DNA of 64,000 nucleotides from Bacteroidota bacterium (GTDB lineage: Bacteria > Bacteroidota > Ignavibacteria > Ignavibacteriales > Ignavibacteriaceae), in contig JAJYDC010000002.1 of assembly GCA_021777835.1 (NCBI GenBank), forward strand, positions 1 through 64,000, given 5' to 3'. Position numbers and translations under genes: made by a program. Under the pieces are notes generated by a model, which had not been told where the DNA came from, ran no database searches, and was given only the letters and a program-made list of their open reading frames with translations. Positions within the stretch are counted from its first letter, which is position 1; each line of letters begins with the position of its first letter. Positions 1-64,000 of this stretch are shown piece after piece.

Positions 1-144
1 AAAACTATTGAAATATTACGAAGTTAGTATAATAAAAGGTAATAATTTTTAGATGATATCCTGAAAAAAAGAGTTCATCTCTTACTAATTCTGAAAAAGT
101 TTATGATTTATTAATTTACTCAAGCTGACCGCATAAATATAATA

Positions 145-674
145 AACGGTTGAAACCGTTACGATGGGTGTGGGTTTGCCGTCAAGCTCACCTAACTGAA
201 GTTAGGTGTTAGAGGTAAGCGCAGAATAAGTGTGATAGTGTAATAGGATTACGGTTAATATCGCAATTCGTTGGGGTGAAAGAAGGATGCGAGGGAACCG
301 CCTAGTCAAGTTCACCTAACTGAAGTTAGGTGTTAGAGGTAAGCGCAGAATAAGTGTGATAGTATAATAGGATTACGGTTAATATTGCAATTCGTTGGGG
401 TGAAGAAGGATGGGGGGAATCCGCCAGGTCGTGTTCACCTAACTGAAGTTAGGTGTTAATGGTAAGCACAGAATAAGTGTAATGATAGTATATGGGCTGA
501 GGTATATTAAAGATTAAGGTAAACGGTTGAAACCGTTACGATGGGAGTGGGGTTGCCGTCATAATCACCTAACTGAAGTTAGGTGTTAAAGGTAAGCGCA
601 GAATAAGGTAAACGGTTGAAACCGTTACAATGGGAGTGGGGTTGCCGTCATGATCACCTAACTGAAGTTAGGTG
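145..674. repeat. REP-like hairpin repeat cluster, left of the RAYT gene
   Basis: Two hairpin types recur here. Type 1 has an 8-bp stem, CACCTAAC/GTTAGGTG, around a TGAA loop; copies start at 189, 313, 436, 566 and 655. Type 2 has a 6-bp stem, AACGGT/ACCGTT, also around TGAA; copies start at 145, 522 and 611. Every type 2 hairpin is followed 28 bases later by a type 1 hairpin. Type 1 copies are mostly 123-130 bp apart, with one shortened 89-bp unit. The unit before 522 also carries a copy of the 3' end of the nearby transposase gene (see 821-1267). Bases 1-144 show no gene. Confidence 0.9.
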
Positions 675-771
675 TTAGAGGTAAACACAGAATAAGTGTA
701 GTGATAGTATAATCGGATTACTGTTAACATTGCATCGTTGGAGTGAAGAAAAGACCCTGGCAAGAATAAGG

Positions 772-787
772 AACCGTTATAACGGTT
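772..787. repeat. Perfect 16-bp palindrome just upstream of the RAYT gene
   Basis: AACCGTTATAACGGTT equals its own reverse complement. It uses the same arms as the AACGGT/ACCGTT repeats but in swapped order, with TATA in the centre. It lies 33 bases before the transposase start codon, so it could be a left-end recognition structure or an operator for the transposase. The function is inference. Confidence 0.6.
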
Positions 788-820
788 TACCAACAGCTAA
801 AAATTATAAAGGAGGAAAAA

Positions 821-1267
821 ATGTCGCTTCATTCATATTCCAAATGCTGGATTCACATGATATGGGGAACTCTAGATCGTGAAAAAATTATAAGTGATAA
901 AGAGACACAAAGAAAACTGGCAAATTATTTCTATGACTATTCGAGGAAGAAAAATATTTTTATGATGTGTAACTTTGTAAATAGTGATCATGTACATGCT
1001 CTCATAGATATCCCAACGTCTTATTCTATTGAAGAAGTTTTTAAGCTTTTTAAAGGCAGTTCATCGCATTGGATAACGGAGAACAATTTAATTGATAGAA
1101 AGTTTTCTTGGGGAAGAGGGTACGGTGCTTTTTCCGTATCGGAATCCAATGTAGAAAAGGTAATAAAATATATAGAAGGACAGGAAGAGCACCATAGAAA
1201 AAAATCTTTTATAGAAGAGTATGAGGGATTCATAAAAGTATATGGGCTGCAGTATATTAAAGATTAA
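821..1267 (+). CDS. REP-associated tyrosine transposase (RAYT, IS200-like Y1 family)
   Basis: This 148-residue protein has the size and motifs of the single-strand DNA transposases of the Y1/HUH superfamily. The metal-binding pair is HVH at residues 57-59. The probable catalytic tyrosine is Y117 in VIKYIEGQEEHH. The C-terminus, EEYEGFIKVYGL, is typical of this family. A strong ribosome site, AAAGGAGG at 808-815, sits five bases before the ATG. The gene stands alone, without a TnpB partner, and is flanked on both sides by hairpin repeats, which is the RAYT arrangement rather than that of an ordinary IS200/IS605 element. A type 2 hairpin (1272-1287) begins four bases after the stop codon. RAYTs are thought to spread REP sequences; activity here is inferred from intact motifs. 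Confidence 0.88.
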   Translation: MSLHSYSKCWIHMIWGTLDREKIISDKETQRKLANYFYDYSRKKNIFMMCNFVNSDHVHALIDIPTSYSIEEVFKLFKGSSSHWITENNLIDRKFSWGRGYGAFSVSESNVEKVIKYIEGQEEHHRKKSFIEEYEGFIKVYGLQYIKD

Positions 1268-1842
1268 GGTAAACGGTTGAAACCGTTACGATGGTGTCGG
1301 GTTGCTGTCATATTCACCTAACTGAAGTTAGGTGTTAGAGGTAAGCGCAGTATAAGTGTAGTGGTAGTATAATGGGCTGCGGTATATTAAAGATTAAGGT
1401 AAACGGTTGAAACCGTTACAATGGGAGTGGGGTTGCCGTCATGATCACCTAACTGAAGTTAAGTGTTAGAGGTAAGCGCAGAATAAGTGTGATAGTATAA
1501 TAGGATTACGGTTAACATCGTAATCCGTTGGGATGAAGAAGGATGGGGGGAAACCGCCAGGTCGTGTTCACCTAACTGAAGTTAGGTGTTAGAGTTAAAC
1601 GCAGAGTAAGTGCAGTGATAGTATATGGGCTGCGGTATATTAAAGATTAGGGTAAACGGTTGAAACCGTTACGATGGGAGTGGGGTTGCCGTCATGATCA
1701 CCTAACTGAAGTTAGGTGTTAGAGGTAAACACAGAGTAAGTGTGATAGTATAATAGGATTACGGTTAATATCGCAATTCGTTGGGGTGAGAGAAGGATGC
1801 GGGGGAACCGCCTAGTCAAGTTCACCTAACTGAAGTTAGGTG
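1237..1842. repeat. REP-like hairpin repeat cluster, right of the RAYT gene
   Basis: The same two hairpin types continue after the transposase. CACCTAAC-stem copies start at 1315, 1446 (one stem mismatch), 1569, 1699 and 1823. AACGGT-stem copies start at 1272, 1402 and 1655. The sequence TATATTAAAGATTA, which encodes the last residues of the transposase, also precedes the hairpins at 1402 and 1655 outside any gene. Spacing of type 1 hairpins is 131, 123, 130 and 124 bp, alternating between a unit with the transposase tail and a unit without it. Nothing else is seen before the next gene ends at 1961. Confidence 0.9.
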
Positions 1843-1960
1843 TTAATGGTAAGCACAGAATATGCGTATTGATAGTATAATGGTAAGCTCAGATTAAGGT
1901 TAGAGGGAATATTGCGAGCATTCTTTCTAATACTATCCAAACGTTAAGATAACTTTGGAA

Positions 1961-3496
1961 TCATTTCTTAGTAATCGTATAAATTTCGCCGTCTTTTAGC
2001 TGAGCTATTAATATCATATTACAGCTTTTCTTTAAGTCATTAATGTTATATAAAAAAGGACGGTTGATATTAGTGAACCAAACTAGGTAAGCTTTGTTTT
2101 TGCCCTGCCATATATTTTTTAAATCCGGATTTGATTTTATAAGTTCCGGAGAATTATACATTGTTTTTGGGGGACTCCACTTTGTTTCTTTGTCTGCTAA
2201 AATGTATACAGCTTCCGGAACATTGCTGTAAAATGAGTATCCTGATCTAAATTGTTTGTGGTCATTAAGATATTTAATTACTGTATTATCTCTCCAAGAT
2301 TTGCTACTGTATTCCCATCCGGCTTGTCCAATATAATTTTTAATATTATAGATTGTGGTTGTAACAGGGTATTTCATCCAGGCTATTATCGCAATCAAGA
2401 ATAAAATTGGTAGAAGCTTGTAATGGTAATGCTTTGATATCCATTCTAAAATATTATCAAGCATTAAGAAAATTATAAAAACAGAGGGTATAAAAATAGG
2501 TGATAGGAGTCTGTTGGCAATTTTGTCATAAGCTGTAGTTGTTGATGAGATGACTATAATCCCTGAATATAATAACAAAAAGATTAATGCAGGGCCTATT
2601 TGTTTTAATCTTATCTCGTCTTTTTCCCATTTATTCCGATAAGCAATTAAGGTTAAAATTCCGGCGAAAATAATTAACATTATATAAAAGAATTGCTGGT
2701 CGTTCATTTGTATTGGTAAATACAATTTTAGCATCACATTGAATAAGTACAGTAGATTCTCGGATAAAGTATAGGATGAATCAGCGCGCTGCCCAACTAA
2801 TGTGCCTGACAAAATATAGTTTCTTAAAATCCATAAACCGGTTGGTATAATTGTAATAAGCAAAAAGATAATAAGATGCCGAAACATCACTCTCAAGGTT
2901 TTTCTATTCCAAATATATATGCTAATTGAACCTGATAAAATGATTATAACACCAACATATCTGGTTAGACAAGCTAATGCTGCGGCTGTTGAAAAAAGAA
3001 GCAGGGAAGTAATTGTACCTTTTGACCTATACTTATCAAAGTAATTCAGATATAAGAGAACAAACAAAATGAAAAGAGGTTCCGATAATGCAATTAGAGA
3101 AATTTGAATAAGTATAAAGGAAACCATAATCACTATGGTCCCAATTATTATTAAAGCCAATGACTTCAAATGATTTAATAAAAATGTACCGGAATAATAA
3201 ACGATTAAGCCAAAAAGAATTGCATTTAAATAGCCGGCAGATACTAGGGGGTCAATTGAAAATATTTTTAATATTGCAGCCAATAGTAACGGATATAAAG
3301 GTGATTGAAGGACAAAATAGTAGCCATCATAACCAACGAAACCTTTCCCATCAGATATATGTCTTGCTACTGAAATATAATATACAGAGTCAGGAGAGAC
3401 TCCTACACGGCAGCAGTTTATAAGCAGAATTATAAAACATGCCCCACTTAATCCTATAATTGCGGGAAGTATTCTATGTTTAAATTGTATATCCAA
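1961..3496 (-). CDS. GT39/ArnT-like integral membrane glycosyltransferase
   Basis: A 511-residue polytopic membrane protein with roughly ten to twelve hydrophobic segments. The first periplasmic loop carries an acidic residue (D36, in SPDSVYY) followed by a region matching FVLQSPLYPLL. This resembles the catalytic loop of the dolichyl-phosphate-mannose-dependent and ArnT-like (GT39/PMT_2, GT-C fold) transferases. These enzymes move a lipid-linked sugar onto a protein or lipid A at the outer face of the inner membrane. The soluble C-terminal part (about 390-511) is not recognised. Neighbours give no substrate hint. The family assignment is moderately sure; donor and acceptor are unknown. Confidence 0.65.
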   Translation of the reverse strand: MDIQFKHRILPAIIGLSGACFIILLINCCRVGVSPDSVYYISVARHISDGKGFVGYDGYYFVLQSPLYPLLLAAILKIFSIDPLVSAGYLNAILFGLIVYYSGTFLLNHLKSLALIIIGTIVIMVSFILIQISLIALSEPLFILFVLLYLNYFDKYRSKGTITSLLLFSTAAALACLTRYVGVIIILSGSISIYIWNRKTLRVMFRHLIIFLLITIIPTGLWILRNYILSGTLVGQRADSSYTLSENLLYLFNVMLKLYLPIQMNDQQFFYIMLIIFAGILTLIAYRNKWEKDEIRLKQIGPALIFLLLYSGIIVISSTTTAYDKIANRLLSPIFIPSVFIIFLMLDNILEWISKHYHYKLLPILFLIAIIAWMKYPVTTTIYNIKNYIGQAGWEYSSKSWRDNTVIKYLNDHKQFRSGYSFYSNVPEAVYILADKETKWSPPKTMYNSPELIKSNPDLKNIWQGKNKAYLVWFTNINRPFLYNINDLKKSCNMILIAQLKDGEIYTITKK

Positions 3497-3646
3497 AATA
3501 ATAAATTTAAGTAGGGTAATGTTTTATAATGACTTAAGCTATTTGGTAAATTTTATCTCCCTGCTTAAAATTGTAAAGACAATCTCAAGTATAATATTTG
3601 ATGTGCGGAGAACTAAAACCAGAGTCGTATAGCGCCAAGGAGAATA

Positions 3647-3772
3647 TTACTTTTCAAGAAGACCGTGACTCTTCTTCTCATTTTTCTTCTCTCTTTTAGC
3701 TTCTTTCTTTTCTTTCATTGTTTTAGCCGGTTCTTTCTTAGAATTCTTCTTACTGTCCTGGCCTTTACTCAT
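3647..3772 (-). CDS. Small Lys-rich hypothetical protein (41 aa)
   Basis: A 41-codon frame starts MSKGQDSKKNSKKEPAKTMK and is nearly half lysine and glutamate, with GLLEK at the end. A ribosome site (GAGGAA) lies seven bases before the ATG at 3772. It follows the barrel protein gene (ending 3815) by 42 bases on the same strand. Short basic proteins beginning MSKGQD with KKEPAKT are, from memory, a recurrent conserved hypothetical family in Bacteroidota; their function is not known to me. The composition would suit a nucleic-acid- or ribosome-associated peptide, but that is inference. Confidence 0.65.
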   Translation of the reverse strand: MSKGQDSKKNSKKEPAKTMKEKKEAKREKKNEKKSHGLLEK

Positions 3773-3814
3773 TTTGTTTCCTCATATATGTTAGTTGTCA
3801 TAAATATTTATTCG

Positions 3815-4420
3815 TTAAAAAATTAAAGCTAGGTCGAGTGTTAAAGCATTGATGCTTGATTCTCCACTGCTCTTTCCAATTAGGTTAAATAAATTATACT
3901 TTAGACTTGCGTCAAGATCGACAATAGGAAGGACTGTAATTACTGCACCCACACCCAAAGCACCGCCGTATCTAGTCATGCTACCTTGTGATAAGCTGAA
4001 GCCGGGGAAATCTGCCTTGAGGTCTCCGAAGCTATTTAGTGCAGCTTCAACAGAGACATAGGGTTTAACTAAAGGTAAAGGCAAAATATTAAATTCTGCT
4101 TCAACGCCCGCAGACAGTATATTTTGAGAAGTATTTACCGTATAATTATCGACATTTCCACTACCTCTAAGCATGTGGTAATTAATAAATACAATAGGTG
4201 TAAGCGGAATAAGAGGGGCGTCAATTCTTGCCTGCACTCCGAAATTAAAATTAGATCCGAAGCCAAGACCATCAGTTCCAACGTTGTTCGTGTAGCCTGA
4301 GGGAGCGGTCATACTAGTTAATCCAGCACTTACCCCAAATCTGAGCATTTGAGCGTGCGAAGTGTTTGTAAATAATAAAATCAATGCTCCGCAAAATAGA
4401 AGGGGAATAATTTTTTTCAT
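3815..4420 (-). CDS. Outer membrane beta-barrel protein
   Basis: The 201-residue product starts with a signal peptide (MKKIIPLLF, cleavage near HA-Q at residue 23). The mature part has alternating short hydrophobic stretches with glycine turns and ends in the aromatic LALIF expected of a barrel recognised by BamA. It resembles the small OmpW/opacity-type barrels of Bacteroidota, without enzymatic motifs. It probably shares a transcript with the tiny gene downstream. The specific role is unknown. Confidence 0.7.
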   Translation of the reverse strand: MKKIIPLLFCGALILLFTNTSHAQMLRFGVSAGLTSMTAPSGYTNNVGTDGLGFGSNFNFGVQARIDAPLIPLTPIVFINYHMLRGSGNVDNYTVNTSQNILSAGVEAEFNILPLPLVKPYVSVEAALNSFGDLKADFPGFSLSQGSMTRYGGALGVGAVITVLPIVDLDASLKYNLFNLIGKSSGESSINALTLDLALIF

Positions 4421-4579
4421 AACAGCTCCATATTTTTGTTTTTTATCAGTTTACTTTAATATACAATATGAAAAATCATAATACAAAGGGGGTTTCGCTA
4501 ATATTTGTTATATGAAAATCATTTAGTAAGAATTGCTGGTCCCCATCCAAAAGATTACAAAATGATCTGATCTTATTTT

Positions 4580-4876
4580 TCATTTGGGAATTGCTTCAAT
4601 TCTTTTAGCAAGATTGAAATCATTTTGAGTAACACCGCCGGCACTTTCAGTCGAGATAGTAATCTTGACCTTATTCCATGAATGTAAGAATATATCCGGG
4701 TGATGGTCTATTTTTTCTGCTTCAGCGCCAATTTTATTTACGAAGCTGAGTGCGCTCTTAAAATCTGCCAATGGAAATTCTTTTCCGATATCATTACCGT
4801 TAAAAATCCATCCTTCAATTTCTTTTAATTTATTTGTTATCTCGTTATGCGATAAAACTTCCACATTGATCTCCAT
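4580..4876 (-). CDS. 4a-hydroxytetrahydrobiopterin dehydratase (pterin carbinolamine dehydratase)
   Basis: The protein carries the PCD/DCoH signature: EKIDHHPDI followed by W and then NKVKITIST, with the HHP histidines of the active site. It dehydrates 4a-hydroxy-tetrahydropterin formed by aromatic amino acid hydroxylases; many bacteria use PCD-like proteins in other pterin roles. The reading frame is open up to 4909, but I choose the ATG at 4876, giving 98 residues, the family length. The 11 extra codons would lie in the stem of a transcription terminator (4893-4925). No phenylalanine hydroxylase is seen nearby. Confidence 0.85.
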   Translation of the reverse strand: MEINVEVLSHNEITNKLKEIEGWIFNGNDIGKEFPLADFKSALSFVNKIGAEAEKIDHHPDIFLHSWNKVKITISTESAGGVTQNDFNLAKRIEAIPK

Positions 4877-4892
4877 ATTTGATGTATAAAAA

Positions 4893-4925
4893 ATCAGTTT
4901 CCTACCCATATAATAGGAAACTGAT
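4893..4925 (-). terminator. Rho-independent terminator of the ompA-like gene
   Basis: A perfect 12-bp stem, ATCAGTTTCCTA paired with TAGGAAACTGAT, encloses a 9-base loop. On the minus strand it is followed directly by a run of T (complement of 4887-4892). It lies 60 bases after the stop of the gene at 4985-6397. Confidence 0.85.
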
Positions 4926-4935
4926 CGGCTACAAA

Positions 4936-4959
4936 GAAGCGGCTTACTAAAGCCGCTTC
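4936..4959 (-). terminator. Second, GC-rich terminator hairpin
   Basis: A perfect 10-bp stem, GAAGCGGCTT/AAGCCGCTTC, with a 4-base loop lies 25 bases past the ompA-like stop codon, followed on the minus strand by only TTTG. With the hairpin at 4893-4925 it forms a tandem terminator. Confidence 0.7.
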
Positions 4960-4984
4960 ACCAATTATAACTTACCTAAATCTA

Positions 4985-6397
4985 TTAATCACCTTTTGAA
5001 AGCAATTTTATTTCAACTCTTCTGTTCATAGATCTTCCTTCGTCCGTTGAGTTTGTAGCGATTGGATCGTCTTTACCATATCCTACTATTTTTAGATCAT
5101 TTCTCTGAACACCCTGGCTTACAAGGTAGTCAACAACTGATTGGGCTCTTCTTTGTGAAAGCTTTTTATTATAGCTAGCAGAACCAATTGCATCGGTATA
5201 ACCGCCGACTTCCCACTTGTATTCAGGATGTGCTTTCATGGTACCTACAAGACTATCAAGAACTGCATAAGCATTAGGCAATAATTTTGATTTATTGAAT
5301 TCAAAGTTTGCGTCTCCCCTAAGAACCAAAGATTCTATTTCAGCCGGTTGTGTAACAACTACGGTATCTTGAGCTTTCTTAATAGGGCAACCTGTTGAAT
5401 CAACTTGAACACCAGCAGGAGTGTTAGGGCATTTATCGAGATAATCCGGAACACCATCACCATCTGAATCAAGCGGGCATCCAGTAGCGTCTACTGCAAC
5501 ACCAGCAGGAGTGTTAGGGCATTTATCGAGATAATCCGGAACACCATCACCATCTGAATCAAGCGGGCATCCCTGAGCATCTACTTGAACACCAGCAGGA
5601 GTGTTAGGGCATTTATCAAGATAGTCCGGAACACCATCGCCATCTGAATCAAGCGGGCAGCCAGTAGCATCTACTGTAACTCCAGAAGGTGTACCAGGGC
5701 AGTCATCCATATAATCAGGAACGCCGTCACCGTCTGAATCTTTAGCTCTGCCAAAGTAGTAAGATATACCAACAGTAGCAGTATACAGAAGATCGCTATT
5801 AGAACCGGAGCTTATATCATCCAGATGATCTTTACTAGCTATTATTATTCCACCGTTTACGTTAAGACTTAAGCTCTGCGAAATCATAAATCTAACTCCT
5901 AAGTCACCGTTAATAGCCAGCATGTAATGAGAATAATTTTCTGCTTTGAAATTCGGTAATTGATTTCCGTTACCATCCTTCGGGTAAAACCAAAGGTTAG
6001 AAGCGCCGATTCCTATCCAAGGGTAAAAAGAATTATCAATAGAAAGGGCATACATCATACCGCCGCCATACATATCAAGCCTGGTTGTAAATTCATTAGT
6101 TGGATTCCCCCATGAAGCTTGAGCCCCGCTTCCAGATACAAACCCTTCCTGTCCAAATGCTCTTAAGCCAAAGTTTCCCATGCCAGTGGAAGGGAAATAG
6201 TATTCCAAGGAAACTTTCCCAGTATAGTTTGTCTTGGAATTGCTATAATCTGTAAATCCCAGGGTTCCGCCTCCTTCAGCAGTAAAACCGATTACGTTCG
6301 ACATAGCATTATCTTTTGAGCTAACAACCGAGTCTTGAGCAAGAATCAGTTGAGCAAAGCTCAAAAAAATTATTGATAATAGTGCACATAGTTTCAT
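4985..6397 (-). CDS. OmpA-family protein with thrombospondin type 3 (calcium-binding) repeats
   Basis: 470 residues: signal peptide (ends LILAQ, about residue 21), an N-terminal eight-strand-type barrel (about 30-215), four TSP3 repeats of the DSDGDGVPDY type (about 219-340), then a C-terminal OmpA peptidoglycan-binding domain (about 355-468) with GYTDAIGSASYN and NRRVEI. It should anchor the outer membrane to the wall; the Asp-rich repeats probably bind calcium and form a stiff stalk. It follows the small barrel gene (6446) by 48 bases and probably belongs to the operon started by the response regulator at 7641. Two terminators close the unit. Confidence 0.9.
   Translation of the reverse strand: MKLCALLSIIFLSFAQLILAQDSVVSSKDNAMSNVIGFTAEGGGTLGFTDYSNSKTNYTGKVSLEYYFPSTGMGNFGLRAFGQEGFVSGSGAQASWGNPTNEFTTRLDMYGGGMMYALSIDNSFYPWIGIGASNLWFYPKDGNGNQLPNFKAENYSHYMLAINGDLGVRFMISQSLSLNVNGGIIIASKDHLDDISSGSNSDLLYTATVGISYYFGRAKDSDGDGVPDYMDDCPGTPSGVTVDATGCPLDSDGDGVPDYLDKCPNTPAGVQVDAQGCPLDSDGDGVPDYLDKCPNTPAGVAVDATGCPLDSDGDGVPDYLDKCPNTPAGVQVDSTGCPIKKAQDTVVVTQPAEIESLVLRGDANFEFNKSKLLPNAYAVLDSLVGTMKAHPEYKWEVGGYTDAIGSASYNKKLSQRRAQSVVDYLVSQGVQRNDLKIVGYGKDDPIATNSTDEGRSMNRRVEIKLLSKGD
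5390..5745. repeat. 90-bp tandem repeats coding for the TSP3 segments
   Basis: Near-identical 90-bp units (30 codons) recur at exact 90-bp spacing; the segment ACCAGCAGGAGTGTTAGGGC begins at 5411, 5501 and 5591, and a diverged copy begins at 5681. High nucleotide identity between the first three units suggests recent duplication or gene conversion, so copy number may vary between strains. Confidence 0.85.
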
Positions 6398-6445
6398 TTT
6401 AGTATCCTTTTATTTGTTAAACAATCCACAATTATTCTCTTTTAG

Positions 6446-6916
6446 TTAAAAGAAATATCGTATTCCGAGCGAGGGATCAATAGTAAAACCAGAAGAAGGA
6501 GTAAGCTCGAAAGTCGGAGCGAGTTCAAAGAATATATCAATTGGAGTTTCGCGCGGCAGCCATGCAATTCCTAATACACCTCTAACAGCGAAAGAGCTTT
6601 CATTTCCACCGCTTGTAAAACGTCCTCCGAAGCCATAGTAAATAGGGAATCGTTCAGTAGAGCTGATTACATTAAATGAGTGCCAGAGGTAATCCATGTG
6701 AAAATTAACTCCATTCCTTGAATCGTTACGGTCGTTAAATACTGTCCAGCCAAGGCCAAAATCGAAAGCGTTGTTGTTTGATGTCCATAGCTTTGCACTA
6801 ATTCCTGTAGGATCGCCAAACATAACGCCAAGACCAAAAGGTCGTTCTTGTGCAATAGTTCTATTAACGGCAATTAAAAGAAAAAGCGCGATTACAAGGT
6901 GAAAGTAGTGTTTCAT
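6446..6916 (-). CDS. Small outer membrane barrel protein
   Basis: 156 residues with a signal peptide ending RTIAQ (residue 23). The mature part is a short barrel-like sequence with FGDPTGISAKLW near the start and a terminal IRYFF, the aromatic end of an outer-membrane barrel. Its ATG overlaps the TGA of the response regulator gene by four bases (ATGA at 6913-6916), so translation is probably coupled to the regulator. The function is unknown. Confidence 0.7.
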   Translation of the reverse strand: MKHYFHLVIALFLLIAVNRTIAQERPFGLGVMFGDPTGISAKLWTSNNNAFDFGLGWTVFNDRNDSRNGVNFHMDYLWHSFNVISSTERFPIYYGFGGRFTSGGNESSFAVRGVLGIAWLPRETPIDIFFELAPTFELTPSSGFTIDPSLGIRYFF

Positions 6917-7641
6917 ATATATATTCCTTTTCGTGTAAAGTGATTAAGTAGTTTTCTGTTAGCAAATGAAATATCTTTGATAAATTTTTTGAAAGTTCCA
7001 GTTTGATTTGAATAGTTTGCTTCTTCCAATTGTGAATGGAATGTAAGCTTCTCCATTATGTTTTGAATATGACTTTTAACTATAATGGTTGTGATTTTTA
7101 ACTTTTCACAGATTCCTTTAATACTCAGACCATCGCCAATAAATTTAATAACCTGCAGCACTCGTTTTGTCATTGCAGCAGTTTTATCCAAATTTATTTT
7201 ACTTCTTTTAAGCCTGCGTTCTACTATTTGAGGGATGAAAGGTATTGCTAGGTTAGCAGGGAATACGTTCACAGATTCGGTTTCTGAACGGATTGCTTTT
7301 AGAAGGTCATAAAGTGTTGCATCCTTAAAAATAAAACAGGATGCACCCGCTAAAATAAATTGTTTTAGATCTTTCCGAGCTGGTGCAAGATCTAAGAGTA
7401 TTAGTTTTGCATTCGGGAAATCTCTTTTCACAAGCTCTACAGCTGTCAAACTAGTCATGTTGTGCAATCCTAAATCTAATAGAATTATGTCAGGCTTTAG
7501 TTGTTTAACTTTTATAGTACTATTCTCATTATTACCAGAAGATGCAATAATTTCAATATCAGTATGTTTTTTAAGCATCGCGATAATTCCTTTGCGAAGT
7601 AATAAGTCATCTTCAACTAATAACAATCTAATTTTTTTCAT
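6913..7641 (-). CDS. Orphan NarL/LuxR-type response regulator, paralog 1
   Basis: 242 residues: receiver domain (about 1-120) with acidic pocket E10/D11/D12, phospho-acceptor D56 in LLDLGL and K106 in FKDAT, then a LuxR-type helix-turn-helix (about 160-215) with VKSHIQNIMEKL. The usual switch Thr/Ser at the end of strand 4 is Asp (D84, LLDLAPA), as in the two paralogs at 8752 and 31898. The HTH is the most diverged of the three (TKRVLQV where others have T-x-RERxV). No histidine kinase is adjacent. The conserved operator-like motif sits 33 bases before the ATG. The gene is coupled to an outer membrane protein gene. Confidence 0.88.
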   Translation of the reverse strand: MKKIRLLLVEDDLLLRKGIIAMLKKHTDIEIIASSGNNENSTIKVKQLKPDIILLDLGLHNMTSLTAVELVKRDFPNAKLILLDLAPARKDLKQFILAGASCFIFKDATLYDLLKAIRSETESVNVFPANLAIPFIPQIVERRLKRSKINLDKTAAMTKRVLQVIKFIGDGLSIKGICEKLKITTIIVKSHIQNIMEKLTFHSQLEEANYSNQTGTFKKFIKDISFANRKLLNHFTRKGIYI

Positions 7642-7673
7642 GATTTAATTTAGGTTTTGAAGGGAGGGCTTAC

Positions 7674-7716
7674 AATCGATCAAAGGGATGGAAAACGGGC
7701 TAATCCATTCGGGTGA
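7674..7716 (-). promoter_or_regulatory. Shared direct-repeat motif, site A (response regulator 1)
   Basis: On the plus strand it reads AATCGATCAAAGGGATG then GAAAACGGGCTA and ends GGGTGA. The core AAAGGGAT is at 7682-7689 with a degenerate second copy 12 bases on. It is 33 bases from the regulator start codon. The rest of the gap to 8124 holds no further gene or structure I can support. Confidence 0.7.
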
Positions 7717-8124
7717 CATAAACAATTATTGTTAATGAAATAAGGTTAAGGCTTATAAAACGGATTTAATTATCCTAAAGGAGAATAAGTAAATTGTTGG
7801 GTTAGTTTGTTAGTGCCATAATTTAACATTTTGGGGGTTATTAAATCGCAAGAGTGATTAACATTCTACGTCAGTATATATTATTGTTTAATTATGAGTT
7901 TGGCTGTGATAAAGTAACATAATATATTCTTAGGTTGACAATTAAATTCAAGAATAATTAATACTTCGTTTCAATTTAAAATTGTGTGAGATGGTATGGC
8001 TTGCTCAAGGTGGCAATCGAGAGTAGGGATAATGGTAAAATGGAATAATAAAAATGCATTTCACTTTCATTACTCCAATTTTCCATTAATTATTGGAATT
8101 TGTCAGGTGAGTCAAAACTAGTTA

Positions 8125-8682
8125 TTATTTCCCTTTGTGTCCGTTATTACCATGTTCGTGTTTATGATTATTATCTGTATGGTTACCATTTCCATTGTTC
8201 CCTTTGCGCCAACCATTGTGATTTCCATTATCATGTTTCTGTTGTTGAAGCCACTGTTTATGCTCCGGATGATTTTTATTTATAAAATATTTTGAATCCC
8301 GGCTATCGCGGATTGACTGCTGATCTTGACGCCCTCTATAAGAGGAGTATTTTTCTCTGTTGGACCGATCATTTCGCCATGGTTCACGTTCATTCATAAC
8401 TACTTTGTGTGAATTATAGAAGTTATAATTATGAAAACGTGACGGCAAATATGTGCTGCTTACCCAACGCCCCCGGTTATTATAATAATAACGATGCAGA
8501 GGGACGCTATAATAAACATCTATATCAGGCAAGTAATAATAATCAACATAATCATAACCAGTAGGACCCCAAGCCGGTTGAGTACCTAAGTTAAAACCGA
8601 TGTTGACATGTACTTGTGCATATAAAGTACTTGAAGCACTTAACAAGAATAATGCTGCGATTAATACGAGAAAATAACGCAT
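8125..8682 (-). CDS. Secreted hypothetical protein with His/Asn/Gly-rich tail
   Basis: 185 residues with a signal peptide (cleavage after STLYA, about residue 22). The core (about 45-110) is rich in Tyr and Trp, with DIDVYYSV, HRYYYNNRGRW and a VVMNEREPW segment. This pattern is known to me from uncharacterised Bacteroidota envelope proteins. The last 45 residues are almost only His, Asn, Gly and Lys and could bind metal ions; that is inference. It lies 69 bases behind response regulator 2 on the same strand, so both may be co-transcribed. Confidence 0.65.
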   Translation of the reverse strand: MRYFLVLIAALFLLSASSTLYAQVHVNIGFNLGTQPAWGPTGYDYVDYYYLPDIDVYYSVPLHRYYYNNRGRWVSSTYLPSRFHNYNFYNSHKVVMNEREPWRNDRSNREKYSSYRGRQDQQSIRDSRDSKYFINKNHPEHKQWLQQQKHDNGNHNGWRKGNNGNGNHTDNNHKHEHGNNGHKGK

Positions 8683-8751
8683 GATGTTGTTCCTTTTTTT
8701 TTATTGAACTGCTTTATCCAACAATTGTCAGAATTGACTGTGTATATTTAA

Positions 8752-9441
8752 CTAATAGTTTATCATCGAAATGCTTTTGGTCATAGCATTTAGACTTTCG
8801 TCATTATAAGAATAATTAGCGATTTCCAAGCGTGTGTGTAATGCAAGTTTCTCCATAATATTATGAATGTGACTTTTAACTGTAAAAGCAGAGACATGCA
8901 TTTTTTGAGCGATCTCTTTATTGCTCATGCCTTCGCTAAGCAGTGCAATAACTTCCCGTTCCCGTTGAGTCATCTTGACAGCTTCTTTAAGTTTTGATTT
9001 TCCTTCTTTTAAGGCGTGATCCACAATCTGGGAAAAGAGGGAATCAACTAGGAGAGGCGGAAGAACAGTTGAACCTTCTGCTACAGATCTAATGGTGATT
9101 AAAAAATCATTAAGAGAAGCATCTTTTAAGATAAAGCCATTGGCACCTGCTTTTACATACTGTAAAATATCAGCTTGTACCGGTGCAAGGTCCATAATAA
9201 TGATTTTTGCTTCCGGAAAATCTTTTTTCACTATTTCCACTACATGTAAACTATTTTGACTTCGCAGCCCTAAGTCCAGAAGGACAACATTCGGCTTTAG
9301 CTGTTTTATTTTTACAAGAGTGTTTTTACCATCTCCGGATGCGGCGATAATAACAATATCCTTCTGAGGTTTAAGGATTGAAAGTATCCCGTCCCGAAGT
9401 AAGCGATTATCCTCGATGAGCAATAGTCTTATTTTATTCAT
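8752..9441 (-). CDS. Orphan NarL/LuxR-type response regulator, paralog 2
   Basis: 229 residues: receiver with E10/D11, D56 (LLDLGLR) and K106 (ILKDAS), then an intact LuxR-type HTH (about 156-211) with TQREREVIALL and VKSHIHNIMEKL. The switch position is Asp (D84, IMDLAPV) instead of Thr/Ser. It is closer to paralog 3 than to paralog 1. No kinase lies beside it. The shared motif lies 208 bases upstream. The next gene on the strand encodes a secreted protein, echoing the regulator plus envelope-protein pairing of paralog 1. Confidence 0.9.
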   Translation of the reverse strand: MNKIRLLLIEDNRLLRDGILSILKPQKDIVIIAASGDGKNTLVKIKQLKPNVVLLDLGLRSQNSLHVVEIVKKDFPEAKIIIMDLAPVQADILQYVKAGANGFILKDASLNDFLITIRSVAEGSTVLPPLLVDSLFSQIVDHALKEGKSKLKEAVKMTQREREVIALLSEGMSNKEIAQKMHVSAFTVKSHIHNIMEKLALHTRLEIANYSYNDESLNAMTKSISMINY

Positions 9442-9648
9442 AGTAATATTCCACTTAAAATTGAAAACGATATTTATGCATAATAATTAATTCAGTAAAA
9501 GTAAACTTATGCTCCGGAAGAGATGCGATCTTTCTATACAAAAGAACAAATATTATAGACGCAACCATAAAAATTTCTGTCTATACTGTTGATAGGCAAT
9601 CCTTTACTCATTACATAGGTAAGATGCAAATATTTATGGTCTATATAC

Positions 9649-9690
9649 AATCGACCAAAGGGATGAAAAAGGGATTACCTCTTTTAGTGA
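9649..9690 (-). promoter_or_regulatory. Shared direct-repeat motif, site B (response regulator 2)
   Basis: This is the best-matching copy. AAAGGGAT at 9657-9664 is repeated at 9668-9675, exactly 11 bases on, preceded by AATCGACC and followed by a pyrimidine-rich stretch ending GTGA. The distance to the start codon at 9441 is 208 bases, and no small gene is evident in between. Confidence 0.75.
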
Positions 9691-9897
9691 GATTTGCTTC
9701 CTTGGATATTAGAATGAGGGGAAATGGGGTATGGAATATGGGGTGTTGTACAGAATTAAGTTTACAAAATTTAATGCCGGGGGCAAAATAATGCGAAGAA
9801 ATTTTAGGGTGTGACGAAATCTAAACTATTGTAGATAAGGAATTGATTTGGCCAAAATGCTAAGCTGAGGAGTGAATTCGGGGAATGTTTTTTTGAT

Positions 9898-10202
9898 AAC
9901 ATCTAATGAATTAGATGTTGTGGGGTAAAGCCCGGATGGTAATTTGTGTCATGAGCTCCAGACTGAAGTTTGGGTTACGGGGGAAGGGATGATAAGTCAA
10001 GATAGGGAGTGTGCTCAATGGATGTTTTTTTAGGATCAGGGCTAAAGCCCTTGTTGAGGTGGGTTTGATGTACCCCAGGCTGAAGCCTGGGGTTATTGAG
10101 GAAGGAATGAAAGGACAAGTAGATGTGTGCCAGGTATTTTATGGAGTTAGGGGCTAAAGCCCCTCATGTATTGGATGTTAGTTTCTCCACGTTAAAACGG
10201 GG
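9898..10202. repeat. Cluster of unrelated-stem hairpins sharing TGAA or TAAA loops
   Basis: Distinct perfect or near-perfect hairpins: AACATCTAA stem with TGAA loop (9898-9919), CCAGAC with TGAA (9958-9973, one G-T pair), AGGGC with TAAA (10038-10051), CCCCAGGC with TGAA (10073-10092), AGGGGC with TAAA (10149-10164) and a mismatched CCACGT with TAAA (10187-10202). Stems differ while loops stay TGAA or TAAA. A TAAA or TAAA-like hairpin is often followed about 20-30 bases later by a TGAA hairpin. The region holds no gene. Confidence 0.8.
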
Positions 10203-10276
10203 GATGATTAAGGAAATTTCACTTCTTATTTGTCACTAATTGGGCTATAACTTTTTTTGGATTATCCATCATATTC

Positions 10277-10536
10277 CCCAGACTGATAGTCTGGGCTACG
10301 GAGGAGGGAGGATTCCCCAGACTGATAGTCTGGGCTACGGGGAGGGAGGATTCCCCAGACTGATAGTCTGGGCTACGGGGAGGGAGGATTCCCAGACTGA
10401 TAGTCTGGGCTACGGGGGAGGAAGAATTCCCACACTGATAGTCTGGGCTACGGGGGAGGGAGGATTCCCAGACTGATAGTCTGGGCTACGGGGGAGGGAG
10501 GATTCCCAGACTGATAGTCTGGGCTACGGAGGAGGA
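10277..10536. repeat. 38-bp tandem REP array, seven copies
   Basis: Seven hairpins with an 8-bp stem CCCAGACT/AGTCTGGG and loop GAT start at 10277, 10316, 10354, 10391, 10429 (one stem mismatch), 10467 and 10505. The joining sequence is also conserved (GCTACGG, a G/A-rich tract, ATT). Read on the minus strand, each hairpin is preceded by GTAG, the tetranucleotide that marks REP sequences recognised by RAYT proteins. A plus-strand open frame across the array is only a product of the repeats. Confidence 0.9.
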
Positions 10537-10647
10537 AGGGCTAAATAATGGGAACAAAGTTTAGGATTTGATAGGGGAAATAAATTTGAAATAACTTGAG
10601 ACAAAAAATCTACTTACCGGCTTCAGGCAAAGATTTAAATGGCAATA

Positions 10648-11259
10648 CTATATAACACTTGCAATAGCAATAACGCCGGAAAGGATTATTAAAACACCGG
10701 CAATTCTGTTTACCCATCGGAGACCGATAATGTCTAATTTCTTTCTAAATAGAGTAACACCGGAGCTAAGAAGCAGGAACCATAAACTTGATCCTATAAA
10801 AACTCCTAATACAAGAGCTGATCCGGAAAAGATATTAACTTCATTTGCTAATCCAAGAGCTGCAAAGACAGCAATAAATGCAAAGATTGTTAATGGATTA
10901 GTTAGTGTAAGAAAAACTATATAGAAATATGAACTTAGCATTCCACTGCTATGGGCATGCAACTTAGGATCAGCAGGTCGGGCACGATATGTTCTTACTC
11001 CCAGAAAAAGAAGAAGTGCTCCTCCAATAAGTCTTATCCATAATCGCTCAGAAGAAATCACATCCGATATATAAGTAAGTCCGAATGCAGCGATACAGCC
11101 ATAAAGTAAATCCGCAGTAGCAGCTCCAAGACCTATTATTAGACCGCGTAATCGTCCTTCAGTAAGCGTTTTTCGAACACACATAATACCAATGGGTCCA
11201 ATCGGAACTGCCATTGCGAAACCAATAAGAATTCCCTTAATAAAAAAAATAAGTTCCAT
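10648..11259 (-). CDS. LysE-family amino acid/metabolite exporter
   Basis: 203 residues with about six membrane helices. The N-terminal signature GFAMAVPIGPIGIMCVRKTL matches the LysE/RhtB superfamily of amino-acid and small-molecule exporters. The length is normal. The substrate cannot be told from the sequence. It stands alone, 64 bases downstream of the secreted protein gene. Confidence 0.85.
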   Translation of the reverse strand: MELIFFIKGILIGFAMAVPIGPIGIMCVRKTLTEGRLRGLIIGLGAATADLLYGCIAAFGLTYISDVISSERLWIRLIGGALLLFLGVRTYRARPADPKLHAHSSGMLSSYFYIVFLTLTNPLTIFAFIAVFAALGLANEVNIFSGSALVLGVFIGSSLWFLLLSSGVTLFRKKLDIIGLRWVNRIAGVLIILSGVIAIASVI

Positions 11260-11322
11260 AATCTAATCTTCCGAGAAGGAAATCAATGTAGAAAATAGAA
11301 TTATCATCAAACATAATGTATG

Positions 11323-11868
11323 CTACCTTACTCTATATTTGAATTGAGTAGTCTTGTATCCCGATCCAATATTTAGATTAATAGTAAACAGGTATACTCC
11401 TTTTTCTTTCAGTGATACACCGGAGCCGAAGTGATTCATCATAGGCTGAAGAATTACTGAAGATACCTTTTTTGAAGGGGAAACAATTTCTACCTTGGCA
11501 CTAGTGTCGGCGAATTCTTTCCCATTCCTAATATTTGTTACGTCAAATATAAAGTAATTTGTGCCGCTCATTGCAGCATTCTTTGTCTCTTTATTCATCG
11601 TCTTATTATCAGTTTTCATTTTACCCATAGTCTTGCCCATATGTGTCTTCATCATTTTCTGATACTTCCATTGGGTTAAAATCCATACCTTTGTGTTAAG
11701 GCTATCTACAGTTAATTCGAAAACCGGTTTACCCATCGCGCTTGAGATATCATTTTTCTTAACAACGGACTTTGTCTTCTCTTTATATTCAGACTGTCCA
11801 TTAACGGATAATGTAAAAGCGATAATCATTATCATCGAGAGAAATACATATTTTGTTTTCATAATCAT
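11323..11868 (-). CDS. Secreted hypothetical protein coupled to bacterioferritin
   Basis: 181 residues with a signal peptide ending SVNGQ (about residue 25). The mature protein has a Lys/Met-rich stretch (MGKTMGKMKTDNKTMNKE) and a C-terminal beta-rich part resembling an Ig-like fold (YLFTINLNIGSGYKT). The first ATG overlaps the bacterioferritin stop by four bases. The ATG two codons later (11862) has better spacing from the AAGGA site, so it may be the true start. Coupling suggests a role tied to iron or oxidative stress; that is inference. Confidence 0.65.
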   Translation of the reverse strand: MIMKTKYVFLSMIMIIAFTLSVNGQSEYKEKTKSVVKKNDISSAMGKPVFELTVDSLNTKVWILTQWKYQKMMKTHMGKTMGKMKTDNKTMNKETKNAAMSGTNYFIFDVTNIRNGKEFADTSAKVEIVSPSKKVSSVILQPMMNHFGSGVSLKEKGVYLFTINLNIGSGYKTTQFKYRVR

Positions 11869-12347
11869 TTCCTTACTTCAGTTTCAGACTGATTAGCTAA
11901 ATAATTTTCAATGCCCATTTGATCAATCTGTGCCCGCTGGATTTCTGCCCAATCGACATGTTCTTCTTCAGTTCTTAGTATTCTTGTTAGAAGGTCAGCA
12001 CTACCTTCATCAGACACCTCATGGGCAAGTTTAATAGCCGCGTTATAAGCTATTAATCCCATAATTTCTGCGTTCTGGTCGTTAGTAATCATCTCAAGTA
12101 CCGTTTTACCGATTTTAACAAGATTTAATTTAGGCACTTCAGGAGATCCCCCAAGGTAAATAATGCGCTGAATAAGCCATTCCGCATGATGCATTTCATC
12201 CATTGTCTGCATTTCTATTGCAGAGTGGAGTTTGACATATCCCCAATTGCTACACATTTCTGAATGAACCATATACTGGTTAATTGCGGTTAGTTCATCA
12301 GCTAAGCGCTGATTAAAAATTGCTAGTAATTTTTCATTACCTTTCAT
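11865..12347 (-). CDS. bfr: Bacterioferritin
   Basis: 160 residues, full length. The diiron ferroxidase ligands are in place: E18 (DELTAINQY), E51 and H54 in MDEMHHAEW, E in the fourth-helix TEEEHVDWAE with its His. The haem-ligating Met of bacterioferritins is conserved in DEMHH. It stores iron as ferric mineral in a 24-subunit shell and limits Fenton chemistry. A ribosome site (AAAGGA) precedes the ATG by six bases. It is translationally coupled to the secreted protein at 11323. Confidence 0.93.
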   Translation of the reverse strand: MKGNEKLLAIFNQRLADELTAINQYMVHSEMCSNWGYVKLHSAIEMQTMDEMHHAEWLIQRIIYLGGSPEVPKLNLVKIGKTVLEMITNDQNAEIMGLIAYNAAIKLAHEVSDEGSADLLTRILRTEEEHVDWAEIQRAQIDQMGIENYLANQSETEVRK

Positions 12348-12401
12348 GATTTTCCTTTGTTATAGTTGTTATGGCTAATCTTATCTTATTAAATTTATTT
12401 T

Positions 12402-12605
12402 TTATAGTTTAACATTATGAGAGAGACACCAAAAACGGAAGTAACTAGAGTTGAAGTCTTCCACTGTCTGTTTTGGCGCGGCTAATCGTCTAGAACTATT
12501 TTTCGTATTGTCATATATAATCTGTTTTCCTAATTCTAAATGAGAAAAATTCATTACTGTTGTTGAAAAAGCTTTGATATAGAGTCTATCGTTCGTTTTA
12601 TTCAT
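12402..12605 (-). CDS. Possible small hypothetical protein (67 aa)
   Basis: An open frame of 67 codons on the same strand as its neighbours, between bacterioferritin and the PAP2 gene. It has no recognised domain, no signal peptide and only a weak AGGG site 13 bases before the ATG. The composition is not extreme. It may be a genuine small gene or simply a chance frame in the 310-bp gap. Confidence 0.3.
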   Translation of the reverse strand: MNKTNDRLYIKAFSTTVMNFSHLELGKQIIYDNTKNSSRRLAAPKQTVEDFNSSYFRFWCLSHNVKL

Positions 12606-12657
12606 TTTATTAAATCCCTTATTAATAATTAATATTTCTTATATAAGTTCCATTGAC

Positions 12658-13437
12658 TTAGTTTAGAGCGATACTAATAGTAAAGGGGAATGCCGAAGTA
12701 ACTTTTATTGGCGAATTACTTTGCTCATGCTGATTTACTACCCAAGTACCAACAAAATAACCAAGTGCAGCTCCAGCAAAAGTATCTGATACCCAGTGTT
12801 GATCTTGATAGACGCGGGAAATCATTGTAAGAACTGCCGGTAAATAAGCCAGCACTTTCAAAACGGGTGACTTGGCATTCCTTGAAAGGACTGTTGAAAG
12901 TATGAAAGCTACAGTAGAGTGACCACTAGGCATTGATTTATTATCCTGGTTAAAAATAGAAGAGAAGGGACGGAAAAAGCTATTGCCTTCGTTTAAGTAA
13001 GGTCTCGATCTACCAATTACAAGTTTTAGGACAAAGGAAAGCGCACCGGCATAAAGAGATGCCTGTCCAATTTCATAAGCGATTTTTCTTGCGCCGATAT
13101 CATCAGTTAAAAGAGAAAATGCTGCAAATCCGCTGAACAATATTACCGGTGAATATATTTCTGCCCAGACTCTTCCAGCTACAATAGGGGCGCTATAGTA
13201 ATATCTTTGGTCCTTCAAGACATCAGTGCGAATAGGTTGATCCGCTTGGGCAACAAGAATAGTTCCAGCTCCCACCAAAGCAATAGTTAGCCAATCGCTT
13301 CCATCCCATTTAGCAGGCTGTTTCACGAAGTCAACGGTTTCACGTCCGAATTGAGAAAAAGTATACTTTAATTGAGCGAAAGCGGAAGATTCGCAAATTA
13401 AAAATATTAAAAGAGATAGGATTAATTTATTTCTCAT
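12658..13437 (-). CDS. Secreted PAP2-superfamily phosphatase
   Basis: The three phosphatase motifs of the PAP2/haloperoxidase fold are present: K-x6-RP as KLVIGRSRP, PSGH as MPSGHS, and SR-x5-H-x3-D as SRVYQDQHWVSD. It probably dephosphorylates lipid phosphates such as undecaprenyl pyrophosphate or phosphatidic acid in the periplasm. The frame is open to 13494, but the ATG at 13437 begins a proper signal peptide (ending SSAFAQ) and gives 259 residues. It lies behind the DUF3943 gene on the same strand, a pairing that suggests joint work on the envelope. Confidence 0.85.
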   Translation of the reverse strand: MRNKLILSLLIFLICESSAFAQLKYTFSQFGRETVDFVKQPAKWDGSDWLTIALVGAGTILVAQADQPIRTDVLKDQRYYYSAPIVAGRVWAEIYSPVILFSGFAAFSLLTDDIGARKIAYEIGQASLYAGALSFVLKLVIGRSRPYLNEGNSFFRPFSSIFNQDNKSMPSGHSTVAFILSTVLSRNAKSPVLKVLAYLPAVLTMISRVYQDQHWVSDTFAGAALGYFVGTWVVNQHEQSNSPIKVTSAFPFTISIALN

Positions 13438-13483
13438 GGCTATGCCCTTTTTTAGAAAAATATGATTTCGATTAAAGTTATAT

Positions 13484-15034
13484 TTATTTAACAAACTTAA
13501 AATCCTCTATATAAAGCTGTACAAATAATTTTTCTTCTGTTCTTACAGAATGCACACTAATGAACTTAGTCGGGTATCTATCACTGAAGTAAATCAAATG
13601 TTCAAAGCCGACGCTTATATTTTTAAATATTTTGAAGGCAATACTGGGTCTAAGTAATCCGATATAACTATTGCCTGCAGTTCCAACATAAGTATGGAAC
13701 CACCAATAATAGGCTTTAATAGAAACTCCTACCCAGCCGCCAAAATTGTATGTACTTTCTAAGTTTGTTTCAGCACCGCCTGCGTAACTATAATCTCTAA
13801 CCTGTGTTGTATCAGGACCAAATCGGTTACTTAGTCCTCCGAACGGTACTACACTTAGATGGAAATCAGTATAAAGACTTGAATATTTACTAATAAGAAA
13901 CTTAGAAATAATTCCAGGTCCAAAAGCCATAGTACCTAATTCGAAAGTATTATTATCATAATAATCCATGTGTTGGAATAGTCCAACTAGCGATTCCAAT
14001 TTTCCAGTTTCAATATTACTGCCGAATAAAATTCCATAGCCGGTTAAATTGTCTATAATTTTTCTTCCAACTCCGAAATCTAAATCCATTCGAAGTTTGA
14101 AATAATCAAAAGGTTTTCTTGATATTTTTTCAAATGGGTTTCCATAATCGAGATTAAGATTAAAGTTAAAGCTATTAGTGCCTGACCCGATTTTTCTTCC
14201 TTCATTTACTCTATGGTACCCGCCTGCTAATGTTATATTAAGAGGTTCTTTCTGATATACTTCCCGTTGTGTTACCCTTGTAATATCTCCATTCAAGAGT
14301 CTGCTAAAAAATCTTGTGGGTGTAATAACAGCAACTGCGAGTTCCCTAAAAAACCTATCTGCTCCCGTTGTCTGATCATCGAGAATATTTGAACCAAGCC
14401 GGTAAAATATTTCTCCAAGAAATGAGCCATTTATTGTCGTATTTATTATATCATTATAAGAAGGTCTCGTAGTTTCGCCAAAATACTCCCATTCTAAACT
14501 GCCCAAAGCTGCAAAGGGCACAGATTCGAAGAAGGAATAACCGTTAGCACGAGCCGCGTTAAAATCCATGCCTCCTGAAAATGGATGGAAAAAATAATTC
14601 ATACCGAATCTATCCTGATCCCATTCCCATCCGGTTTTTATATTATATTCCCAAGATTTAAATCCAACTCTCGAGAAATCAAAGTTTAAAATATACCTGT
14701 CAATTAAAAGAGTAGTGACATTAGAAGCTGTAACTCTTAATGCAGCAAACCACAAAGGAGATTTCTTGTTATAGAGAGGATCGTCATTGAGCAAGTCCCC
14801 ATACATATTATATTTCATAGTATCCGTCAAAGAAGTGTTGATAGTATCAGATAATGATGTCTCATAAGGATTAGGGACAATATTAGAAAAACGATTTATT
14901 TCATTCTTTGACAACTGCCTATTAAACCATGAATTATGATCTTGAGAAAATTGTGTTTCAAGCACAAAATTATTCTGTGCAAAAAGTAAAGAAGAAGCAG
15001 AAAGCAAAAAAAATAATATGTACAGTATTTTCAT
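13484..15034 (-). CDS. DUF3943-type outer membrane protein
   Basis: 516 residues with a signal peptide (ends LLFAQ, residue 20). The central segment (about 140-215) with HPFSGGMDFNAARANGYSFF and SLEWEYFGE is typical of DUF3943, an uncharacterised family of Gram-negative envelope proteins. The rest looks like an outer membrane barrel. It lies upstream of the PAP2 phosphatase with 46 bases between stop and the chosen PAP2 start. The function is unknown. Confidence 0.75.
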   Translation of the reverse strand: MKILYILFFLLSASSLLFAQNNFVLETQFSQDHNSWFNRQLSKNEINRFSNIVPNPYETSLSDTINTSLTDTMKYNMYGDLLNDDPLYNKKSPLWFAALRVTASNVTTLLIDRYILNFDFSRVGFKSWEYNIKTGWEWDQDRFGMNYFFHPFSGGMDFNAARANGYSFFESVPFAALGSLEWEYFGETTRPSYNDIINTTINGSFLGEIFYRLGSNILDDQTTGADRFFRELAVAVITPTRFFSRLLNGDITRVTQREVYQKEPLNITLAGGYHRVNEGRKIGSGTNSFNFNLNLDYGNPFEKISRKPFDYFKLRMDLDFGVGRKIIDNLTGYGILFGSNIETGKLESLVGLFQHMDYYDNNTFELGTMAFGPGIISKFLISKYSSLYTDFHLSVVPFGGLSNRFGPDTTQVRDYSYAGGAETNLESTYNFGGWVGVSIKAYYWWFHTYVGTAGNSYIGLLRPSIAFKIFKNISVGFEHLIYFSDRYPTKFISVHSVRTEEKLFVQLYIEDFKFVK

Positions 15035-15153
15035 TGTATTTTTCCTTAAGTCGTTCGGTTAATTGAAACGTTCTTAGAAAAGAATAATCTTTTTCCTAAA
15101 GGAAGGATTTCAGCAGACTATTCTCTTGTAAATTAAAATAGCTTCAATTTCTG

Positions 15154-15594
15154 TTAATCATTATCAGAAGTCAAATCTTTAACTACTTTCCCAAGTTTAT
15201 CCATATCTTTATTAAAGCCAGACTTGAAGTTTTGCCATGCGCTTTTCCCATCATTCTTATAATCTTCTAACTTCTTCTTCATTTTGCGATTCGTTGCTTC
15301 TAATTTTGCTATTTCTATATTGTATTTAGCTTTTACCTTAGTGCCTGATTTCTTCATTTTTACTTTGAAAGCAGCAATACTATTTTCATTATCCTGGATT
15401 TTTTGTTCAGACTTACTTTTGAAACTTTGCCACTCATCAGAATAACTTGTCTGAACAGTCTGAGAATCCGGTTTGGTCTCAACCTTGCTTTCATTGGGCT
15501 GTTCGCTATTTTTCTCTTCAGTGTTTTGACAACCAATAAGAACTATACCCCCAATAAAGCCTAAAATTGCATACTTTAAAATTTTGTTTTTCAT
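15154..15594 (-). CDS. Lys/Glu-rich helical lipoprotein
   Basis: 146 residues with a lipobox VLIGC (C22), so it is probably lipid-anchored. After an acidic linker the remainder (about 55-140) is a charged, mostly helical stretch with coiled-coil character (KSEQKIQDNENSIAAFK). Similar helical lipoproteins occur beside stress genes in Bacteroidota, but I do not recognise a named family. It lies 139 bases downstream of the CsbD-like gene on the same strand. Confidence 0.65.
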   Translation of the reverse strand: MKNKILKYAILGFIGGIVLIGCQNTEEKNSEQPNESKVETKPDSQTVQTSYSDEWQSFKSKSEQKIQDNENSIAAFKVKMKKSGTKVKAKYNIEIAKLEATNRKMKKKLEDYKNDGKSAWQNFKSGFNKDMDKLGKVVKDLTSDND

Positions 15595-15733
15595 AATTTT
15601 CCAAATGATTTTTTAGATATAGATACAGATTTCTCGCGAGCTATAAGCCTGATCCGAAATAAAAGTGTGTTTGCATAGTAATGCCAAAGAATCTAAAGCA
15701 ATGGACTTTACTGATAAGTACACGCCATAATTC

Positions 15734-15919
15734 CTATAATTTTGAAATTATTTTGCGCAATTCTTCCTTGGTTTTTCCAAGTTTATTCTGTAATCTTCCT
15801 AATAATTCTTCTTCTTTACCTTTTTTCAAAAGTAAATCATCATCAGTAAGATTTGCGTACTGTTGTTTGAGTTTACCCGCAGCTTCGTTCCAGTTTCCTT
15901 TAATTAGTAGCTTATTCAT
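15734..15919 (-). CDS. CsbD-family stress protein
   Basis: 61 residues with the CsbD pattern: an N-terminal [14 protein letters not shown], then LTDDDL, and C-terminal [18 protein letters not shown]. In Bacillus csbD belongs to the sigma-B general stress regulon; the biochemical role is unknown. The shared direct-repeat motif lies 76 bases upstream. A diverged second copy of the family is at 31409, also with the motif. Confidence 0.88.
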
Positions 15920-15994
15920 TTAATAACTCCATTTCAATTGATAAATATGTTTCATGATAACTATACTATAATATGTAGGATTTTAGGGTTGTTC

Positions 15995-16037
15995 AATCGT
16001 CTAAAGGGATGAAAAGGGGACTACATCTTTTGGGTGA
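15995..16037 (-). promoter_or_regulatory. Shared direct-repeat motif, site C (CsbD-like)
   Basis: AATCGTCTAAAGGGATG, then AAAAGGGGACTA, then CATCTTTTGGGTGA. The second repeat is slightly diverged (AAGGGGAC). It is 76 bases from the csbD-like start. The remaining gap to 16301 shows no gene. Confidence 0.75.
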
Positions 16038-16301
16038 GTAAATACTGAGCCATGATGATTTCAGAGTCTAAATCTTTAAAGTAGTCAGCTGGATGAGGTG
16101 AATCGTGGGATTAAAATGGGAGTAATTTGCTTTAAAGATCATTAGAAAGGGGATATTCTGCAAAATCAATATAAATAAGAATAAGTTATGGCAAATTATT
16201 AAACAATTCGGAAGTCAAATGAATAGCGGGGTAATGGGATTGATAAGACTTTTTCCTGTCAATCCATTATTCCCGTGGGATATTTTTTTAAATAAAAATT
16301 T

Positions 16302-17234
16302 TTAATTCAATCTCTTTTTCTCAATTGGATTCTTTATAATTTGCTTACGTTGATTGGTCCTAGGCTGCGATTTCTGAATTGCAGAATTCTTCTTAGGTTG
16401 AATTTTATCCTGTGGGCGCTTATTAGTCACCCTAATGTTAGTAGGATTAAAGTTTTGATGTAAAGTCGGCTGATACTTTCGAATAGCATTAGTTTGATTT
16501 ACACCGCGTTGCTGATTTCCTACATTATTTTGATTGTTCTCTGGCTGAGTATGTTGAATTACGGTATTCTTCTTCTCTAGCAATATTTTCTGTGGCTGCT
16601 TCCCGGTTTCCTTAACATTAGGATGATTGACATACCGAGGCACTGATTGTTTCTCTTTACGAATATTATTGGTTGGATTTGCGCCGTGCTGCTGATTTCC
16701 CATATTACGTTGAATAGTCTTTGGCAGTTAACGTTGAATCGCGTCTTTCTTATTAGGTTTTAGATTATGCTGTTGATTTACCGCTTTTCTTTCTAATATT
16801 GGTTTTACATCATTCAATCTTGTTACCTTAGGTGGAATGGGCTTGCGAACATTCCCGTTCATCTTTTGTATTTGTGGTCTGTAGATTTGCAACTCATTAT
16901 TGATTAGATGTTGTCCCGGTTTATTTATTCCCCGAATGGGAACTGATTTAACCGGTGTTCGAGAATATCTTTGAACATCTGTTCTTTTTGGACCCGCAAT
17001 ATAAGTACTGTTTCGATTTTTATTTCTTAATGTATTTACTATTATTGTTGAATTATGAATGATCGTAATATTATTAGTTCTATTAACGTAATATCGACTA
17101 ATGTTAGGGCTTGTAAAATCCCGATCTCTCACAAATATCCATCGATCATTTGGCTCACGATAATCTCTTCCAAAAGCAATATTAATACTGATACCCGGTC
17201 TTAAAGGAGCCCAACCGTAATAACGGGGAGAACT
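16302..17234 (-). pseudogene. Broken Asn/Gln-rich envelope protein gene (in-frame stop, no start)
   Basis: One continuous reading frame runs from 17234 to 16302 except for a single TAA at 16728-16730. Upstream of the first internal ATG (17132) the frame still encodes protein-like sequence (SPRYYGWAPLRPGISINIA, NDRWIFVRDRDF), then ends at a TGA at 17235-17237 without a start. The YYGWAPL and RDRDF segments recall Bacteroidota envelope proteins with DUF6600-like N-termini, which is missing here. The tail holds repeats of the form IQ-x-QPENNQ / GNQQ-G-N-T-IRK on both sides of the stop codon, showing they were one protein. The gap 17238-17342 holds no gene. Confidence 0.7.
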
Positions 17235-17342
17235 TCATTTCATCATATTAAAAAGCTGTTATTGCGCAGCTAATTAATGAACCTTGGTTTTAATCATAGA
17301 TTTCTGAATATAAGTTTGTTACTAGAATAAAGATTGTTCCTT

Positions 17343-18731
17343 CTAAAATCCGACGACATTTGCGACTCCGGTTCGAAGAGCAAACCAAACAAACTGGATA
17401 AATGGTTCATCCGATTTTCGTGTATATTCAACAGTTCCGATTTTCATTTTACCGGACTCGTCCGGAATATTGTTTCCCCTAATTATGAATGTTTTACCAA
17501 TAAAAGAGGATATCCTATCGAAAATTCCATTTCCCCTCCCGGTATTTTTATTTAGTATATCGAATGATAAGTTACTATACACAGCGCGCACATAACCTGT
17601 CGCGTGATTCGAATTAACATTAACATTAAAAGTTGCCTCATGAAGGGTACCTGATTGGATGCGGTGATGTTCGGCTATTTCAAGAAATTTGTTTAGGCTA
17701 CTCACTTCCATTTTATTAAGCGATCCGCCGTAACTAAAAGAAAATTGCGGCGATCCCAGAGGAATCGACATGTGCAATTTCATCTTACTTGTATTCATAA
17801 AATTTCCTTGTGCCTGAATAGAGATAGTATCAAGTTGACCTGTATGACTGACAATTCCTTCTGCAAGTAGCTGCATTTTATCAAATGTTACCAGGGCTGC
17901 TTTAGCTCCTACTGCATATCTCTCATTGTAATTTAATCTACCATTGCTAATTTGGAGGCTATCGACGCGTATAGTATCCTTAATCGAGGATAATCCTTGA
18001 TTTGGCATTAAAGGGCTTGGAGATTTTGTATCGAATTGCTTATCCATGTTTACCAGGATATCAACAAAAATATTTTGAACATTTATTGAACGCGCGCGGT
18101 AGTTATTCCCATCAAGTAATCGGGAGTATTCTAAACCACTTACAATGATTTTAGGAATGACAAAACGATATCTAGTACTTCTGAATTTGCTTTCAGCAAA
18201 GAATTGTTCGTCTGTTATTAATGGATGAAATTCCACAGAGTCAGCTACAATTTCTGAATCCGGTACTGATAAATGCAGACGTCCACAAAGGATCTGATTT
18301 TGTGACTGCTTAAAATTCAAGACAATTCCTTTTGCGTTTAAGGCAGCTTCGGCAATACTTTTAGGAGAAAAATTTTTTTCACGAAGAAGTTTTATCCACC
18401 CAATTCCGTACAAAGAGAAGGTCCCAATTTTACAAGAAAATGAAGAATCGTTCTTTATTAATGAAATAGAGTCGCATTCAATACGGTTTTTTAAGACGTT
18501 GAAATTAACGCCGGCAATATTTAGCGAATACTCCGGATATGCTTTAGTAAAGGCATCAGTGATCCGATTTTTAAGAAATCCGTTGAGATAAGTTTGCGGA
18601 AAGAAGAGGATTATAAGTGCAAAAAAGAGTAAAATAATTCCCAGGGCAAGACTTGAAAACAGTGCAATTTTACCGGGAGAAAGATTTCTCCAATTAATAG
18701 TTTGTAAGTATCTAATTTTTATTCTTTTCAT
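17343..18731 (-). CDS. AsmA/DUF748-like membrane-anchored protein
   Basis: 462 residues: one transmembrane helix near residues 24-46, followed by a long beta-rich region that recalls AsmA/DUF748-type proteins (IECDSISLI, LRVDSLQISNGRLNYNE, LDTISIQAQGNF) and a hydrophobic C-terminus. Such proteins bridge or organise the envelope and some move phospholipids to the outer membrane. Its first 20 bases overlap the end of the AI-2E-type permease gene, so the two are one transcript. The family call is by general pattern, not a diagnostic motif. Confidence 0.6.
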   Translation of the reverse strand: MKRIKIRYLQTINWRNLSPGKIALFSSLALGIILLFFALIILFFPQTYLNGFLKNRITDAFTKAYPEYSLNIAGVNFNVLKNRIECDSISLIKNDSSFSCKIGTFSLYGIGWIKLLREKNFSPKSIAEAALNAKGIVLNFKQSQNQILCGRLHLSVPDSEIVADSVEFHPLITDEQFFAESKFRSTRYRFVIPKIIVSGLEYSRLLDGNNYRARSINVQNIFVDILVNMDKQFDTKSPSPLMPNQGLSSIKDTIRVDSLQISNGRLNYNERYAVGAKAALVTFDKMQLLAEGIVSHTGQLDTISIQAQGNFMNTSKMKLHMSIPLGSPQFSFSYGGSLNKMEVSSLNKFLEIAEHHRIQSGTLHEATFNVNVNSNHATGYVRAVYSNLSFDILNKNTGRGNGIFDRISSFIGKTFIIRGNNIPDESGKMKIGTVEYTRKSDEPFIQFVWFALRTGVANVVGF

Positions 18732-19845
18732 AAACTTTCCTTTTCCTCTTTTTAATAAGCGGCAGATTCCAAGAGACCGAAGATTTTTCTACCGCTGATT
18801 TTTCCGGGCCAAGTAAAACTGCTATCCATTGTGTATCTTCTCTACTTTCAAATGCAAACTTCAGAGTCATTGTGAGAGGTATGCAAAGAATCGCGCCTAT
18901 CAAACCAAGCAGACTTCCCCAAAAGATCATAGAGAGAAAGACGACCAAAGTCGATAAGCCAAGTCTTTGTCCCATTAGTTTCGGTTGGATAATATTTCCG
19001 ACTATGAAACCCACTAAAAGATAACCTGCGGCAACAAAAATAGCGCTGCCTATCCCGAGTTGGATAAGAGTAAGAAGGACGGCGGGAATTGCGGCTATGA
19101 CAGAACCTATATTGGGTATAAAATGCAGGAGAAAGACAAGGAAGCCCCATAGAACGGGATACTTAACTCCAAGAATTGACAGCCATATACCTATCAATAT
19201 ACCTGCGGCAAGATTAATTAAAGTAGTAATGACCAAATAGCGTCTGATGTCAATAACGAATTTAGTAAACAAGGGAAATACAGCTTCCGGATTCCCAAGC
19301 ACAGCACGGAGTTTAACAGGGAAGCTAGAGACTTCAAGTAATATAAAGGTTACCGTTAGAAGAATCAGAACCACATTTGAAAGTGCCGAACTCAAACCAG
19401 TAAGGAAAATAGCAGTAAGGTTCATTACCGACTCCGGATTGAAATATTTTACAAGTACCTTATCAGAACCTGTAATACCCTTGCTTGTTAAAAGTGCTTC
19501 AAATGCCGTAATTTGCTCTTGAATGCGAGTTTGATAAAATGGAAGTGCACTGGAAAAACTCTTAAGGGAAGCGCCAACTAATACGCCAATCAAAAGCAGA
19601 ATAATAACCATGACAGATATGACGATAATAACGGCAATAAAAGACGGCATGCGTTTCTGCTCTAGCCAAATTACCGGAGGAGTACCTATCAAAGCAAGAA
19701 AGACAGAAACGAGAGACAATACAATAACCGACTGCGCAAGATTCATCCCAGCAATTATGATTACAAGAGCAGCAACAATAACGAGAAATCGTATTGCGCT
19801 TTGAGAGCCCAATCCTTTAGGAAGATAGTTATTCGTTTTATCCAT
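18712..19845 (-). CDS. AI-2E family (PerM/TqsA-type) membrane transporter
   Basis: 377 residues with seven to eight membrane helices. The C-terminal half has the family hallmark LLHFIPNIGSVIAAIPAVL and GNIIQPKLMGQRLGLSTLVV. Members export quorum signals (TqsA) or act as ion antiporters; the substrate cannot be predicted. It starts 21 bases behind the lmo0937-type microprotein and overlaps the AsmA-like gene. Confidence 0.9.
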   Translation of the reverse strand: MDKTNNYLPKGLGSQSAIRFLVIVAALVIIIAGMNLAQSVIVLSLVSVFLALIGTPPVIWLEQKRMPSFIAVIIVISVMVIILLLIGVLVGASLKSFSSALPFYQTRIQEQITAFEALLTSKGITGSDKVLVKYFNPESVMNLTAIFLTGLSSALSNVVLILLTVTFILLEVSSFPVKLRAVLGNPEAVFPLFTKFVIDIRRYLVITTLINLAAGILIGIWLSILGVKYPVLWGFLVFLLHFIPNIGSVIAAIPAVLLTLIQLGIGSAIFVAAGYLLVGFIVGNIIQPKLMGQRLGLSTLVVFLSMIFWGSLLGLIGAILCIPLTMTLKFAFESREDTQWIAVLLGPEKSAVEKSSVSWNLPLIKKRKRKVYEKNKN

Positions 19846-19866
19846 AAATTAACTACAATTGGAGGA

Positions 19867-20016
19867 TTAAAGAACCCGTCTTCCGCTAATAACTCTAACT
19901 AAAATCATTATAATTGCAATAACAAGAAGTATATGGATAACGCCGCCCATGGTATATGCAGTAAGCATTCCAAGAAGCCATAAAACTATTAAAACGACTG
20001 CGATTGTATATAACAT
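19867..20016 (-). CDS. lmo0937-family small membrane protein (49 aa)
   Basis: A 49-residue frame, MLYTIAVVLIVLWLLGMLTA onwards, with two hydrophobic helices separated by YTMGG and ending in a basic tail GRRVL. This matches the lmo0937/DUF5670 family of tiny membrane proteins; the function is unknown. A ribosome site AAAGGA lies eight bases before the ATG. It is the first gene of an operon with the AI-2E-type permease and AsmA-like protein, and the shared motif stands 75 bases upstream. Confidence 0.85.
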   Translation of the reverse strand: MLYTIAVVLIVLWLLGMLTAYTMGGVIHILLVIAIIMILVRVISGRRVL

Positions 20017-20090
20017 AATTAGTATCCTTTCATTTTAAGATTTCGATGTTTAAATTCGATATAAAGGTATGAAGTGATCTATAATAATTC

Positions 20091-20133
20091 AATCGAGCAA
20101 AGGGATGAAAAAAGGACTACATAATTTGAATTA
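20091..20133 (-). promoter_or_regulatory. Shared direct-repeat motif, site D (lmo0937 operon)
   Basis: AATCGAGCAAAGGGATG followed by AAAAAAGGACTA. Repeat 1 is at 20099-20106 and a diverged repeat 2 (AAAAGGAC) begins 11 bases later at 20110. The GGGTGA end is not conserved in this copy. It lies 75 bases from the lmo0937-type start codon. Confidence 0.7.
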
Positions 20134-20245
20134 GAAGCCGGGGGATGAACAAATAAATTGCTCTTACTTTAGCCAGGATTTTCCCATTGAAGTCCCTGTA
20201 ATTATTAGTCACAGGGACATTCATACATTGCTTAAAAGAACAAAT

Positions 20246-21340
20246 TTATTTAATAATTCTAAACACGATTCTTCTATTCATTGCTCTACCATCTTCAGTA
20301 TCATTGTTTGCGACAGGATCGTTTTTCCCGTAACCAATGGTTGTAAGTCTACTTGCAGCAATACCTTTAGAAACAAGATAAGTTTTAACTGTTTGAGCTC
20401 TATCTAATGAAAGTTCCTGGTTGTAAGCTGCAGTGCCTATATAGTCAGTGTAGCCTTCTATTTCAACTTTCGCAGCCGGTTTTTCATTTAATAATTTAAC
20501 AGCTTGATCAAGCACGGGATAAGATTCAGGTAAAAGGTCTGATTTATCGAACGCAAAATTTACGCCGATAAGTACCAATTTATTATTTGAAATTACTAGA
20601 ATAGTATCTACTTCAACATTTGTAACTTCTTTTGGTATGTGTTTGATTATCATATCTTCAATTCTGTTGTAGTCGGTCATATCTTTCATAACGGGGGTGA
20701 TCCCCTGGCAAGGCTCGCACATTTTAGACGGTTTGCCTTTATCAAAAAAGAAATTCAATCCTGCGCTAAGAACTATATAAGAATCGCGTCCATTCAACTC
20801 ATTTGGAACTATAGTACCGTCAAGCTCTGAGTTGTTTGACATATGGTAACCAAATTCAGTTACTAAACTCCAACTTGGATCAAGCTTGAATTCGGCTCCA
20901 GCGCCGACATTTAATTGAGATCCAAATTTGTTATTATCCGGAAATGCTGTTTGTGCGTTAGTAATATTTTTATAATTACCACCAACACCGGCAAACAGGT
21001 AAGGGGAGACTGGTTCGCACGGAGTAAAATAGTATAGTAAATCAAGATCGCCAGTTATAAGGTTGTCAGTGGTCGTAATCTGGTTAAGAGCCAGGTTGTT
21101 CCATTGTCCTTCGAGGTGAGAATAACCGCCTTTTAATCTTAGTCCAACGTGCTCAGAAAAGTTTCGTTGGATTGAAAGATATGCGCCGTAATCAGAATTT
21201 AAAGATGTTATGTTTACCGAGTAAAATCTAGGAAAACTTAAACCAAAGCCGAATGCCCAGCTATCGGTTACAGTTTGTGCTTGAGAGATACCGACTCCAA
21301 TAGTTAGCATCAATGCAAGCGTTATAAAAAGTTTTTTCAT
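20246..21340 (-). CDS. OmpA-family outer membrane protein
   Basis: 364 residues: signal peptide ending ISQAQ (residue 22), N-terminal barrel (about 25-205), short Cys-containing linker (MCEPCQG), then an OmpA peptidoglycan-binding domain (about 255-362) with EGYTDYIGTAAYNQ and MNRRIVF. It has no TSP3 repeats, unlike the paralog at 4985. It probably tethers outer membrane to peptidoglycan. It ends 113 bases from motif site D, which belongs to the next unit. Confidence 0.9.
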   Translation of the reverse strand: MKKLFITLALMLTIGVGISQAQTVTDSWAFGFGLSFPRFYSVNITSLNSDYGAYLSIQRNFSEHVGLRLKGGYSHLEGQWNNLALNQITTTDNLITGDLDLLYYFTPCEPVSPYLFAGVGGNYKNITNAQTAFPDNNKFGSQLNVGAGAEFKLDPSWSLVTEFGYHMSNNSELDGTIVPNELNGRDSYIVLSAGLNFFFDKGKPSKMCEPCQGITPVMKDMTDYNRIEDMIIKHIPKEVTNVEVDTILVISNNKLVLIGVNFAFDKSDLLPESYPVLDQAVKLLNEKPAAKVEIEGYTDYIGTAAYNQELSLDRAQTVKTYLVSKGIAASRLTTIGYGKNDPVANNDTEDGRAMNRRIVFRIIK

Positions 21341-21498
21341 TTCATGTTTCCTTTATTATTTTTTTTGAAATCTATTTAACTCAATTATTATAAGATTCAT
21401 TCCGTTTTAAGCTCAAAACATTCAAGTCTACTTAGTGCATTTATTTAGGAAATAATGGTGAGGGATTAAAGTCTCCTCACCATTACATTCCCAATACC

Positions 21499-24279
21499 TT
21501 ACGGCAGAATACTTGCAGTATTGGCGTCTAATGATACTGCGCCAGTTTGTGTCAAAGCTCTACCGTGCAATACAGCGCCGGTATTTAGAGTTATTGATAT
21601 ATGAGCCAGAAAATTGCCATAAACTATACTAGTTGTCCCAACTGTTGCTGAAGAGCCAACAGACCAATAGATGTTTTCCCATTTTGCACCGCCGGCCAAA
21701 ACAATACTGGTTCCTGGATCAGTAATGAATGTGGAGCCCATTTTGAATATCCATACAGCATTCGGATTGCCTCCGGCATCAAGGGTTAAAATACCGTTTG
21801 CTCCCGTTCCTGAAATTCCACTAGTTGATGAGTTAACATATAGGCCAGGGGCAAGAGTCAAACCGCCCAGATTTCCAGGCAATGAGATGGCATTTAAAGA
21901 TCTTCCTTGAGCGTCGTTATAGGCAGCAGTCAAATCAGTTTTTGCAGTACCTACTATAGGATCAGCTGTTGAATAAAGTGTCCCAACAACAACTCCGGGA
22001 GGGAATCCATTAATTGTAGCGGTAGGAAACGATCCTACATCACCAGTAGCGGTTGTAAGACCCGTGTTGGAGACTCCAGAGCCAGCTAAAATAACAAAGT
22101 TACCTGCAGATCCAAGATTTACGCCAAGCGGACCTGTTAAAGCAAAGACTGCGACTAATGTTCTGTTTGCACTAATGGTAAACTGATAATTTGCATTTGT
22201 GGATACAGAATTTCCATTCTCTGTCCATTTAATAAATGCATACCCGGTATTGGGTGTTGCAGTTACTGTTATTGAAGATCCTGAATTAAATATACCGCCA
22301 CCGCTTGTCGTTCCGCCAGCGGAAGGATTCGATGATAATGATACAGTATCCTTTACAGCCGCAGCCGTAAAATTGGCTACTAATGTTCTATTTGAACTTA
22401 AAGTAAAAGTATAGCTTGCATTTACAGATATAATATTTCCGTTCTCTGTCCAGTTAGCAAATGTATATCCGTTATTTGCCGTAGCGGTTATTGTTACTGA
22501 AGAGCCTGAATTAAATGTACCGGCACCACTTGTTGTTCCGCCTGCTATTGGATTCGATGATAGTGTTATAGTATACGGAATAAGCGTTTTGAAACTCCAT
22601 ACATAATTGCTTGCCAGTGAATTTCCTGCAAGGTCCTTAGCACCGGTTGTAATTGTAGCGGTATAGGTTGTATTCTGTGTGAGATTATTTGATGGTACAT
22701 AGGTTGCTGTCGCACCAGCATAACTTACAGTACCGGACACAAATGTTGTCCCTTGCATTAAGGTAAACGTTGCAGTCGTAATAGTTGATGCATCCATTGA
22801 CTTGCTAAAGGTTGCTGCAACTTGTTTGTTCAACGGGACACCTATTGCGGCATTAACAGGGTCTGTTAACGTTACAGTTGGTGGAGTAACGACAGCAGCA
22901 GCGCCTGTTGTAAAATTCCATACGTAGTTATTTGCAAGAGCATTACCCGACAAGTCCTTGGCTCCGGTTGTAATAGTAGCGGTGTAAGTTGTATTTGCCG
23001 TGAGACTACTTGCTGGGGTATAAATTGCTGTGGTGCCAACATAGCTTATAGTACCAGATACAAATGAAGTACCTTGCATCAAAGTAAATGTTGCTGTTGT
23101 AATAGTCGAAGCATCCATTGTCTTGCTAAAAGTTGCGGCTATTTTCTGATTGAAGGGCACGCCGGTTGCTGCATTTAGAGGGTCAGTTGAACTAACAGTT
23201 GGTGGGGTTACAACCGCTGCAGCGCCTGTTGTAAAGCTCCATACATAGTTATTATTAAGAGCATTACCTGACAAGTCCTTTGCCCCAGTAGTAATCGTGA
23301 CAGAATAAACAGTATTTGCCAAAAGATTACTTGCCGGTGCAAAAATGGCAGTTGTGCCGGAATAAGAAACAAAGCCTGAAACAGAAGCAGTACCTTGTGT
23401 TAAAGTAAATGTAGCAGAAGTAATAGTAGTAGCATCCATTGTTTTGCTAAAAGTTGCAGCGATTTTTTGGTTTAAAGGTACTCCGATTGCAGAATTAATA
23501 GGATCGGTAGAACTTACGGTTGGAGAAGTAATGATAGCGGCAGCTCCAGTAGTAAAACTCCAAACATAGTTGTTTGTCAAGGCATTGCCTGCAAGATCCT
23601 TAGCCCCTGTAGTAATAATTACATTATATGCGGTATTTGGTGTGAGGTTGTTTGAAGGTGCGAAAATGGCAGTTACACCCGAGTAGGAAACAAATCCTGG
23701 AATAGGTGTTGTCCCTTGCATCAAAGTAAAAGTCGATGCAGTAATAGTCGAAGCATCCATAGCGGTGCTGAAAGTAGCAGCGATTTTTTGATTTATAGGC
23801 ACTGCTGTTTCTGCATTAACAGGGTCAGTAGAGCTAACAGACGGTGGAGTTATCAATGCTGCTGCGCCTGTATTAAAGCTCCATACATAGTTCTTTGCCA
23901 ATTTATTGCCCGCATCATTCTTAGCCATAGTTGTAATGGTGGCAGTATAGTCTGTGTTTGGATCGAGATTGCTTGAAGGAGCAAAAGTGGCAGTTGTACC
24001 TGTATAGGAGACAGTGCCCGAGACAAACGATGATCCCTGCATCAATGTAAAAGAAGCGCTGGTAATGGATGAAGAATCCATCGCTTGGCTGAAAGTTGCT
24101 GTGATTTTCTGATTGAAGGGCACGCTTGTAGCAGCATTAAGCGGGTTTGTTGAACTCACAGTCGGTGTAGTGGTAACCGGAGGAGAAGTGATTCCCATTC
24201 TATCGTCGCATCCAGCCATAGCCATGATTAGAAGTAACGGTATTAACCACATTTTGGAAAAGTTTTTCATTTTACGCAT
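21499..24279 (-). CDS. Surface lipoprotein: Ig-like repeats plus ice-binding-like (DUF3494) domain
   Basis: 926 residues. A lipobox MAGC (about residue 24) marks a lipoprotein. Then come five very similar SbsA/Big_5-type Ig-like domains of about 105 residues (about 40-570), each with DP-N-A-x-GVP and NNYVWSFTTGA. Next are two InlB B-type repeats (LSSNP-GGTTSG, about 572-715). A C-terminal DUF3494 ice-binding-protein fold (about 720-926) begins LGSAGNFVILAG. Proteins of this build are adhesins that can bind ice or other surfaces through the terminal domain. It lies 75 bases behind a second DUF3494 gene, probably in one operon. Confidence 0.88.
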   Translation of the reverse strand: MRKMKNFSKMWLIPLLLIMAMAGCDDRMGITSPPVTTTPTVSSTNPLNAATSVPFNQKITATFSQAMDSSSITSASFTLMQGSSFVSGTVSYTGTTATFAPSSNLDPNTDYTATITTMAKNDAGNKLAKNYVWSFNTGAAALITPPSVSSTDPVNAETAVPINQKIAATFSTAMDASTITASTFTLMQGTTPIPGFVSYSGVTAIFAPSNNLTPNTAYNVIITTGAKDLAGNALTNNYVWSFTTGAAAIITSPTVSSTDPINSAIGVPLNQKIAATFSKTMDATTITSATFTLTQGTASVSGFVSYSGTTAIFAPASNLLANTVYSVTITTGAKDLSGNALNNNYVWSFTTGAAAVVTPPTVSSTDPLNAATGVPFNQKIAATFSKTMDASTITTATFTLMQGTSFVSGTISYVGTTAIYTPASSLTANTTYTATITTGAKDLSGNALANNYVWNFTTGAAAVVTPPTVTLTDPVNAAIGVPLNKQVAATFSKSMDASTITTATFTLMQGTTFVSGTVSYAGATATYVPSNNLTQNTTYTATITTGAKDLAGNSLASNYVWSFKTLIPYTITLSSNPIAGGTTSGAGTFNSGSSVTITATANNGYTFANWTENGNIISVNASYTFTLSSNRTLVANFTAAAVKDTVSLSSNPSAGGTTSGGGIFNSGSSITVTATPNTGYAFIKWTENGNSVSTNANYQFTISANRTLVAVFALTGPLGVNLGSAGNFVILAGSGVSNTGLTTATGDVGSFPTATINGFPPGVVVGTLYSTADPIVGTAKTDLTAAYNDAQGRSLNAISLPGNLGGLTLAPGLYVNSSTSGISGTGANGILTLDAGGNPNAVWIFKMGSTFITDPGTSIVLAGGAKWENIYWSVGSSATVGTTSIVYGNFLAHISITLNTGAVLHGRALTQTGAVSLDANTASILP

Positions 24280-24354
24280 AATAATTTGACTCCTGTGATA
24301 AATTAGACTTAGTTTTTTTACTTATTAAATAGGTACATGTTTTATTTATAATAT

Positions 24355-25458
24355 TTACTTCATGAGGATTAATTTTTTAGTCGACACGAAGGAACCAGCT
24401 TCCAAGCGGTAGAAATACACACCGCTTGATAGACTGACTGCGGATTTATTAGTATTGAAAGTGACGGTATAACTACCGGCTTCCTGGCGGCTATTTACAA
24501 GGGTTGCGACTTTTTTTCCAAGCAAGTTGTATACCTTTAAGGAAACTCGAACGGGTTTCTCAATACTATATTGAATTTTTGTGGACGGATTGAATGGATT
24601 GGGATAGTTCTGGAAGAGCACAAATTTTTCAGGTACTAATAAGTTATTTTTGACGGCCGTAACCGTTGCCGGCTGAATGACAGAATTTGCATTTAGAGTA
24701 ACTGCTGTTTGAGCCAGCGCTCTTCCGTTTAACGTTGCGCCGGTATTCATTGCGATTCCTGTTTGGCACAATATTATTCCTTTCATTTCAGAGGTAGTTC
24801 CAATAATAACTTGACCAGCTACCTGCCAGTAGACGTTAGAAGCCAATGCACCGCCGCTTAGAGTAACAATGGCACCGTTTGCAACTGTTAAATTTTGTGC
24901 TATCTGGAAAATCCAGATATCGGTTGCTTTCCCTGAAATAGTTACCCCGGCAGCACCTATAGATACTCCGGTACCCCATTTATATAGACCATGAAGGAGG
25001 GTTTGTCCAGTCAGCACCCCTGAATAAAGCTCAGAATAATCGGGTGATGTTCTACCCGCTGCATCAGTATAAGCGGTCTGCATATCGCCAACAGCAGTAG
25101 TCATCCTAGTAGGAGTAGGAGAAGTATAGTCAGAGGCATACACATTTCCAGTTATTAAAGATGATGTAGAAAAAGTACCAGAAGGATCCATTATTAATCC
25201 AAATCCAGTTATATAAGTAGCTGCAGCTGGACTAAGGCCAATATCGCCTGTAACATTAGTTGTACCGGTAGTTGATAAACCAGTTTTTGCAAGAATAACG
25301 TAATTGCCGGCCGTCCCAAGATTCACCGGTGCGGTTGAGGACTGCGACATTGAAGGAAAGGCAGTTAAAAAAATGACTGCCAACATTACTCCGAGGAATA
25401 GGGTCAATCTGCTAATAACAGTTGACGGATTGATTGTAACTTTTTTCATTTTATTCAC
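24355..25458 (-). CDS. Ice-binding-like (DUF3494) protein with type IX sorting domain
   Basis: 367 residues: signal peptide (ends SMSQ, about residue 39), DUF3494 beta-helix domain (about 43-255, beginning LGTAGNYVILAKTG), then a C-terminal por-secretion sorting domain with FQNYPNPFNPSTKI and SGVYFYRLEAG. It should be exported by the type IX system and released or attached at the surface. The DUF3494 fold is known from ice-binding proteins but is also found in mesophiles, where the ligand is unknown. The shared motif lies 72 bases upstream. Confidence 0.9.
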   Translation of the reverse strand: MNKMKKVTINPSTVISRLTLFLGVMLAVIFLTAFPSMSQSSTAPVNLGTAGNYVILAKTGLSTTGTTNVTGDIGLSPAAATYITGFGLIMDPSGTFSTSSLITGNVYASDYTSPTPTRMTTAVGDMQTAYTDAAGRTSPDYSELYSGVLTGQTLLHGLYKWGTGVSIGAAGVTISGKATDIWIFQIAQNLTVANGAIVTLSGGALASNVYWQVAGQVIIGTTSEMKGIILCQTGIAMNTGATLNGRALAQTAVTLNANSVIQPATVTAVKNNLLVPEKFVLFQNYPNPFNPSTKIQYSIEKPVRVSLKVYNLLGKKVATLVNSRQEAGSYTVTFNTNKSAVSLSSGVYFYRLEAGSFVSTKKLILMK

Positions 25459-25529
25459 TATAGATTATTTATAAATTAATTTTTGAATATTTTTTAGTTT
25501 AGAACTTACGTTATAGATGCTGCTGAGTA

Positions 25530-25572
25530 AATCGATCAAAGGGACGAAAGATGGGCTACACCGTTTGGTGGA
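25530..25572 (-). promoter_or_regulatory. Shared direct-repeat motif, site E (ice-binding protein operon)
   Basis: AATCGATCAAAGGGACG followed by AAAGATGGGCTA and ending TTTGGTGGA. Repeat 2 is diverged (ATGGGCT). It is 72 bases from the start codon at 25458. Bases 25573-25785 show nothing else. Confidence 0.7.
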
Positions 25573-25785
25573 GAAGTATGTGGTTAGTGGTGGAAGCTTG
25601 GAGTAATGAGTGTCTTGTCCTGAAATAGGTTGGCGAAGAAAGAAAATATTATTATTAATTTTGTGGACTTTTTTTTGGAAGGTGCATGTGTAAGATCCGG
25701 GCGTTACTGGAATAAATTGTTATGCTTATTAAAAATAGTTCAAATATGTTATTAATGAGTTTCTGAAAACCGGATTCATATATAC

Positions 25786-27078
25786 TTACTTGAACTGAAA
25801 ATAAATCAGTGCAATTGCTGCAGCGCTCATTAGAATGAGGGTTATTGATCCGAGAGCGTTTGACCATCTTTTGTTCGTAAATTTTCCCATTACTTCTTTA
25901 TTATTGCAAATGTGCATTATAATGGCAATCATTACCGGCGCTGTAAGACCATATAAAACAGCGGTATAAATAAGCGCTTGTATCGGGCTTATGCCGAGAA
26001 ATTCCAAAGACAATCCAACAATGAGCGAGACTATAAGGGTGGTGTAAAATCCTTTTGCCTCGCGAAACTTTTTATCTAATCCCTCCTTCCAATTAAACGT
26101 CTCGGCTAAAATATAGGAAAGTGAGCCGGCTAAAACCGGTATCGCTAGTAATCCCGTACCGATTACACCGACAGCGAAAAGCAAATAGGTAAGTTTACCC
26201 GTCAAAGGTTCCAATGCTTTTGCCGCTTGCCCTACCGTATCAATTTGCCTGATGCCTGCTTGATACAATACCGCGCCTGTAGTAAGAATTATAAAAAACA
26301 TAACAAGATTTGAAAACAACATTCCTGAATCGATATCGGTTTTCATGTCGATTAAAAGTCGTTTATTGATTATGATTCTTTTTTGTTTGTGTGATGTATC
26401 TTCGGCTTCCATGGTGGCTTGCCAAAAAAACAAGTAGGGAGAAATAGTTGTACCAAGGATGGCAACAATTATCTCAAAAAAAGACTTGTTGAAATGAATA
26501 GTCGGAATAAAAGTGCTTTTAATAACTTGCATCCAATCGGCGTGGACAAGGAATGGAACTGCTATATATAATAATAAAGAAAGGCAAAGCCATTTCAGCG
26601 CAGCAGCAAGTTTTAGATACGGAAATTTGATAATAAAGAAAATAAGCAGACAGGTAAAAATTATGCTGAAAGCGAAAGTTGGAATTTGGGGTATAAGTAA
26701 ATTAGCAACGGCACCCATTCCCTGGATGTCAGCGCCAATATTAAGTGTAATAGCGGGGAAGCTAAATACTGCCATCAAATATAAAATGCTTTTGGGATAT
26801 TTCTTTTTTAAAGTTCCGGTTAATCCTTCTTTTGTCAACAATCCAATTCGTGCACACATTTCCTGTACTGCAGCCATTAGAGGGAAAGTGATAATTGCAG
26901 TCCAAAGAGTAGCGAAACCAAAACCAGCACCTGCCTGTGAGTAAGTTGCTATACCAGAAGGATCATCATCGCTTGCGCCGGTAATAAGTCCGGGGCCAAG
27001 AATGTGCCAGTATTTCTTAAATCTTGCCAAAAGGATTTTAGATTTATTAATTATCGGATAGCCTGAATAATGATCCAT
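25786..27078 (-). CDS. NRAMP-related divalent metal transporter, divergent binding site
   Basis: 430 residues with about eleven helices and the NRAMP opening GPGLITGASDDDPSGIA. In canonical Nramp proteins helix 1 has DPGN and helix 6 has MPH, whose Asp, Asn and Met bind manganese or iron. Here helix 1 reads DPSG (39-42) and helix 6 reads TTISPYLF (210-217), so the sulfur ligand and the His are missing. This pattern defines a large uncharacterised branch of the family. Loss of the Met would favour hard ions such as magnesium over transition metals, as reported for Nramp-related magnesium transporters; transport here is inference. Motif site F lies 222 bases upstream. Confidence 0.85.
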   Translation of the reverse strand: MDHYSGYPIINKSKILLARFKKYWHILGPGLITGASDDDPSGIATYSQAGAGFGFATLWTAIITFPLMAAVQEMCARIGLLTKEGLTGTLKKKYPKSILYLMAVFSFPAITLNIGADIQGMGAVANLLIPQIPTFAFSIIFTCLLIFFIIKFPYLKLAAALKWLCLSLLLYIAVPFLVHADWMQVIKSTFIPTIHFNKSFFEIIVAILGTTISPYLFFWQATMEAEDTSHKQKRIIINKRLLIDMKTDIDSGMLFSNLVMFFIILTTGAVLYQAGIRQIDTVGQAAKALEPLTGKLTYLLFAVGVIGTGLLAIPVLAGSLSYILAETFNWKEGLDKKFREAKGFYTTLIVSLIVGLSLEFLGISPIQALIYTAVLYGLTAPVMIAIIMHICNNKEVMGKFTNKRWSNALGSITLILMSAAAIALIYFQFK

Positions 27079-27299
27079 TTATGTTAGGAGTGATTACTTT
27101 AATAGTTTTCCTGCGGAGATAAGTAAGGGAATTCCGATGCACCAATTTTCGATTAGAATATAAACGATATTATGTAGCATTACGCAATCAAGTTAAAGTT
27201 CAAGTTTTAAAACAAAATAAATGGATTATTTTACCATAAAGGTATAATAACCCTAATGCTTTAATCCAAAAATAAGATACAAAAATTGTTTGGTAGTTA

Positions 27300-27340
27300 A
27301 ATCATCCAAAAGGATGAAAAAGGGATTAGATCTTTCAGGA
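27300..27340 (-). promoter_or_regulatory. Shared direct-repeat motif, site F (NRAMP-related gene)
   Basis: AATCATCCAAAAGGATG followed by AAAAAGGGATTA, then GATCTTTCAGGA. The second repeat is perfect; the first is AAAAGGAT. It is 222 bases from the NRAMP start codon, the longest distance in the set. Confidence 0.65.
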
Positions 27341-27506
27341 AACCAAGAGTGTAAAGACATTTATGATTGCCTTTGATACAGGGTTTGTAATTAAATGGGG
27401 AATAGTACTGTTGAAAATTTCTAAAAATTAGTTTAGAGAGCACTTTTTTAGAAAAGGGATATAAATGGTCACCCGATAAGAAACAAAGGGCTTATAAACG
27501 AAAAAA

Positions 27507-27548
27507 CGGCTCGAAACCTACGCTATTTCGTATGGTTTTTATGAGCCG
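27507..27548. other. Imperfect long hairpin in a gene-free kilobase
   Basis: CGGCTC (27507-27512) pairs with GAGCCG (27543-27548), AAACC with GGTTT, and TACG with CGTA around a short loop, leaving a small internal bulge. No T run follows. The gap 27079-28079 otherwise holds motif F, an AT microsatellite and a transposase remnant, and no intact gene. The hairpin could be a decayed transposon end. Confidence 0.4.
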
Positions 27549-27632
27549 AAGTCAGGAAAGGGAGTGCAATTAAGAATAACTGCAATGAGGCCTGTTCAAT
27601 GAGGGTTCATAACGAGGGCGTAAATGAGGACG

Positions 27633-27663
<31 letters not shown>

Positions 27664-27669
27664 CTAAGC

Positions 27670-27759
27670 CGACCTAAGCAACATCATAAAATTACTATTG
27701 TTGAGGAATATGAATCATTCGTAAAATTTTACCATTTGAGTTTGAATCCGGTTAGTTAA
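27670..27759 (+). pseudogene. C-terminal remnant of a Y1/RAYT-type transposase
   Basis: Read in frame, this piece encodes KQHHKITIVEEYESFVKFYH and continues to a TAA at 27757. It lines up with the end of the transposase at 821-1267 (EEHHRKKSFIEEYEGFIKVY). The sequence differs at many positions, so it is an old or separate family member, not a recent copy. Upstream frames degrade into the AT repeat; no HUH motif remains. Confidence 0.6.
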
Positions 27760-28079
27760 ATGTAAATACGTTGAATCAGGTAACAAGGCAGCTTAATTAG
27801 GGCTAAGATTGTGTTAATAAATTTAGGGCATTAAATAAGATTTGAGGTAAGGCTTTGAATATTATAGTTGATTATAACTAAAAGCTGAAATCAAACTTAT
27901 CAATACCAATTTTACAGGGGCAAACCAGATAAATCAAAAAGGAAATCTTCTAAGCATCCAAAGAAGATTTTAACAAAGTAATTAGGGATGCCTAGCTACT
28001 ATTAAAAGATCACGCAGATACAATAAACATTAGAAAGCAGGCCAGGCTTTCCCAACACCTGAAGAATTAGGCAGCACAC

Positions 28080-29558
28080 TCAATAACTATTTGATATTTT
28101 TCTGAAATGGAATCCATAAATAGTAAACAAGATTGCTAAGGAAAACAACTGCGGTTTACGGAATAAGGACCAGAAAAATAATTTCCAGTAATATATTCTT
28201 TCCTCGCCAATTACACCTAATTTGAATATAGATTTAAAAAGGGCAAGGATATAATTCGGATTGAGGTGAAAAACCTTCTTCTTATTTGGTTCAAAATCTT
28301 TCATGAAGCGCATTACGCGTTCGTAATAATATTTGGGCGAATAAATAGTGTCTAAGATTTTTTTATAACCTCCGATAAGCTCTTCAGAATTCATCTGAGG
28401 GATAAAATTGATTGAAAAGTCAGTGTTATTGCCGGTAAAATCATTAAGCATTCTTCCTTCGGAAATAAGTCTTTTCTGAAGCCTCGTCCCGTTAGGGGCG
28501 TTTAGCAGTCCAACCATAGCTGTTACAATACCGCTTTCCTGTATAAAGCTTGTAAGCTTATCGAAGATTGTAGGCGGATCATTGTCAAATCCCACGATGA
28601 ATCCTCCTTGAACCTCCAAACCTGACTTTTGTATTTTCCTTATACTTAATAATAAATCGCGATTTCTATTTTGAAGTTTATTACACTCAATCAAGCTCTC
28701 TTCATTAGGAGATTCGATGCCTATGAATACTGCCTCAAAACCTGCTTTAACCATAAGGTGCATCAGTTTATCATCGTCGGCGAGATTTATAGAAACCTCC
28801 GTATTAAAGTAAAAAGGGTCTTTCATTTTATCATTCCACTCTGCAATAGCAGGGAGTATTTCTTTTTTTAGTTTTACTTTATTGCCTATAAAATTATCAT
28901 CTACAAAAAACACAGGACCCCTCCAGCCTGTAACATATAATGCATCCAATTCGGCTAATACTTGTTCTTTTGTTTTTGTGCGTGGTTTTCTTCCATAGAG
29001 GACGGTTATATCACAGAAGTCACAATCAAAAGGACAACCTCGTGAATACTGAACATTCATAGAAGTATAATTATTCATAGAAATAAGGTTCCAAAGGGGC
29101 AGGGGAGTGGTGGTAATTTCTGCCCATTGATCCGAGGTGTATTTATGTTTTGCTTTACCCCGGCTTAAATCAGTAAGAAACTCCGGAAGTGTTGTTTCAG
29201 CTTCATTAAGAATTAGATAATCGATATTTTGATAATTTTCCGGACTGCTAGTGAATAAAGGTCCGCCTGCTACAATTTTTGTATTTAGTTTTTTACAATT
29301 TTGTATTACTACATCAACGGATGCGCTTTGTATTGACATTGCGCTAATAAAGACATAGTCAGCCCAACGGATATCTTTATCTTTCAGCTCGCTTGCATTC
29401 ATATCAACAAGTTTTTTATTCCAATCTTTGGGCAGCATTGAAGCAATTGTTAAAAGTCCTAACGGAGGGAAGCTCGCATCTTTTGACACAAATTTAAGTG
29501 CATGTTTAAAACTCCAAAAAGTATCAGGATACATCGGGTATACTAAAAGAATATTCAT
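28080..29558 (-). CDS. B12-binding radical SAM protein, DUF4070-like C-terminus
   Basis: 492 residues: N-terminal cobalamin-binding Rossmann domain (about 1-135) and radical SAM core with the cluster motif CPFDCDFC (about residues 175-182). The C-terminal part resembles DUF4070. Class B enzymes of this type usually methylate unactivated carbons or rearrange complex lipids and cofactors; the substrate is unknown. It follows a second B12/radical SAM gene by 34 bases (to 29593) with the same orientation, suggesting that both act on one product. The hydrophobic C-terminus (about 470-490) may touch the membrane. Confidence 0.85.
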   Translation of the reverse strand: MNILLVYPMYPDTFWSFKHALKFVSKDASFPPLGLLTIASMLPKDWNKKLVDMNASELKDKDIRWADYVFISAMSIQSASVDVVIQNCKKLNTKIVAGGPLFTSSPENYQNIDYLILNEAETTLPEFLTDLSRGKAKHKYTSDQWAEITTTPLPLWNLISMNNYTSMNVQYSRGCPFDCDFCDITVLYGRKPRTKTKEQVLAELDALYVTGWRGPVFFVDDNFIGNKVKLKKEILPAIAEWNDKMKDPFYFNTEVSINLADDDKLMHLMVKAGFEAVFIGIESPNEESLIECNKLQNRNRDLLLSIRKIQKSGLEVQGGFIVGFDNDPPTIFDKLTSFIQESGIVTAMVGLLNAPNGTRLQKRLISEGRMLNDFTGNNTDFSINFIPQMNSEELIGGYKKILDTIYSPKYYYERVMRFMKDFEPNKKKVFHLNPNYILALFKSIFKLGVIGEERIYYWKLFFWSLFRKPQLFSLAILFTIYGFHFRKISNSY

Positions 29559-29592
29559 TTGTTAATTCTTTCGTTTATTGAGAAAATGTTAT

Positions 29593-31137
29593 TTATACAG
29601 CAATACGTTTGACAGACGATTTCAGATATGCATTCTGATCATGGAATATCGCACCTTCAGGAAGCCAATTCCACAGAGAGCCAAGGTCATCTTTAATAAT
29701 ATTTTTATAGAATTGAGGGAGCTCTGTTGTTTCTTGTTCAAAGTAGTTGCGGAAATGAGTATCTGAATTTAAATGCTTTAGTATTTCTTTATTAAATGCA
29801 ATCCTTCCTGAACCTTCTTCGGATAATGCTCTCACGACATTCATCCATCGCGGTATGAATGCATTAGTAGCAATTAAGCGTTTTATGATTGCGCTCCACG
29901 AAAAGGTATGTTCCCCAAGGTTTATAACACGGGAATAAAAATCCTGCCAGGAATAATTTTTCGGTTTAACATTCATAGCATGATTATTATCCAGGAAATG
30001 AAATGGAAACGGTATTACCCTATTTAGTTGTTGATATACTAAATTAAGAGGAGCAGCTTGTCCGAATGCCGATAGCAGAGAATAACCGGGGAATGCACCT
30101 GGAGTCAAATCCACGAATTTCTTAGTAAGCTCAAAAGGTTCATCTCCCTCGTCAACATCTAGACCCAGAACGAAATTAGTTTGAACATAAGGGATATAAC
30201 GTAAGATCATATTGACCTGATCGGCGACATGTTTGACCTTATCCATTCCGGTCAAGCTGCCAGTATTTGATTTATTTCCGAGATCAAACCATGATTCTAT
30301 TCCCGGCAGCATAGCTCCGAATCCATTTCGTTTAAGACGTTTCATATGCGGTTCGGATAATAGCGACAAGCTGCTTTCTGCAATAAAGTCAATGCTATTC
30401 TCTGGAACAACTTCTTCAATTGCGTCCATATATTCGTTGAACCGGATCCCAAAATTGGGATCATGCCATCCTACTAGGGGGCGTTTAAACTTAGTAAGGA
30501 GAAAAGTCAAATCTTCTTTCATTATATCAAAATCCAAAGGCTGATACGCAACAGTTGAATCTATGCAAAAGCTACAGGTGTATGGACAACCTAAGCTGCC
30601 GAGCATAGGAACCATTTTTATAAGGGGAGCTTTCATTAGAGTGGGTTCAATAAATTTCCATCGTGCTTTTACTCCCGGAAGAGACAACGGTTGTTTTTGA
30701 GCGGTAAGATGCAAACCTACGGGGCGGTGCGGTGAGCAATCATATAAAATTTCACGAATAATATTCTTATCGGTAAATCCCAGTACATAATCAAAATACT
30801 TTACTGCATCTTCAGGGTAGCAGCGTGCATGGGGGCCTCCTAATACAGTAACTGCGCCTCGCGACCGTAAAAGATTGCTTAATGCATAAGCTGTTTGTGC
30901 AGCTTCAGTAAATGAGCCGATAAATACTATATCGGCATTTCGCGGCAGCTCTTTTATTAAATCTTCTTTCCCTGTATAACAAATGTAGGTAACGTTATGT
31001 CCTTCTTCTTCGGACCAGACTCCCACAACTTGTGGCATTATGCTGGCGAAGTTTGCGTTCATTATTCGAGCAAATAATTTCTTATTAGCCTTTTTTGATA
31101 CCAGGTCTATTATTCCTACTTGAAGTTTTTGGATCAT
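29593..31137 (-). CDS. B12-binding radical SAM protein
   Basis: The chosen ATG (31137) has an AGGTG ribosome site seven bases upstream; a GTG at 31161 would add eight residues. The protein has about 514 residues: cobalamin-binding domain (about 1-130, with the GGPHARCYPE loop) and radical SAM core with CPYTCSFC. The rest (about 330-514) is an unassigned helical domain. It is the first gene of a two-gene unit with 28080-29558, preceded by motif site G. The reaction is unknown. Confidence 0.85.
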   Translation of the reverse strand: MIQKLQVGIIDLVSKKANKKLFARIMNANFASIMPQVVGVWSEEEGHNVTYICYTGKEDLIKELPRNADIVFIGSFTEAAQTAYALSNLLRSRGAVTVLGGPHARCYPEDAVKYFDYVLGFTDKNIIREILYDCSPHRPVGLHLTAQKQPLSLPGVKARWKFIEPTLMKAPLIKMVPMLGSLGCPYTCSFCIDSTVAYQPLDFDIMKEDLTFLLTKFKRPLVGWHDPNFGIRFNEYMDAIEEVVPENSIDFIAESSLSLLSEPHMKRLKRNGFGAMLPGIESWFDLGNKSNTGSLTGMDKVKHVADQVNMILRYIPYVQTNFVLGLDVDEGDEPFELTKKFVDLTPGAFPGYSLLSAFGQAAPLNLVYQQLNRVIPFPFHFLDNNHAMNVKPKNYSWQDFYSRVINLGEHTFSWSAIIKRLIATNAFIPRWMNVVRALSEEGSGRIAFNKEILKHLNSDTHFRNYFEQETTELPQFYKNIIKDDLGSLWNWLPEGAIFHDQNAYLKSSVKRIAV

Positions 31138-31269
31138 ATCTGCACCTATATTTATTATCACTTTTTTATAAGTTTTAGAGATTAGAATGAGAATTGCTAA
31201 ATTGATTATTCTATTCTTACAAAGCCGTTTTTCAATATAAAAAAAATATAAAAATGGTGTTAATATTAA

Positions 31270-31310
31270 AATGCATCTAAAGGATGAAAAATGGATTAAT
31301 CCACTTGAGC
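31270..31310 (-). promoter_or_regulatory. Shared direct-repeat motif, site G (radical SAM pair)
   Basis: AATGCATCTAAAGGATG followed by AAAAATGGATTA and then ATCCACTTGAGC. Both repeats carry one change (TAAAGGAT, AATGGATT). It lies 133 bases before the ATG at 31137. Confidence 0.65.
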
Positions 31311-31408
31311 TTTAGGATTTAGAATTTAAAGAGTAAAATAAATGGATAATTCAATTGAGTAGAAACAATAACGTGTAAATTTAGTATTATCGACATATAA
31401 AGCGGAGT

Positions 31409-31597
31409 CTATTTAATTTTATCAATTATTGAAAAAATTTCTGATTGAGTTTTTGAAAGTATTCTTCTAAATCTAGTTAATAGATGAAATTCATAGTCAT
31501 TGCTTGAATTAAAATGGTCTTCAGTTATAATAGGATAGGTCTGCCGTATTTTTTCTTTAATAGGTCCCCAGCTACTTTTGTTTTTGGTCTGATACAT
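31409..31597 (-). CDS. Divergent CsbD-like small protein (62 aa)
   Basis: The protein aligns along its length with the CsbD-like protein at 15734: WGPIKEKIRQTYPIITEDHF corresponds to [20 protein letters not shown], and LSKTQSEIFSIIDKI to [15 protein letters not shown]. So it is a second, diverged member of this stress-protein family. The shared motif lies 61 bases upstream. Its function is unknown, as for all CsbD proteins. Confidence 0.7.
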   Translation of the reverse strand: MYQTKNKSSWGPIKEKIRQTYPIITEDHFNSSNDYEFHLLTRFRRILSKTQSEIFSIIDKIK

Positions 31598-31657
31598 ATA
31601 AAACCTCTTCTTTGATAATTTGACTAAGTAATTATATTAAGAACAAGATTGTAAATA

Positions 31658-31708
31658 AATCGTCCAAATGGATGAATTAGGGATTAACCCTTTATTATCC
31701 ATTCGAGC
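31658..31708 (-). promoter_or_regulatory. Shared direct-repeat motif, site H (divergent CsbD-like gene)
   Basis: AATCGTCCAAATGGATG followed by AATTAGGGATTA, then a CC-T-rich stretch and ATTATCCATTCGAGC, about eight bases longer than in other copies. It is 61 bases from the start codon at 31597. The rest of the 300-base gap to 31897 shows no gene. Confidence 0.7.
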
Positions 31709-31897
31709 TCACGAAAAGTGATTTGCTATTAGTTATTATATAAATTGCAGACTTTTGTCAAATAGCCTGAGGCAGTAGTAATGACAATAAGAGTTGGGCT
31801 TGGCAGGAGGATTTCTTTTAGTACAATGTTTTGCAGCGGTGAGAAAGAGGTCAGTAGGAAATAAATAAAAAGGAACAGTGGATGTCATTTTTAGTGT

Positions 31898-32596
31898 TTA
31901 CTCTTCTTCGATTAATGGAATAGATTTCATTACATCATTATAATCTTTAGTATTATTAGCATATTTGGCAATTTGTACGCGTGTATGAAGCGTAAGTTTT
32001 TCAAGAATATTATGAACGTGACTTTTTACTGTGAACGGAGAGAGATGAATTTTCTCCGCTATTTCTTTATTTGTAAGACCAAAGGCAATCAATTCGATTA
32101 CCTGCCGCTCCCGTTTCGTCATTCGAATCGATTCCATCAGTTTTGAGGGTTCAGACTTGATAAGAGCGTGCTCGACAATCTGTGAAAAAAGTGACCCTGT
32201 TAAATTGAGAGGTAATACCTGAACTCCTTGAGAAACCAATCTAATTGTCTTCAAGAATTCATTTATTGTTGCGTCCTTTAAGATGAACCCTGAGACTCCT
32301 GCTTGTACAAACTGATAAACATCAGACTGAGCCGGAATGAGATCCATTACAACTATTTTGGTTTTCTCGTAATCGTTTTTAATAGCTTTTGCTATTTCAA
32401 GACTATTCTTACTTCGCAGGCCGAGATCCAGCAGCACCACATCTGCAAGTTTGAGATTAGCCATTATGCTAAGAAGGTTTTCGCCATTACCTAGAGCAGC
32501 AATTACTTTTATATCTTCCTGTTTCTTGAGCATATCTGAAATTCCATCACGCAAAAGACGATTGTCCTCAATAATAAGTATATGGATTTTTTTCAT
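31898..32596 (-). CDS. Orphan NarL/LuxR-type response regulator, paralog 3
   Basis: 232 residues: receiver with E10/D11, D57 (VLLDLGL) and K107 (ILKDAT), then an intact LuxR-type HTH (about 158-215) with TKRERQVIELI and VKSHVHNILEKL. The switch position is Asp (D85, VMDLIPA) instead of Thr/Ser. There is no kinase beside it. It is divergent from the kaiC-like gene (33288), separated by 690 bases containing motif site I. Confidence 0.9.
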   Translation of the reverse strand: MKKIHILIIEDNRLLRDGISDMLKKQEDIKVIAALGNGENLLSIMANLKLADVVLLDLGLRSKNSLEIAKAIKNDYEKTKIVVMDLIPAQSDVYQFVQAGVSGFILKDATINEFLKTIRLVSQGVQVLPLNLTGSLFSQIVEHALIKSEPSKLMESIRMTKRERQVIELIAFGLTNKEIAEKIHLSPFTVKSHVHNILEKLTLHTRVQIAKYANNTKDYNDVMKSIPLIEEE

Positions 32597-33160
32597 GCAT
32601 GGGCTTCCAATGTAAACTTATCGATAATTAAATTAAAGAATATAAAATATTAAAAATATAAATGCAAGATAGGTAATAAAGGTAAATGTTGCGCGAAGGT
32701 TTGATTGTGCTGAAATAAAAACTATTTCTGAGTTAGCATCTCTGTTAATAAATTTTGATAATGTTTTAGTATTCAAATATAGAAAATAAAAACCTTATTA
32801 TATTATTTTAATATAGAAAAGCAGGTTATAAATGTGGTTTCTATGAAGTAAATATCTATAATATCTTCCCAATACTTTGGGAGAATTCTTTTTAAACATT
32901 AAAGTGAACTGCTTCAATAATAGTCGCTATTAATAGTAGTCAACCCGATTAGTATCATAGAGAGTACCTATAATAATCTAATTCTAGATGGTATTATTAA
33001 ATTAACTACGGAGTAATATCGAACAATTTTTAAGAATGACAAGTTAAATATTCAAAGGACAAATATAGTACTATTTATCTCTTTCATTTATAATAGGCGA
33101 GAGCAATATATTATTTAAGGATTTATGCCTGCTTTAGAGGAGTCGCGAGAAGAAATCTGA

Positions 33161-33196
33161 TAAGGATTAATCCATTTTTCATCCCATTGGGTGAGG
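33161..33196 (+). promoter_or_regulatory. Shared direct-repeat motif, site I (kaiC-like gene)
   Basis: The motif is reversed on the plus strand: TAATCCATTTTTCATCCCAT followed by TGGGTGAGG. It reads toward the plus-strand kaiC-like gene, 91 bases away, so the motif-to-gene orientation matches the eight minus-strand sites. The rest of the gap 32597-33287 is AT-rich and shows no gene. Confidence 0.7.
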
Positions 33197-33287
33197 TAGT
33201 TATCTTATAATTATTTGTAATATATGTTGTAGAAAAATAGAGTTAATTATTACTAGTGATTCATAGACATATCCGGAGTCAAAAATT

Positions 33288-35015
33288 ATGAAAAAAGGGA
33301 AATTAGAATTTCGCCGAAATACGCTGCCTAAATCGCCTACAAGCATAAAAGGATTTGATGAAATCACGGGAGGCGGATTACCGCAAGGCAGACCGACTCT
33401 TATATGCGGAGGTGCTGGTTGCGGAAAGACACTTTTTGCAATGGAATTTATTGTTCGCGGTGCAACAGTTTATAATGAGCCGGGAGTATTTATTTCGTTT
33501 GAGGAAACTGCAAAAGAACTAACGGCAAACGTTGCTTCGTTAGGTTTTGATTTGAATAAACTTGTTGCAGGTAAAAAAATATGGCTTGAGCACATTCACT
33601 TAGAACGGGGAGAAATAGAAGAGAACGGTGAATATGATTTAAAAGGGTTGTTTGTCCGTATTCACAATGCAATTGAAAGTATCCACGCTAAGCGTGTTGT
33701 GCTGGATACAATAGAATCTTTATTCTCAGCACTACCAAACGCAACAGTGGTACGAATGGAACTAACGCGTTTATTCAGCTGGTTGAAAAAGAAAGGTGTC
33801 TCTACAGTAGTTACAGGAGAGCGCGGAGATGGCACTTTGACCCGTCAGGGTTTGGAAGAGTATGTCTCTGATTGCGTAATACTGCTGGACCATCGAGTTA
33901 GTGAGCAATCATCAATAAGACGGCTGCGAATAGTTAAGTATCGCGGTTCAACGCACGGCACTAACGAATATCCGTTTTTAATTGACGAGGATGGATTTTC
34001 TGTCTTACCTGTGACTTCACTTGGCTTGAATAATATTTCATCTAATGATAGAATTTCTACAGGCATTCCAAGACTTGATACAATGCTATCAGGCAAGGGC
34101 TACTTTCGAGGAAGCACAGTACTTGTATCGGGTACGGCCGGAACAGGCAAAACGAGTCTTGCAGCAAAATTTGTTGAAGCAGCTTGCAAAAGAGGTGAGA
34201 GAGTTCTCTATTTCGCATTTGAAGAGTCTCCAAGTCAGTTTATGCGCAACATGTCTTCAATTGGGATACATTTAGATTCTTTCGTAAAAAAAGGATTACT
34301 CCATTTTCACGCAACGCGGCCAACACTTCATGGATTGGAACATCATCTAACTACAAGTATTAAATTAATAAATAAAGTCCAGCCGCAGATAGTGGTATTA
34401 GACCCCATTGATGCATTTGTGATAGGGGGAAACCAGACTGAAGTAAAAATAATGTTACTTCGTCTTGTGGATTTTTTAAAGATGAGAAATATTACTGCAT
34501 TTTTTGCTAATCTCTCGAGCGCCGGAGATAGCCACGAACTTACGGATATGTCAATATCATCCTTGATAGATACATGGCTGCTATTACGCGACATTGAAAT
34601 TGGCGGAGAGCGTAACAGAGGAATGTATATTCTTAAATCGCGAGGTATGTCTCATTCCAATCAGATTCGCGAGTTTAAGCTGACAGATAATGGAATTGAA
34701 TTGATAAACGTTTATGTCGGTCCGGAAGGAGTATTAACTGGATCAGCTCGATTATCGCAGGAAGCGAAAAACGATGCCGAACAGTTATTGCGTAAACAAG
34801 AAATAGAACGTAAGCAATTAGGATTAGAACTAAAACGTGCAGCGACAGAAGCGCAAATAGTAGTGTTGCGATCTGAGTATAAAGAAGAAGAGTCTGAAAC
34901 GCTGAGGGTTATTGAAATGGAAAAAGCGAAAGCAGAAATGTTTGTACAAGATCAGAAAAAAATGGCAGTAAGCAGGAAGGCAGATGCTTCAACAAATAAG
35001 CACCACGGCAAATGA
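33288..35015 (+). CDS. KaiC-like double RecA-domain ATPase with C-terminal coiled coil
   Basis: 575 residues: two KaiC domains in tandem, with Walker A motifs GGAGCGKT (41-48) and GTAGTGKT (282-289) and catalytic Glu pairs E72/E73 and E312/E313. The residues aligned with the KaiC auto-phosphorylation sites Ser431/Thr432 are S424/S425 (MSISSLIDT). The last 80 residues (about 490-560) form a charged coiled coil rich in Glu and Lys, not a KaiA-binding tail. No kaiA or kaiB is in the window. Non-cyanobacterial KaiC proteins of this type are linked to stress and signalling rather than to a clock. It is preceded by motif site I and divergent from response regulator 3. Confidence 0.9.
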   Translation: MKKGKLEFRRNTLPKSPTSIKGFDEITGGGLPQGRPTLICGGAGCGKTLFAMEFIVRGATVYNEPGVFISFEETAKELTANVASLGFDLNKLVAGKKIWLEHIHLERGEIEENGEYDLKGLFVRIHNAIESIHAKRVVLDTIESLFSALPNATVVRMELTRLFSWLKKKGVSTVVTGERGDGTLTRQGLEEYVSDCVILLDHRVSEQSSIRRLRIVKYRGSTHGTNEYPFLIDEDGFSVLPVTSLGLNNISSNDRISTGIPRLDTMLSGKGYFRGSTVLVSGTAGTGKTSLAAKFVEAACKRGERVLYFAFEESPSQFMRNMSSIGIHLDSFVKKGLLHFHATRPTLHGLEHHLTTSIKLINKVQPQIVVLDPIDAFVIGGNQTEVKIMLLRLVDFLKMRNITAFFANLSSAGDSHELTDMSISSLIDTWLLLRDIEIGGERNRGMYILKSRGMSHSNQIREFKLTDNGIELINVYVGPEGVLTGSARLSQEAKNDAEQLLRKQEIERKQLGLELKRAATEAQIVVLRSEYKEEESETLRVIEMEKAKAEMFVQDQKKMAVSRKADASTNKHHGK

Positions 35016-35206
35016 TGAAATATCAATTACTCTAATAATTATTAGCTCATTTTTCAAGTATGATTAATTTATGCATTAGCATCCTTTAATTTGCGAAATA
35101 CAAATTAACTTAAAGAGAATTGGGCATTAATTATTATTTTTTTACAAGAAGTATAGAACCAAAACTTCCTCATCCCATTTTTCTTATGTCCGTATTGCAG
35201 CCTTAT

Positions 35207-36055
35207 TTAGAACAATGCATAAACAACACCAAGCTGCATAGATTGTTTCATCTGTGTTGTCAGAGACTGATCTTTCTGGTAAATTAAAAGGAAACCAATG
35301 TTTACATTAAGCCAGCTATTTACCTTTGCAACTATTGAATTATCCCATCTTACATCCCAAACATCAAGACTTTTAAAGCTTGAAAATAAAGTAAGACTAC
35401 TGCTTAGCATCAAATTTTCTGCTATCTGCACATTACCGGACGTTACAGATTGCAGACCGAATTGCAGTTTAAAGGCTTCAATTTTTGAAGTTGCCGGATC
35501 GTCAGTATATTGCCTATTGTGATTAGTAAATATCTCTTGTAATCCTAGACCGAGTCTCGTTTTAAATCCAGTTATTTTAGTGTATTCAAATCCCAAGCTT
35601 TGTACTACATAACCCGGATCGAAAAAATTTGCAATTTCCATTGCTTGATTACCATTATAATTATAACCAGGGGCAATTGTCGTTGTTATTATGTTACTAA
35701 AGAATGGATTAACTACCCATTCAATTTTCTTTGACAAAACACTTTCAAGATAAAATTCGTTATCATTTGTTCTAAAGCCTTGCCCGCCTAATTTTGTTGT
35801 TCCGTAGGCTAATTTCAAATTATTTGAAAGATTCCAATCATTGCTTTTATAGTCATATCCCAAGTTACCGGTAATAGTCCAAGTTAATGAATTTTCTCCC
35901 CCTTGTGTCCAATTGCTAAGCGCCAATTGACTAATGTTAAAACCTACAATTGCTTTAGGAACCCATCCGCTAGTTATTGATGTATCTTTTTGCCCAAATA
36001 TTGTAATTTGAGTAAGTAATATGATTATCGCGGCTAAATTTATCTTATTCTTCAT
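35207..36055 (-). CDS. DUF3078-type outer membrane protein
   Basis: 282 residues with a signal peptide (ends TIFGQ, residue 22) and a barrel-like mature part. LALSNWTQGGENSLTWT near residues 42-58 is the hallmark of DUF3078, an uncharacterised Bacteroidota outer membrane family. It converges with the kaiC-like gene; 191 bases between them hold no clear terminator. Confidence 0.8.
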   Translation of the reverse strand: MKNKINLAAIIILLTQITIFGQKDTSITSGWVPKAIVGFNISQLALSNWTQGGENSLTWTITGNLGYDYKSNDWNLSNNLKLAYGTTKLGGQGFRTNDNEFYLESVLSKKIEWVVNPFFSNIITTTIAPGYNYNGNQAMEIANFFDPGYVVQSLGFEYTKITGFKTRLGLGLQEIFTNHNRQYTDDPATSKIEAFKLQFGLQSVTSGNVQIAENLMLSSSLTLFSSFKSLDVWDVRWDNSIVAKVNSWLNVNIGFLLIYQKDQSLTTQMKQSMQLGVVYALF

Positions 36056-36515
36056 AACTGGCTCCTTATTTTTATTATAAAATAAATATAAAATTTATAA
36101 ATCTTGAGAATCCTGACATTTACTAACTATAATAAGACATATTGAGATAATAGTCCAATATTAGAAAAATTAAACCTGTCAAATTTTCAAAGAACAGCAA
36201 GTATTGTTGTGGTTTGATTAAATCAATTATTTAACAATATTATCGATTAATTTACACTTTCTATAGTCATTTAGAAGACATTGATATATTCTGCTATTAA
36301 GGAAATTTCCAGGTTGATTTAATATGATTAATGCGGGGAGTTGTCTGATTCGTGCGAATGAGAGTCTATTAATTATTAGGCTGTAAGACCCAGATTGATG
36401 TTTGAGGCTAGACTATAATTGCTATAAGGTGAAAATTGAAGCTTACATCAGCAAGTATAGGTAATTAATTTTATACATTTTTATGATTTAGATATAATCT
36501 GATATTTATTTATAA
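36056..36515. other. Gap without a gene; one degenerate hairpin repeat
   Basis: I see no coding region. Bases 36389-36409 (CCAGATTGATGTTTGAGGCTA) weakly resemble the hairpin unit of the 10.3-10.5 kb tandem array, with several stem mismatches, so it may be a decayed single copy. Confidence 0.35.
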
Positions 36516-36923
36516 CTATTGTCTAGGATTGTCGTTTCTCCATTTTTTAATATAATCTGCAATTTCAGTCGTTACTGCTCCCGGGGTAAATATTTCTCCA
36601 ACGCCCAATTTCTTTAGAGCGTCAATATCTTCATCCGGTATGATACCACCCCCGGTAAGAAGTACATCAGTCAGTCCCTTTTCTTTCATAAGATTTAAGA
36701 TTTTTGGAAAGATAGTCATGTGTGCGCCAGATAGTATACTAATACCAATGACATCTACATCTTCCTGCAAAGCCGCTTCAACTATCATATCAGGTGTTTG
36801 TCTTAGTCCAGTATAAATTACTTCCATTCCCGCATCACGCAATGCCGCAGCTATAATTTTAGCTCCTCTATCATGTCCATCAAGCCCTGCTTTAGCAACT
36901 AATACCCTAATTTTACTATCCAT
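36516..36923 (-). CDS. Cobalamin-binding protein, methylmalonyl-CoA mutase C-terminal type
   Basis: 135 residues that are just the B12-binding domain. The signature [18 protein letters not shown] contains the His that coordinates cobalt, and [10 protein letters not shown] and LLTGGGIIP follow. It matches the separate small B12 subunit of acyl-CoA mutases (as in ethylmalonyl- or isobutyryl-CoA mutase systems). The catalytic large subunit is not in the window. It lies 12 bases behind the HIT gene. Confidence 0.9.
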
Positions 36924-36935
36924 TTTTCCCTCTAA

Positions 36936-37349
36936 CTATAATTTTATTTCAGCTATTATTTTATTGGCGTAATCTTTCATTGAATTATTTTCATAATTCT
37001 TAAATATTGGTCTAAACGCAAAATTGTCTTTGTCGAATCTTGGAATTATATGCAGATGAAAATGGAATACGGACTGACCTGCGGCAACACCATTATTTGT
37101 AACAATATTAAAACCATCAGGTTTCACACTGTCTACTATCGCGGAAGTTACTTTTTGAGTTGCTTTGAATATTTCATCTAATTCGTTTTCTGGGATTGTA
37201 AGGAAATCTGTGTAGTGTATTTTAGGGATAACGAGTGCGTGCCCTAAGTTAACCGGTCGAATATCAAGAAAAGAAATAATATGGTCATTCTCGTAAAGAA
37301 TTTCTGCATGGGCATTCTTTTCAACTATTTGACAAAAAATACAATTCAT
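36936..37349 (-). CDS. HIT-family nucleotide hydrolase/transferase
   Basis: 137 residues from the ATG at 37349, which gives the standard beginning MNCIFCQIVEKN with a zinc CxxC; the frame is open to 37388, but the 13 extra codons are not family-like. The histidine triad is HFHLHIIPR (nucleophile His in the middle). Proteins of this type hydrolyse purine nucleoside phosphoramidates or AMP-lysine adducts. It overlaps no neighbour and follows the PLP-enzyme gene. Confidence 0.9.
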   Translation of the reverse strand: MNCIFCQIVEKNAHAEILYENDHIISFLDIRPVNLGHALVIPKIHYTDFLTIPENELDEIFKATQKVTSAIVDSVKPDGFNIVTNNGVAAGQSVFHFHLHIIPRFDKDNFAFRPIFKNYENNSMKDYANKIIAEIKL

Positions 37350-37397
37350 ATTAGAAAAATAGTCATTAAAATCTATTTGGGCAATCAATAATTTTGA

Positions 37398-38360
37398 TTA
37401 ACTAGCGCTTAAATACTGTGTTCGTTTCGCAAAGACTCCGAAAATGCCTCCAGTGTGAAGGAATAAAACTTTCTTCCCGTCATTTTTGTCAAGAATTGTT
37501 TCATAATATCCCGCAAAAGCCTTACCGGTGTAAGCAGGGTCCAAAATAATTCCCGATTCACGGGCAAATCTTTTTATTAAAGTAAGCTTATCTTCATTAA
37601 TGTTTTTGTAACCTTCAGCGGAATAGCCATCAACAATTTCCAAATTATCTTCGTTTATTCGGCAAGGTAATTTATAGTCCAAAATACAGCCTTCTGCAAG
37701 ATCTATAATTTTCTTTTTTATCTTTTCTTTTGAATATAGAACATTGACAGCAAATATTTTAAGATTAACTTTTGATAAAGCTGCGCCAACTAATAATCCA
37801 GCGGCGGTTCCGCCAGAGCCTGATGCAGAAAATATACCCCGGAGGTTTCGTATTTCAATTTGATTTTTTAATTCTTCAATGAAATTAATATATCCCCAAA
37901 TTCCCAGAGTGGTTGATCCGCCTTCCGGAATGACGAAAACTTTTCTTCCTTGTTTGACATATTTTGCTCTTTCTTCAAACATGATCTGATTGACATTACC
38001 GAAGTCTTCCTTATTAAGAAAGGAAATATCTGCTCCAAGAAATTTATCAATAAACAGATTACCGTTAGAAGATCCAGAATTCTTACCCCAAAGAAATAAT
38101 TTTGACTTCATTCCGAATTTAGCTGCTGCAACCGCAGTTGCCCTTGCATGATTTGATTGATCTCCACCTGTGGTGAAAATATAATCCGATTTTTCCCTTT
38201 TTGCCTGATAAATAAGATATTCTAACTTCCTGACTTTATTCCCCGAAAGCTCAACACCAGTAAGATCGTCTCGTTTTAATAAAAAAGATTTTCCGTCAAA
38301 TTTGATTACCTCTAGCGGTGTTGGAATATTTGCAAATAAAATTCTATTAGGAATAATCAT
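37398..38360 (-). CDS. PLP-dependent enzyme, ACC deaminase / D-cysteine desulfhydrase family
   Basis: 320 residues. The PLP lysine lies in KRDDLTGVELSGNKVRKLEYL, the phosphate-binding region is GSGGTAAGLLVGA, and SNHARATAVAAAKFG follows the substrate loop. This fold-type II enzyme breaks down D-cysteine or 1-aminocyclopropane-1-carboxylate; sequence alone does not separate the two, and D-cysteine desulfhydrase is more common. Its start lies two bases after the kdsB stop codon, so translation may be coupled. Confidence 0.85.
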   Translation of the reverse strand: MIIPNRILFANIPTPLEVIKFDGKSFLLKRDDLTGVELSGNKVRKLEYLIYQAKREKSDYIFTTGGDQSNHARATAVAAAKFGMKSKLFLWGKNSGSSNGNLFIDKFLGADISFLNKEDFGNVNQIMFEERAKYVKQGRKVFVIPEGGSTTLGIWGYINFIEELKNQIEIRNLRGIFSASGSGGTAAGLLVGAALSKVNLKIFAVNVLYSKEKIKKKIIDLAEGCILDYKLPCRINEDNLEIVDGYSAEGYKNINEDKLTLIKRFARESGIILDPAYTGKAFAGYYETILDKNDGKKVLFLHTGGIFGVFAKRTQYLSAS

Positions 38361-38362
38361 GA

Positions 38363-39130
38363 CTAATCTTCCTCCTGATTTTTCATATACCGATTATAAA
38401 ACATCCTGGCACGGTCAAGATCTTCCGGAGTATCGACGGCAAGATTATCATATTCTGTTATTACTACTTTAATTTTAAATCCGTTTTCAAGCATTCTAAG
38501 CTGTTCAAGTTTTTCAGTCTTTTCAAGATCCGTCTGCTCAAGGGAAGTAAATCTTAAAAGAGAATCCTTTCTAAAAACATAAAGGCCAATGTGTTTGTAA
38601 ATTTCAGCATTATTAATCCTTTCAAAATTCGTCTTTGCATCTCTAACATAGGGAATAGGGGAGCGTGAAAAATACAAGGCGTTATTCTGATAGTCGAATA
38701 CTACTTTTGGAATTGACGGTGATTTTAATTCATTTATTGTTTCAATTCTTTTAGCCAAAGTTACAACGTTTACTGATTTATCAAACAGCAGCGGTTCTAT
38801 TGCCTGGTCTATCATTGTCCCCTGTATAAAGGGTTCGTCACCTTGGATATTAACGATAATCTTAGCCGCGGGCAAAGTTTTAGCCACATATGCAATTCTA
38901 TCTGAGCCAGTTGAAATATTCTTGGGAGTAATTACGACTTTAGCTCCAAAATTTCTTGCAACAGATGCAACTTTTTCATCATCTACAGCAATGATGATTT
39001 CGTTTATTAATTTTGATTTTAGGCAGCTTTCGTAGGTGTGCTGTAACATAGGTTTTCCCCCGATATCGGCTAACGGTTTTCCTAATAATCTCGAAGAAGC
39101 AAACCGGGCAGGTATTATTCCTATAATCAT
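38363..39130 (-). CDS. kdsB: 3-deoxy-manno-octulosonate cytidylyltransferase (CMP-Kdo synthetase)
   Basis: 255 residues, the usual size. The nucleotide-binding start IPARFASSRLLGKPLADIGG and VNIQGDEPFI are characteristic of KdsB. It activates Kdo as CMP-Kdo for lipid A core assembly, so the organism makes Kdo-containing LPS. It is followed by the PLP-enzyme gene two bases later and preceded by gatC by 43 bases. Confidence 0.95.
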   Translation of the reverse strand: MIIGIIPARFASSRLLGKPLADIGGKPMLQHTYESCLKSKLINEIIIAVDDEKVASVARNFGAKVVITPKNISTGSDRIAYVAKTLPAAKIIVNIQGDEPFIQGTMIDQAIEPLLFDKSVNVVTLAKRIETINELKSPSIPKVVFDYQNNALYFSRSPIPYVRDAKTNFERINNAEIYKHIGLYVFRKDSLLRFTSLEQTDLEKTEKLEQLRMLENGFKIKVVITEYDNLAVDTPEDLDRARMFYNRYMKNQEED

Positions 39131-39173
39131 AATCTTAATTAGAAGTTAAAAAAAATGAGCCTGGCAAATATAG

Positions 39174-39467
39174 TTATGCGCCGCCAATAATCTTAGGGAC
39201 TTTGAAGAAAGAATCATCTTTCTCAGTGCTATTCCTTAATGCTTCTTCCGTTGAAACCGATGGTTTTACTTTATCTTCTCTAAATACATTTGTCCCTTCA
39301 ACCGGATGCGAAAGCGGCTCTACTTTATCAGTATCGAGTTCATTTAATTTATCGACATATTTTAATATCTCGTTTAAATCCATAGTAAAACTTTCAAGTT
39401 CATCTCCGCTAAATTTTAAGCGCGCTAGTTCTGCAATGTATTCAACATCTTTTCTTGTCACAGGCAT
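39174..39467 (-). CDS. gatC: Asp-tRNA(Asn)/Glu-tRNA(Gln) amidotransferase subunit C
   Basis: 97 residues with the GatC pattern: VTRKDVEYIAELARLKFSGD, then PLSHP and NVFREDKVKPS near the end. It stabilises the GatAB complex that amidates misacylated tRNA. gatA and gatB are not in the window, so this gatC is not in an obvious gatCAB operon. It begins two bases after plsC ends. Confidence 0.93.
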   Translation of the reverse strand: MPVTRKDVEYIAELARLKFSGDELESFTMDLNEILKYVDKLNELDTDKVEPLSHPVEGTNVFREDKVKPSVSTEEALRNSTEKDDSFFKVPKIIGGA

Positions 39468-39469
39468 AG

Positions 39470-40180
39470 TTAATTCTCTTCTCTAATATTTTGAATTATA
39501 ATATTTCTAACTTTTTCCATTAGTTCAATTTCATCTTTTCTCGATTTAATATTCTCCGTAGAGATAGCTTTATCGAAATTAACCTTTATTGTTCCTTTTC
39601 TAATTTTGAATTTTCCTTTCGGCAATATTTTATCAGTTCCGCTTAGACTAACGGGAATTATAGGGAAACCTGCATGAGCAGCAAGATAAAATGCGCCTCG
39701 TTTAAATGGCTGAACTTCACCAGTCTTGCTTCGCGTTCCCTCAGCGAATAATAATACAGAAAATCTTTTTTGCGACATTATTTTTTTTGCTTTATCAATG
39801 CTCTTCAATGCATTCTCAACATTTTGCCTATCGATCATAATATATGGACCGATCCTCATCTGCCAGCCGAACAAAGGAATTTTGCCTATTTCCTTTTTAT
39901 AAACGATGCTTGCTGAAGTCGGAATTGTATACTGTAATGCGGGAATATCAAATTGGCTGCTGTGGTTTGATACAAAAATATAGACGGAATTTTTGTCTAC
40001 ATTTTCGAGTCCTTGAACTTCAATCTTAATCCCACTTATTAACAATATGCCCTTTGAAAATACTCGAGACAACCAAAAATAAGATTTGAAACTCCTGTCA
40101 ACGATAGAAAGGATCAGCGCTAAAAAAGAACACAAAGTAGTATAAAGTACGATAAAGATTAATTTGAGATATGAGAGCAC
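39470..40180 (-). CDS. plsC: 1-acyl-sn-glycerol-3-phosphate acyltransferase
   Basis: 236 residues with an N-terminal membrane helix. The HX4D motif is NHSSQFD and the lipid/phosphate motif is FAEGTRSKTGEVQPFKRGAF. The enzyme adds the second acyl chain to make phosphatidic acid. It starts directly next to the M48 protease gene stop (40180/40181). Confidence 0.92.
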   Translation of the reverse strand: MLSYLKLIFIVLYTTLCSFLALILSIVDRSFKSYFWLSRVFSKGILLISGIKIEVQGLENVDKNSVYIFVSNHSSQFDIPALQYTIPTSASIVYKKEIGKIPLFGWQMRIGPYIMIDRQNVENALKSIDKAKKIMSQKRFSVLLFAEGTRSKTGEVQPFKRGAFYLAAHAGFPIIPVSLSGTDKILPKGKFKIRKGTIKVNFDKAISTENIKSRKDEIELMEKVRNIIIQNIREEN

Positions 40181-41326
40181 TTACTCTCCCTGATAGGTTA
40201 AATTATCTTTAATAATTCCGTTATTTAACTCTAAGACTGAAGAATACTTCCTAATTGCTAGTATTCTTCTTTCTATTGAAGGATGACTATAAAAAAACCA
40301 TTCTATTAATGGATGCGGATTCTTATCCCCCAAGTTTTGTTCAGTCAATTTTTCAAGAGTAGAAATAAACGCAGTAGGTTTCCCGGTAGATAATATTGCA
40401 TATTGATCCGCTTCATATTCAAATTTCCTTGATAATAGATTTGTAATCGGTGTCTGGACTAGTCCGATTAAAAGCATCCACAATATAAGCAACGGTAAGG
40501 CAGCTATTTCTTTTATGGAGTTAAAGTTAAACCAAGTTACAGAATAAGAATAGAAAAATGAGATCAAAAAAAGTGTTAAGAAGCTAGCTACAGTTCCAAT
40601 TATAATATTCTTAATTATATGTTTTCGTTTATAATGTCCCAACTCGTGAGCAATAACGGTTTCAATTTCATCACTTGTATATTGGTCAATTAAATTATCT
40701 CCTAAAAGTATCCTTTTTGATTTTCCAATACCGGTAAAGGCTGCATTAGCTTTTTTTGTATTCTTGCTCATATTAAACTTATATACGTTTTCCACCTTTA
40801 TTCCCGCATTCTTTGCAAGATTCTGAATCCTAGTTTTTAATTCTTCATTTTCAATAGGAGTTATTTTATAAAACAAAGGTAAAATTATAACCGGGACAAT
40901 TCTTGCAAGAATTACTGAAATTATAAATAATGCTATTGCAAAAGGCAACCACCAAAGGTTGTCGTATTTATTAAGCACAAAGAAAAAAAGCAATAGAACA
41001 GGTACCCCAATAATAGTTGATACTAAAATTGCTTTTGCACCTTCTAATATCCATTTAATAAAGGTTTGATTTGAAAGGTTATATTTATGTTCTAAATAAA
41101 AGTCAGTGTAATAATTTACAGGGAAGAAAATTATTGAGCTAACTACACCTGTTACTACGACGAAGGCGATTAAAAGGACGTATTGGTTATGAAAATACCC
41201 AGATAAATATTGTTGTAAGGTGAAGCTAAGTCCGCTAGAGACAAATATCAGAATAAGCAAAAATGTCGATATACCTTTTGCTATATTAAAAAAAATCTTG
41301 GTGTTATTATATTTTTTCGAATCCAT
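40181..41326 (-). CDS. M48-family membrane metalloprotease (Ste24/CAAX-type)
   Basis: 381 residues with about six membrane helices. The zinc motif is HELGH (in IAHELGHYKRKH), with the third ligand in RKFEYEADQYA. The length and layout fit the Ste24/CAAX prenyl protease 1 clade rather than HtpX. In bacteria it probably does membrane protein quality control. It abuts plsC. Confidence 0.9.
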   Translation of the reverse strand: MDSKKYNNTKIFFNIAKGISTFLLILIFVSSGLSFTLQQYLSGYFHNQYVLLIAFVVVTGVVSSIIFFPVNYYTDFYLEHKYNLSNQTFIKWILEGAKAILVSTIIGVPVLLLFFFVLNKYDNLWWLPFAIALFIISVILARIVPVIILPLFYKITPIENEELKTRIQNLAKNAGIKVENVYKFNMSKNTKKANAAFTGIGKSKRILLGDNLIDQYTSDEIETVIAHELGHYKRKHIIKNIIIGTVASFLTLFLISFFYSYSVTWFNFNSIKEIAALPLLILWMLLIGLVQTPITNLLSRKFEYEADQYAILSTGKPTAFISTLEKLTEQNLGDKNPHPLIEWFFYSHPSIERRILAIRKYSSVLELNNGIIKDNLTYQGE

Positions 41327-41391
41327 AACTTTAAAATAACTACTCTTGCTTAGTTAAGCAATCGGAATTTTATGAACTATAGAGTGTTATA

Positions 41392-42171
41392 TTAAATTAC
41401 GCCTACTTCTTTCTGCTGAAGCCATCCAACTTTACCATCGTTTAACTGTATTTTGTACCAGTTATCTACTTTGTCTTCAACTTTTACTTTCAAGCCCTCG
41501 TGAATAATAAAAGCGTCATTGGCATTTGGATCCGGGGAGAGTTTTACATTTACAATTGGTTCTACTATAATCCCTTTTTTTGTAGAATATTCTTGATCAA
41601 ATTTAATTAGGAGCAAAGTTATGGTAAAGATTAAAAGCATTAGAGAAAGCCCGGCAGAATAAAAAGTATATTTTTGATACTTAGTTCTTCTAACGAAGAA
41701 ATACACGCTTACTGAGACCAGGAAAATCCAGTAAAAAAGATAAGCGAGATTTTTCCAACCTGTTAATGTAAATAGGGCAAGCAGGCTATTCCACCATTGA
41801 ACGAGAAAAAATTGAGGGATTGAGTCAATCTTATCAACTGTCTTTGAATTTGCAATCAAAAGATTATGAATAACATCTTCATCTCCGGGGGAAAGTCTTA
41901 ACGCTTTTTCATAATAAAAAATTGCATAGCCTAATTTATTCTCTCTATAAAATGAATTACCAAGGTTATAATAAACCGAAACGCCTTCATAACCTTGATT
42001 CAGAATAGTTTGATAAGTTGATATTGCTTTGTCATACTCTTTCTTTTGATAATAGTTATTTCCCTTGTACAAAAGGTTATCTATTGTGGAAGATTTCGGG
42101 AATATTAGCATTCCCCCAAATAAGACAATAAGAGATACAAGGAATAAATTTATTTTAAAGATTCTCATCAT
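41392..42171 (-). CDS. batE: BatE: TPR and SH3-domain membrane protein
   Basis: 259 residues: N-terminal signal/anchor helix, two to three TPRs (about 30-110, with YNLGNSFYRENKLGYAIFYYEKAL), two membrane helices (about 140-190) and a C-terminal bacterial SH3 domain (about 200-258, ending GKVGWLQQKEVGVI). It is the last gene of the Bat operon, nine bases behind batD. The SH3 domain may touch the wall or partner proteins. Confidence 0.85.
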   Translation of the reverse strand: MMRIFKINLFLVSLIVLFGGMLIFPKSSTIDNLLYKGNNYYQKKEYDKAISTYQTILNQGYEGVSVYYNLGNSFYRENKLGYAIFYYEKALRLSPGDEDVIHNLLIANSKTVDKIDSIPQFFLVQWWNSLLALFTLTGWKNLAYLFYWIFLVSVSVYFFVRRTKYQKYTFYSAGLSLMLLIFTITLLLIKFDQEYSTKKGIIVEPIVNVKLSPDPNANDAFIIHEGLKVKVEDKVDNWYKIQLNDGKVGWLQQKEVGVI

Positions 42172-42179
42172 AATAATTC

Positions 42180-44012
42180 TTACGAATATTTCTTAGGTGT
42201 TAAAGATTTTTCAAGTTCAATAATCACATTAGTCATATCATTATACATTTCATTCATCTCTGTTGAGAGATTACCGCTAGGTGCAAATCTTGCATACTCA
42301 CATTTTTCTATACAATTTTTCAAATTTACAAGTAAGGATTCATTAACGCTTTTTTTATTTAATTCTTCTTCAGCTTTTTCTAAAGATATATCAGCTTTTG
42401 AAATATGAAGTTTATCTTCAAGATACCCGAATAAGGCTAATGAAATTTCGGAGTAAAATCCTTCTTGATTATTTGACTCCATAAGGCTTTTAGCAGTTTT
42501 AAATCTAGTACGGGCAATTTTTTCAGCACGTTGGTAGCGGAGCAATTGTAAATTGCCGGCAAGTTTATCGTTTTTTCTTTTCCAAGAGATCAATCCAACA
42601 AATGCGGCAAAAGGTAAAATAATTGAAGACCAAAAGCCAAACCCAAAAATACCAATGCTTCCTATTCTTGAAATATCGCCGGGTGATGTTTTTATATACC
42701 GGATATCTTGATCTAATATTTTAATATCTTCTTTTGAATAACCCGCAAGGCTTTGGTCAGATGCAGGCCCTTGAGCAACATTTATCTCATAAGGCTGGGT
42801 TGATACGGTTACATATTCATGTTTAGCAGGGTTGAAAAATGAAAATTTTACGGGCGGAATTTCTTTTTTCCCGGTTACTCTTGGTACAATTAAGTAATCA
42901 ATTGTTTTAGATCCGTTAATTAATCCTGTACGATTTACCTGGTCTGAAGTCTTCGGCTCATATTGTTCAAGACCCGTAGGCAATTTAACTTCAGGCAAAT
43001 TAAGTAATTGAATATTCCCGGTACCGCTTATATTAATTTTTAGATCAACTGGCTGATTAGTTTTAGTATCCGTCTTATCAAGCTGCGAATTTATAGTATA
43101 ATTACCAACCGCACCGTTAAAACTCTTCGGCACATTCTGATTTGGAAGAGGAATAACTCTTATATGAAGAGTGTTTGATTTCGCGTCATAATTAACCGCT
43201 TGAGTATTATTAAAGAATGGATCATTAAAAAAATTGTCGAATATATTACCACTTTGACTTCTGCGCTGAATTTGTACAGGGATATTTAATTCCATTGGAG
43301 TAACAGACAGCACTCCTTGTTGAGTAGGGAAGAGAGCTACCTTTTTAAGTATTCCAACCCGATATTGTTTTCCGTTATAAACCTCTGTCTTGAAAGTTAT
43401 ATTATTGGGTACATTAATTTCTTCTGACCAAAATCCTTCATAAGAGGGAAGTTTAGAGACGCTCATTTGGGATGCAATACCTAAGCGAGTATAGAGCTCG
43501 TAAGTTACAGTAACCTGCTGCCCCATGTATACTTTATCTTGATCAGAGACTGCGCGAATAAATAGATTTTCTCCGATTTCTTTATCTGAAACCGTACCGT
43601 TTCCCTGGGCTTGTGTTTTTTGTTTAGGACTTCCTTTTACAACCGTAATTGTCAGAGGGTTAGATTTTAAAATCTTTCCATCGTAATTAATTGATGCGCT
43701 TGCAATTGTATACCTCCCCATTGCTTTAGGCTGTAAATAATAGCTATATGTTTTTGACCCTGAAACCGAGCTATTTATTATCTGCATACTTGTTGATTCG
43801 TTAGGACCGGATAGAATCATAAAGTTGTTAAAATTCGGAGGAGCAAAATTACTTACGCCATTTATGCTTTGAGCTGAAAATGTAAATGAAATTTGGAATT
43901 GGTCACTAAGACCAACTGTAGTATTACTAACGGAGGCATTGAAGGACTGAGCATATATCAAACCCCGGCAAAGTATTATTATTAAAAATATTTTGAGATA
44001 ATGTTTTTTCAT
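42180..44012 (-). CDS. batD: BatD: periplasmic beta-rich protein with C-terminal membrane helix
   Basis: The ATG at 44012 gives a proper signal peptide (MKKHYLKIFL, ending GLIYAQ) and about 610 residues; the frame is open to 44057. Family marks include VTYELYTRLGIASQ and the pair of Ig-like parts (about 25-410). One membrane helix (about 450-470) and a helical cytosolic tail follow. It is a standard member of the Bat operon that is thought to form an envelope complex with BatA/B. Confidence 0.88.
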   Translation of the reverse strand: MKKHYLKIFLIIILCRGLIYAQSFNASVSNTTVGLSDQFQISFTFSAQSINGVSNFAPPNFNNFMILSGPNESTSMQIINSSVSGSKTYSYYLQPKAMGRYTIASASINYDGKILKSNPLTITVVKGSPKQKTQAQGNGTVSDKEIGENLFIRAVSDQDKVYMGQQVTVTYELYTRLGIASQMSVSKLPSYEGFWSEEINVPNNITFKTEVYNGKQYRVGILKKVALFPTQQGVLSVTPMELNIPVQIQRRSQSGNIFDNFFNDPFFNNTQAVNYDAKSNTLHIRVIPLPNQNVPKSFNGAVGNYTINSQLDKTDTKTNQPVDLKINISGTGNIQLLNLPEVKLPTGLEQYEPKTSDQVNRTGLINGSKTIDYLIVPRVTGKKEIPPVKFSFFNPAKHEYVTVSTQPYEINVAQGPASDQSLAGYSKEDIKILDQDIRYIKTSPGDISRIGSIGIFGFGFWSSIILPFAAFVGLISWKRKNDKLAGNLQLLRYQRAEKIARTRFKTAKSLMESNNQEGFYSEISLALFGYLEDKLHISKADISLEKAEEELNKKSVNESLLVNLKNCIEKCEYARFAPSGNLSTEMNEMYNDMTNVIIELEKSLTPKKYS

Positions 44013-44081
44013 ATTCTTTAAGTTTTGCTTAAGCTTAATATCACCTTTAAGATTCAAAATACAAATAGTTATAGTCTAGGG

Positions 44082-44834
44082 CTACCAGTCTTTATCAGTT
44101 TTAACGGGAGTGCCTTTTATTTTTCTTAATTGCTTCTGCATTGTTTTTTCATCACGGTTTAATGCATTAAGTATTGATTCAGCTTGCTGTTTTGAAATTT
44201 TATCCTGCTGTTGACCGTTGTTCCCTTGCTGCTGCTGCTTATTTTGATTTTGCTGATTATTGTTTTGATTTTGCTTCTGCTGATTTTGATTCTTGTTTTG
44301 CTTATTCTGGTCTTTGTTCTGATTCTGATTGTTCTTATTATTTTTATCGTTTTTATTATTCTTATTATTCTTGTTGTTCTTATTGTTTTTATTATTTGGA
44401 TTTTTCATTAGCGAAAGGGCATAAGATAAATTGTATTTTGTATCCTGATCGTTAGGATTAAGTTTCAATGAATTCTCATAAGCTTCGACGCTTTCCTTTA
44501 GTTTTTTAGACTTTAAAAAAGAGTTTCCAATATTATGATATATTTTCGCTTTAAGTTCATTGTCTTTCGTTTTACTTAATGCAGATGAATATGATTTTAG
44601 AGCATTCTGATAATTCTTTTCTTTATAAAACGAATCCCCTAAGTTGAAATTAGCCTGAAAATTATTAGGCGATTTACTCAGTCCCTTTTTAAACTCAACC
44701 TCAGAATCGGTTATTTTGCCTTTCTTATATAAGTCGACACCTTTGTTAACGTATGACCTTGTACTTTGAGCAAGAATAAACTTGCCGTTTACTAAGGCAA
44801 TTACAAATATGAATAATAAAATTCTCTTCTTCAT
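44082..44834 (-). CDS. batC: BatC: TPR protein with Asn/Lys/Gln low-complexity tail
   Basis: 250 residues: signal peptide (ends FILAQ, about residue 23), three TPRs (about 28-140) and then about 75 residues of mostly Asn, Lys and Gln (short NNKN and QNQN repeats). The tail is coded by slippery AAT/AAC/AAG codons and could vary in length between strains. The TPRs should hold Bat partners in the periplasm. Confidence 0.85.
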   Translation of the reverse strand: MKKRILLFIFVIALVNGKFILAQSTRSYVNKGVDLYKKGKITDSEVEFKKGLSKSPNNFQANFNLGDSFYKEKNYQNALKSYSSALSKTKDNELKAKIYHNIGNSFLKSKKLKESVEAYENSLKLNPNDQDTKYNLSYALSLMKNPNNKNNKNNKNNKNNKNDKNNKNNQNQNKDQNKQNKNQNQQKQNQNNNQQNQNKQQQQGNNGQQQDKISKQQAESILNALNRDEKTMQKQLRKIKGTPVKTDKDW

Positions 44835-44851
44835 ATAACCAATGTTGTGTG

Positions 44852-45892
44852 TTATTCAATTCCAAAACGTTTATTGAGTTTTGAAATCCAGGGCGATTTC
44901 TTTTCACTCATAAAATATTCAACCACTAAAAGAATGATCGCGATAGCTAAAAAATAATAAAATCTATCTTCGTAGTCGGTGACTCTCTTCTCACCAAACT
45001 GTGTTTTCCTCAAGTTTGATAAGTCTTTATAAATTAAGTCTAATTCATCTTGATAATTTGCTCCGCGGAAATATTTACCATGACCTATTTCAGCAATCTT
45101 TTTTAGAGTACCCTCATGAAGTTTTGTAATTACAGTATTCCCATTTTCGTCCGTTTTAAAACCAGTCTGTTGTCCTTGTTGATTAAATAATGGTATTGGG
45201 ACTCCATCGGGAGATCCCAAGCCAATAGTATAAATCATTATTCCTTTCTTAGCCGCATCGGTTGCAGCTTCGGTGACGTCGCCTTGATGATCTTCACCGT
45301 CAGTAATTAATATCTCCACTTTTTCGGTTTTAGACGAATAGTCAAAAGATTTGGTTGCAAGGTTTATTGCATCTGCTATAGCTGTACCGGGCTGAGGTAC
45401 CGAGTTTTCGTCCACTGCATCTAAAAATAATTTTGCTGCTGAATAATCTGAAGTTAATGGAAATTGTACATAAGCCTGTCCAGCAAAAATTATCAGTCCT
45501 ATCCTATCACCGTGTAATTTCTGCATCAAATTCTCTATTTCAAATTTTGCTTTCTCAAGCCGGCTTGGTTTTATGTCCTGAGCCTGCATACTCAAAGAAA
45601 CATCCAGCATAATATAGACATCGATTCCGCTTTCCTTTACATTTTCCACTTTTGTGCCGATCTGCGGGTCTGCGGCTGCAATAATTAGGAACACTATAGC
45701 TAATAATATGAGACTGAATTTTATAACATTTTTCATTTTGCTATATGCAGGAAGAAGCACCGGGTGAAGTTTTTCTTCAGCGAACTTTGCAAGCATCTTT
45801 TTCCGCTTCCTTAACAAATACCAGTAAAGAACTGCTAGGAGCGGAACAAAATAAAGAGCCATTAGATATTCAGGATGAGCTAATCTTAACAT
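44852..45892 (-). CDS. batB: BatB: von Willebrand A-domain membrane protein
   Basis: 346 residues: two N-terminal helices (about 8-25, 58-75), a VWA domain (about 88-290) with the MIDAS motif DVSLSMQAQD and a C-terminal helix (about 315-335). The IGLIIFAGQAYVQFPLTSDY segment is typical of BatA/BatB. It pairs with batA upstream. Confidence 0.9.
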   Translation of the reverse strand: MLRLAHPEYLMALYFVPLLAVLYWYLLRKRKKMLAKFAEEKLHPVLLPAYSKMKNVIKFSLILLAIVFLIIAAADPQIGTKVENVKESGIDVYIMLDVSLSMQAQDIKPSRLEKAKFEIENLMQKLHGDRIGLIIFAGQAYVQFPLTSDYSAAKLFLDAVDENSVPQPGTAIADAINLATKSFDYSSKTEKVEILITDGEDHQGDVTEAATDAAKKGIMIYTIGLGSPDGVPIPLFNQQGQQTGFKTDENGNTVITKLHEGTLKKIAEIGHGKYFRGANYQDELDLIYKDLSNLRKTQFGEKRVTDYEDRFYYFLAIAIILLVVEYFMSEKKSPWISKLNKRFGIE

Positions 45893-45943
45893 AAAATATT
45901 AAAAGGATATTACTTCCAAAATTGATTTTATTATTATATTTAT

Positions 45944-46939
45944 TTACGGCAGTTTTCTTAAAACTGTTTTAGATAAACCGATTTCAAGCAGTATTAAAAA
46001 TAATCCTGCTTCAAGCCAGCCATAGAAAAGTTCTTCAGCGTGACTGTAGGAAGTTACTTCTATTTTTGATTTTTCTAGTTTATCAATCTTATTATAGATT
46101 GCCTGCAGAGTCCGATTATCAGTTGCTCTGAAATATTGTCCGCCGGTTATTTGAGCAATCTTAGTAAGTAATCCCTCATCAATCTGAACCGGCATCATCT
46201 GATATCTTATACCAAAAGGTGTTTGCACAGGATAAGGGGCTTCTCCATTAGTTCCAACTCCGATAGTATAAACTCTAATGCCGAATGTCTTAGCTATATC
46301 AGCTGCAGTAAGTGGGTCGATTTCGCCCGAATTGTTTACACCGTCGGTTAACAAAATTATTACTTTACTTTTTGCTTTGCTGTCCTTCAACCTGTTAACT
46401 GCATCTGCAATCCCATTTCCAATAGCGGTACCATCCGGTATCATTCCTGGTTCTACCTCGCTTAGAAGATGAAGAAGCACAGGGTAATCTACGGTTAAGG
46501 GGCATTGAGTAAACGCATCATGGGAGAAAATTACTAAACCGATTCTATCGGATGTTCTTCCCTTAATAAATTTGGCGATTACATTTTTGGCGGCTTCGAC
46601 TCTATTTGGTTTAAAATCTTCAGATATCATACTTCCTGAGATATCAAGTGCCATCACAATGTCTATGCCTTCTGTTGAAATATTTTCTCCAGAAGAATAA
46701 TCTTGAGGGCGGGCAAGAGCTACAATCAATAGTCCCACGGCTAAAGTTCTTAGAATAAATGGAAGGTGTCTTAATTTTTCTTTCCAAGTTACGGGGAATC
46801 CTTCGAACATATTTACGGAAGAAAAGTTAATAGAAGGTTGATTTTGCCTTCCTTTATACCAGTACCAAAGGATCATAACGGGGATAAGTAAAAGGAAAAA
46901 TAGGATCCATGGATAGGCAAAGGTTATATTACGAAACAT
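45944..46939 (-). CDS. batA: BatA: von Willebrand A-domain membrane protein
   Basis: 331 residues: helices at about 10-26 and 62-80, a VWA domain (about 90-285) with a complete MIDAS motif DISGSM and a terminal helix. It is the closest paralog of BatB next door. Its first 11 bases overlap the preceding gene, so translation is coupled. VWA proteins with MoxR ATPases act as metal-dependent chaperone or assembly modules. Confidence 0.92.
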   Translation of the reverse strand: MFRNITFAYPWILFFLLLIPVMILWYWYKGRQNQPSINFSSVNMFEGFPVTWKEKLRHLPFILRTLAVGLLIVALARPQDYSSGENISTEGIDIVMALDISGSMISEDFKPNRVEAAKNVIAKFIKGRTSDRIGLVIFSHDAFTQCPLTVDYPVLLHLLSEVEPGMIPDGTAIGNGIADAVNRLKDSKAKSKVIILLTDGVNNSGEIDPLTAADIAKTFGIRVYTIGVGTNGEAPYPVQTPFGIRYQMMPVQIDEGLLTKIAQITGGQYFRATDNRTLQAIYNKIDKLEKSKIEVTSYSHAEELFYGWLEAGLFLILLEIGLSKTVLRKLP

Positions 46940-47882
46940 TTGCTGCCTCCGGTTTTTCCTCTTCCTTTACGGTTGGGATTGTTTTATTTACAATCTCGTA
47001 TGCTTGTTTAAGCATTTCTTCATTTACTGAATTAAGAGGAATGAATTTGGCAAACTTTACCATATCTGCGTTGTTCAGAAAGTCTTTTGTTAGGCTTAGT
47101 ATAACTTCAGTATCGCTTCTGCGTTTTAATAATTCAAGTGCTTCTGATGTAGTTAATTCCAATGCCGGGAGTTGATACCGCTTTTCAAAATATCGTCTTA
47201 TAATTTCAGTTATGCTTGAGTGATATTCTTTAATTAATCCTTGCTGCCATAGTTTCTTTTCTTCTAGGTCATGCAGAGAATTTAATGCAACCTCATGCGG
47301 AGTTAATATTATTATCTTTTGAATTTCAGGTTTCAGCGATCTCTTTTTTAGATAACGTCTTATTAGGATGTAAACTATTATAAGCACAATAAGAATAGCT
47401 AATGCCCACAGTATGATCAGTTTCCAATCAAGCGGTATTTTGATCGGCGGTTTTATATCTTTAATTTTTCCGTTAGGGTCAATCTTTACTGTGCTGACTA
47501 ATATTTGCAGCGGGTTTGTGGATACTATTTGGAAAGCAGTGTCACTGCTGCTTTTATACTGAATCTGAACAGGCGGAATTAAAACAAGGGCAGAGTCATA
47601 ACCTGACAGAATATATTTATAAGTTGATGTAATTGCTCCGTTGTTGTCAGTGTCAAAAGAAGTATCCTTCTTAATTACAGCTAGCTCACCTAAAGTATCT
47701 TGAATTGTCGGTGGGATTATGCTTTCATTTTTAGGATGCTGAATTTGAATAGTATAATTTATATAATCGCCTACAAGATATGCCTTTTTGTCGGTCGAAG
47801 CATTCGCTGTTACGGTTTGTCCAAATAGGTTAAATGAACCTACCAGAAGTATAATTATAAAGAAATATGTTTTTCTTACCAT
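46929..47882 (-). CDS. Bat-operon membrane protein (BatG-like / DUF4381-like)
   Basis: 317 residues: signal peptide (ends NLFGQ), a beta-rich periplasmic part (about 24-150), one membrane helix (about 170-192) and a helical cytosolic tail with EIIRRYFEKRYQLPALELTT. It lies between the DUF58 and batA genes, overlapping both by a few bases. Proteins here in Bat operons have no assigned function; the tail resembles that of DUF4381. Confidence 0.7.
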   Translation of the reverse strand: MVRKTYFFIIILLVGSFNLFGQTVTANASTDKKAYLVGDYINYTIQIQHPKNESIIPPTIQDTLGELAVIKKDTSFDTDNNGAITSTYKYILSGYDSALVLIPPVQIQYKSSSDTAFQIVSTNPLQILVSTVKIDPNGKIKDIKPPIKIPLDWKLIILWALAILIVLIIVYILIRRYLKKRSLKPEIQKIIILTPHEVALNSLHDLEEKKLWQQGLIKEYHSSITEIIRRYFEKRYQLPALELTTSEALELLKRRSDTEVILSLTKDFLNNADMVKFAKFIPLNSVNEEMLKQAYEIVNKTIPTVKEEEKPEAANVS

Positions 47883-48751
47883 CTTTTTTCACGTAGTCTG
47901 AAAAATTGCACAAGAGGTTTAATGTAGTTTTGCCCTGTTTGAATTCTAATGCTATCAACCCTGCTTGTAAGGAAAAGTGTTTTTTGCTGGGCGGCTTTTT
48001 TTTCACGCATTTCCTTAAGGAGGAATTGAGTCATAGGATTGCTAGTATCAATCCAACGTTCCTGTCCTGTTTCAGAATCAGTAAATCTAACTACTCCTAC
48101 TTTTGGAATTTCTTCTTCGCGTTTGTCATTAAGTACTACGCCTATTAAATCGTGTCTCTTTCCGACAATTCTAAGGATTTTCTCAAAGCCTGAATCCATA
48201 AAATCAGAAAGTAGGAATACAATGCTTCTCTTCTTAATAGCATTGTTCATATATTCTAGGGCTCCTTTAATGCTCGTAGATTTACCTTCGGGTTCAAAGG
48301 ATAATACTTCACGAATAATCCTTAGAACATGTTTGTTGCCTTTTCTTGGGGGTACAAATTTCTCAATCTTATCAGTAAACAAGATTAAGCCTACCTTGTC
48401 ATTATTCTTTAAGGCAGAGAAAGCAAGGATGGCACTTAGTTCAGCGGCGACCTCCTGCTTGGTCTTTTCAGCAGAGCCGAAATTCAGAGAGCCGCTAAGG
48501 TCAACCATAAGAATTACGGTAAGCTCCCGTTCTTCCTCAAAGACTTTTATGAAGGGATGACCGAACCTAGCAGTTACGTTCCAATCAATATTCCTAATAT
48601 CATCTCCAAATTGATATTCACGTACTTCTGAGAACTCCATTCCTCTTCCCTTAAATACCGAGTGGTATTCACCCGAGAAGACCTGATTGACAAGTCCCTT
48701 AGTCCGTATTTCAATTTGTCTAACTTGTTTTAATATTTCTTTGGTAAACAC
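47876..48751 (-). CDS. DUF58 protein (VWA-like partner of MoxR)
   Basis: 291 residues. The DUF58 signature FSEVREYQFGDDIRNIDWN is followed by a VWA-like domain with a MIDAS-type DLSGSLNFG. It overlaps the next gene by seven bases and lies 50 bases behind the MoxR ATPase. DUF58 proteins are taken to be substrates or adaptors of MoxR. Confidence 0.92.
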   Translation of the reverse strand: MFTKEILKQVRQIEIRTKGLVNQVFSGEYHSVFKGRGMEFSEVREYQFGDDIRNIDWNVTARFGHPFIKVFEEERELTVILMVDLSGSLNFGSAEKTKQEVAAELSAILAFSALKNNDKVGLILFTDKIEKFVPPRKGNKHVLRIIREVLSFEPEGKSTSIKGALEYMNNAIKKRSIVFLLSDFMDSGFEKILRIVGKRHDLIGVVLNDKREEEIPKVGVVRFTDSETGQERWIDTSNPMTQFLLKEMREKKAAQQKTLFLTSRVDSIRIQTGQNYIKPLVQFFRLREKRW

Positions 48752-48801
48752 AGTTTAAACGCTTTTATTTCTGAATGTTTATCTTGTTATTAAAATGACA
48801 A

Positions 48802-49785
48802 CTATGGTACTTCAACTTTATTCAATATCTCTTGAATAACATTCTCTGATGTCAGCTCTTCAGCTTCTGCTTCGTATGTAACTGCAATTCTATGTCGCAG
48901 AACATCGAGGCAAATTCCTCTAACGTCTTCAGGGATTACATAGCCTCTTCTCTTAATAAATGCCATAGCTTTAGCACCTAGTGCCAGGTTAATGGTTGCT
49001 CTAGGTGAAGCTCCGTAGCTAATAAGATCGCTTAACTTGTCTAAGCCGAAATCCTTAGGGGAACGAGTGGCAAAAACAATATCAAGAATATATTTCTCAA
49101 TTTTCTCGTCAACATAAATGTCGTGCACTAATTTCCTTGCATTCATAATATCAGCCGGCGTAATAACTGGCTGTATAATGCTTTCAACAGAGTCAACATT
49201 TTGTTTCATTATTTTTAATTCTTCTTCTCGGCTTGGGTATGAGATTTTTACCTTCAGCATAAATCTATCTACCTGTGCTTCCGGAAGGGGATATGTACCT
49301 TCTTGTTCGATAGGGTTTTGAGTTGCAAGTACAAGAAACGGCTCCTCAAGTTTAAATGTTTGGTCACCAATAGTAATTTGGCGTTCCTGCATTGCTTCGA
49401 GTAAAGCGCTTTGTACTTTAGCGGGGGCACGGTTTATTTCATCGGCTAAAATAAAGTTAGAAAAGATAGGACCTTTGCGAATAAAGAAGTTACCATCTTT
49501 CTGATTATAAATCATTGTTCCTATTAAATCAGCCGGGAGAAGGTCAGGAGTAAACTGTATCCTCTGATATTTTGCTTTCATAGCAGAAGCAAGAGTCTTT
49601 ATTGCAAGAGTCTTTGCCAATCCGGGAACTCCTTCGAGAAGGATATGACCGTTGCCCAAAAGTCCAACAATAAGTCTTTCGACCATTTGTTTTTGTCCGA
49701 CAATTACTTTGCTAATTTCATTCATCAGCAGATCAACAAATGCGCTCTCCTGTTTTATTTTGTCATTTAATGCAGCAATATCCAA
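48802..49785 (-). CDS. MoxR-family AAA+ ATPase
   Basis: 327 residues, AAA_3 type. Walker A is GVPGLAKT, Walker B is FILADEINR and sensor 1 lies in LVLATQNPIEQEGTY. It is the first gene of the Bat operon and probably energises assembly or metal loading of VWA proteins. Together the operon (MoxR-DUF58-membrane protein-BatA-B-C-D-E) is complete for this phylum, where it is linked to oxidative and aerobic stress tolerance. Confidence 0.95.
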   Translation of the reverse strand: MDIAALNDKIKQESAFVDLLMNEISKVIVGQKQMVERLIVGLLGNGHILLEGVPGLAKTLAIKTLASAMKAKYQRIQFTPDLLPADLIGTMIYNQKDGNFFIRKGPIFSNFILADEINRAPAKVQSALLEAMQERQITIGDQTFKLEEPFLVLATQNPIEQEGTYPLPEAQVDRFMLKVKISYPSREEELKIMKQNVDSVESIIQPVITPADIMNARKLVHDIYVDEKIEKYILDIVFATRSPKDFGLDKLSDLISYGASPRATINLALGAKAMAFIKRRGYVIPEDVRGICLDVLRHRIAVTYEAEAEELTSENVIQEILNKVEVP

Positions 49786-49897
49786 GTTAAACCTCTTAAA
49801 TTTTTTTTTTAATTGTTTTACTTATTAGAAAAGTAATGAGATTAGACGCATGGTAAATTAAAAAGGTTGCGTTTCTTATACAAGGCAAAGAATGTAG

Positions 49898-51070
49898 TTA
49901 CATTACTCTAAAAACCGCAAACTTCAGGTAGACTGTTTCCGGCATTGAAAGTATTACCGGATGGTCAATCGATGCGCCATTATAATATATCAATTGGATT
50001 TTCTTTTGAAGCTTCACCGCCGCATTATTTATTACCTGAAGGAATTCTTCTTTAGAAAGATGATGCGAGCATGATGAAGTAACTAAGATTCCGTCACTAG
50101 AGACAAGTTGAATCGCCAACCGGTTTAATTTCTCATATCCTTTTTTTGCTGTTGCCAGATTTCTCTTGTTTTTTGCAAATGCCGGAGGGTCAATCATAAC
50201 AACATCAAACTTTTTGTTTTGGGTAAGCGATGCTTCCATGTAATCGAAGATATCGCTTACAATAAATTCAGCATTAGTAGAAAGATTGTTTAATTCAAAA
50301 TTGTGTTTTGCGTTTTCAATCTCTGAGGCAGAAGAGTCGACAAAGGTTATAGATGATGCTCCCGCTTTTGCTGCATGAAGTCCGAATCCTCCTGAGTTAC
50401 AGAAGGCATCAAGGACGGTTTTTCCATTGGCTATCTTTTCTATGAAATACCGGTTATCACTCTGGTCAAAATAGAAGCCTGTTTTATGGCTCTTTTGGAA
50501 GTCTATTTTATACTTTATAGAGCCGTCGTCAATTGTCTCCAGAGTTGACTCGCCTAAGTACACTTCGTCGGTTTCGGGTAAGCCTTCGAGAGTGCGGAAG
50601 TAAGTTTCATTCTTTGTGAAGATGTTTTTTGCGTTGAAGTCATTTTGCAGGACAGATGTAATAGCGGCAATATTCTTTTGAATACCAGCGGAATAGACCT
50701 GTAATACATAAGTATCGTTATATTTATCTATTATTAAGCCCGGCATCAAGTCGCTTTCACTGAAGATAAGCCTAAAGGAATTTCTTTCAGGGTAGATTAA
50801 TTTTCTTAAGCTAAAAGCTTTTTTTATCTTGTTTTCTGCATATTCACGGAAATTTTCAATATGTTCTTTGCTTAAGAGTCTAACAGCAATCAATGAGTTC
50901 TTATTGTAAAAGCCGGTTCCTATAAAACTATTACGTGAGTCGAATACTTCTACTAAGTCACCGTTGTCAACTGTACCTTCCAGTTTATCTACTTCGTTGC
51001 TGAATACCCATAAATGTCCGGCATTTATTCTTCTCTCTTCATTTTTCTTTAAAAATACTTTAGATTTCAT
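49898..51070 (-). CDS. rlmI: 23S rRNA (cytosine-C5)-methyltransferase, RlmI type
   Basis: 390 residues: N-terminal PUA domain (about 1-75, KKNEERRINAGHLWVFSNEV), then an EEHEE-like linker and a Rossmann methyltransferase with VLDAFCNSGGFGLHAAKAGA and the catalytic region MIDPPAFAKNKRN. RlmI methylates C1962 of 23S rRNA in E. coli; the target here is inferred from the family. It is separated by 112 bases from the moxR gene. Confidence 0.9.
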   Translation of the reverse strand: MKSKVFLKKNEERRINAGHLWVFSNEVDKLEGTVDNGDLVEVFDSRNSFIGTGFYNKNSLIAVRLLSKEHIENFREYAENKIKKAFSLRKLIYPERNSFRLIFSESDLMPGLIIDKYNDTYVLQVYSAGIQKNIAAITSVLQNDFNAKNIFTKNETYFRTLEGLPETDEVYLGESTLETIDDGSIKYKIDFQKSHKTGFYFDQSDNRYFIEKIANGKTVLDAFCNSGGFGLHAAKAGASSITFVDSSASEIENAKHNFELNNLSTNAEFIVSDIFDYMEASLTQNKKFDVVMIDPPAFAKNKRNLATAKKGYEKLNRLAIQLVSSDGILVTSSCSHHLSKEEFLQVINNAAVKLQKKIQLIYYNGASIDHPVILSMPETVYLKFAVFRVM

Positions 51071-51139
51071 TGTCTGTGTACCATAATTTGTGTTAAAGTT
51101 TAATTTCTTAATTCATTAAATAAAAATACCTATAATAAT

Positions 51140-52255
51140 ATGAAAAGAATAATGCTTTTGATTTTTGTGTGTTTTTCATCTTTTTACTCCATGGCACAAG
51201 ATAATACAAATAGTCAAGATACGTCGCCGATAATTAATTATAATGCGAAGATTACATGGGTAAAGGATTTGAAGAATCAACTAGCATCCTTGTTAACAGC
51301 AAGTGATAATAAACTTTTTGCAGTATCAAAAGACGGAAAAATATTTTGTTGTGACTTCAGCGGAAAGATTATTTGGGAGCATGACCTTAAACGCAGAATT
51401 GCCGGTAAACCTATAGACAGTGACGGCAATTTAGTTATATCAACATTATCAGGCGATTTGATTTCTTTGAATGACTCTACTGGTGAGTCAATTCAGTCTA
51501 TAGGGCTTAATGAGCCACTCACCTCTCCGATTGTTAAAATGTCTACTATATATAATGGTAATCCAACTGAAGCAGTAATACTTGGTTCTTCAAAAGGGAG
51601 CATATATTGTTATGATATAAATTCATTTGAGATGATTTGGGAGAATCATTCTGCCAAAGGAGCAGTAATGTCCAAGCCGCTTGCACTCGGCAACAAGATT
51701 ATTTTTACTTCTAGTGATGGTTACCTTTATTGTTTAGATTCAAGAAGCGGTATGTTAATATGGAAATGGACTGATCCGAAGATAAATAATATTGATTTGG
51801 CTAATTGTGCGCCTGTCTCTGACAATAGGGATGTTTTTATATGTTCAACTAATAAAGCTCTTTATTCAATTGATCCGATGCTTGGGCGGACTAGATGGAA
51901 AATGGACTCCTATAAATGTAACCCACCTTTAGTCATTTCGGAGAATAAGAAGTATTTATATGTAAAAAGCACGAAGAATTACTTTAATTTAGTTTCGCCG
52001 ATTGATGGGAGATCAATTAGAAAACTAGACATGGATTTTGGTGAGGACACTTCAATGAGTTCGCCTAAAGAATGGAAGGGGAGTATTTTAATAGGTGCTG
52101 GCAACGGGAGAGTTTATCTAATCGAAAATAACCTAAAGCGGAAACCACTTTTCTATTTGAAAGGAGGCGCGATACAATCTATTACCCATCTAGTGGATGA
52201 TACTTTTGTTGTATCAAATGATTCAGGAAGACTTGTCGAGTTCAAATTAAAATAA
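51140..52255 (+). CDS. Secreted PQQ-like beta-propeller protein
   Basis: 371 residues: signal peptide (ends YSMAQ, residue 20) and a propeller of about seven blades with motifs such as GKIIWEHDL, GSIYCYD, GYLYCLDSRSGMLIWKW and GRTRWKM. This is the BamB/PQQ-like repeat. It has no sorting domain. BamB itself is a lipoprotein, and no lipobox is seen here, so it is another propeller. It is divergent from the rRNA methyltransferase gene. Confidence 0.8.
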   Translation: MKRIMLLIFVCFSSFYSMAQDNTNSQDTSPIINYNAKITWVKDLKNQLASLLTASDNKLFAVSKDGKIFCCDFSGKIIWEHDLKRRIAGKPIDSDGNLVISTLSGDLISLNDSTGESIQSIGLNEPLTSPIVKMSTIYNGNPTEAVILGSSKGSIYCYDINSFEMIWENHSAKGAVMSKPLALGNKIIFTSSDGYLYCLDSRSGMLIWKWTDPKINNIDLANCAPVSDNRDVFICSTNKALYSIDPMLGRTRWKMDSYKCNPPLVISENKKYLYVKSTKNYFNLVSPIDGRSIRKLDMDFGEDTSMSSPKEWKGSILIGAGNGRVYLIENNLKRKPLFYLKGGAIQSITHLVDDTFVVSNDSGRLVEFKLK

Positions 52256-52514
52256 TCTTTTTAAACTATTTGACAATAATATAAAGTCGATTGCTTGGAG
52301 AATGTTATTTGAAATATGAGGTAAAGGATATTTCCATGACAGTCCGTGATCTTAAATTTTAAATTCTGCTATATGTGTCCTATGAAATAATGTTTACAGA
52401 TTAAATTAGTTTCACTTGACAATGGTTTTTAAATACATGATTTTAATCAAGCGTGAATATTGCTATGTGACAAAATTTCTATTTTTATCAATCGAATAAA
52501 GAATACGCTTAACA

Positions 52515-54416
52515 ATGGGAAAAAGTAAGCAGACCAATTTCCAAGAACAAACAAAGTCAGGAAAGAAAGGTCATAAGATTGACTTTGAGCCTATTTTAGA
52601 AAATTACCGGATGATTGCTGAAAACGCATCTGATGGTATTTTTATTTTTGCGGATAACATGATAAAATATGCCAATCCTACGTTTGCAAAGATGGGCGGT
52701 TACAAAGTAAATGAGTTAATTAGTCATTCATTCAAAAGATTTTTGCCTGCCGAGGAAATCCAGAAAATTGAAGATCAAATTAGAAAACTAGCGGGTATGA
52801 ATAATGCGGAGAAGCCTTATGAAACTAAACTTCTATGCAAAGACGGCAGTTTGATTGAGGCAGAAATTCATATTTCTTCAATTTCATATCTCGGCAAAGA
52901 CGGTGTGCTTGGAATAATAAGGGATATAACCGAACGCAAAAAGGCACAGAAGGCAATATACGATAGTGAAGATCGTTTTCGCCGGGTTTTTTTTACTAGT
53001 CCGGATTCTATTAACATTAACAGGCTTGAGGACGGTGTTTATGTAGACATAAACGAAGGATTTATGAATCTAACCGGGTACTCGCGGGAAGAAGTAATAG
53101 GAAAGTCTTCATACGAAATTAAAATTTGGAAAGATATAAAAGACAGAGATGTGCTTGTTAAGGCAATAACCGAATATGGAATTCTAAAAAACCATGAAGC
53201 AAAATTTGTAATGAAAAATGGAACAATATTAGATGGATTAATGTCTGCTTCTTTGATTAACATAGATGAAGTACCTCATATAATTTCAATAACTCGGGAT
53301 ATAACCGATCTTAAGAAAACAGAAATCGCATTACATTCAAGCGAAGCAAGACACTATGATTTATTTAATAAGTCACTTGATGGAGTATATAAGAGTACTC
53401 ATGAAGGTAAATTTATTGAAGTAAATCAGGCGATGGTAACAATGTTAGGATATGAAAGTAAAGAAGAATTATTAGCAGTAGATATTAAATCGCAATTATA
53501 TTTCCAATCATCTGATCGCGAAAGTGCCGAACTTGAAGAGAAGTATCAAGAAATGGCAGTATTTAGAATGAGGAAAAAAGACGGCACGGAAGTATGGGTT
53601 GAAGATCATGGTCGTCTTGAAGTAGATGGAAGCGGGAAAGTACTTTTTCATGAAGGTATTATGCGTGATGTAACAGACCGGGTACAGGCAGATTCACAGC
53701 TTCAAAAATATTCAGAGGAATTAAAGATTTCTAATGCTACTAAAGATAAATTCTTTTCATTAATATCTCATGATTTAAGAGTTCCATTTAACACATTTCT
53801 TAATCTTTCGGAACTGATGGTATCAGAATTCGAAACCTTGACCAAGGAAGAGCTAAGAGATTTTGCAATTGAGTTAAACAAATCGGCGAAGAATCAATAC
53901 AGATTGTTAGAAAATCTATTAAGCTGGTCAAGTATGCAAATCAACCGGATGGAATTTCATGCTTCAATAATTAATCTTAGTGAGTTAGTTGACAAAGTAA
54001 TTGAGGTAGTAGCAGATAATGCCGCTAAGAAAGGTATAAGTTTATTTAATTCTGTAGATAAAAATACACCAGTAAGCAGCGATAATAATATGCTATTTTC
54101 AATTTTACAGAATCTCATTTCAAATGCAATTAAATTTACTTTTCAAAATGGTAAAGTCGAAATTATAGATGAAGATTCGGGTGATTTCGTGAAAGTATCA
54201 GTGATTGACAACGGCAGGGGAATACCGCAAGATATTTTAGATAAAATATTTCGAATAGACTCAAAAATTTCATATAGCGGTACTTCGGGAGAAAAGGGCA
54301 CCGGGTTAGGTCTGGTGTTATGCAAAGAAATGATTGAAAAGCACGGAGGAAAGATTTGGGTAGAGAGCGAAGAGGGAAAGGGGAGTATATTTTCATTTAC
54401 ATTAAAGAAAGCCTAG
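52515..54416 (+). CDS. PAS-domain sensor histidine kinase
   Basis: 633 residues without membrane segments, so cytosolic: three PAS domains (about 30-140, 152-268, 277-390), then HisKA with H419 in SLISHDLRVPF and a HATPase domain (about 515-632) with LISNAIKFT, DNGRGIPQ and GEKGTGLGL. No response regulator is adjacent, and no receiver domain is fused. It is the only kinase in the window and so one possible partner for the three orphan regulators; that is speculative. The 260 bases upstream show nothing notable. Confidence 0.92.
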   Translation: MGKSKQTNFQEQTKSGKKGHKIDFEPILENYRMIAENASDGIFIFADNMIKYANPTFAKMGGYKVNELISHSFKRFLPAEEIQKIEDQIRKLAGMNNAEKPYETKLLCKDGSLIEAEIHISSISYLGKDGVLGIIRDITERKKAQKAIYDSEDRFRRVFFTSPDSININRLEDGVYVDINEGFMNLTGYSREEVIGKSSYEIKIWKDIKDRDVLVKAITEYGILKNHEAKFVMKNGTILDGLMSASLINIDEVPHIISITRDITDLKKTEIALHSSEARHYDLFNKSLDGVYKSTHEGKFIEVNQAMVTMLGYESKEELLAVDIKSQLYFQSSDRESAELEEKYQEMAVFRMRKKDGTEVWVEDHGRLEVDGSGKVLFHEGIMRDVTDRVQADSQLQKYSEELKISNATKDKFFSLISHDLRVPFNTFLNLSELMVSEFETLTKEELRDFAIELNKSAKNQYRLLENLLSWSSMQINRMEFHASIINLSELVDKVIEVVADNAAKKGISLFNSVDKNTPVSSDNNMLFSILQNLISNAIKFTFQNGKVEIIDEDSGDFVKVSVIDNGRGIPQDILDKIFRIDSKISYSGTSGEKGTGLGLVLCKEMIEKHGGKIWVESEEGKGSIFSFTLKKA

Positions 54417-54695
54417 GATATAAATTTATCCTTTAAATACTGAAGGAATTATTTTGACACATCTAAAAACTTATCTCAATTCCGCATCAATGTAACGACT
54501 TTATAAATTAAATATCTCTTAATTGCAGAACAGTGTCCTAAACAGGGTTTGCTATCAAGTGTGAAAGGTACTTGATAATATTTGCGGCAAATTATTTAAT
54601 TACTGTTAGAGATAAGATGCAAAATGGGAAAAATTTATTAATTTTAAGTTCAGCTAGTTGATATATAATCTAAAATTGGTTTTTGGAGTAAAGAA

Positions 54696-55589
54696 ATGAA
54701 TTTAAGACTTCTATTCTTAGTGACCGGATTCTTTATATTTCTATCTGTTAATATGTATTCGCAAGTTCCGAGAGGGATAGTAAAAGAGGGGTTAAAAATA
54801 CAAAGTAAGATATTGGGAAAGGAAGTGCGCTACACAATTTATCTTCCTTCTGATTATGAAACTTCAAGCAGATATTATCCTGTAGTTTACATGCTTCACG
54901 GATACACGGATAATGATATTGCATGGATTCAATTTGGCGAAGCAAATGCGACGGCTGACGAAGGAATTGCACAAAGGGAGATACCACCAATGATATTGGC
55001 TATGCCGGACGGAGGAGTTTCCTGGTTCATAAATAATTATAATGATTCGGTTAAGTATGAAGATTTTTTCTTCAAAGAATTTATACCATATATAGAGTCT
55101 CACTACAGGATATTAGCAGAAAAAAGATATAGAGCAATAGCGGGACTTTCAATGGGAGGTTACGGAGCTTTAGTTTATGCATTAAAGCACCCGGACATGT
55201 TTTCTTCGTGCGTTGCCTTTAGCGCAGCAGTCTTTACCGATAAAGAAATTATTGATATGCAAGACGATGTTTGGAAAAAGGGACTTGGTTTAGGGTATGC
55301 CTTTGACCCTTCACTTGAGGGTAAGGATAGAATTACTAAGCAGTTCAAAGATGATGATCCTCTTTATTTATTTAAAACTCTTGATATAAATAAAATTAAA
55401 AGTGTAAGATATTATATTGATTGCGGCGACAATGACTTTTTATACAGAGGAAATTCTGCTTTACATGTACTTCTAAGAGATTTAGATATTCCTCATGTAT
55501 ATAGAGTAAGAGAAGGAATGCATTCATGGGTATACTGGAGGAGCGGTTTGTTGAATGGTTTAAAATTCATAGGCGAAACTTTTCATTAA
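54696..55589 (+). CDS. Secreted alpha/beta-hydrolase esterase (esterase D / FrmB-like)
   Basis: 297 residues: signal peptide (ends NMYSQ, residue 23) and an esterase fold with VVYMLHGYTDND near the oxyanion hole, nucleophile Ser in AGLSMGGYGAL, Asp in DCGDNDFLYRG and His in EGMHSWVYW. It resembles S-formylglutathione hydrolase and feruloyl esterase family proteins. Being exported it probably acts on carbohydrate or wall esters. The gap 54417-54695 shows no gene. Confidence 0.88.
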   Translation: MNLRLLFLVTGFFIFLSVNMYSQVPRGIVKEGLKIQSKILGKEVRYTIYLPSDYETSSRYYPVVYMLHGYTDNDIAWIQFGEANATADEGIAQREIPPMILAMPDGGVSWFINNYNDSVKYEDFFFKEFIPYIESHYRILAEKRYRAIAGLSMGGYGALVYALKHPDMFSSCVAFSAAVFTDKEIIDMQDDVWKKGLGLGYAFDPSLEGKDRITKQFKDDDPLYLFKTLDINKIKSVRYYIDCGDNDFLYRGNSALHVLLRDLDIPHVYRVREGMHSWVYWRSGLLNGLKFIGETFH

Positions 55590-55674
55590 AGGATAATCTA
55601 TTTTACTAAGCGCTGACAGTACTATTTATAGTTCATTGTCTAATATTTATCAACAATTATGAGGAATTACAAAA

Positions 55675-56664
55675 ATGTATATAGCTGACAATAACAGATA
55701 CAAGAATATGAAATATAATAGATGCGGCAAAAGCGGGATAATGCTTCCGGCAATATCATTAGGGCTCTGGCATAACTTCGGAGGAGTAGATCTTTTGGAA
55801 AACTCAAGAGCAATGATACGTCATGCATTTGATCTTGGGATTACGCATTTTGATCTTGCAAATAACTATGGACCCCCTTACGGATCAGCAGAAGAGACGA
55901 TGGGTTTAATACTTAAAAAAGATCTTTTCCCTTATCGTGATGAGCTAATAATTTCATCCAAAGCCGGTTATGATATGTGGCCGGGACCGTACGGTGATTT
56001 TGGCTCGCGGAAATATCTAATCGCAAGCCTGGATCAAAGCTTAAAGCGTATGGGGTTGGAATATGTGGACATATTTTATCATCACCGTCCAGATCCAAAT
56101 ACTCCTTTGGAAGAAACGATGGGTGCATTGCATAACATAATAAAGAGCGGCAAAGCGCTTTACGCGGGCATATCAAATTATCCAGCTGATTTAACAAAAA
56201 AGGCAGAGAAGATATTGAAATCAATGGGGACACATTGTCTCATTCATCAGCCAAAATACAGCATGTTTGAAAGATGGATTGAGGACGGATTACTAAAAGT
56301 ACTAGAAGAAGAAGGAATAGGAAGTATAGTATTTTCACCTTTAGCGCAAGGACTATTAACAGATAAGTATTTAAAAGGAATCCCAAGCGATTCTAGAGCT
56401 GCAAAGCCAACAGGGTTTTTAAAAGTTGAGCATGTGACGGATGAAAAAATTAAGAAGATAAGAGAACTTAATATTATGGCGCTAGATCGTGGTCAGTCTT
56501 TAGCGCAGATGTCACTATCCTGGGCATTGCGACATAAAGAAGTTACTTCAGCTTTAATCGGAGCAAGTAAAGTCGAGCAAATTGATGATGCCGTAAAGGC
56601 ATTGAATCATTTGTCTTTTGCACAAGAGGAGCTAAAAAGGATAGATGATATTCTTGGTAATTAA
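55675..56664 (+). CDS. Aldo/keto reductase (YghZ / Kv-beta-like)
   Basis: 329 residues with the catalytic tetrad: D and Y in HFDLANNYGPPYGSAEE, K in ISSKAGYDMWPG, H in FYHHRPD. The long insert after the Lys (MWPGPYGDFGSRKYL) is characteristic of YghZ, an NADPH reductase of L-glyceraldehyde 3-phosphate and methylglyoxal. The substrate is inferred. It lies 85 bases behind the esterase. Confidence 0.9.
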   Translation: MYIADNNRYKNMKYNRCGKSGIMLPAISLGLWHNFGGVDLLENSRAMIRHAFDLGITHFDLANNYGPPYGSAEETMGLILKKDLFPYRDELIISSKAGYDMWPGPYGDFGSRKYLIASLDQSLKRMGLEYVDIFYHHRPDPNTPLEETMGALHNIIKSGKALYAGISNYPADLTKKAEKILKSMGTHCLIHQPKYSMFERWIEDGLLKVLEEEGIGSIVFSPLAQGLLTDKYLKGIPSDSRAAKPTGFLKVEHVTDEKIKKIRELNIMALDRGQSLAQMSLSWALRHKEVTSALIGASKVEQIDDAVKALNHLSFAQEELKRIDDILGN

Positions 56665-57153
56665 GGTCATGGAGAAGTATAGAAATAGGAGGGAGTATAA
56701 GCCAATATATAAGCAATTGATGTGCATTCACAGTGCATTCATATTTTTGGCGAAATGAGCCTAGAAAAGATGTTATGTTAGTCAGTATCGGATATTTTGG
56801 ACAATATTATTTTAATATTTTACAACATATACTTTTACTAATATAAAAAATTTAACAAAGAAATCAATAGTTTTTTTTATTGATGGTAATTTTTTTTGGA
56901 AATTGTCTTAGAAGGACTATTGATAATGTTTTCGCAGTAGAGGGATAGGAAATAGAATATATATGAGTTAATGTAAATTTTTTTGTCTTGATATGAATAA
57001 TTAACCTGGTTAGTTTGAAAATACTTATTCCGAACTTTCCGCTTGGGGGAAAATTCCTAATAGGCTTTCGTATGTTATAAAAAATTATATTAAGCGGGAG
57101 AATGAAGATCACTTCAAATTATCCCGTTTTAAATCAAAATCAGTGGAGGCACT
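56665..57153. other. 489-base gap without a gene
   Basis: AT-rich and free of convincing coding sequence on both strands. Near the right end a weak, imperfect hairpin pairs AAGCGGGA (57091 on) with TCCCGTTTT (ending about 57130). It could fold in the leader of the next gene. A GGAGG ribosome site at 57145-57149 belongs to that gene. Confidence 0.4.
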
Positions 57154-60100
57154 ATGATAAAAAGATTAATGCTTTTTCTCGTAATTGTTTCTGCGGCAGC
57201 AAGCGCACAACAAGCACCTAATCCTCAACAAACTCTCAATCAATTCAACCAAAATTTCTTTATTCCGAATCATGGGCAGTGGAATCCCGAAGTAAAATAC
57301 CTTGCACGTATCGGTGGTATGAATGCTTGGATTACAAACTCAGGTGTCGTCTATGATTATTACCGGATAAAGAAAAACTATGATGAATCTCAAACCTTAA
57401 AAATGGATCCGCAGAATAGAAGAGATTATGAAAATAAAAACACTACTGTAGAAGGTGATGTAGTAAGAATGCAGCTCGTTAATGCTGAAAGCAATATTAC
57501 GGGACTAGGCAATAACCAGAAAGAAGGTTATTACAATTACTTTATAGGCAATGACAAAAGCAAATGGGCAAGCAACGTACCACTTTATGATAACATAGAA
57601 TTAAAGGGAGTTTATAAAAACATAAACGTAAAATATTACTACGATAATGGACAGCTAAGGTATGACTACAAAGTCCAGCCCGGAGCGGACATATCTCACA
57701 TAAAGTTCAAGTTTGACGGACAGCAGGGGATGAGCGTAAACGCTAACGGTGAATTAGTACTAAAGACAAGCATAGGCGAAGTAACAAACGGAAAGATATA
57801 CGCATATCAAATTGACGGAGTAGCGCAGAAAGAAGTGACGTGTAAGTTTGAACAAAGACAAGACGGGACAATAGGATTAAAAGCAAATAGCTATGATAAA
57901 ATGAAAGAACTGATAATTGACCCGCTCGTTTATGCTACTATGATTGGGGGGAGTCTTGGGATTGAGTGTGGTAATTCAATTGTCATAGATGCAAGCGGGA
58001 ATGCATACATAACAGGAGTGACTACTTGCCCGAATTATCCTACTACAAGCGGAGCTTATCAGACTGCTATAGGAGGTATTGGATACTTCGACGCCTTTAT
58101 AATAAAACTTAACTCAACCGGCAGTGATTTAGTGTATTCTACTTTTATTGGGGGGAATATTGATGATCGAGGACAATCAATCGCCATTGACGCAAGCGGG
58201 AATGCTTACATAACCGGGTATACTCAATCTACCAATTATCCTACTACAAGCGGAGCTTATCAAACTGCTATAGGAGGTTTTGGACACTTCGATGCCTTTG
58301 TAACAAAACTTAACTCAACCGGTAGTTCTTTGGTTTATTCTACTTATATTGGGGGTAGAGAAGATGATTATGGACGATCAATTGCCATAGATGCAAGCGA
58401 GAATGCATACATAACGGGGAATGCTTATTCTAGCAATTATCCTGCGACAATTGGAGCATATCAGACAAAATTAGACGGCATTAACAGTTACTTTATAACA
58501 AAGCTAAACTCAAGCGGCAGTGCTTTGGTATATTCCACTTTTATTGGGGGGACTTGGGATGATCAAGTAGCATCAATTGCCATAGATGCAAACGGGAATG
58601 CTTACATAACTGGATGGACTAAGAATTCCCGTTATCCTACAACAAGCGGGGCTTATCAGACTATATTTGGAGGTCTTCAGAAAGTCTTTGTAACAAAGCT
58701 TAACTCAGCCGGCAGTGCATTGGTTTATTCCACTTTTATTGGTGGTAATGATAATTTTAATTATGTAAAATCAATAGCCATAGATGCTGGAGGGAATGCA
58801 TACATAATAGGTTATACTCATTCTACTCTTTATCCTACAACAAGCGGTGCTTATCAGACTAGTTGGATCGACGGTTATGAAGTTTTTGTAACAAAATTTA
58901 ACTCAACCGGCAGTGCTTTGGTTTATTCCACTTATATTGGGGGTGAAGGCGATGATTATGGACAATCAATCGCCGTAGATACAGGCGGGAATGCATATAT
59001 CACTGGGAATTGTTCTTGGGATTTTCCAACGACAAGCGGTGCTTATGATACTACTGTTGGAAGCACCTTTGTAACAAAACTTAACTCAATCGGTACGGGT
59101 TTGGATTACTCCACATTTGTTGATTATAGTTGTTTTAATGGTGGTAATTCAATCGCCATTGATGCAAGAGGAAATACTTACATAACGGGTGGTACGAGTT
59201 CTTTCAATAATTTTCCTACGATAATAGGACCTGAACAACTTGATTATGGTTATTTAAATATCTTTATAATAAAACTAAAAATACCATTAACTCCGAATGA
59301 AGTACAGCAAGTAAGCCCTTTTAATAATAGTTTAGGAAACATACAACCTGTTCAGCTAAAGTGGTTAATATCAACCGGTGCAAGCAGCTACAGATTGCAG
59401 TTTAGCTCAGACAGCACATTTGCCACAACGTTAGTTGATACAGCCGGTCTGACTGATACAACACTGACGGTTAGCGGACTGAGTAATCTTACAAAATACT
59501 ACTGGCGGGTTAATGCTATGAATGTTGGAGGCACGAGTCATTGGAGTCAGGTATGGAACTTTAAGACATTGGGGAATCCGACACAAGTAGTACATATTTA
59601 TCCAACTGCTGGAAGTACAAACATACCGGTGAGCGTAAACCTGATTTGGAAAAAATCGCAAGACCAATTGAACAAGGCAAAAATAGCGTTGTCTCCGTTA
59701 AAATTGCAAAGCATAACAAAGACAGGCTCATCAGGAATAAAGGAGGAAGCAACAGTTAGCAAATATTGGCTGGAGCTAATGATAGATACGACGAGCAATA
59801 ATTATGTAGTTAATGATAACACCTTAACCGACACAACAAGACTGGTAAGCGGACTAGCTCACTTAACTAATTACTGGTGGCGAGTTCGGGCAATGAACGA
59901 AACGGGCTGGCAAACTAGCTCAGACTGGATAAATTTTGTTACTATTATTGACACTCCGGGAGTGGCTATTTTACTATCCCCCAATAGCAGTTCAAATATT
60001 TTCGACTCAGTCTCCTCAATATTATTTACCTGGCAAAGTGCACCTTTGGCAAGTAAATACGAATTACAAATTGGATTGGATCAAAACTTCAGTACTATTA

Positions 60101-60555
60101 TAGCAGACACAACAGGGATAACCGATACATCGTGTACCTATCAATCAACAAATCTTCCAAAGACATTTAATTGGAGAATAAGAGGAAGTAATGAAGCCGG
60201 TACAGGCTCATGGTCTAATTCGATGGCAGTATCTTTAATTACCGGAATAAACGGAATAAAGGGCGGTATTCCTGTAGTTTATCAGTTAATGCAGAATTAC
60301 CCTAATCCATTTAATCCAAGCTCAAAAATAGGATATGCCTTGCCATTCAGCAGCAATGTGAAAATCAGTATTTATAATCTTCTTGGCGAGATGATTAAAG
60401 AACTAGTAAACGAACAAAAGAACGCTGGTTACTATGAGGTAAACTTCACCACAACTGGCTTAGCAAGCGGAGTATATTTCTACTTGATAGAAGCAAGAAG
60501 TCTTGACGGTAAGAATGGGTTTAGAGATGTGAAGAAAATGGTTTTGTTGAAGTGA
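57154..60555 (+). CDS. Large secreted SBBP-repeat protein with FN3 domains and type IX sorting domain
   Basis: 1133 residues: signal peptide (ends SASAQ, about residue 18), DUF7948 domain (about 30-250, PNHGQWNPEVKYLARIGGMN), about seven SBBP beta-propeller repeats (about 260-705, each with AIDASGNAYITG and KLNSTGS-LVYSTFIGG), three fibronectin-III-like domains (about 710-1030) and the C-terminal por-secretion sorting domain (about 1045-1133, LMQNYPNPFNPSSKI). It is a surface or extracellular structural protein; the propeller ligand is unknown. A GGAGG site lies four bases before the ATG. Confidence 0.9.
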   Translation: MIKRLMLFLVIVSAAASAQQAPNPQQTLNQFNQNFFIPNHGQWNPEVKYLARIGGMNAWITNSGVVYDYYRIKKNYDESQTLKMDPQNRRDYENKNTTVEGDVVRMQLVNAESNITGLGNNQKEGYYNYFIGNDKSKWASNVPLYDNIELKGVYKNINVKYYYDNGQLRYDYKVQPGADISHIKFKFDGQQGMSVNANGELVLKTSIGEVTNGKIYAYQIDGVAQKEVTCKFEQRQDGTIGLKANSYDKMKELIIDPLVYATMIGGSLGIECGNSIVIDASGNAYITGVTTCPNYPTTSGAYQTAIGGIGYFDAFIIKLNSTGSDLVYSTFIGGNIDDRGQSIAIDASGNAYITGYTQSTNYPTTSGAYQTAIGGFGHFDAFVTKLNSTGSSLVYSTYIGGREDDYGRSIAIDASENAYITGNAYSSNYPATIGAYQTKLDGINSYFITKLNSSGSALVYSTFIGGTWDDQVASIAIDANGNAYITGWTKNSRYPTTSGAYQTIFGGLQKVFVTKLNSAGSALVYSTFIGGNDNFNYVKSIAIDAGGNAYIIGYTHSTLYPTTSGAYQTSWIDGYEVFVTKFNSTGSALVYSTYIGGEGDDYGQSIAVDTGGNAYITGNCSWDFPTTSGAYDTTVGSTFVTKLNSIGTGLDYSTFVDYSCFNGGNSIAIDARGNTYITGGTSSFNNFPTIIGPEQLDYGYLNIFIIKLKIPLTPNEVQQVSPFNNSLGNIQPVQLKWLISTGASSYRLQFSSDSTFATTLVDTAGLTDTTLTVSGLSNLTKYYWRVNAMNVGGTSHWSQVWNFKTLGNPTQVVHIYPTAGSTNIPVSVNLIWKKSQDQLNKAKIALSPLKLQSITKTGSSGIKEEATVSKYWLELMIDTTSNNYVVNDNTLTDTTRLVSGLAHLTNYWWRVRAMNETGWQTSSDWINFVTIIDTPGVAILLSPNSSSNIFDSVSSILFTWQSAPLASKYELQIGLDQNFSTIIADTTGITDTSCTYQSTNLPKTFNWRIRGSNEAGTGSWSNSMAVSLITGINGIKGGIPVVYQLMQNYPNPFNPSSKIGYALPFSSNVKISIYNLLGEMIKELVNEQKNAGYYEVNFTTTGLASGVYFYLIEARSLDGKNGFRDVKKMVLLK

Positions 60556-60976
60556 TATTGTTATGAATATTTATGAGAGGCGAGCAGTAAAATGTGTACC
60601 ATTGTAAGTTTAGAATTTTACTGTTCCATGTAAATAGAATAATTTAGTTGATTTAAGTATTTATTGGGATAAAGTATTTAACTTAATGATGGATACGCAT
60701 GGGGAGATGCAAAGATGCTAAAGCATATAAATATAACCACAAAGAGTGAGAGCGGCATACTGCTGCAACAGGTAAGCACAAATATATTTCAAAAAGACAA
60801 ATCGAAAGAAGAGATATTAGGACATAGGTATGTAATGACAATGATGATTCAAACTCATTTAGCAAATTTAGGAACTTTAGCTGTACCCCGTTCCTTGGAG
60901 GATTTTTTGATATAATTTAATGTGATATATCTTATTTTAAAATAGCTAATTTCCATATTAATTAAAATATATAGGA
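60556..60976. other. Gap with only a doubtful open frame
   Basis: A 66-codon open frame at 60715-60915 (plus) starts ATGCTAAAGC but has no recognised domain and shows no upstream ribosome site of note. I treat it as non-coding. The region ends at the left end of the IS256-type element. Confidence 0.35.
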
Positions 60977-61014
60977 GTGTAAATAATTTTGTGTAAATGG
61001 TTAATAGAGAGAAT

Positions 61015-61055
61015 TAGATAAATGCTGTTGAGCGTAGCGAAACAGCATTTATCTA
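61015..61055. other. Perfect 15-bp hairpin between the IS left end and the transposase
   Basis: TAGATAAATGCTGTT (61015-61029) pairs fully with AACAGCATTTATCTA (61041-61055) around an 11-base loop GAGCGTAGCGA. No T run follows on the plus strand. It stands 54 bases before the transposase ATG, so it may shield the transposase from read-through transcription or translation, as leader hairpins do in other insertion sequences. Confidence 0.75.
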
Positions 61056-61108
61056 TGAGAAAAAAATCACTAATTTATTAACCAAAATCCGAAAGGAACT
61101 TCACACTC

Positions 61109-62341
61109 ATGGAACTAACCGAAGAAATGATCGGGCAACTGAAAGCCGATCTATCCAAAGCCAAGAACTACGAAGACCTAATGGGTAAGGATGGAGCTAT
61201 AAAGAAGCTTATTGCCAAATCCTTAGAGCAAATGCTGGAGAGCGAACTGACCGAACATCTTGGTTATGAGAAGCATTCACCCGAAGGCAAGAACACCGGC
61301 AACAGCCGAAACGGCAAAACCCATAAAACACTGAAGAACGATAACGGAGAAATTGAAATTACAGTTCCCCGTGACCGCAATGGTCAGTTTGATCCGATAA
61401 TTGTAAAAAAATATGAAAGAACCATTGGTCCAATTGAAGATAAAATAATCTCTATGTATGCAAAGGGAATGACAGTTCGGGATATACAGTCGCACATTCA
61501 AGAGTTCTATGGCTTGGATGTATCATCTACACTAATTTCAAACATAACAGAGAAGATACTCGACATAGCAACAGAGTGGCAAAACAGGCCACTAGAGTCA
61601 ATTTACCCGATAGTATTCTTTGATGCCATCCATTACAAAGTAAGAGATGAAGGTTCAAAGAAAGTAACCTCCAAGGCTGCATATACATGTCTAGCAGTAG
61701 AGACAAGCGGTAGAAAAGAGCTGCTTGGTCTCTGGGTCGGAGAAGCCGAAGGAGCTAACTTTTGGCTGAATGTTTTAACCGAGCTAAAGAATCGTGGTCT
61801 AAAAGATATTCTTATAGCTTGTATCGATGGACTAAAAGGTTTTCCGGAGGCAATAAATACTGTTTCCCCGAAGACTGAAATCCAGCTTTGTGTAATACAC
61901 CAAATCCGTAACACGCTTAAGTACATTGCTTCAAAAGACCAGAAGGAATTTATGAAGCAGCTAAAACCGGTTTATTCTGCACCAACGGAGGAAGCTGCAC
62001 TTGAAAACCTCAAAGCTCTTGAAGAACGCTGGTCGGGTAAATATTCTTTGGCACTAAAATCTTGGAGACAAAACTGGGATAACTTAGCAACTTTCTTCAA
62101 GTACCCGGAAGAAATAAGGACTATTATTTATACTACAAATGCTGTTGAATCTGTTCACCGACAGTTTAGAAAAGTTACAAAAACCAGGTCACTTTTCCCT
62201 AATGATGATGCTCTTAAAAAAATGCTATATTTAGCATATAGAGATTTATCAAAAAGGTGGACTATGCCTATTAGAAATTGGGCAATTGTTCTTTCTAATT
62301 TTTCTATTATTTTTGATGAAAGGCTAGAGCCTTTCTTATGA
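61109..62341 (+). CDS. IS256-family transposase (DDE, MULE-like)
   Basis: 410 residues, family length. It has IS256 hallmarks: GNSRNGKTHKTLKND near residue 65, the first catalytic Asp in IVFFDAIHYKVRDEG, the second in IACIDGLKGFPEAI, and Glu in YTTNAVESVHRQFRK. The C-terminal RNWAIVLSNFSIIF is typical. The frame is intact. The right inverted repeat begins 11 bases after the stop codon. Confidence 0.95.
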   Translation: MELTEEMIGQLKADLSKAKNYEDLMGKDGAIKKLIAKSLEQMLESELTEHLGYEKHSPEGKNTGNSRNGKTHKTLKNDNGEIEITVPRDRNGQFDPIIVKKYERTIGPIEDKIISMYAKGMTVRDIQSHIQEFYGLDVSSTLISNITEKILDIATEWQNRPLESIYPIVFFDAIHYKVRDEGSKKVTSKAAYTCLAVETSGRKELLGLWVGEAEGANFWLNVLTELKNRGLKDILIACIDGLKGFPEAINTVSPKTEIQLCVIHQIRNTLKYIASKDQKEFMKQLKPVYSAPTEEAALENLKALEERWSGKYSLALKSWRQNWDNLATFFKYPEEIRTIIYTTNAVESVHRQFRKVTKTRSLFPNDDALKKMLYLAYRDLSKRWTMPIRNWAIVLSNFSIIFDERLEPFL

Positions 62342-62573
62342 TGCTTAATTGCCGTTTACACAAATTATTTTACAGTCTCTTTTTTATCGCAATTTTATTT
62401 CGCCGATCATTTCTTTTTTCGATCAGATTATTTACTCTCAAAAAAGAAATTTGGTTTTTTAAGGACTGACTAAGTACATTCTATACCACTTGAGGTGAAC
62501 TGTGCTCATTTAATTTTGTTTACTAAATGGACATTTTATTTAGTACAATTCGAAAATATTTAGAGGGGCTGTT

Positions 62574-63491
62574 ATGATGAAAAAATCAATATTATTTCTA
62601 TTCTTTATATTACTCAGTAATACATTTTATCCTCAGACTAAGTGGCTTATAGAAAAGGATTCAATGAATATTGCTATTCTTATATCAGATTATCAGACTT
62701 ATCAATTTGAAGAAGGAGACTTGTCTTATTATGCAGCAAATGATTCAATAGTAAATAAAATCCCTGTGGAAAGTGAATATGTACCTCCAGTGGATTATGG
62801 AAGTATAAGTTTTCTTGCAGATAAAAATAAGGACTCAATTTTTTCTGCCGGAATAGAATGGCAAGGGCAGGGACAAATTACATTCCCAAAATATTTTCAA
62901 CCCGCAGATTCCTTCTCAGTTCAACAAACAAACATCCAGGCGCCATTATCAACTGAATATTATTATAATTCTATCCCTATGATTGATAGTTCGAGTTATA
63001 AGATGAAAGCTGATTCAGCATGGGGGGCTGTAAAAAGTCTGGATATAGTCAATGAATTTGCAAAATATCCATATAGAATCGGCATGTATTTATATACACC
63101 CGGGGAAGGTGTACAAACGCAAAATGGAATTAGTAACACAGTCGGCGCCAAATGGATTATATTTCTATATTATGACAATTCCTCAATAAACGGAATTGAC
63201 AATGCTAAAAGTATTCCTGGTAAGTTTCAATTAATGCAAAACTATCCGAATCCATTTAATCCAACTACAATAATCGAATATCAACTTCCTCAAAAAGAAA
63301 TAGTCACATTAAAAGTTTATGATATGCTTGGAAGAGAAATAAAGTCTTTCATAAGTGAAATGTCACAAAATCCCGGTATGCACAAAATAATATTTGACGG
63401 AAGAAACTTGTCGAGCGGAGTTTATTTTTACAAATTAACCTTAAAAGGGAATCCTTTAACTTTGATCAACAAAATGATATTGCTTAAATAA
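62574..63491 (+). CDS. Secreted protein with type IX sorting domain
   Basis: 305 residues: signal peptide (ends TFYPQ, about residue 21), an N-terminal part of about 190 residues that I do not recognise (it contains VPPVDYGSISFLADKNKDSI), and a C-terminal por-secretion sorting domain (about 215-305) with LMQNYPNPFNPTTI and SGVYFYKLTLKG. It should be exported by the type IX system. It lies directly after the IS element, on the same strand. Confidence 0.8.
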   Translation: MMKKSILFLFFILLSNTFYPQTKWLIEKDSMNIAILISDYQTYQFEEGDLSYYAANDSIVNKIPVESEYVPPVDYGSISFLADKNKDSIFSAGIEWQGQGQITFPKYFQPADSFSVQQTNIQAPLSTEYYYNSIPMIDSSSYKMKADSAWGAVKSLDIVNEFAKYPYRIGMYLYTPGEGVQTQNGISNTVGAKWIIFLYYDNSSINGIDNAKSIPGKFQLMQNYPNPFNPTTIIEYQLPQKEIVTLKVYDMLGREIKSFISEMSQNPGMHKIIFDGRNLSSGVYFYKLTLKGNPLTLINKMILLK

Positions 63492-63814
63492 AGAAGAATA
63501 TTTAGTCTCAGTAGAAAGAGCTCTTGGATATATTTTTAAACAGGATTATAAAGTGATAAAGTTATAATATATCTATTGCTTTTGTGGGAGGGAGATTTGA
63601 GAGAATGCTACGGTATTGGATGTAAGCAATTGCCTAAAAGAATGATCTTTATTTTATCATAATTAATTTCTTACTTTTAGCAATTGATTATAAATGGTAA
63701 AATTGATATTGGCGGAAGAGAAAATGAAGATATGAGCGCCACATTGCTCTGATTAAGTTTGGAATTCTGTAATTGTTGATATATTTTTAAAGGAATTTTA
63801 TTTAATAATATATA
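63492..63814. other. Gap without a gene
   Basis: AT-rich intergenic sequence. The only long frame is a minus-strand one that reads through the tRNA (63677-63901) and is spurious. The tRNA promoter was not identified. Confidence 0.5.
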
Positions 63815-63891
63815 GGCGCGTTCGTCTAGTGGCTTAGGACGCCGCCCTCTCAAGGCGGAGACCACGGGTTCGAATCCCGTACGCGCTACCA
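63815..63891 (+). tRNA. tRNA-Glu (anticodon CTC), CCA encoded
   Basis: A full cloverleaf: acceptor GGCGCGT pairing with ACGCGCT (G-T at the end), D arm TCGTCTAGTGG...AGGAC, anticodon stem CCGCC/GGCGG around the loop CTCTCAA with anticodon CTC, and T arm ACGGG-TTCGAAT-CCCGT. The discriminator A is followed by an encoded CCA. The TTCGTCTAG-GGC pattern is typical of tRNA-Glu. No other tRNA follows in the last 109 bases. Confidence 0.95.
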
Positions 63892-64000
63892 TTAAGTCCA
63901 CTCCGAGTGCTTATCAGAATATTTATTTATGTTGCAACAGGTGAATGATAAGAACATTATTCTTTTCAAAAAGATTTATTGATTGTAATAAAAATAAATG

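Follow-up and report, generated by a model that had tools for sequence, protein, structure and literature searches.

Introduction

The hairpin systems closest to the one described here are the REPtrons of E. coli, Stenotrophomonas and Marinomonas, in which a class 2 transposase (RAYT or TnpA_REP, with the motif Y---NP) is encoded by a single-copy Y1 gene lying between hairpins of inverted orientation, each with the tetranucleotide guide GT[AG]G on its 5' side, and in which short paired units (REP, BIME or REPIN) are dispersed between genes or repeated in tandem. The TnpA_REP of the Marinomonas system REPtron Mb needs the loop TTNA, and some REPtrons keep their REPs concentrated near tnpA (PMC8266576). 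A second family, the IS200/IS605 elements of subclass 1.1 (IS608, ISDra2), relies on an HUH Y1 catalytic core with the motif Y---Q and on hairpins with a 5' guide, the hairpins being on the same strand and the element ends defined beside a target tetranucleotide. The closest relative of these classical IS200 transposases to have had no known DNA partner is subclass 1.2, described from Cyanobacteria and Bacteroidetes by the motifs DH[IV]H and Y---Q--HH, a length of 148 and a low copy number (Quentin et al. 2018, PMC6006769). That study recorded no REPs for the subclass, found typical IS200 terminal secondary structure to be generally absent and reported no IS properties; our literature search, whose coverage was incomplete, returned no paper tying subclass 1.2 to hairpins.

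Here we analyse a window of 64,000 nucleotides (the whole stretch of DNA studied), in which a tnpA gene lies among hairpins at positions 145-1842. We consider it probable that the locus represents a REPtron-like system whose enzyme is a Y1 transposase of subclass 1.2 (IS200 clade), with the window holding a tandem array of its units. Its likeness to the RAYT REPtrons lies in a single-copy Y1 gene, tandem units, the TTNA loop of REPtron Mb and, as in some systems of PMC8266576, REPs concentrated near tnpA, and, as seen in relatives, in inverted hairpins with a 5' tetranucleotide on either side of the gene and short paired units dispersed between genes. It differs from them in its protein, which is of class 1 (Y---Q--HH, not Y---NP), in its guide, NTWR, which reads TTAA in this clade and ATTG in a different one and is rarely GTAG, and in its REPs, which consist of two hairpins each, ~45 nt apart.

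The transposase

The tnpA gene (821-1267, plus strand) is an intact open reading frame of 148 amino acids with the motif DHVH and the tyrosine Tyr117. The protein matches Pfam Y1_Tnp with 83.5 bits and the NCBIfam IS200/IS605 transposase model with 64 bits (cut-off 55), while the NCBIfam model of REP-associated transposases, NF047646, gives 28.2 bits, below its cut-off of 80. Its predicted fold (pLDDT 88) matches the transposases of ISDra2 and IS608, with a weaker match to the TnpA_REP of E. coli (4er8). In motifs, length and copy number it agrees with subclass 1.2 as published: YIEGQEEHH as the Y---Q--HH motif, DHVH, the length of 148 residues and a low copy number, with one gene in the genome. 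On motifs and profile scores, TnpA is best classified as a TnpA_Y1 of subclass 1.2 (IS200 clade) and not as a classical RAYT.

The sequence-only reading had described the locus as a REPtron-like unit around a RAYT gene. The family name is unsupported, because the motif is Y---Q--HH and the NF047646 score lies below the cut-off (28 against 80 bits); the REPtron part is supported by the architecture, that is, by inverted hairpins, a guide and, in relatives, dispersed pairs that lack tnpA. The origin that it named, Ignavibacteria/Bacteroidota, is consistent with a relative identified as Melioribacteraceae SCALA702 (G092), which belongs to the same order as the window.

Anatomy of the hairpin array

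Ten outer hairpins, CACCTAAC-TGAA-GTTAGGTG (the CACC hairpin), nine of them exact and one with a single mismatch, start at 189, 313, 436, 566, 655, 1315, 1446, 1569, 1699 and 1823, and six inner hairpins, AACGGT-TGAA-ACCGTT, at 145, 522, 611, 1272, 1402 and 1655. Dinucleotide shuffles give an expectation of zero for the outer type and yield none of the inner type. This inventory around an intact Y1 transposase confirms the earlier one, whose finer description needs some correction. The outer hairpins are 124, 123, 130, 89, 660, 131, 123, 130 and 124 nt apart from start to start, so the spacing of 123-131 bp holds for most intervals and fails for the 89-nt one and for the 660-nt one that contains tnpA. 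The supposedly constant gap of 28 bp within each pair is found in five of the six pairs, the remaining one measuring 27 nt. The two hairpins alternate incompletely, with only 6/10 units having the AACGGT hairpin, and a seventh hairpin of this type, in reversed orientation directly upstream of tnpA (772-787), had been missed.

Paired hairpins form double-hairpin REPs on the minus strand. The first spans 143-214 (inner 145-160, outer 189-208), followed by 520-591 (inner 522-537, outer 566-585) and 609-680 (inner 611-626, outer 655-674); downstream of tnpA lie 1400-1471 (inner 1402-1417, outer 1446-1465, the latter with one stem mismatch) and 1653-1724 (inner 1655-1670, outer 1699-1718). All five were recognised by both the REP covariance model and hairpin scans. 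Between them stand outer hairpins of A-type units, also on the minus strand, at 313-332 (from the hairpin scan, without an AACGGT hairpin), 436-455 and 1569-1588 (hairpin scan), and the array closes with an outer hairpin at 1823-1842 (minus strand, hairpin scan).

The tnpA-containing unit, counted on the plus strand from one outer hairpin to the next, covers 660 nt (655-1314). On its right side the REP is intact (1270-1340, minus strand, 62.5 bits) and consists of the inner hairpin at 1272-1287, a 27-nt spacer, the outer hairpin at 1315-1334 and then the guide TTA (complement). On its left side the covariance model finds a REP of opposite orientation at 722-789 (plus strand, 23.7 bits, E 0.002 in the window), a layout identical to that of relatives: a guide TTAA at 724-727, a degenerate outer hairpin at 728-745 and the reversed inner hairpin AACCGT-TATA-ACGGTT at 772-787.

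Origin of the array units

Comparison of the units showed that the short ones share end sequences with the long one. B-type units (436-565 on the plus strand, and further at 1315-1445 and 1569-1698) join the first 57-62 nt of the 660-nt tnpA unit to its last ~75 nt, which contain the 3' tail of tnpA itself, with a short AGTATA repeat at the junction; the 89-nt unit joins positions 1-42 of the tnpA unit to positions 607-657. A-type units have their first 93-96 nt in common with the tnpA unit and differ in their terminal 28-nt stretch. To this extent at least, the short units derive from the tnpA unit by internal deletion.

The hairpins have resisted change in these units. Across 14 outer and 8 inner copies, only 1/408 hairpin cells departs from the majority, compared with 63/516 (~12%) in the spacers next to them (Fisher p = 6e-16), and since the genome search tolerated two mismatches, it does not itself impose invariance within that tolerance. 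Invariant hairpins among drifting spacers show that the array is no fresh duplication and that the hairpin sequence has been maintained or homogenised.

The A-type units also appear to keep a trace of an opposite hairpin, with TTAA followed by a decayed stem: for the unit of 313-332 we read a guide at 255-258 and a degenerate opposite hairpin at about 259-278, and for that of 436-455 a comparable remnant at about 383-402. A similar array in a relative (L061) is made of 138-nt units, each of which has recognisable hairpins of both orientations. Given the degenerate left REP, the A-unit remnants and the L061 array, the window can be read as a REPtron with decayed left-hand hairpins.

Distribution in the same genome

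A genome search that allowed as many as two mismatches places the CACC hairpin at 14 sites. Ten are those of the window, which starts contig C67; C69 has three at its start, and C57 has one at its end. The AACGGT hairpin, searched with the same tolerance, goes with it genome-wide. The C69 array has no tnpA. Both arrays with an assembled left end (C67 and C69) open with an AACGGT hairpin, and all three close with a CACC hairpin. The first 127 nt of C67 and C69 are identical (window 1-127; L013 1-127) and diverge thereafter, which probably marks a branch point of the assembly graph at k = 127. Positions 477-569 of C69 resemble window 1998-2091, the end of the neighbouring membrane-protein gene, a likeness that indicates partial duplication of the array flanks. 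Apart from the three arrays, a single palindromic copy was seen on C86 (L234, G000:C86:116051-116157), with the stem CACCGGGA instead of CACCTAAC.

This confinement is an observation against the REPtron reading, as is the degeneration of the outer hairpin to the left of tnpA: the exact hairpins are not dispersed in their own genome. The sequence-only reading had named absence of the hairpins from the rest of the genome as evidence against itself; for the exact hairpins, found in three arrays only, this very nearly holds, but in relatives REPs are dispersed.

In sister species the array is absent beside the neighbouring gene, which fits a gain in the lineage of the window. The left flanks are not comparable, and the locus is no proper empty site because the window starts inside the left flank; no intact empty site showing a REP insertion event was found.

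Hairpins around homologous genes

To place the locus in context we examined 110 loci with a homologous tnpA from the same order, other Bacteroidota, Verrucomicrobia and further groups, which broadens the published distribution of subclass 1.2. The motif Y---Q--HH is present in every one of the 107 usable homologues. The 110 loci contain 232 perfect hairpins (stem of at least 7, loop of 4) at distances of up to 400 nt from tnpA, compared with 8.8 in shuffled flanks, and in 211 of them the loop is TGAA, TAAA, TTCA, TTTA or TTAA, that is, of TTNA type. The loops are polarised: TTYA occurs mostly upstream (about -140 to 0) and TRAA downstream (about 20 to 80), which means that one hairpin is inverted around the gene. 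Compensatory-change counts are strong but circular, as the sequences were preselected for perfect pairing, and the argument is based on the shuffled controls, the loop polarity and the guides.

A separate clade of 13 loci, with an NTYTQ, NTYSQ or HTYTQ N-terminus (L097, L100, L104, L109, L115, L116, L119, L123, L128-L130, L132 and L137), retains Y---Q--HH and has no outer hairpin at all, serving as an internal control. Outside this clade, hairpins flank 66/94 loci by the strict rule, about 30% having none within the limits used, whereas subclass 1.2 as published is without REPs.

Upstream of the stem, in the orientation of the outward-pointing hairpin, these 66 loci share a guide, NTWR, although the hairpins were chosen without using it. 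Position -3 is T in 63/66 loci (1.69 bits), position -2 mostly A or T, and position -1 A or G. Where guides could be read on both sides of tnpA (29 loci), they are identical in 18 and match in at least three of four positions in 25 (permutation p = 5e-5), and the stems of the two sides also agree (permutation p = 5e-5). Clades have their own guides (TTAA, ATTG or ATAG), and the classical GTAG of the RAYT REPtrons stands on both sides in L134. Stems vary between clades yet match across each gene, in a layout common to several phyla. As a candidate recognition code we considered an N-terminal switch between His and Arg-Ser together with a switch between CACC and CCMA stems; the two are associated in every locus readable for both, yet all Arg-Ser proteins belong to the same clade. 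The link therefore counts as a single event, and the code was rejected.

These data bear directly on the best of the alternatives, an ordinary IS200/IS605 element whose left and right ends would be the CACC and AACGGT hairpins, with the array formed by nested insertions and internal-deletion MITEs. The NCBIfam match above cut-off and the nearness of the fold to ISDra2 and IS608 agree with it, as do the uniform direction of all the clear hairpins in the window and the derivation of the short units from the tnpA unit; catalytic core and hairpin-guide logic are shared as well. We nevertheless find it unlikely, because the tnpA-flanking hairpins of relatives are inverted, not on the same strand, because the genome has a single tnpA copy, and because arrays that start with AACGGT (C67, C69) and end with CACC (all three) show the opposite of what complete elements placed end to end would give. 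In addition, no tnpB was seen adjoining tnpA, there are no multi-copy identical elements, no defined ends beside a target tetranucleotide were found, and the published account of subclass 1.2 gives it a low copy number and no IS properties (PMC6006769).

Dispersal of double-hairpin REPs

In the clade of the window the inner hairpin, AACSGN-TTYA-NCSGTT, lies ~45 nt inward of the outer one (loop to loop), and the distance is 41-49 nt in nearly all pairs found. A covariance model of the outer-inner pair (R1) matches 106/146 related genomes, and the matches, counted up to a ceiling of 34 per genome, have a median of 22.5 in genomes with a close tnpA and of 3 in those without (p = 3e-8), with kinship and the ceiling as confounders. 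Inverted pairs without tnpA are dispersed, mostly between genes, in two of these genomes: G117 has outer-inner...inner-outer units at several separate places, and G097, a single contig, has eight REP loci besides the tnpA locus, 7/8 of them outside open reading frames.

A different arrangement is common in G053 and other relatives, namely palindromic units in which two inner hairpins enclose a TTAA-flanked palindrome. In G053 (L259-L275) these are MITE-like dispersed elements of ~200 nt bounded by terminal inverted repeats of ~20 nt such as TCTGGTCTAAAAAGGT. An attempt to derive exact element ends from the dispersed copies of G053, G126, G019 and G113 gave no clean REPIN ends, since most of these copies have the palindromic arrangement.

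The recurrence of the layout makes it very unlikely that the transposase merely sits among repeats of the host, with a regulatory or terminator-like role, or in a passive tandem array. The tandem spacing of 123-131 nt would suit such repeats, and for REPs of other types insertion targeting is known (ISPpu9, PMC8450116); against this, the layout returns around homologous genes in several phyla with clade-specific stems that match on both sides, terminator-like sites show no excess in the region (2 against 1.1 expected), and an Rfam search of the array region gave zero matches. Least probable of all is that another enzyme mobilises the hairpins, either the class 2 transposase of C57 or a DDE enzyme acting on terminal inverted repeats, with tnpA a bystander or decayed: there is a second Y1 gene with Y---NP on C57 and the G053 copies do have such repeats, but the hairpin flanking the C57 gene is another one (CAGACTGATAGTCTG), the window units contain pieces of the window tnpA, and REP counts track close tnpA homologues. 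That C57 gene (L027 1252-1833), the only other Y1 gene of the genome, encodes a RAYT-type protein of 193 amino acids with NHIH and YVLINP.

Proposed mechanism and implications

The REPtron-like reading takes its support from what is observed, namely the anatomy of the locus, the conservation of hairpins and guides, the inverted arrangement, the dispersal seen in relatives and the derivation of units; binding, cleavage and mobilisation of the hairpins by TnpA we infer. Mechanistically, by analogy with TnpA_REP (PMC8266576), TnpA would bind the hairpins that one strand forms when single-stranded, reading their TTNA loop, stem and 5' guide (TAA or TTAA at this locus), select the cut by means of the guide and cleave beside the hairpin with Tyr117. 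Under the guide rule put forward for TnpA_REP, a TTAA guide would direct the cut to TT or TA and an ATTG guide to CA. Such cutting would allow the enzyme to copy, move or spread short hairpin units. Each REP comprises an outer 8-bp hairpin with its guide and an inner 6-bp hairpin ~45 nt inward, the two hairpins perhaps serving one subunit each of a TnpA dimer, and tnpA lies between two oppositely facing REPs of this kind. In the window, the tnpA unit and its shorter deletion derivatives have accumulated head to tail and form an array at one site, akin to tandem BIMEs.

More broadly, we raise tentatively, at a little under even chances, the hypothesis that subclass 1.2, an entire branch of IS200-clade transposases (in Ignavibacteria, Bacteroidota, Verrucomicrobia and others), runs a REP/REPIN system of its own, with a double-hairpin REP and clade-specific guides. 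If so, REPtrons would have arisen outside class 2 or would predate the split between IS200 and RAYT, which bears on how mobile IS200 enzymes became single-copy, host-resident REP enzymes. With a conserved hairpin partner that bears a guide tetranucleotide, subclass 1.2 now has a candidate substrate and a testable activity, and the guides TTAA, ATTG, ATAG and GTAG, with the stems CACC and CCMA, form a natural series for studying how hairpins are read.

The genome of the window also contains a second hairpin family, CCCCAGGC-TGAA-GCCTGGGG-TTAATG with GGGCTAAAGCCC neighbours, which occurs at window 9899-10165 and scattered over several contigs (L244, L248 and L254; C92, C52), and which likewise has a TTAA-like guide and a TGAA loop.
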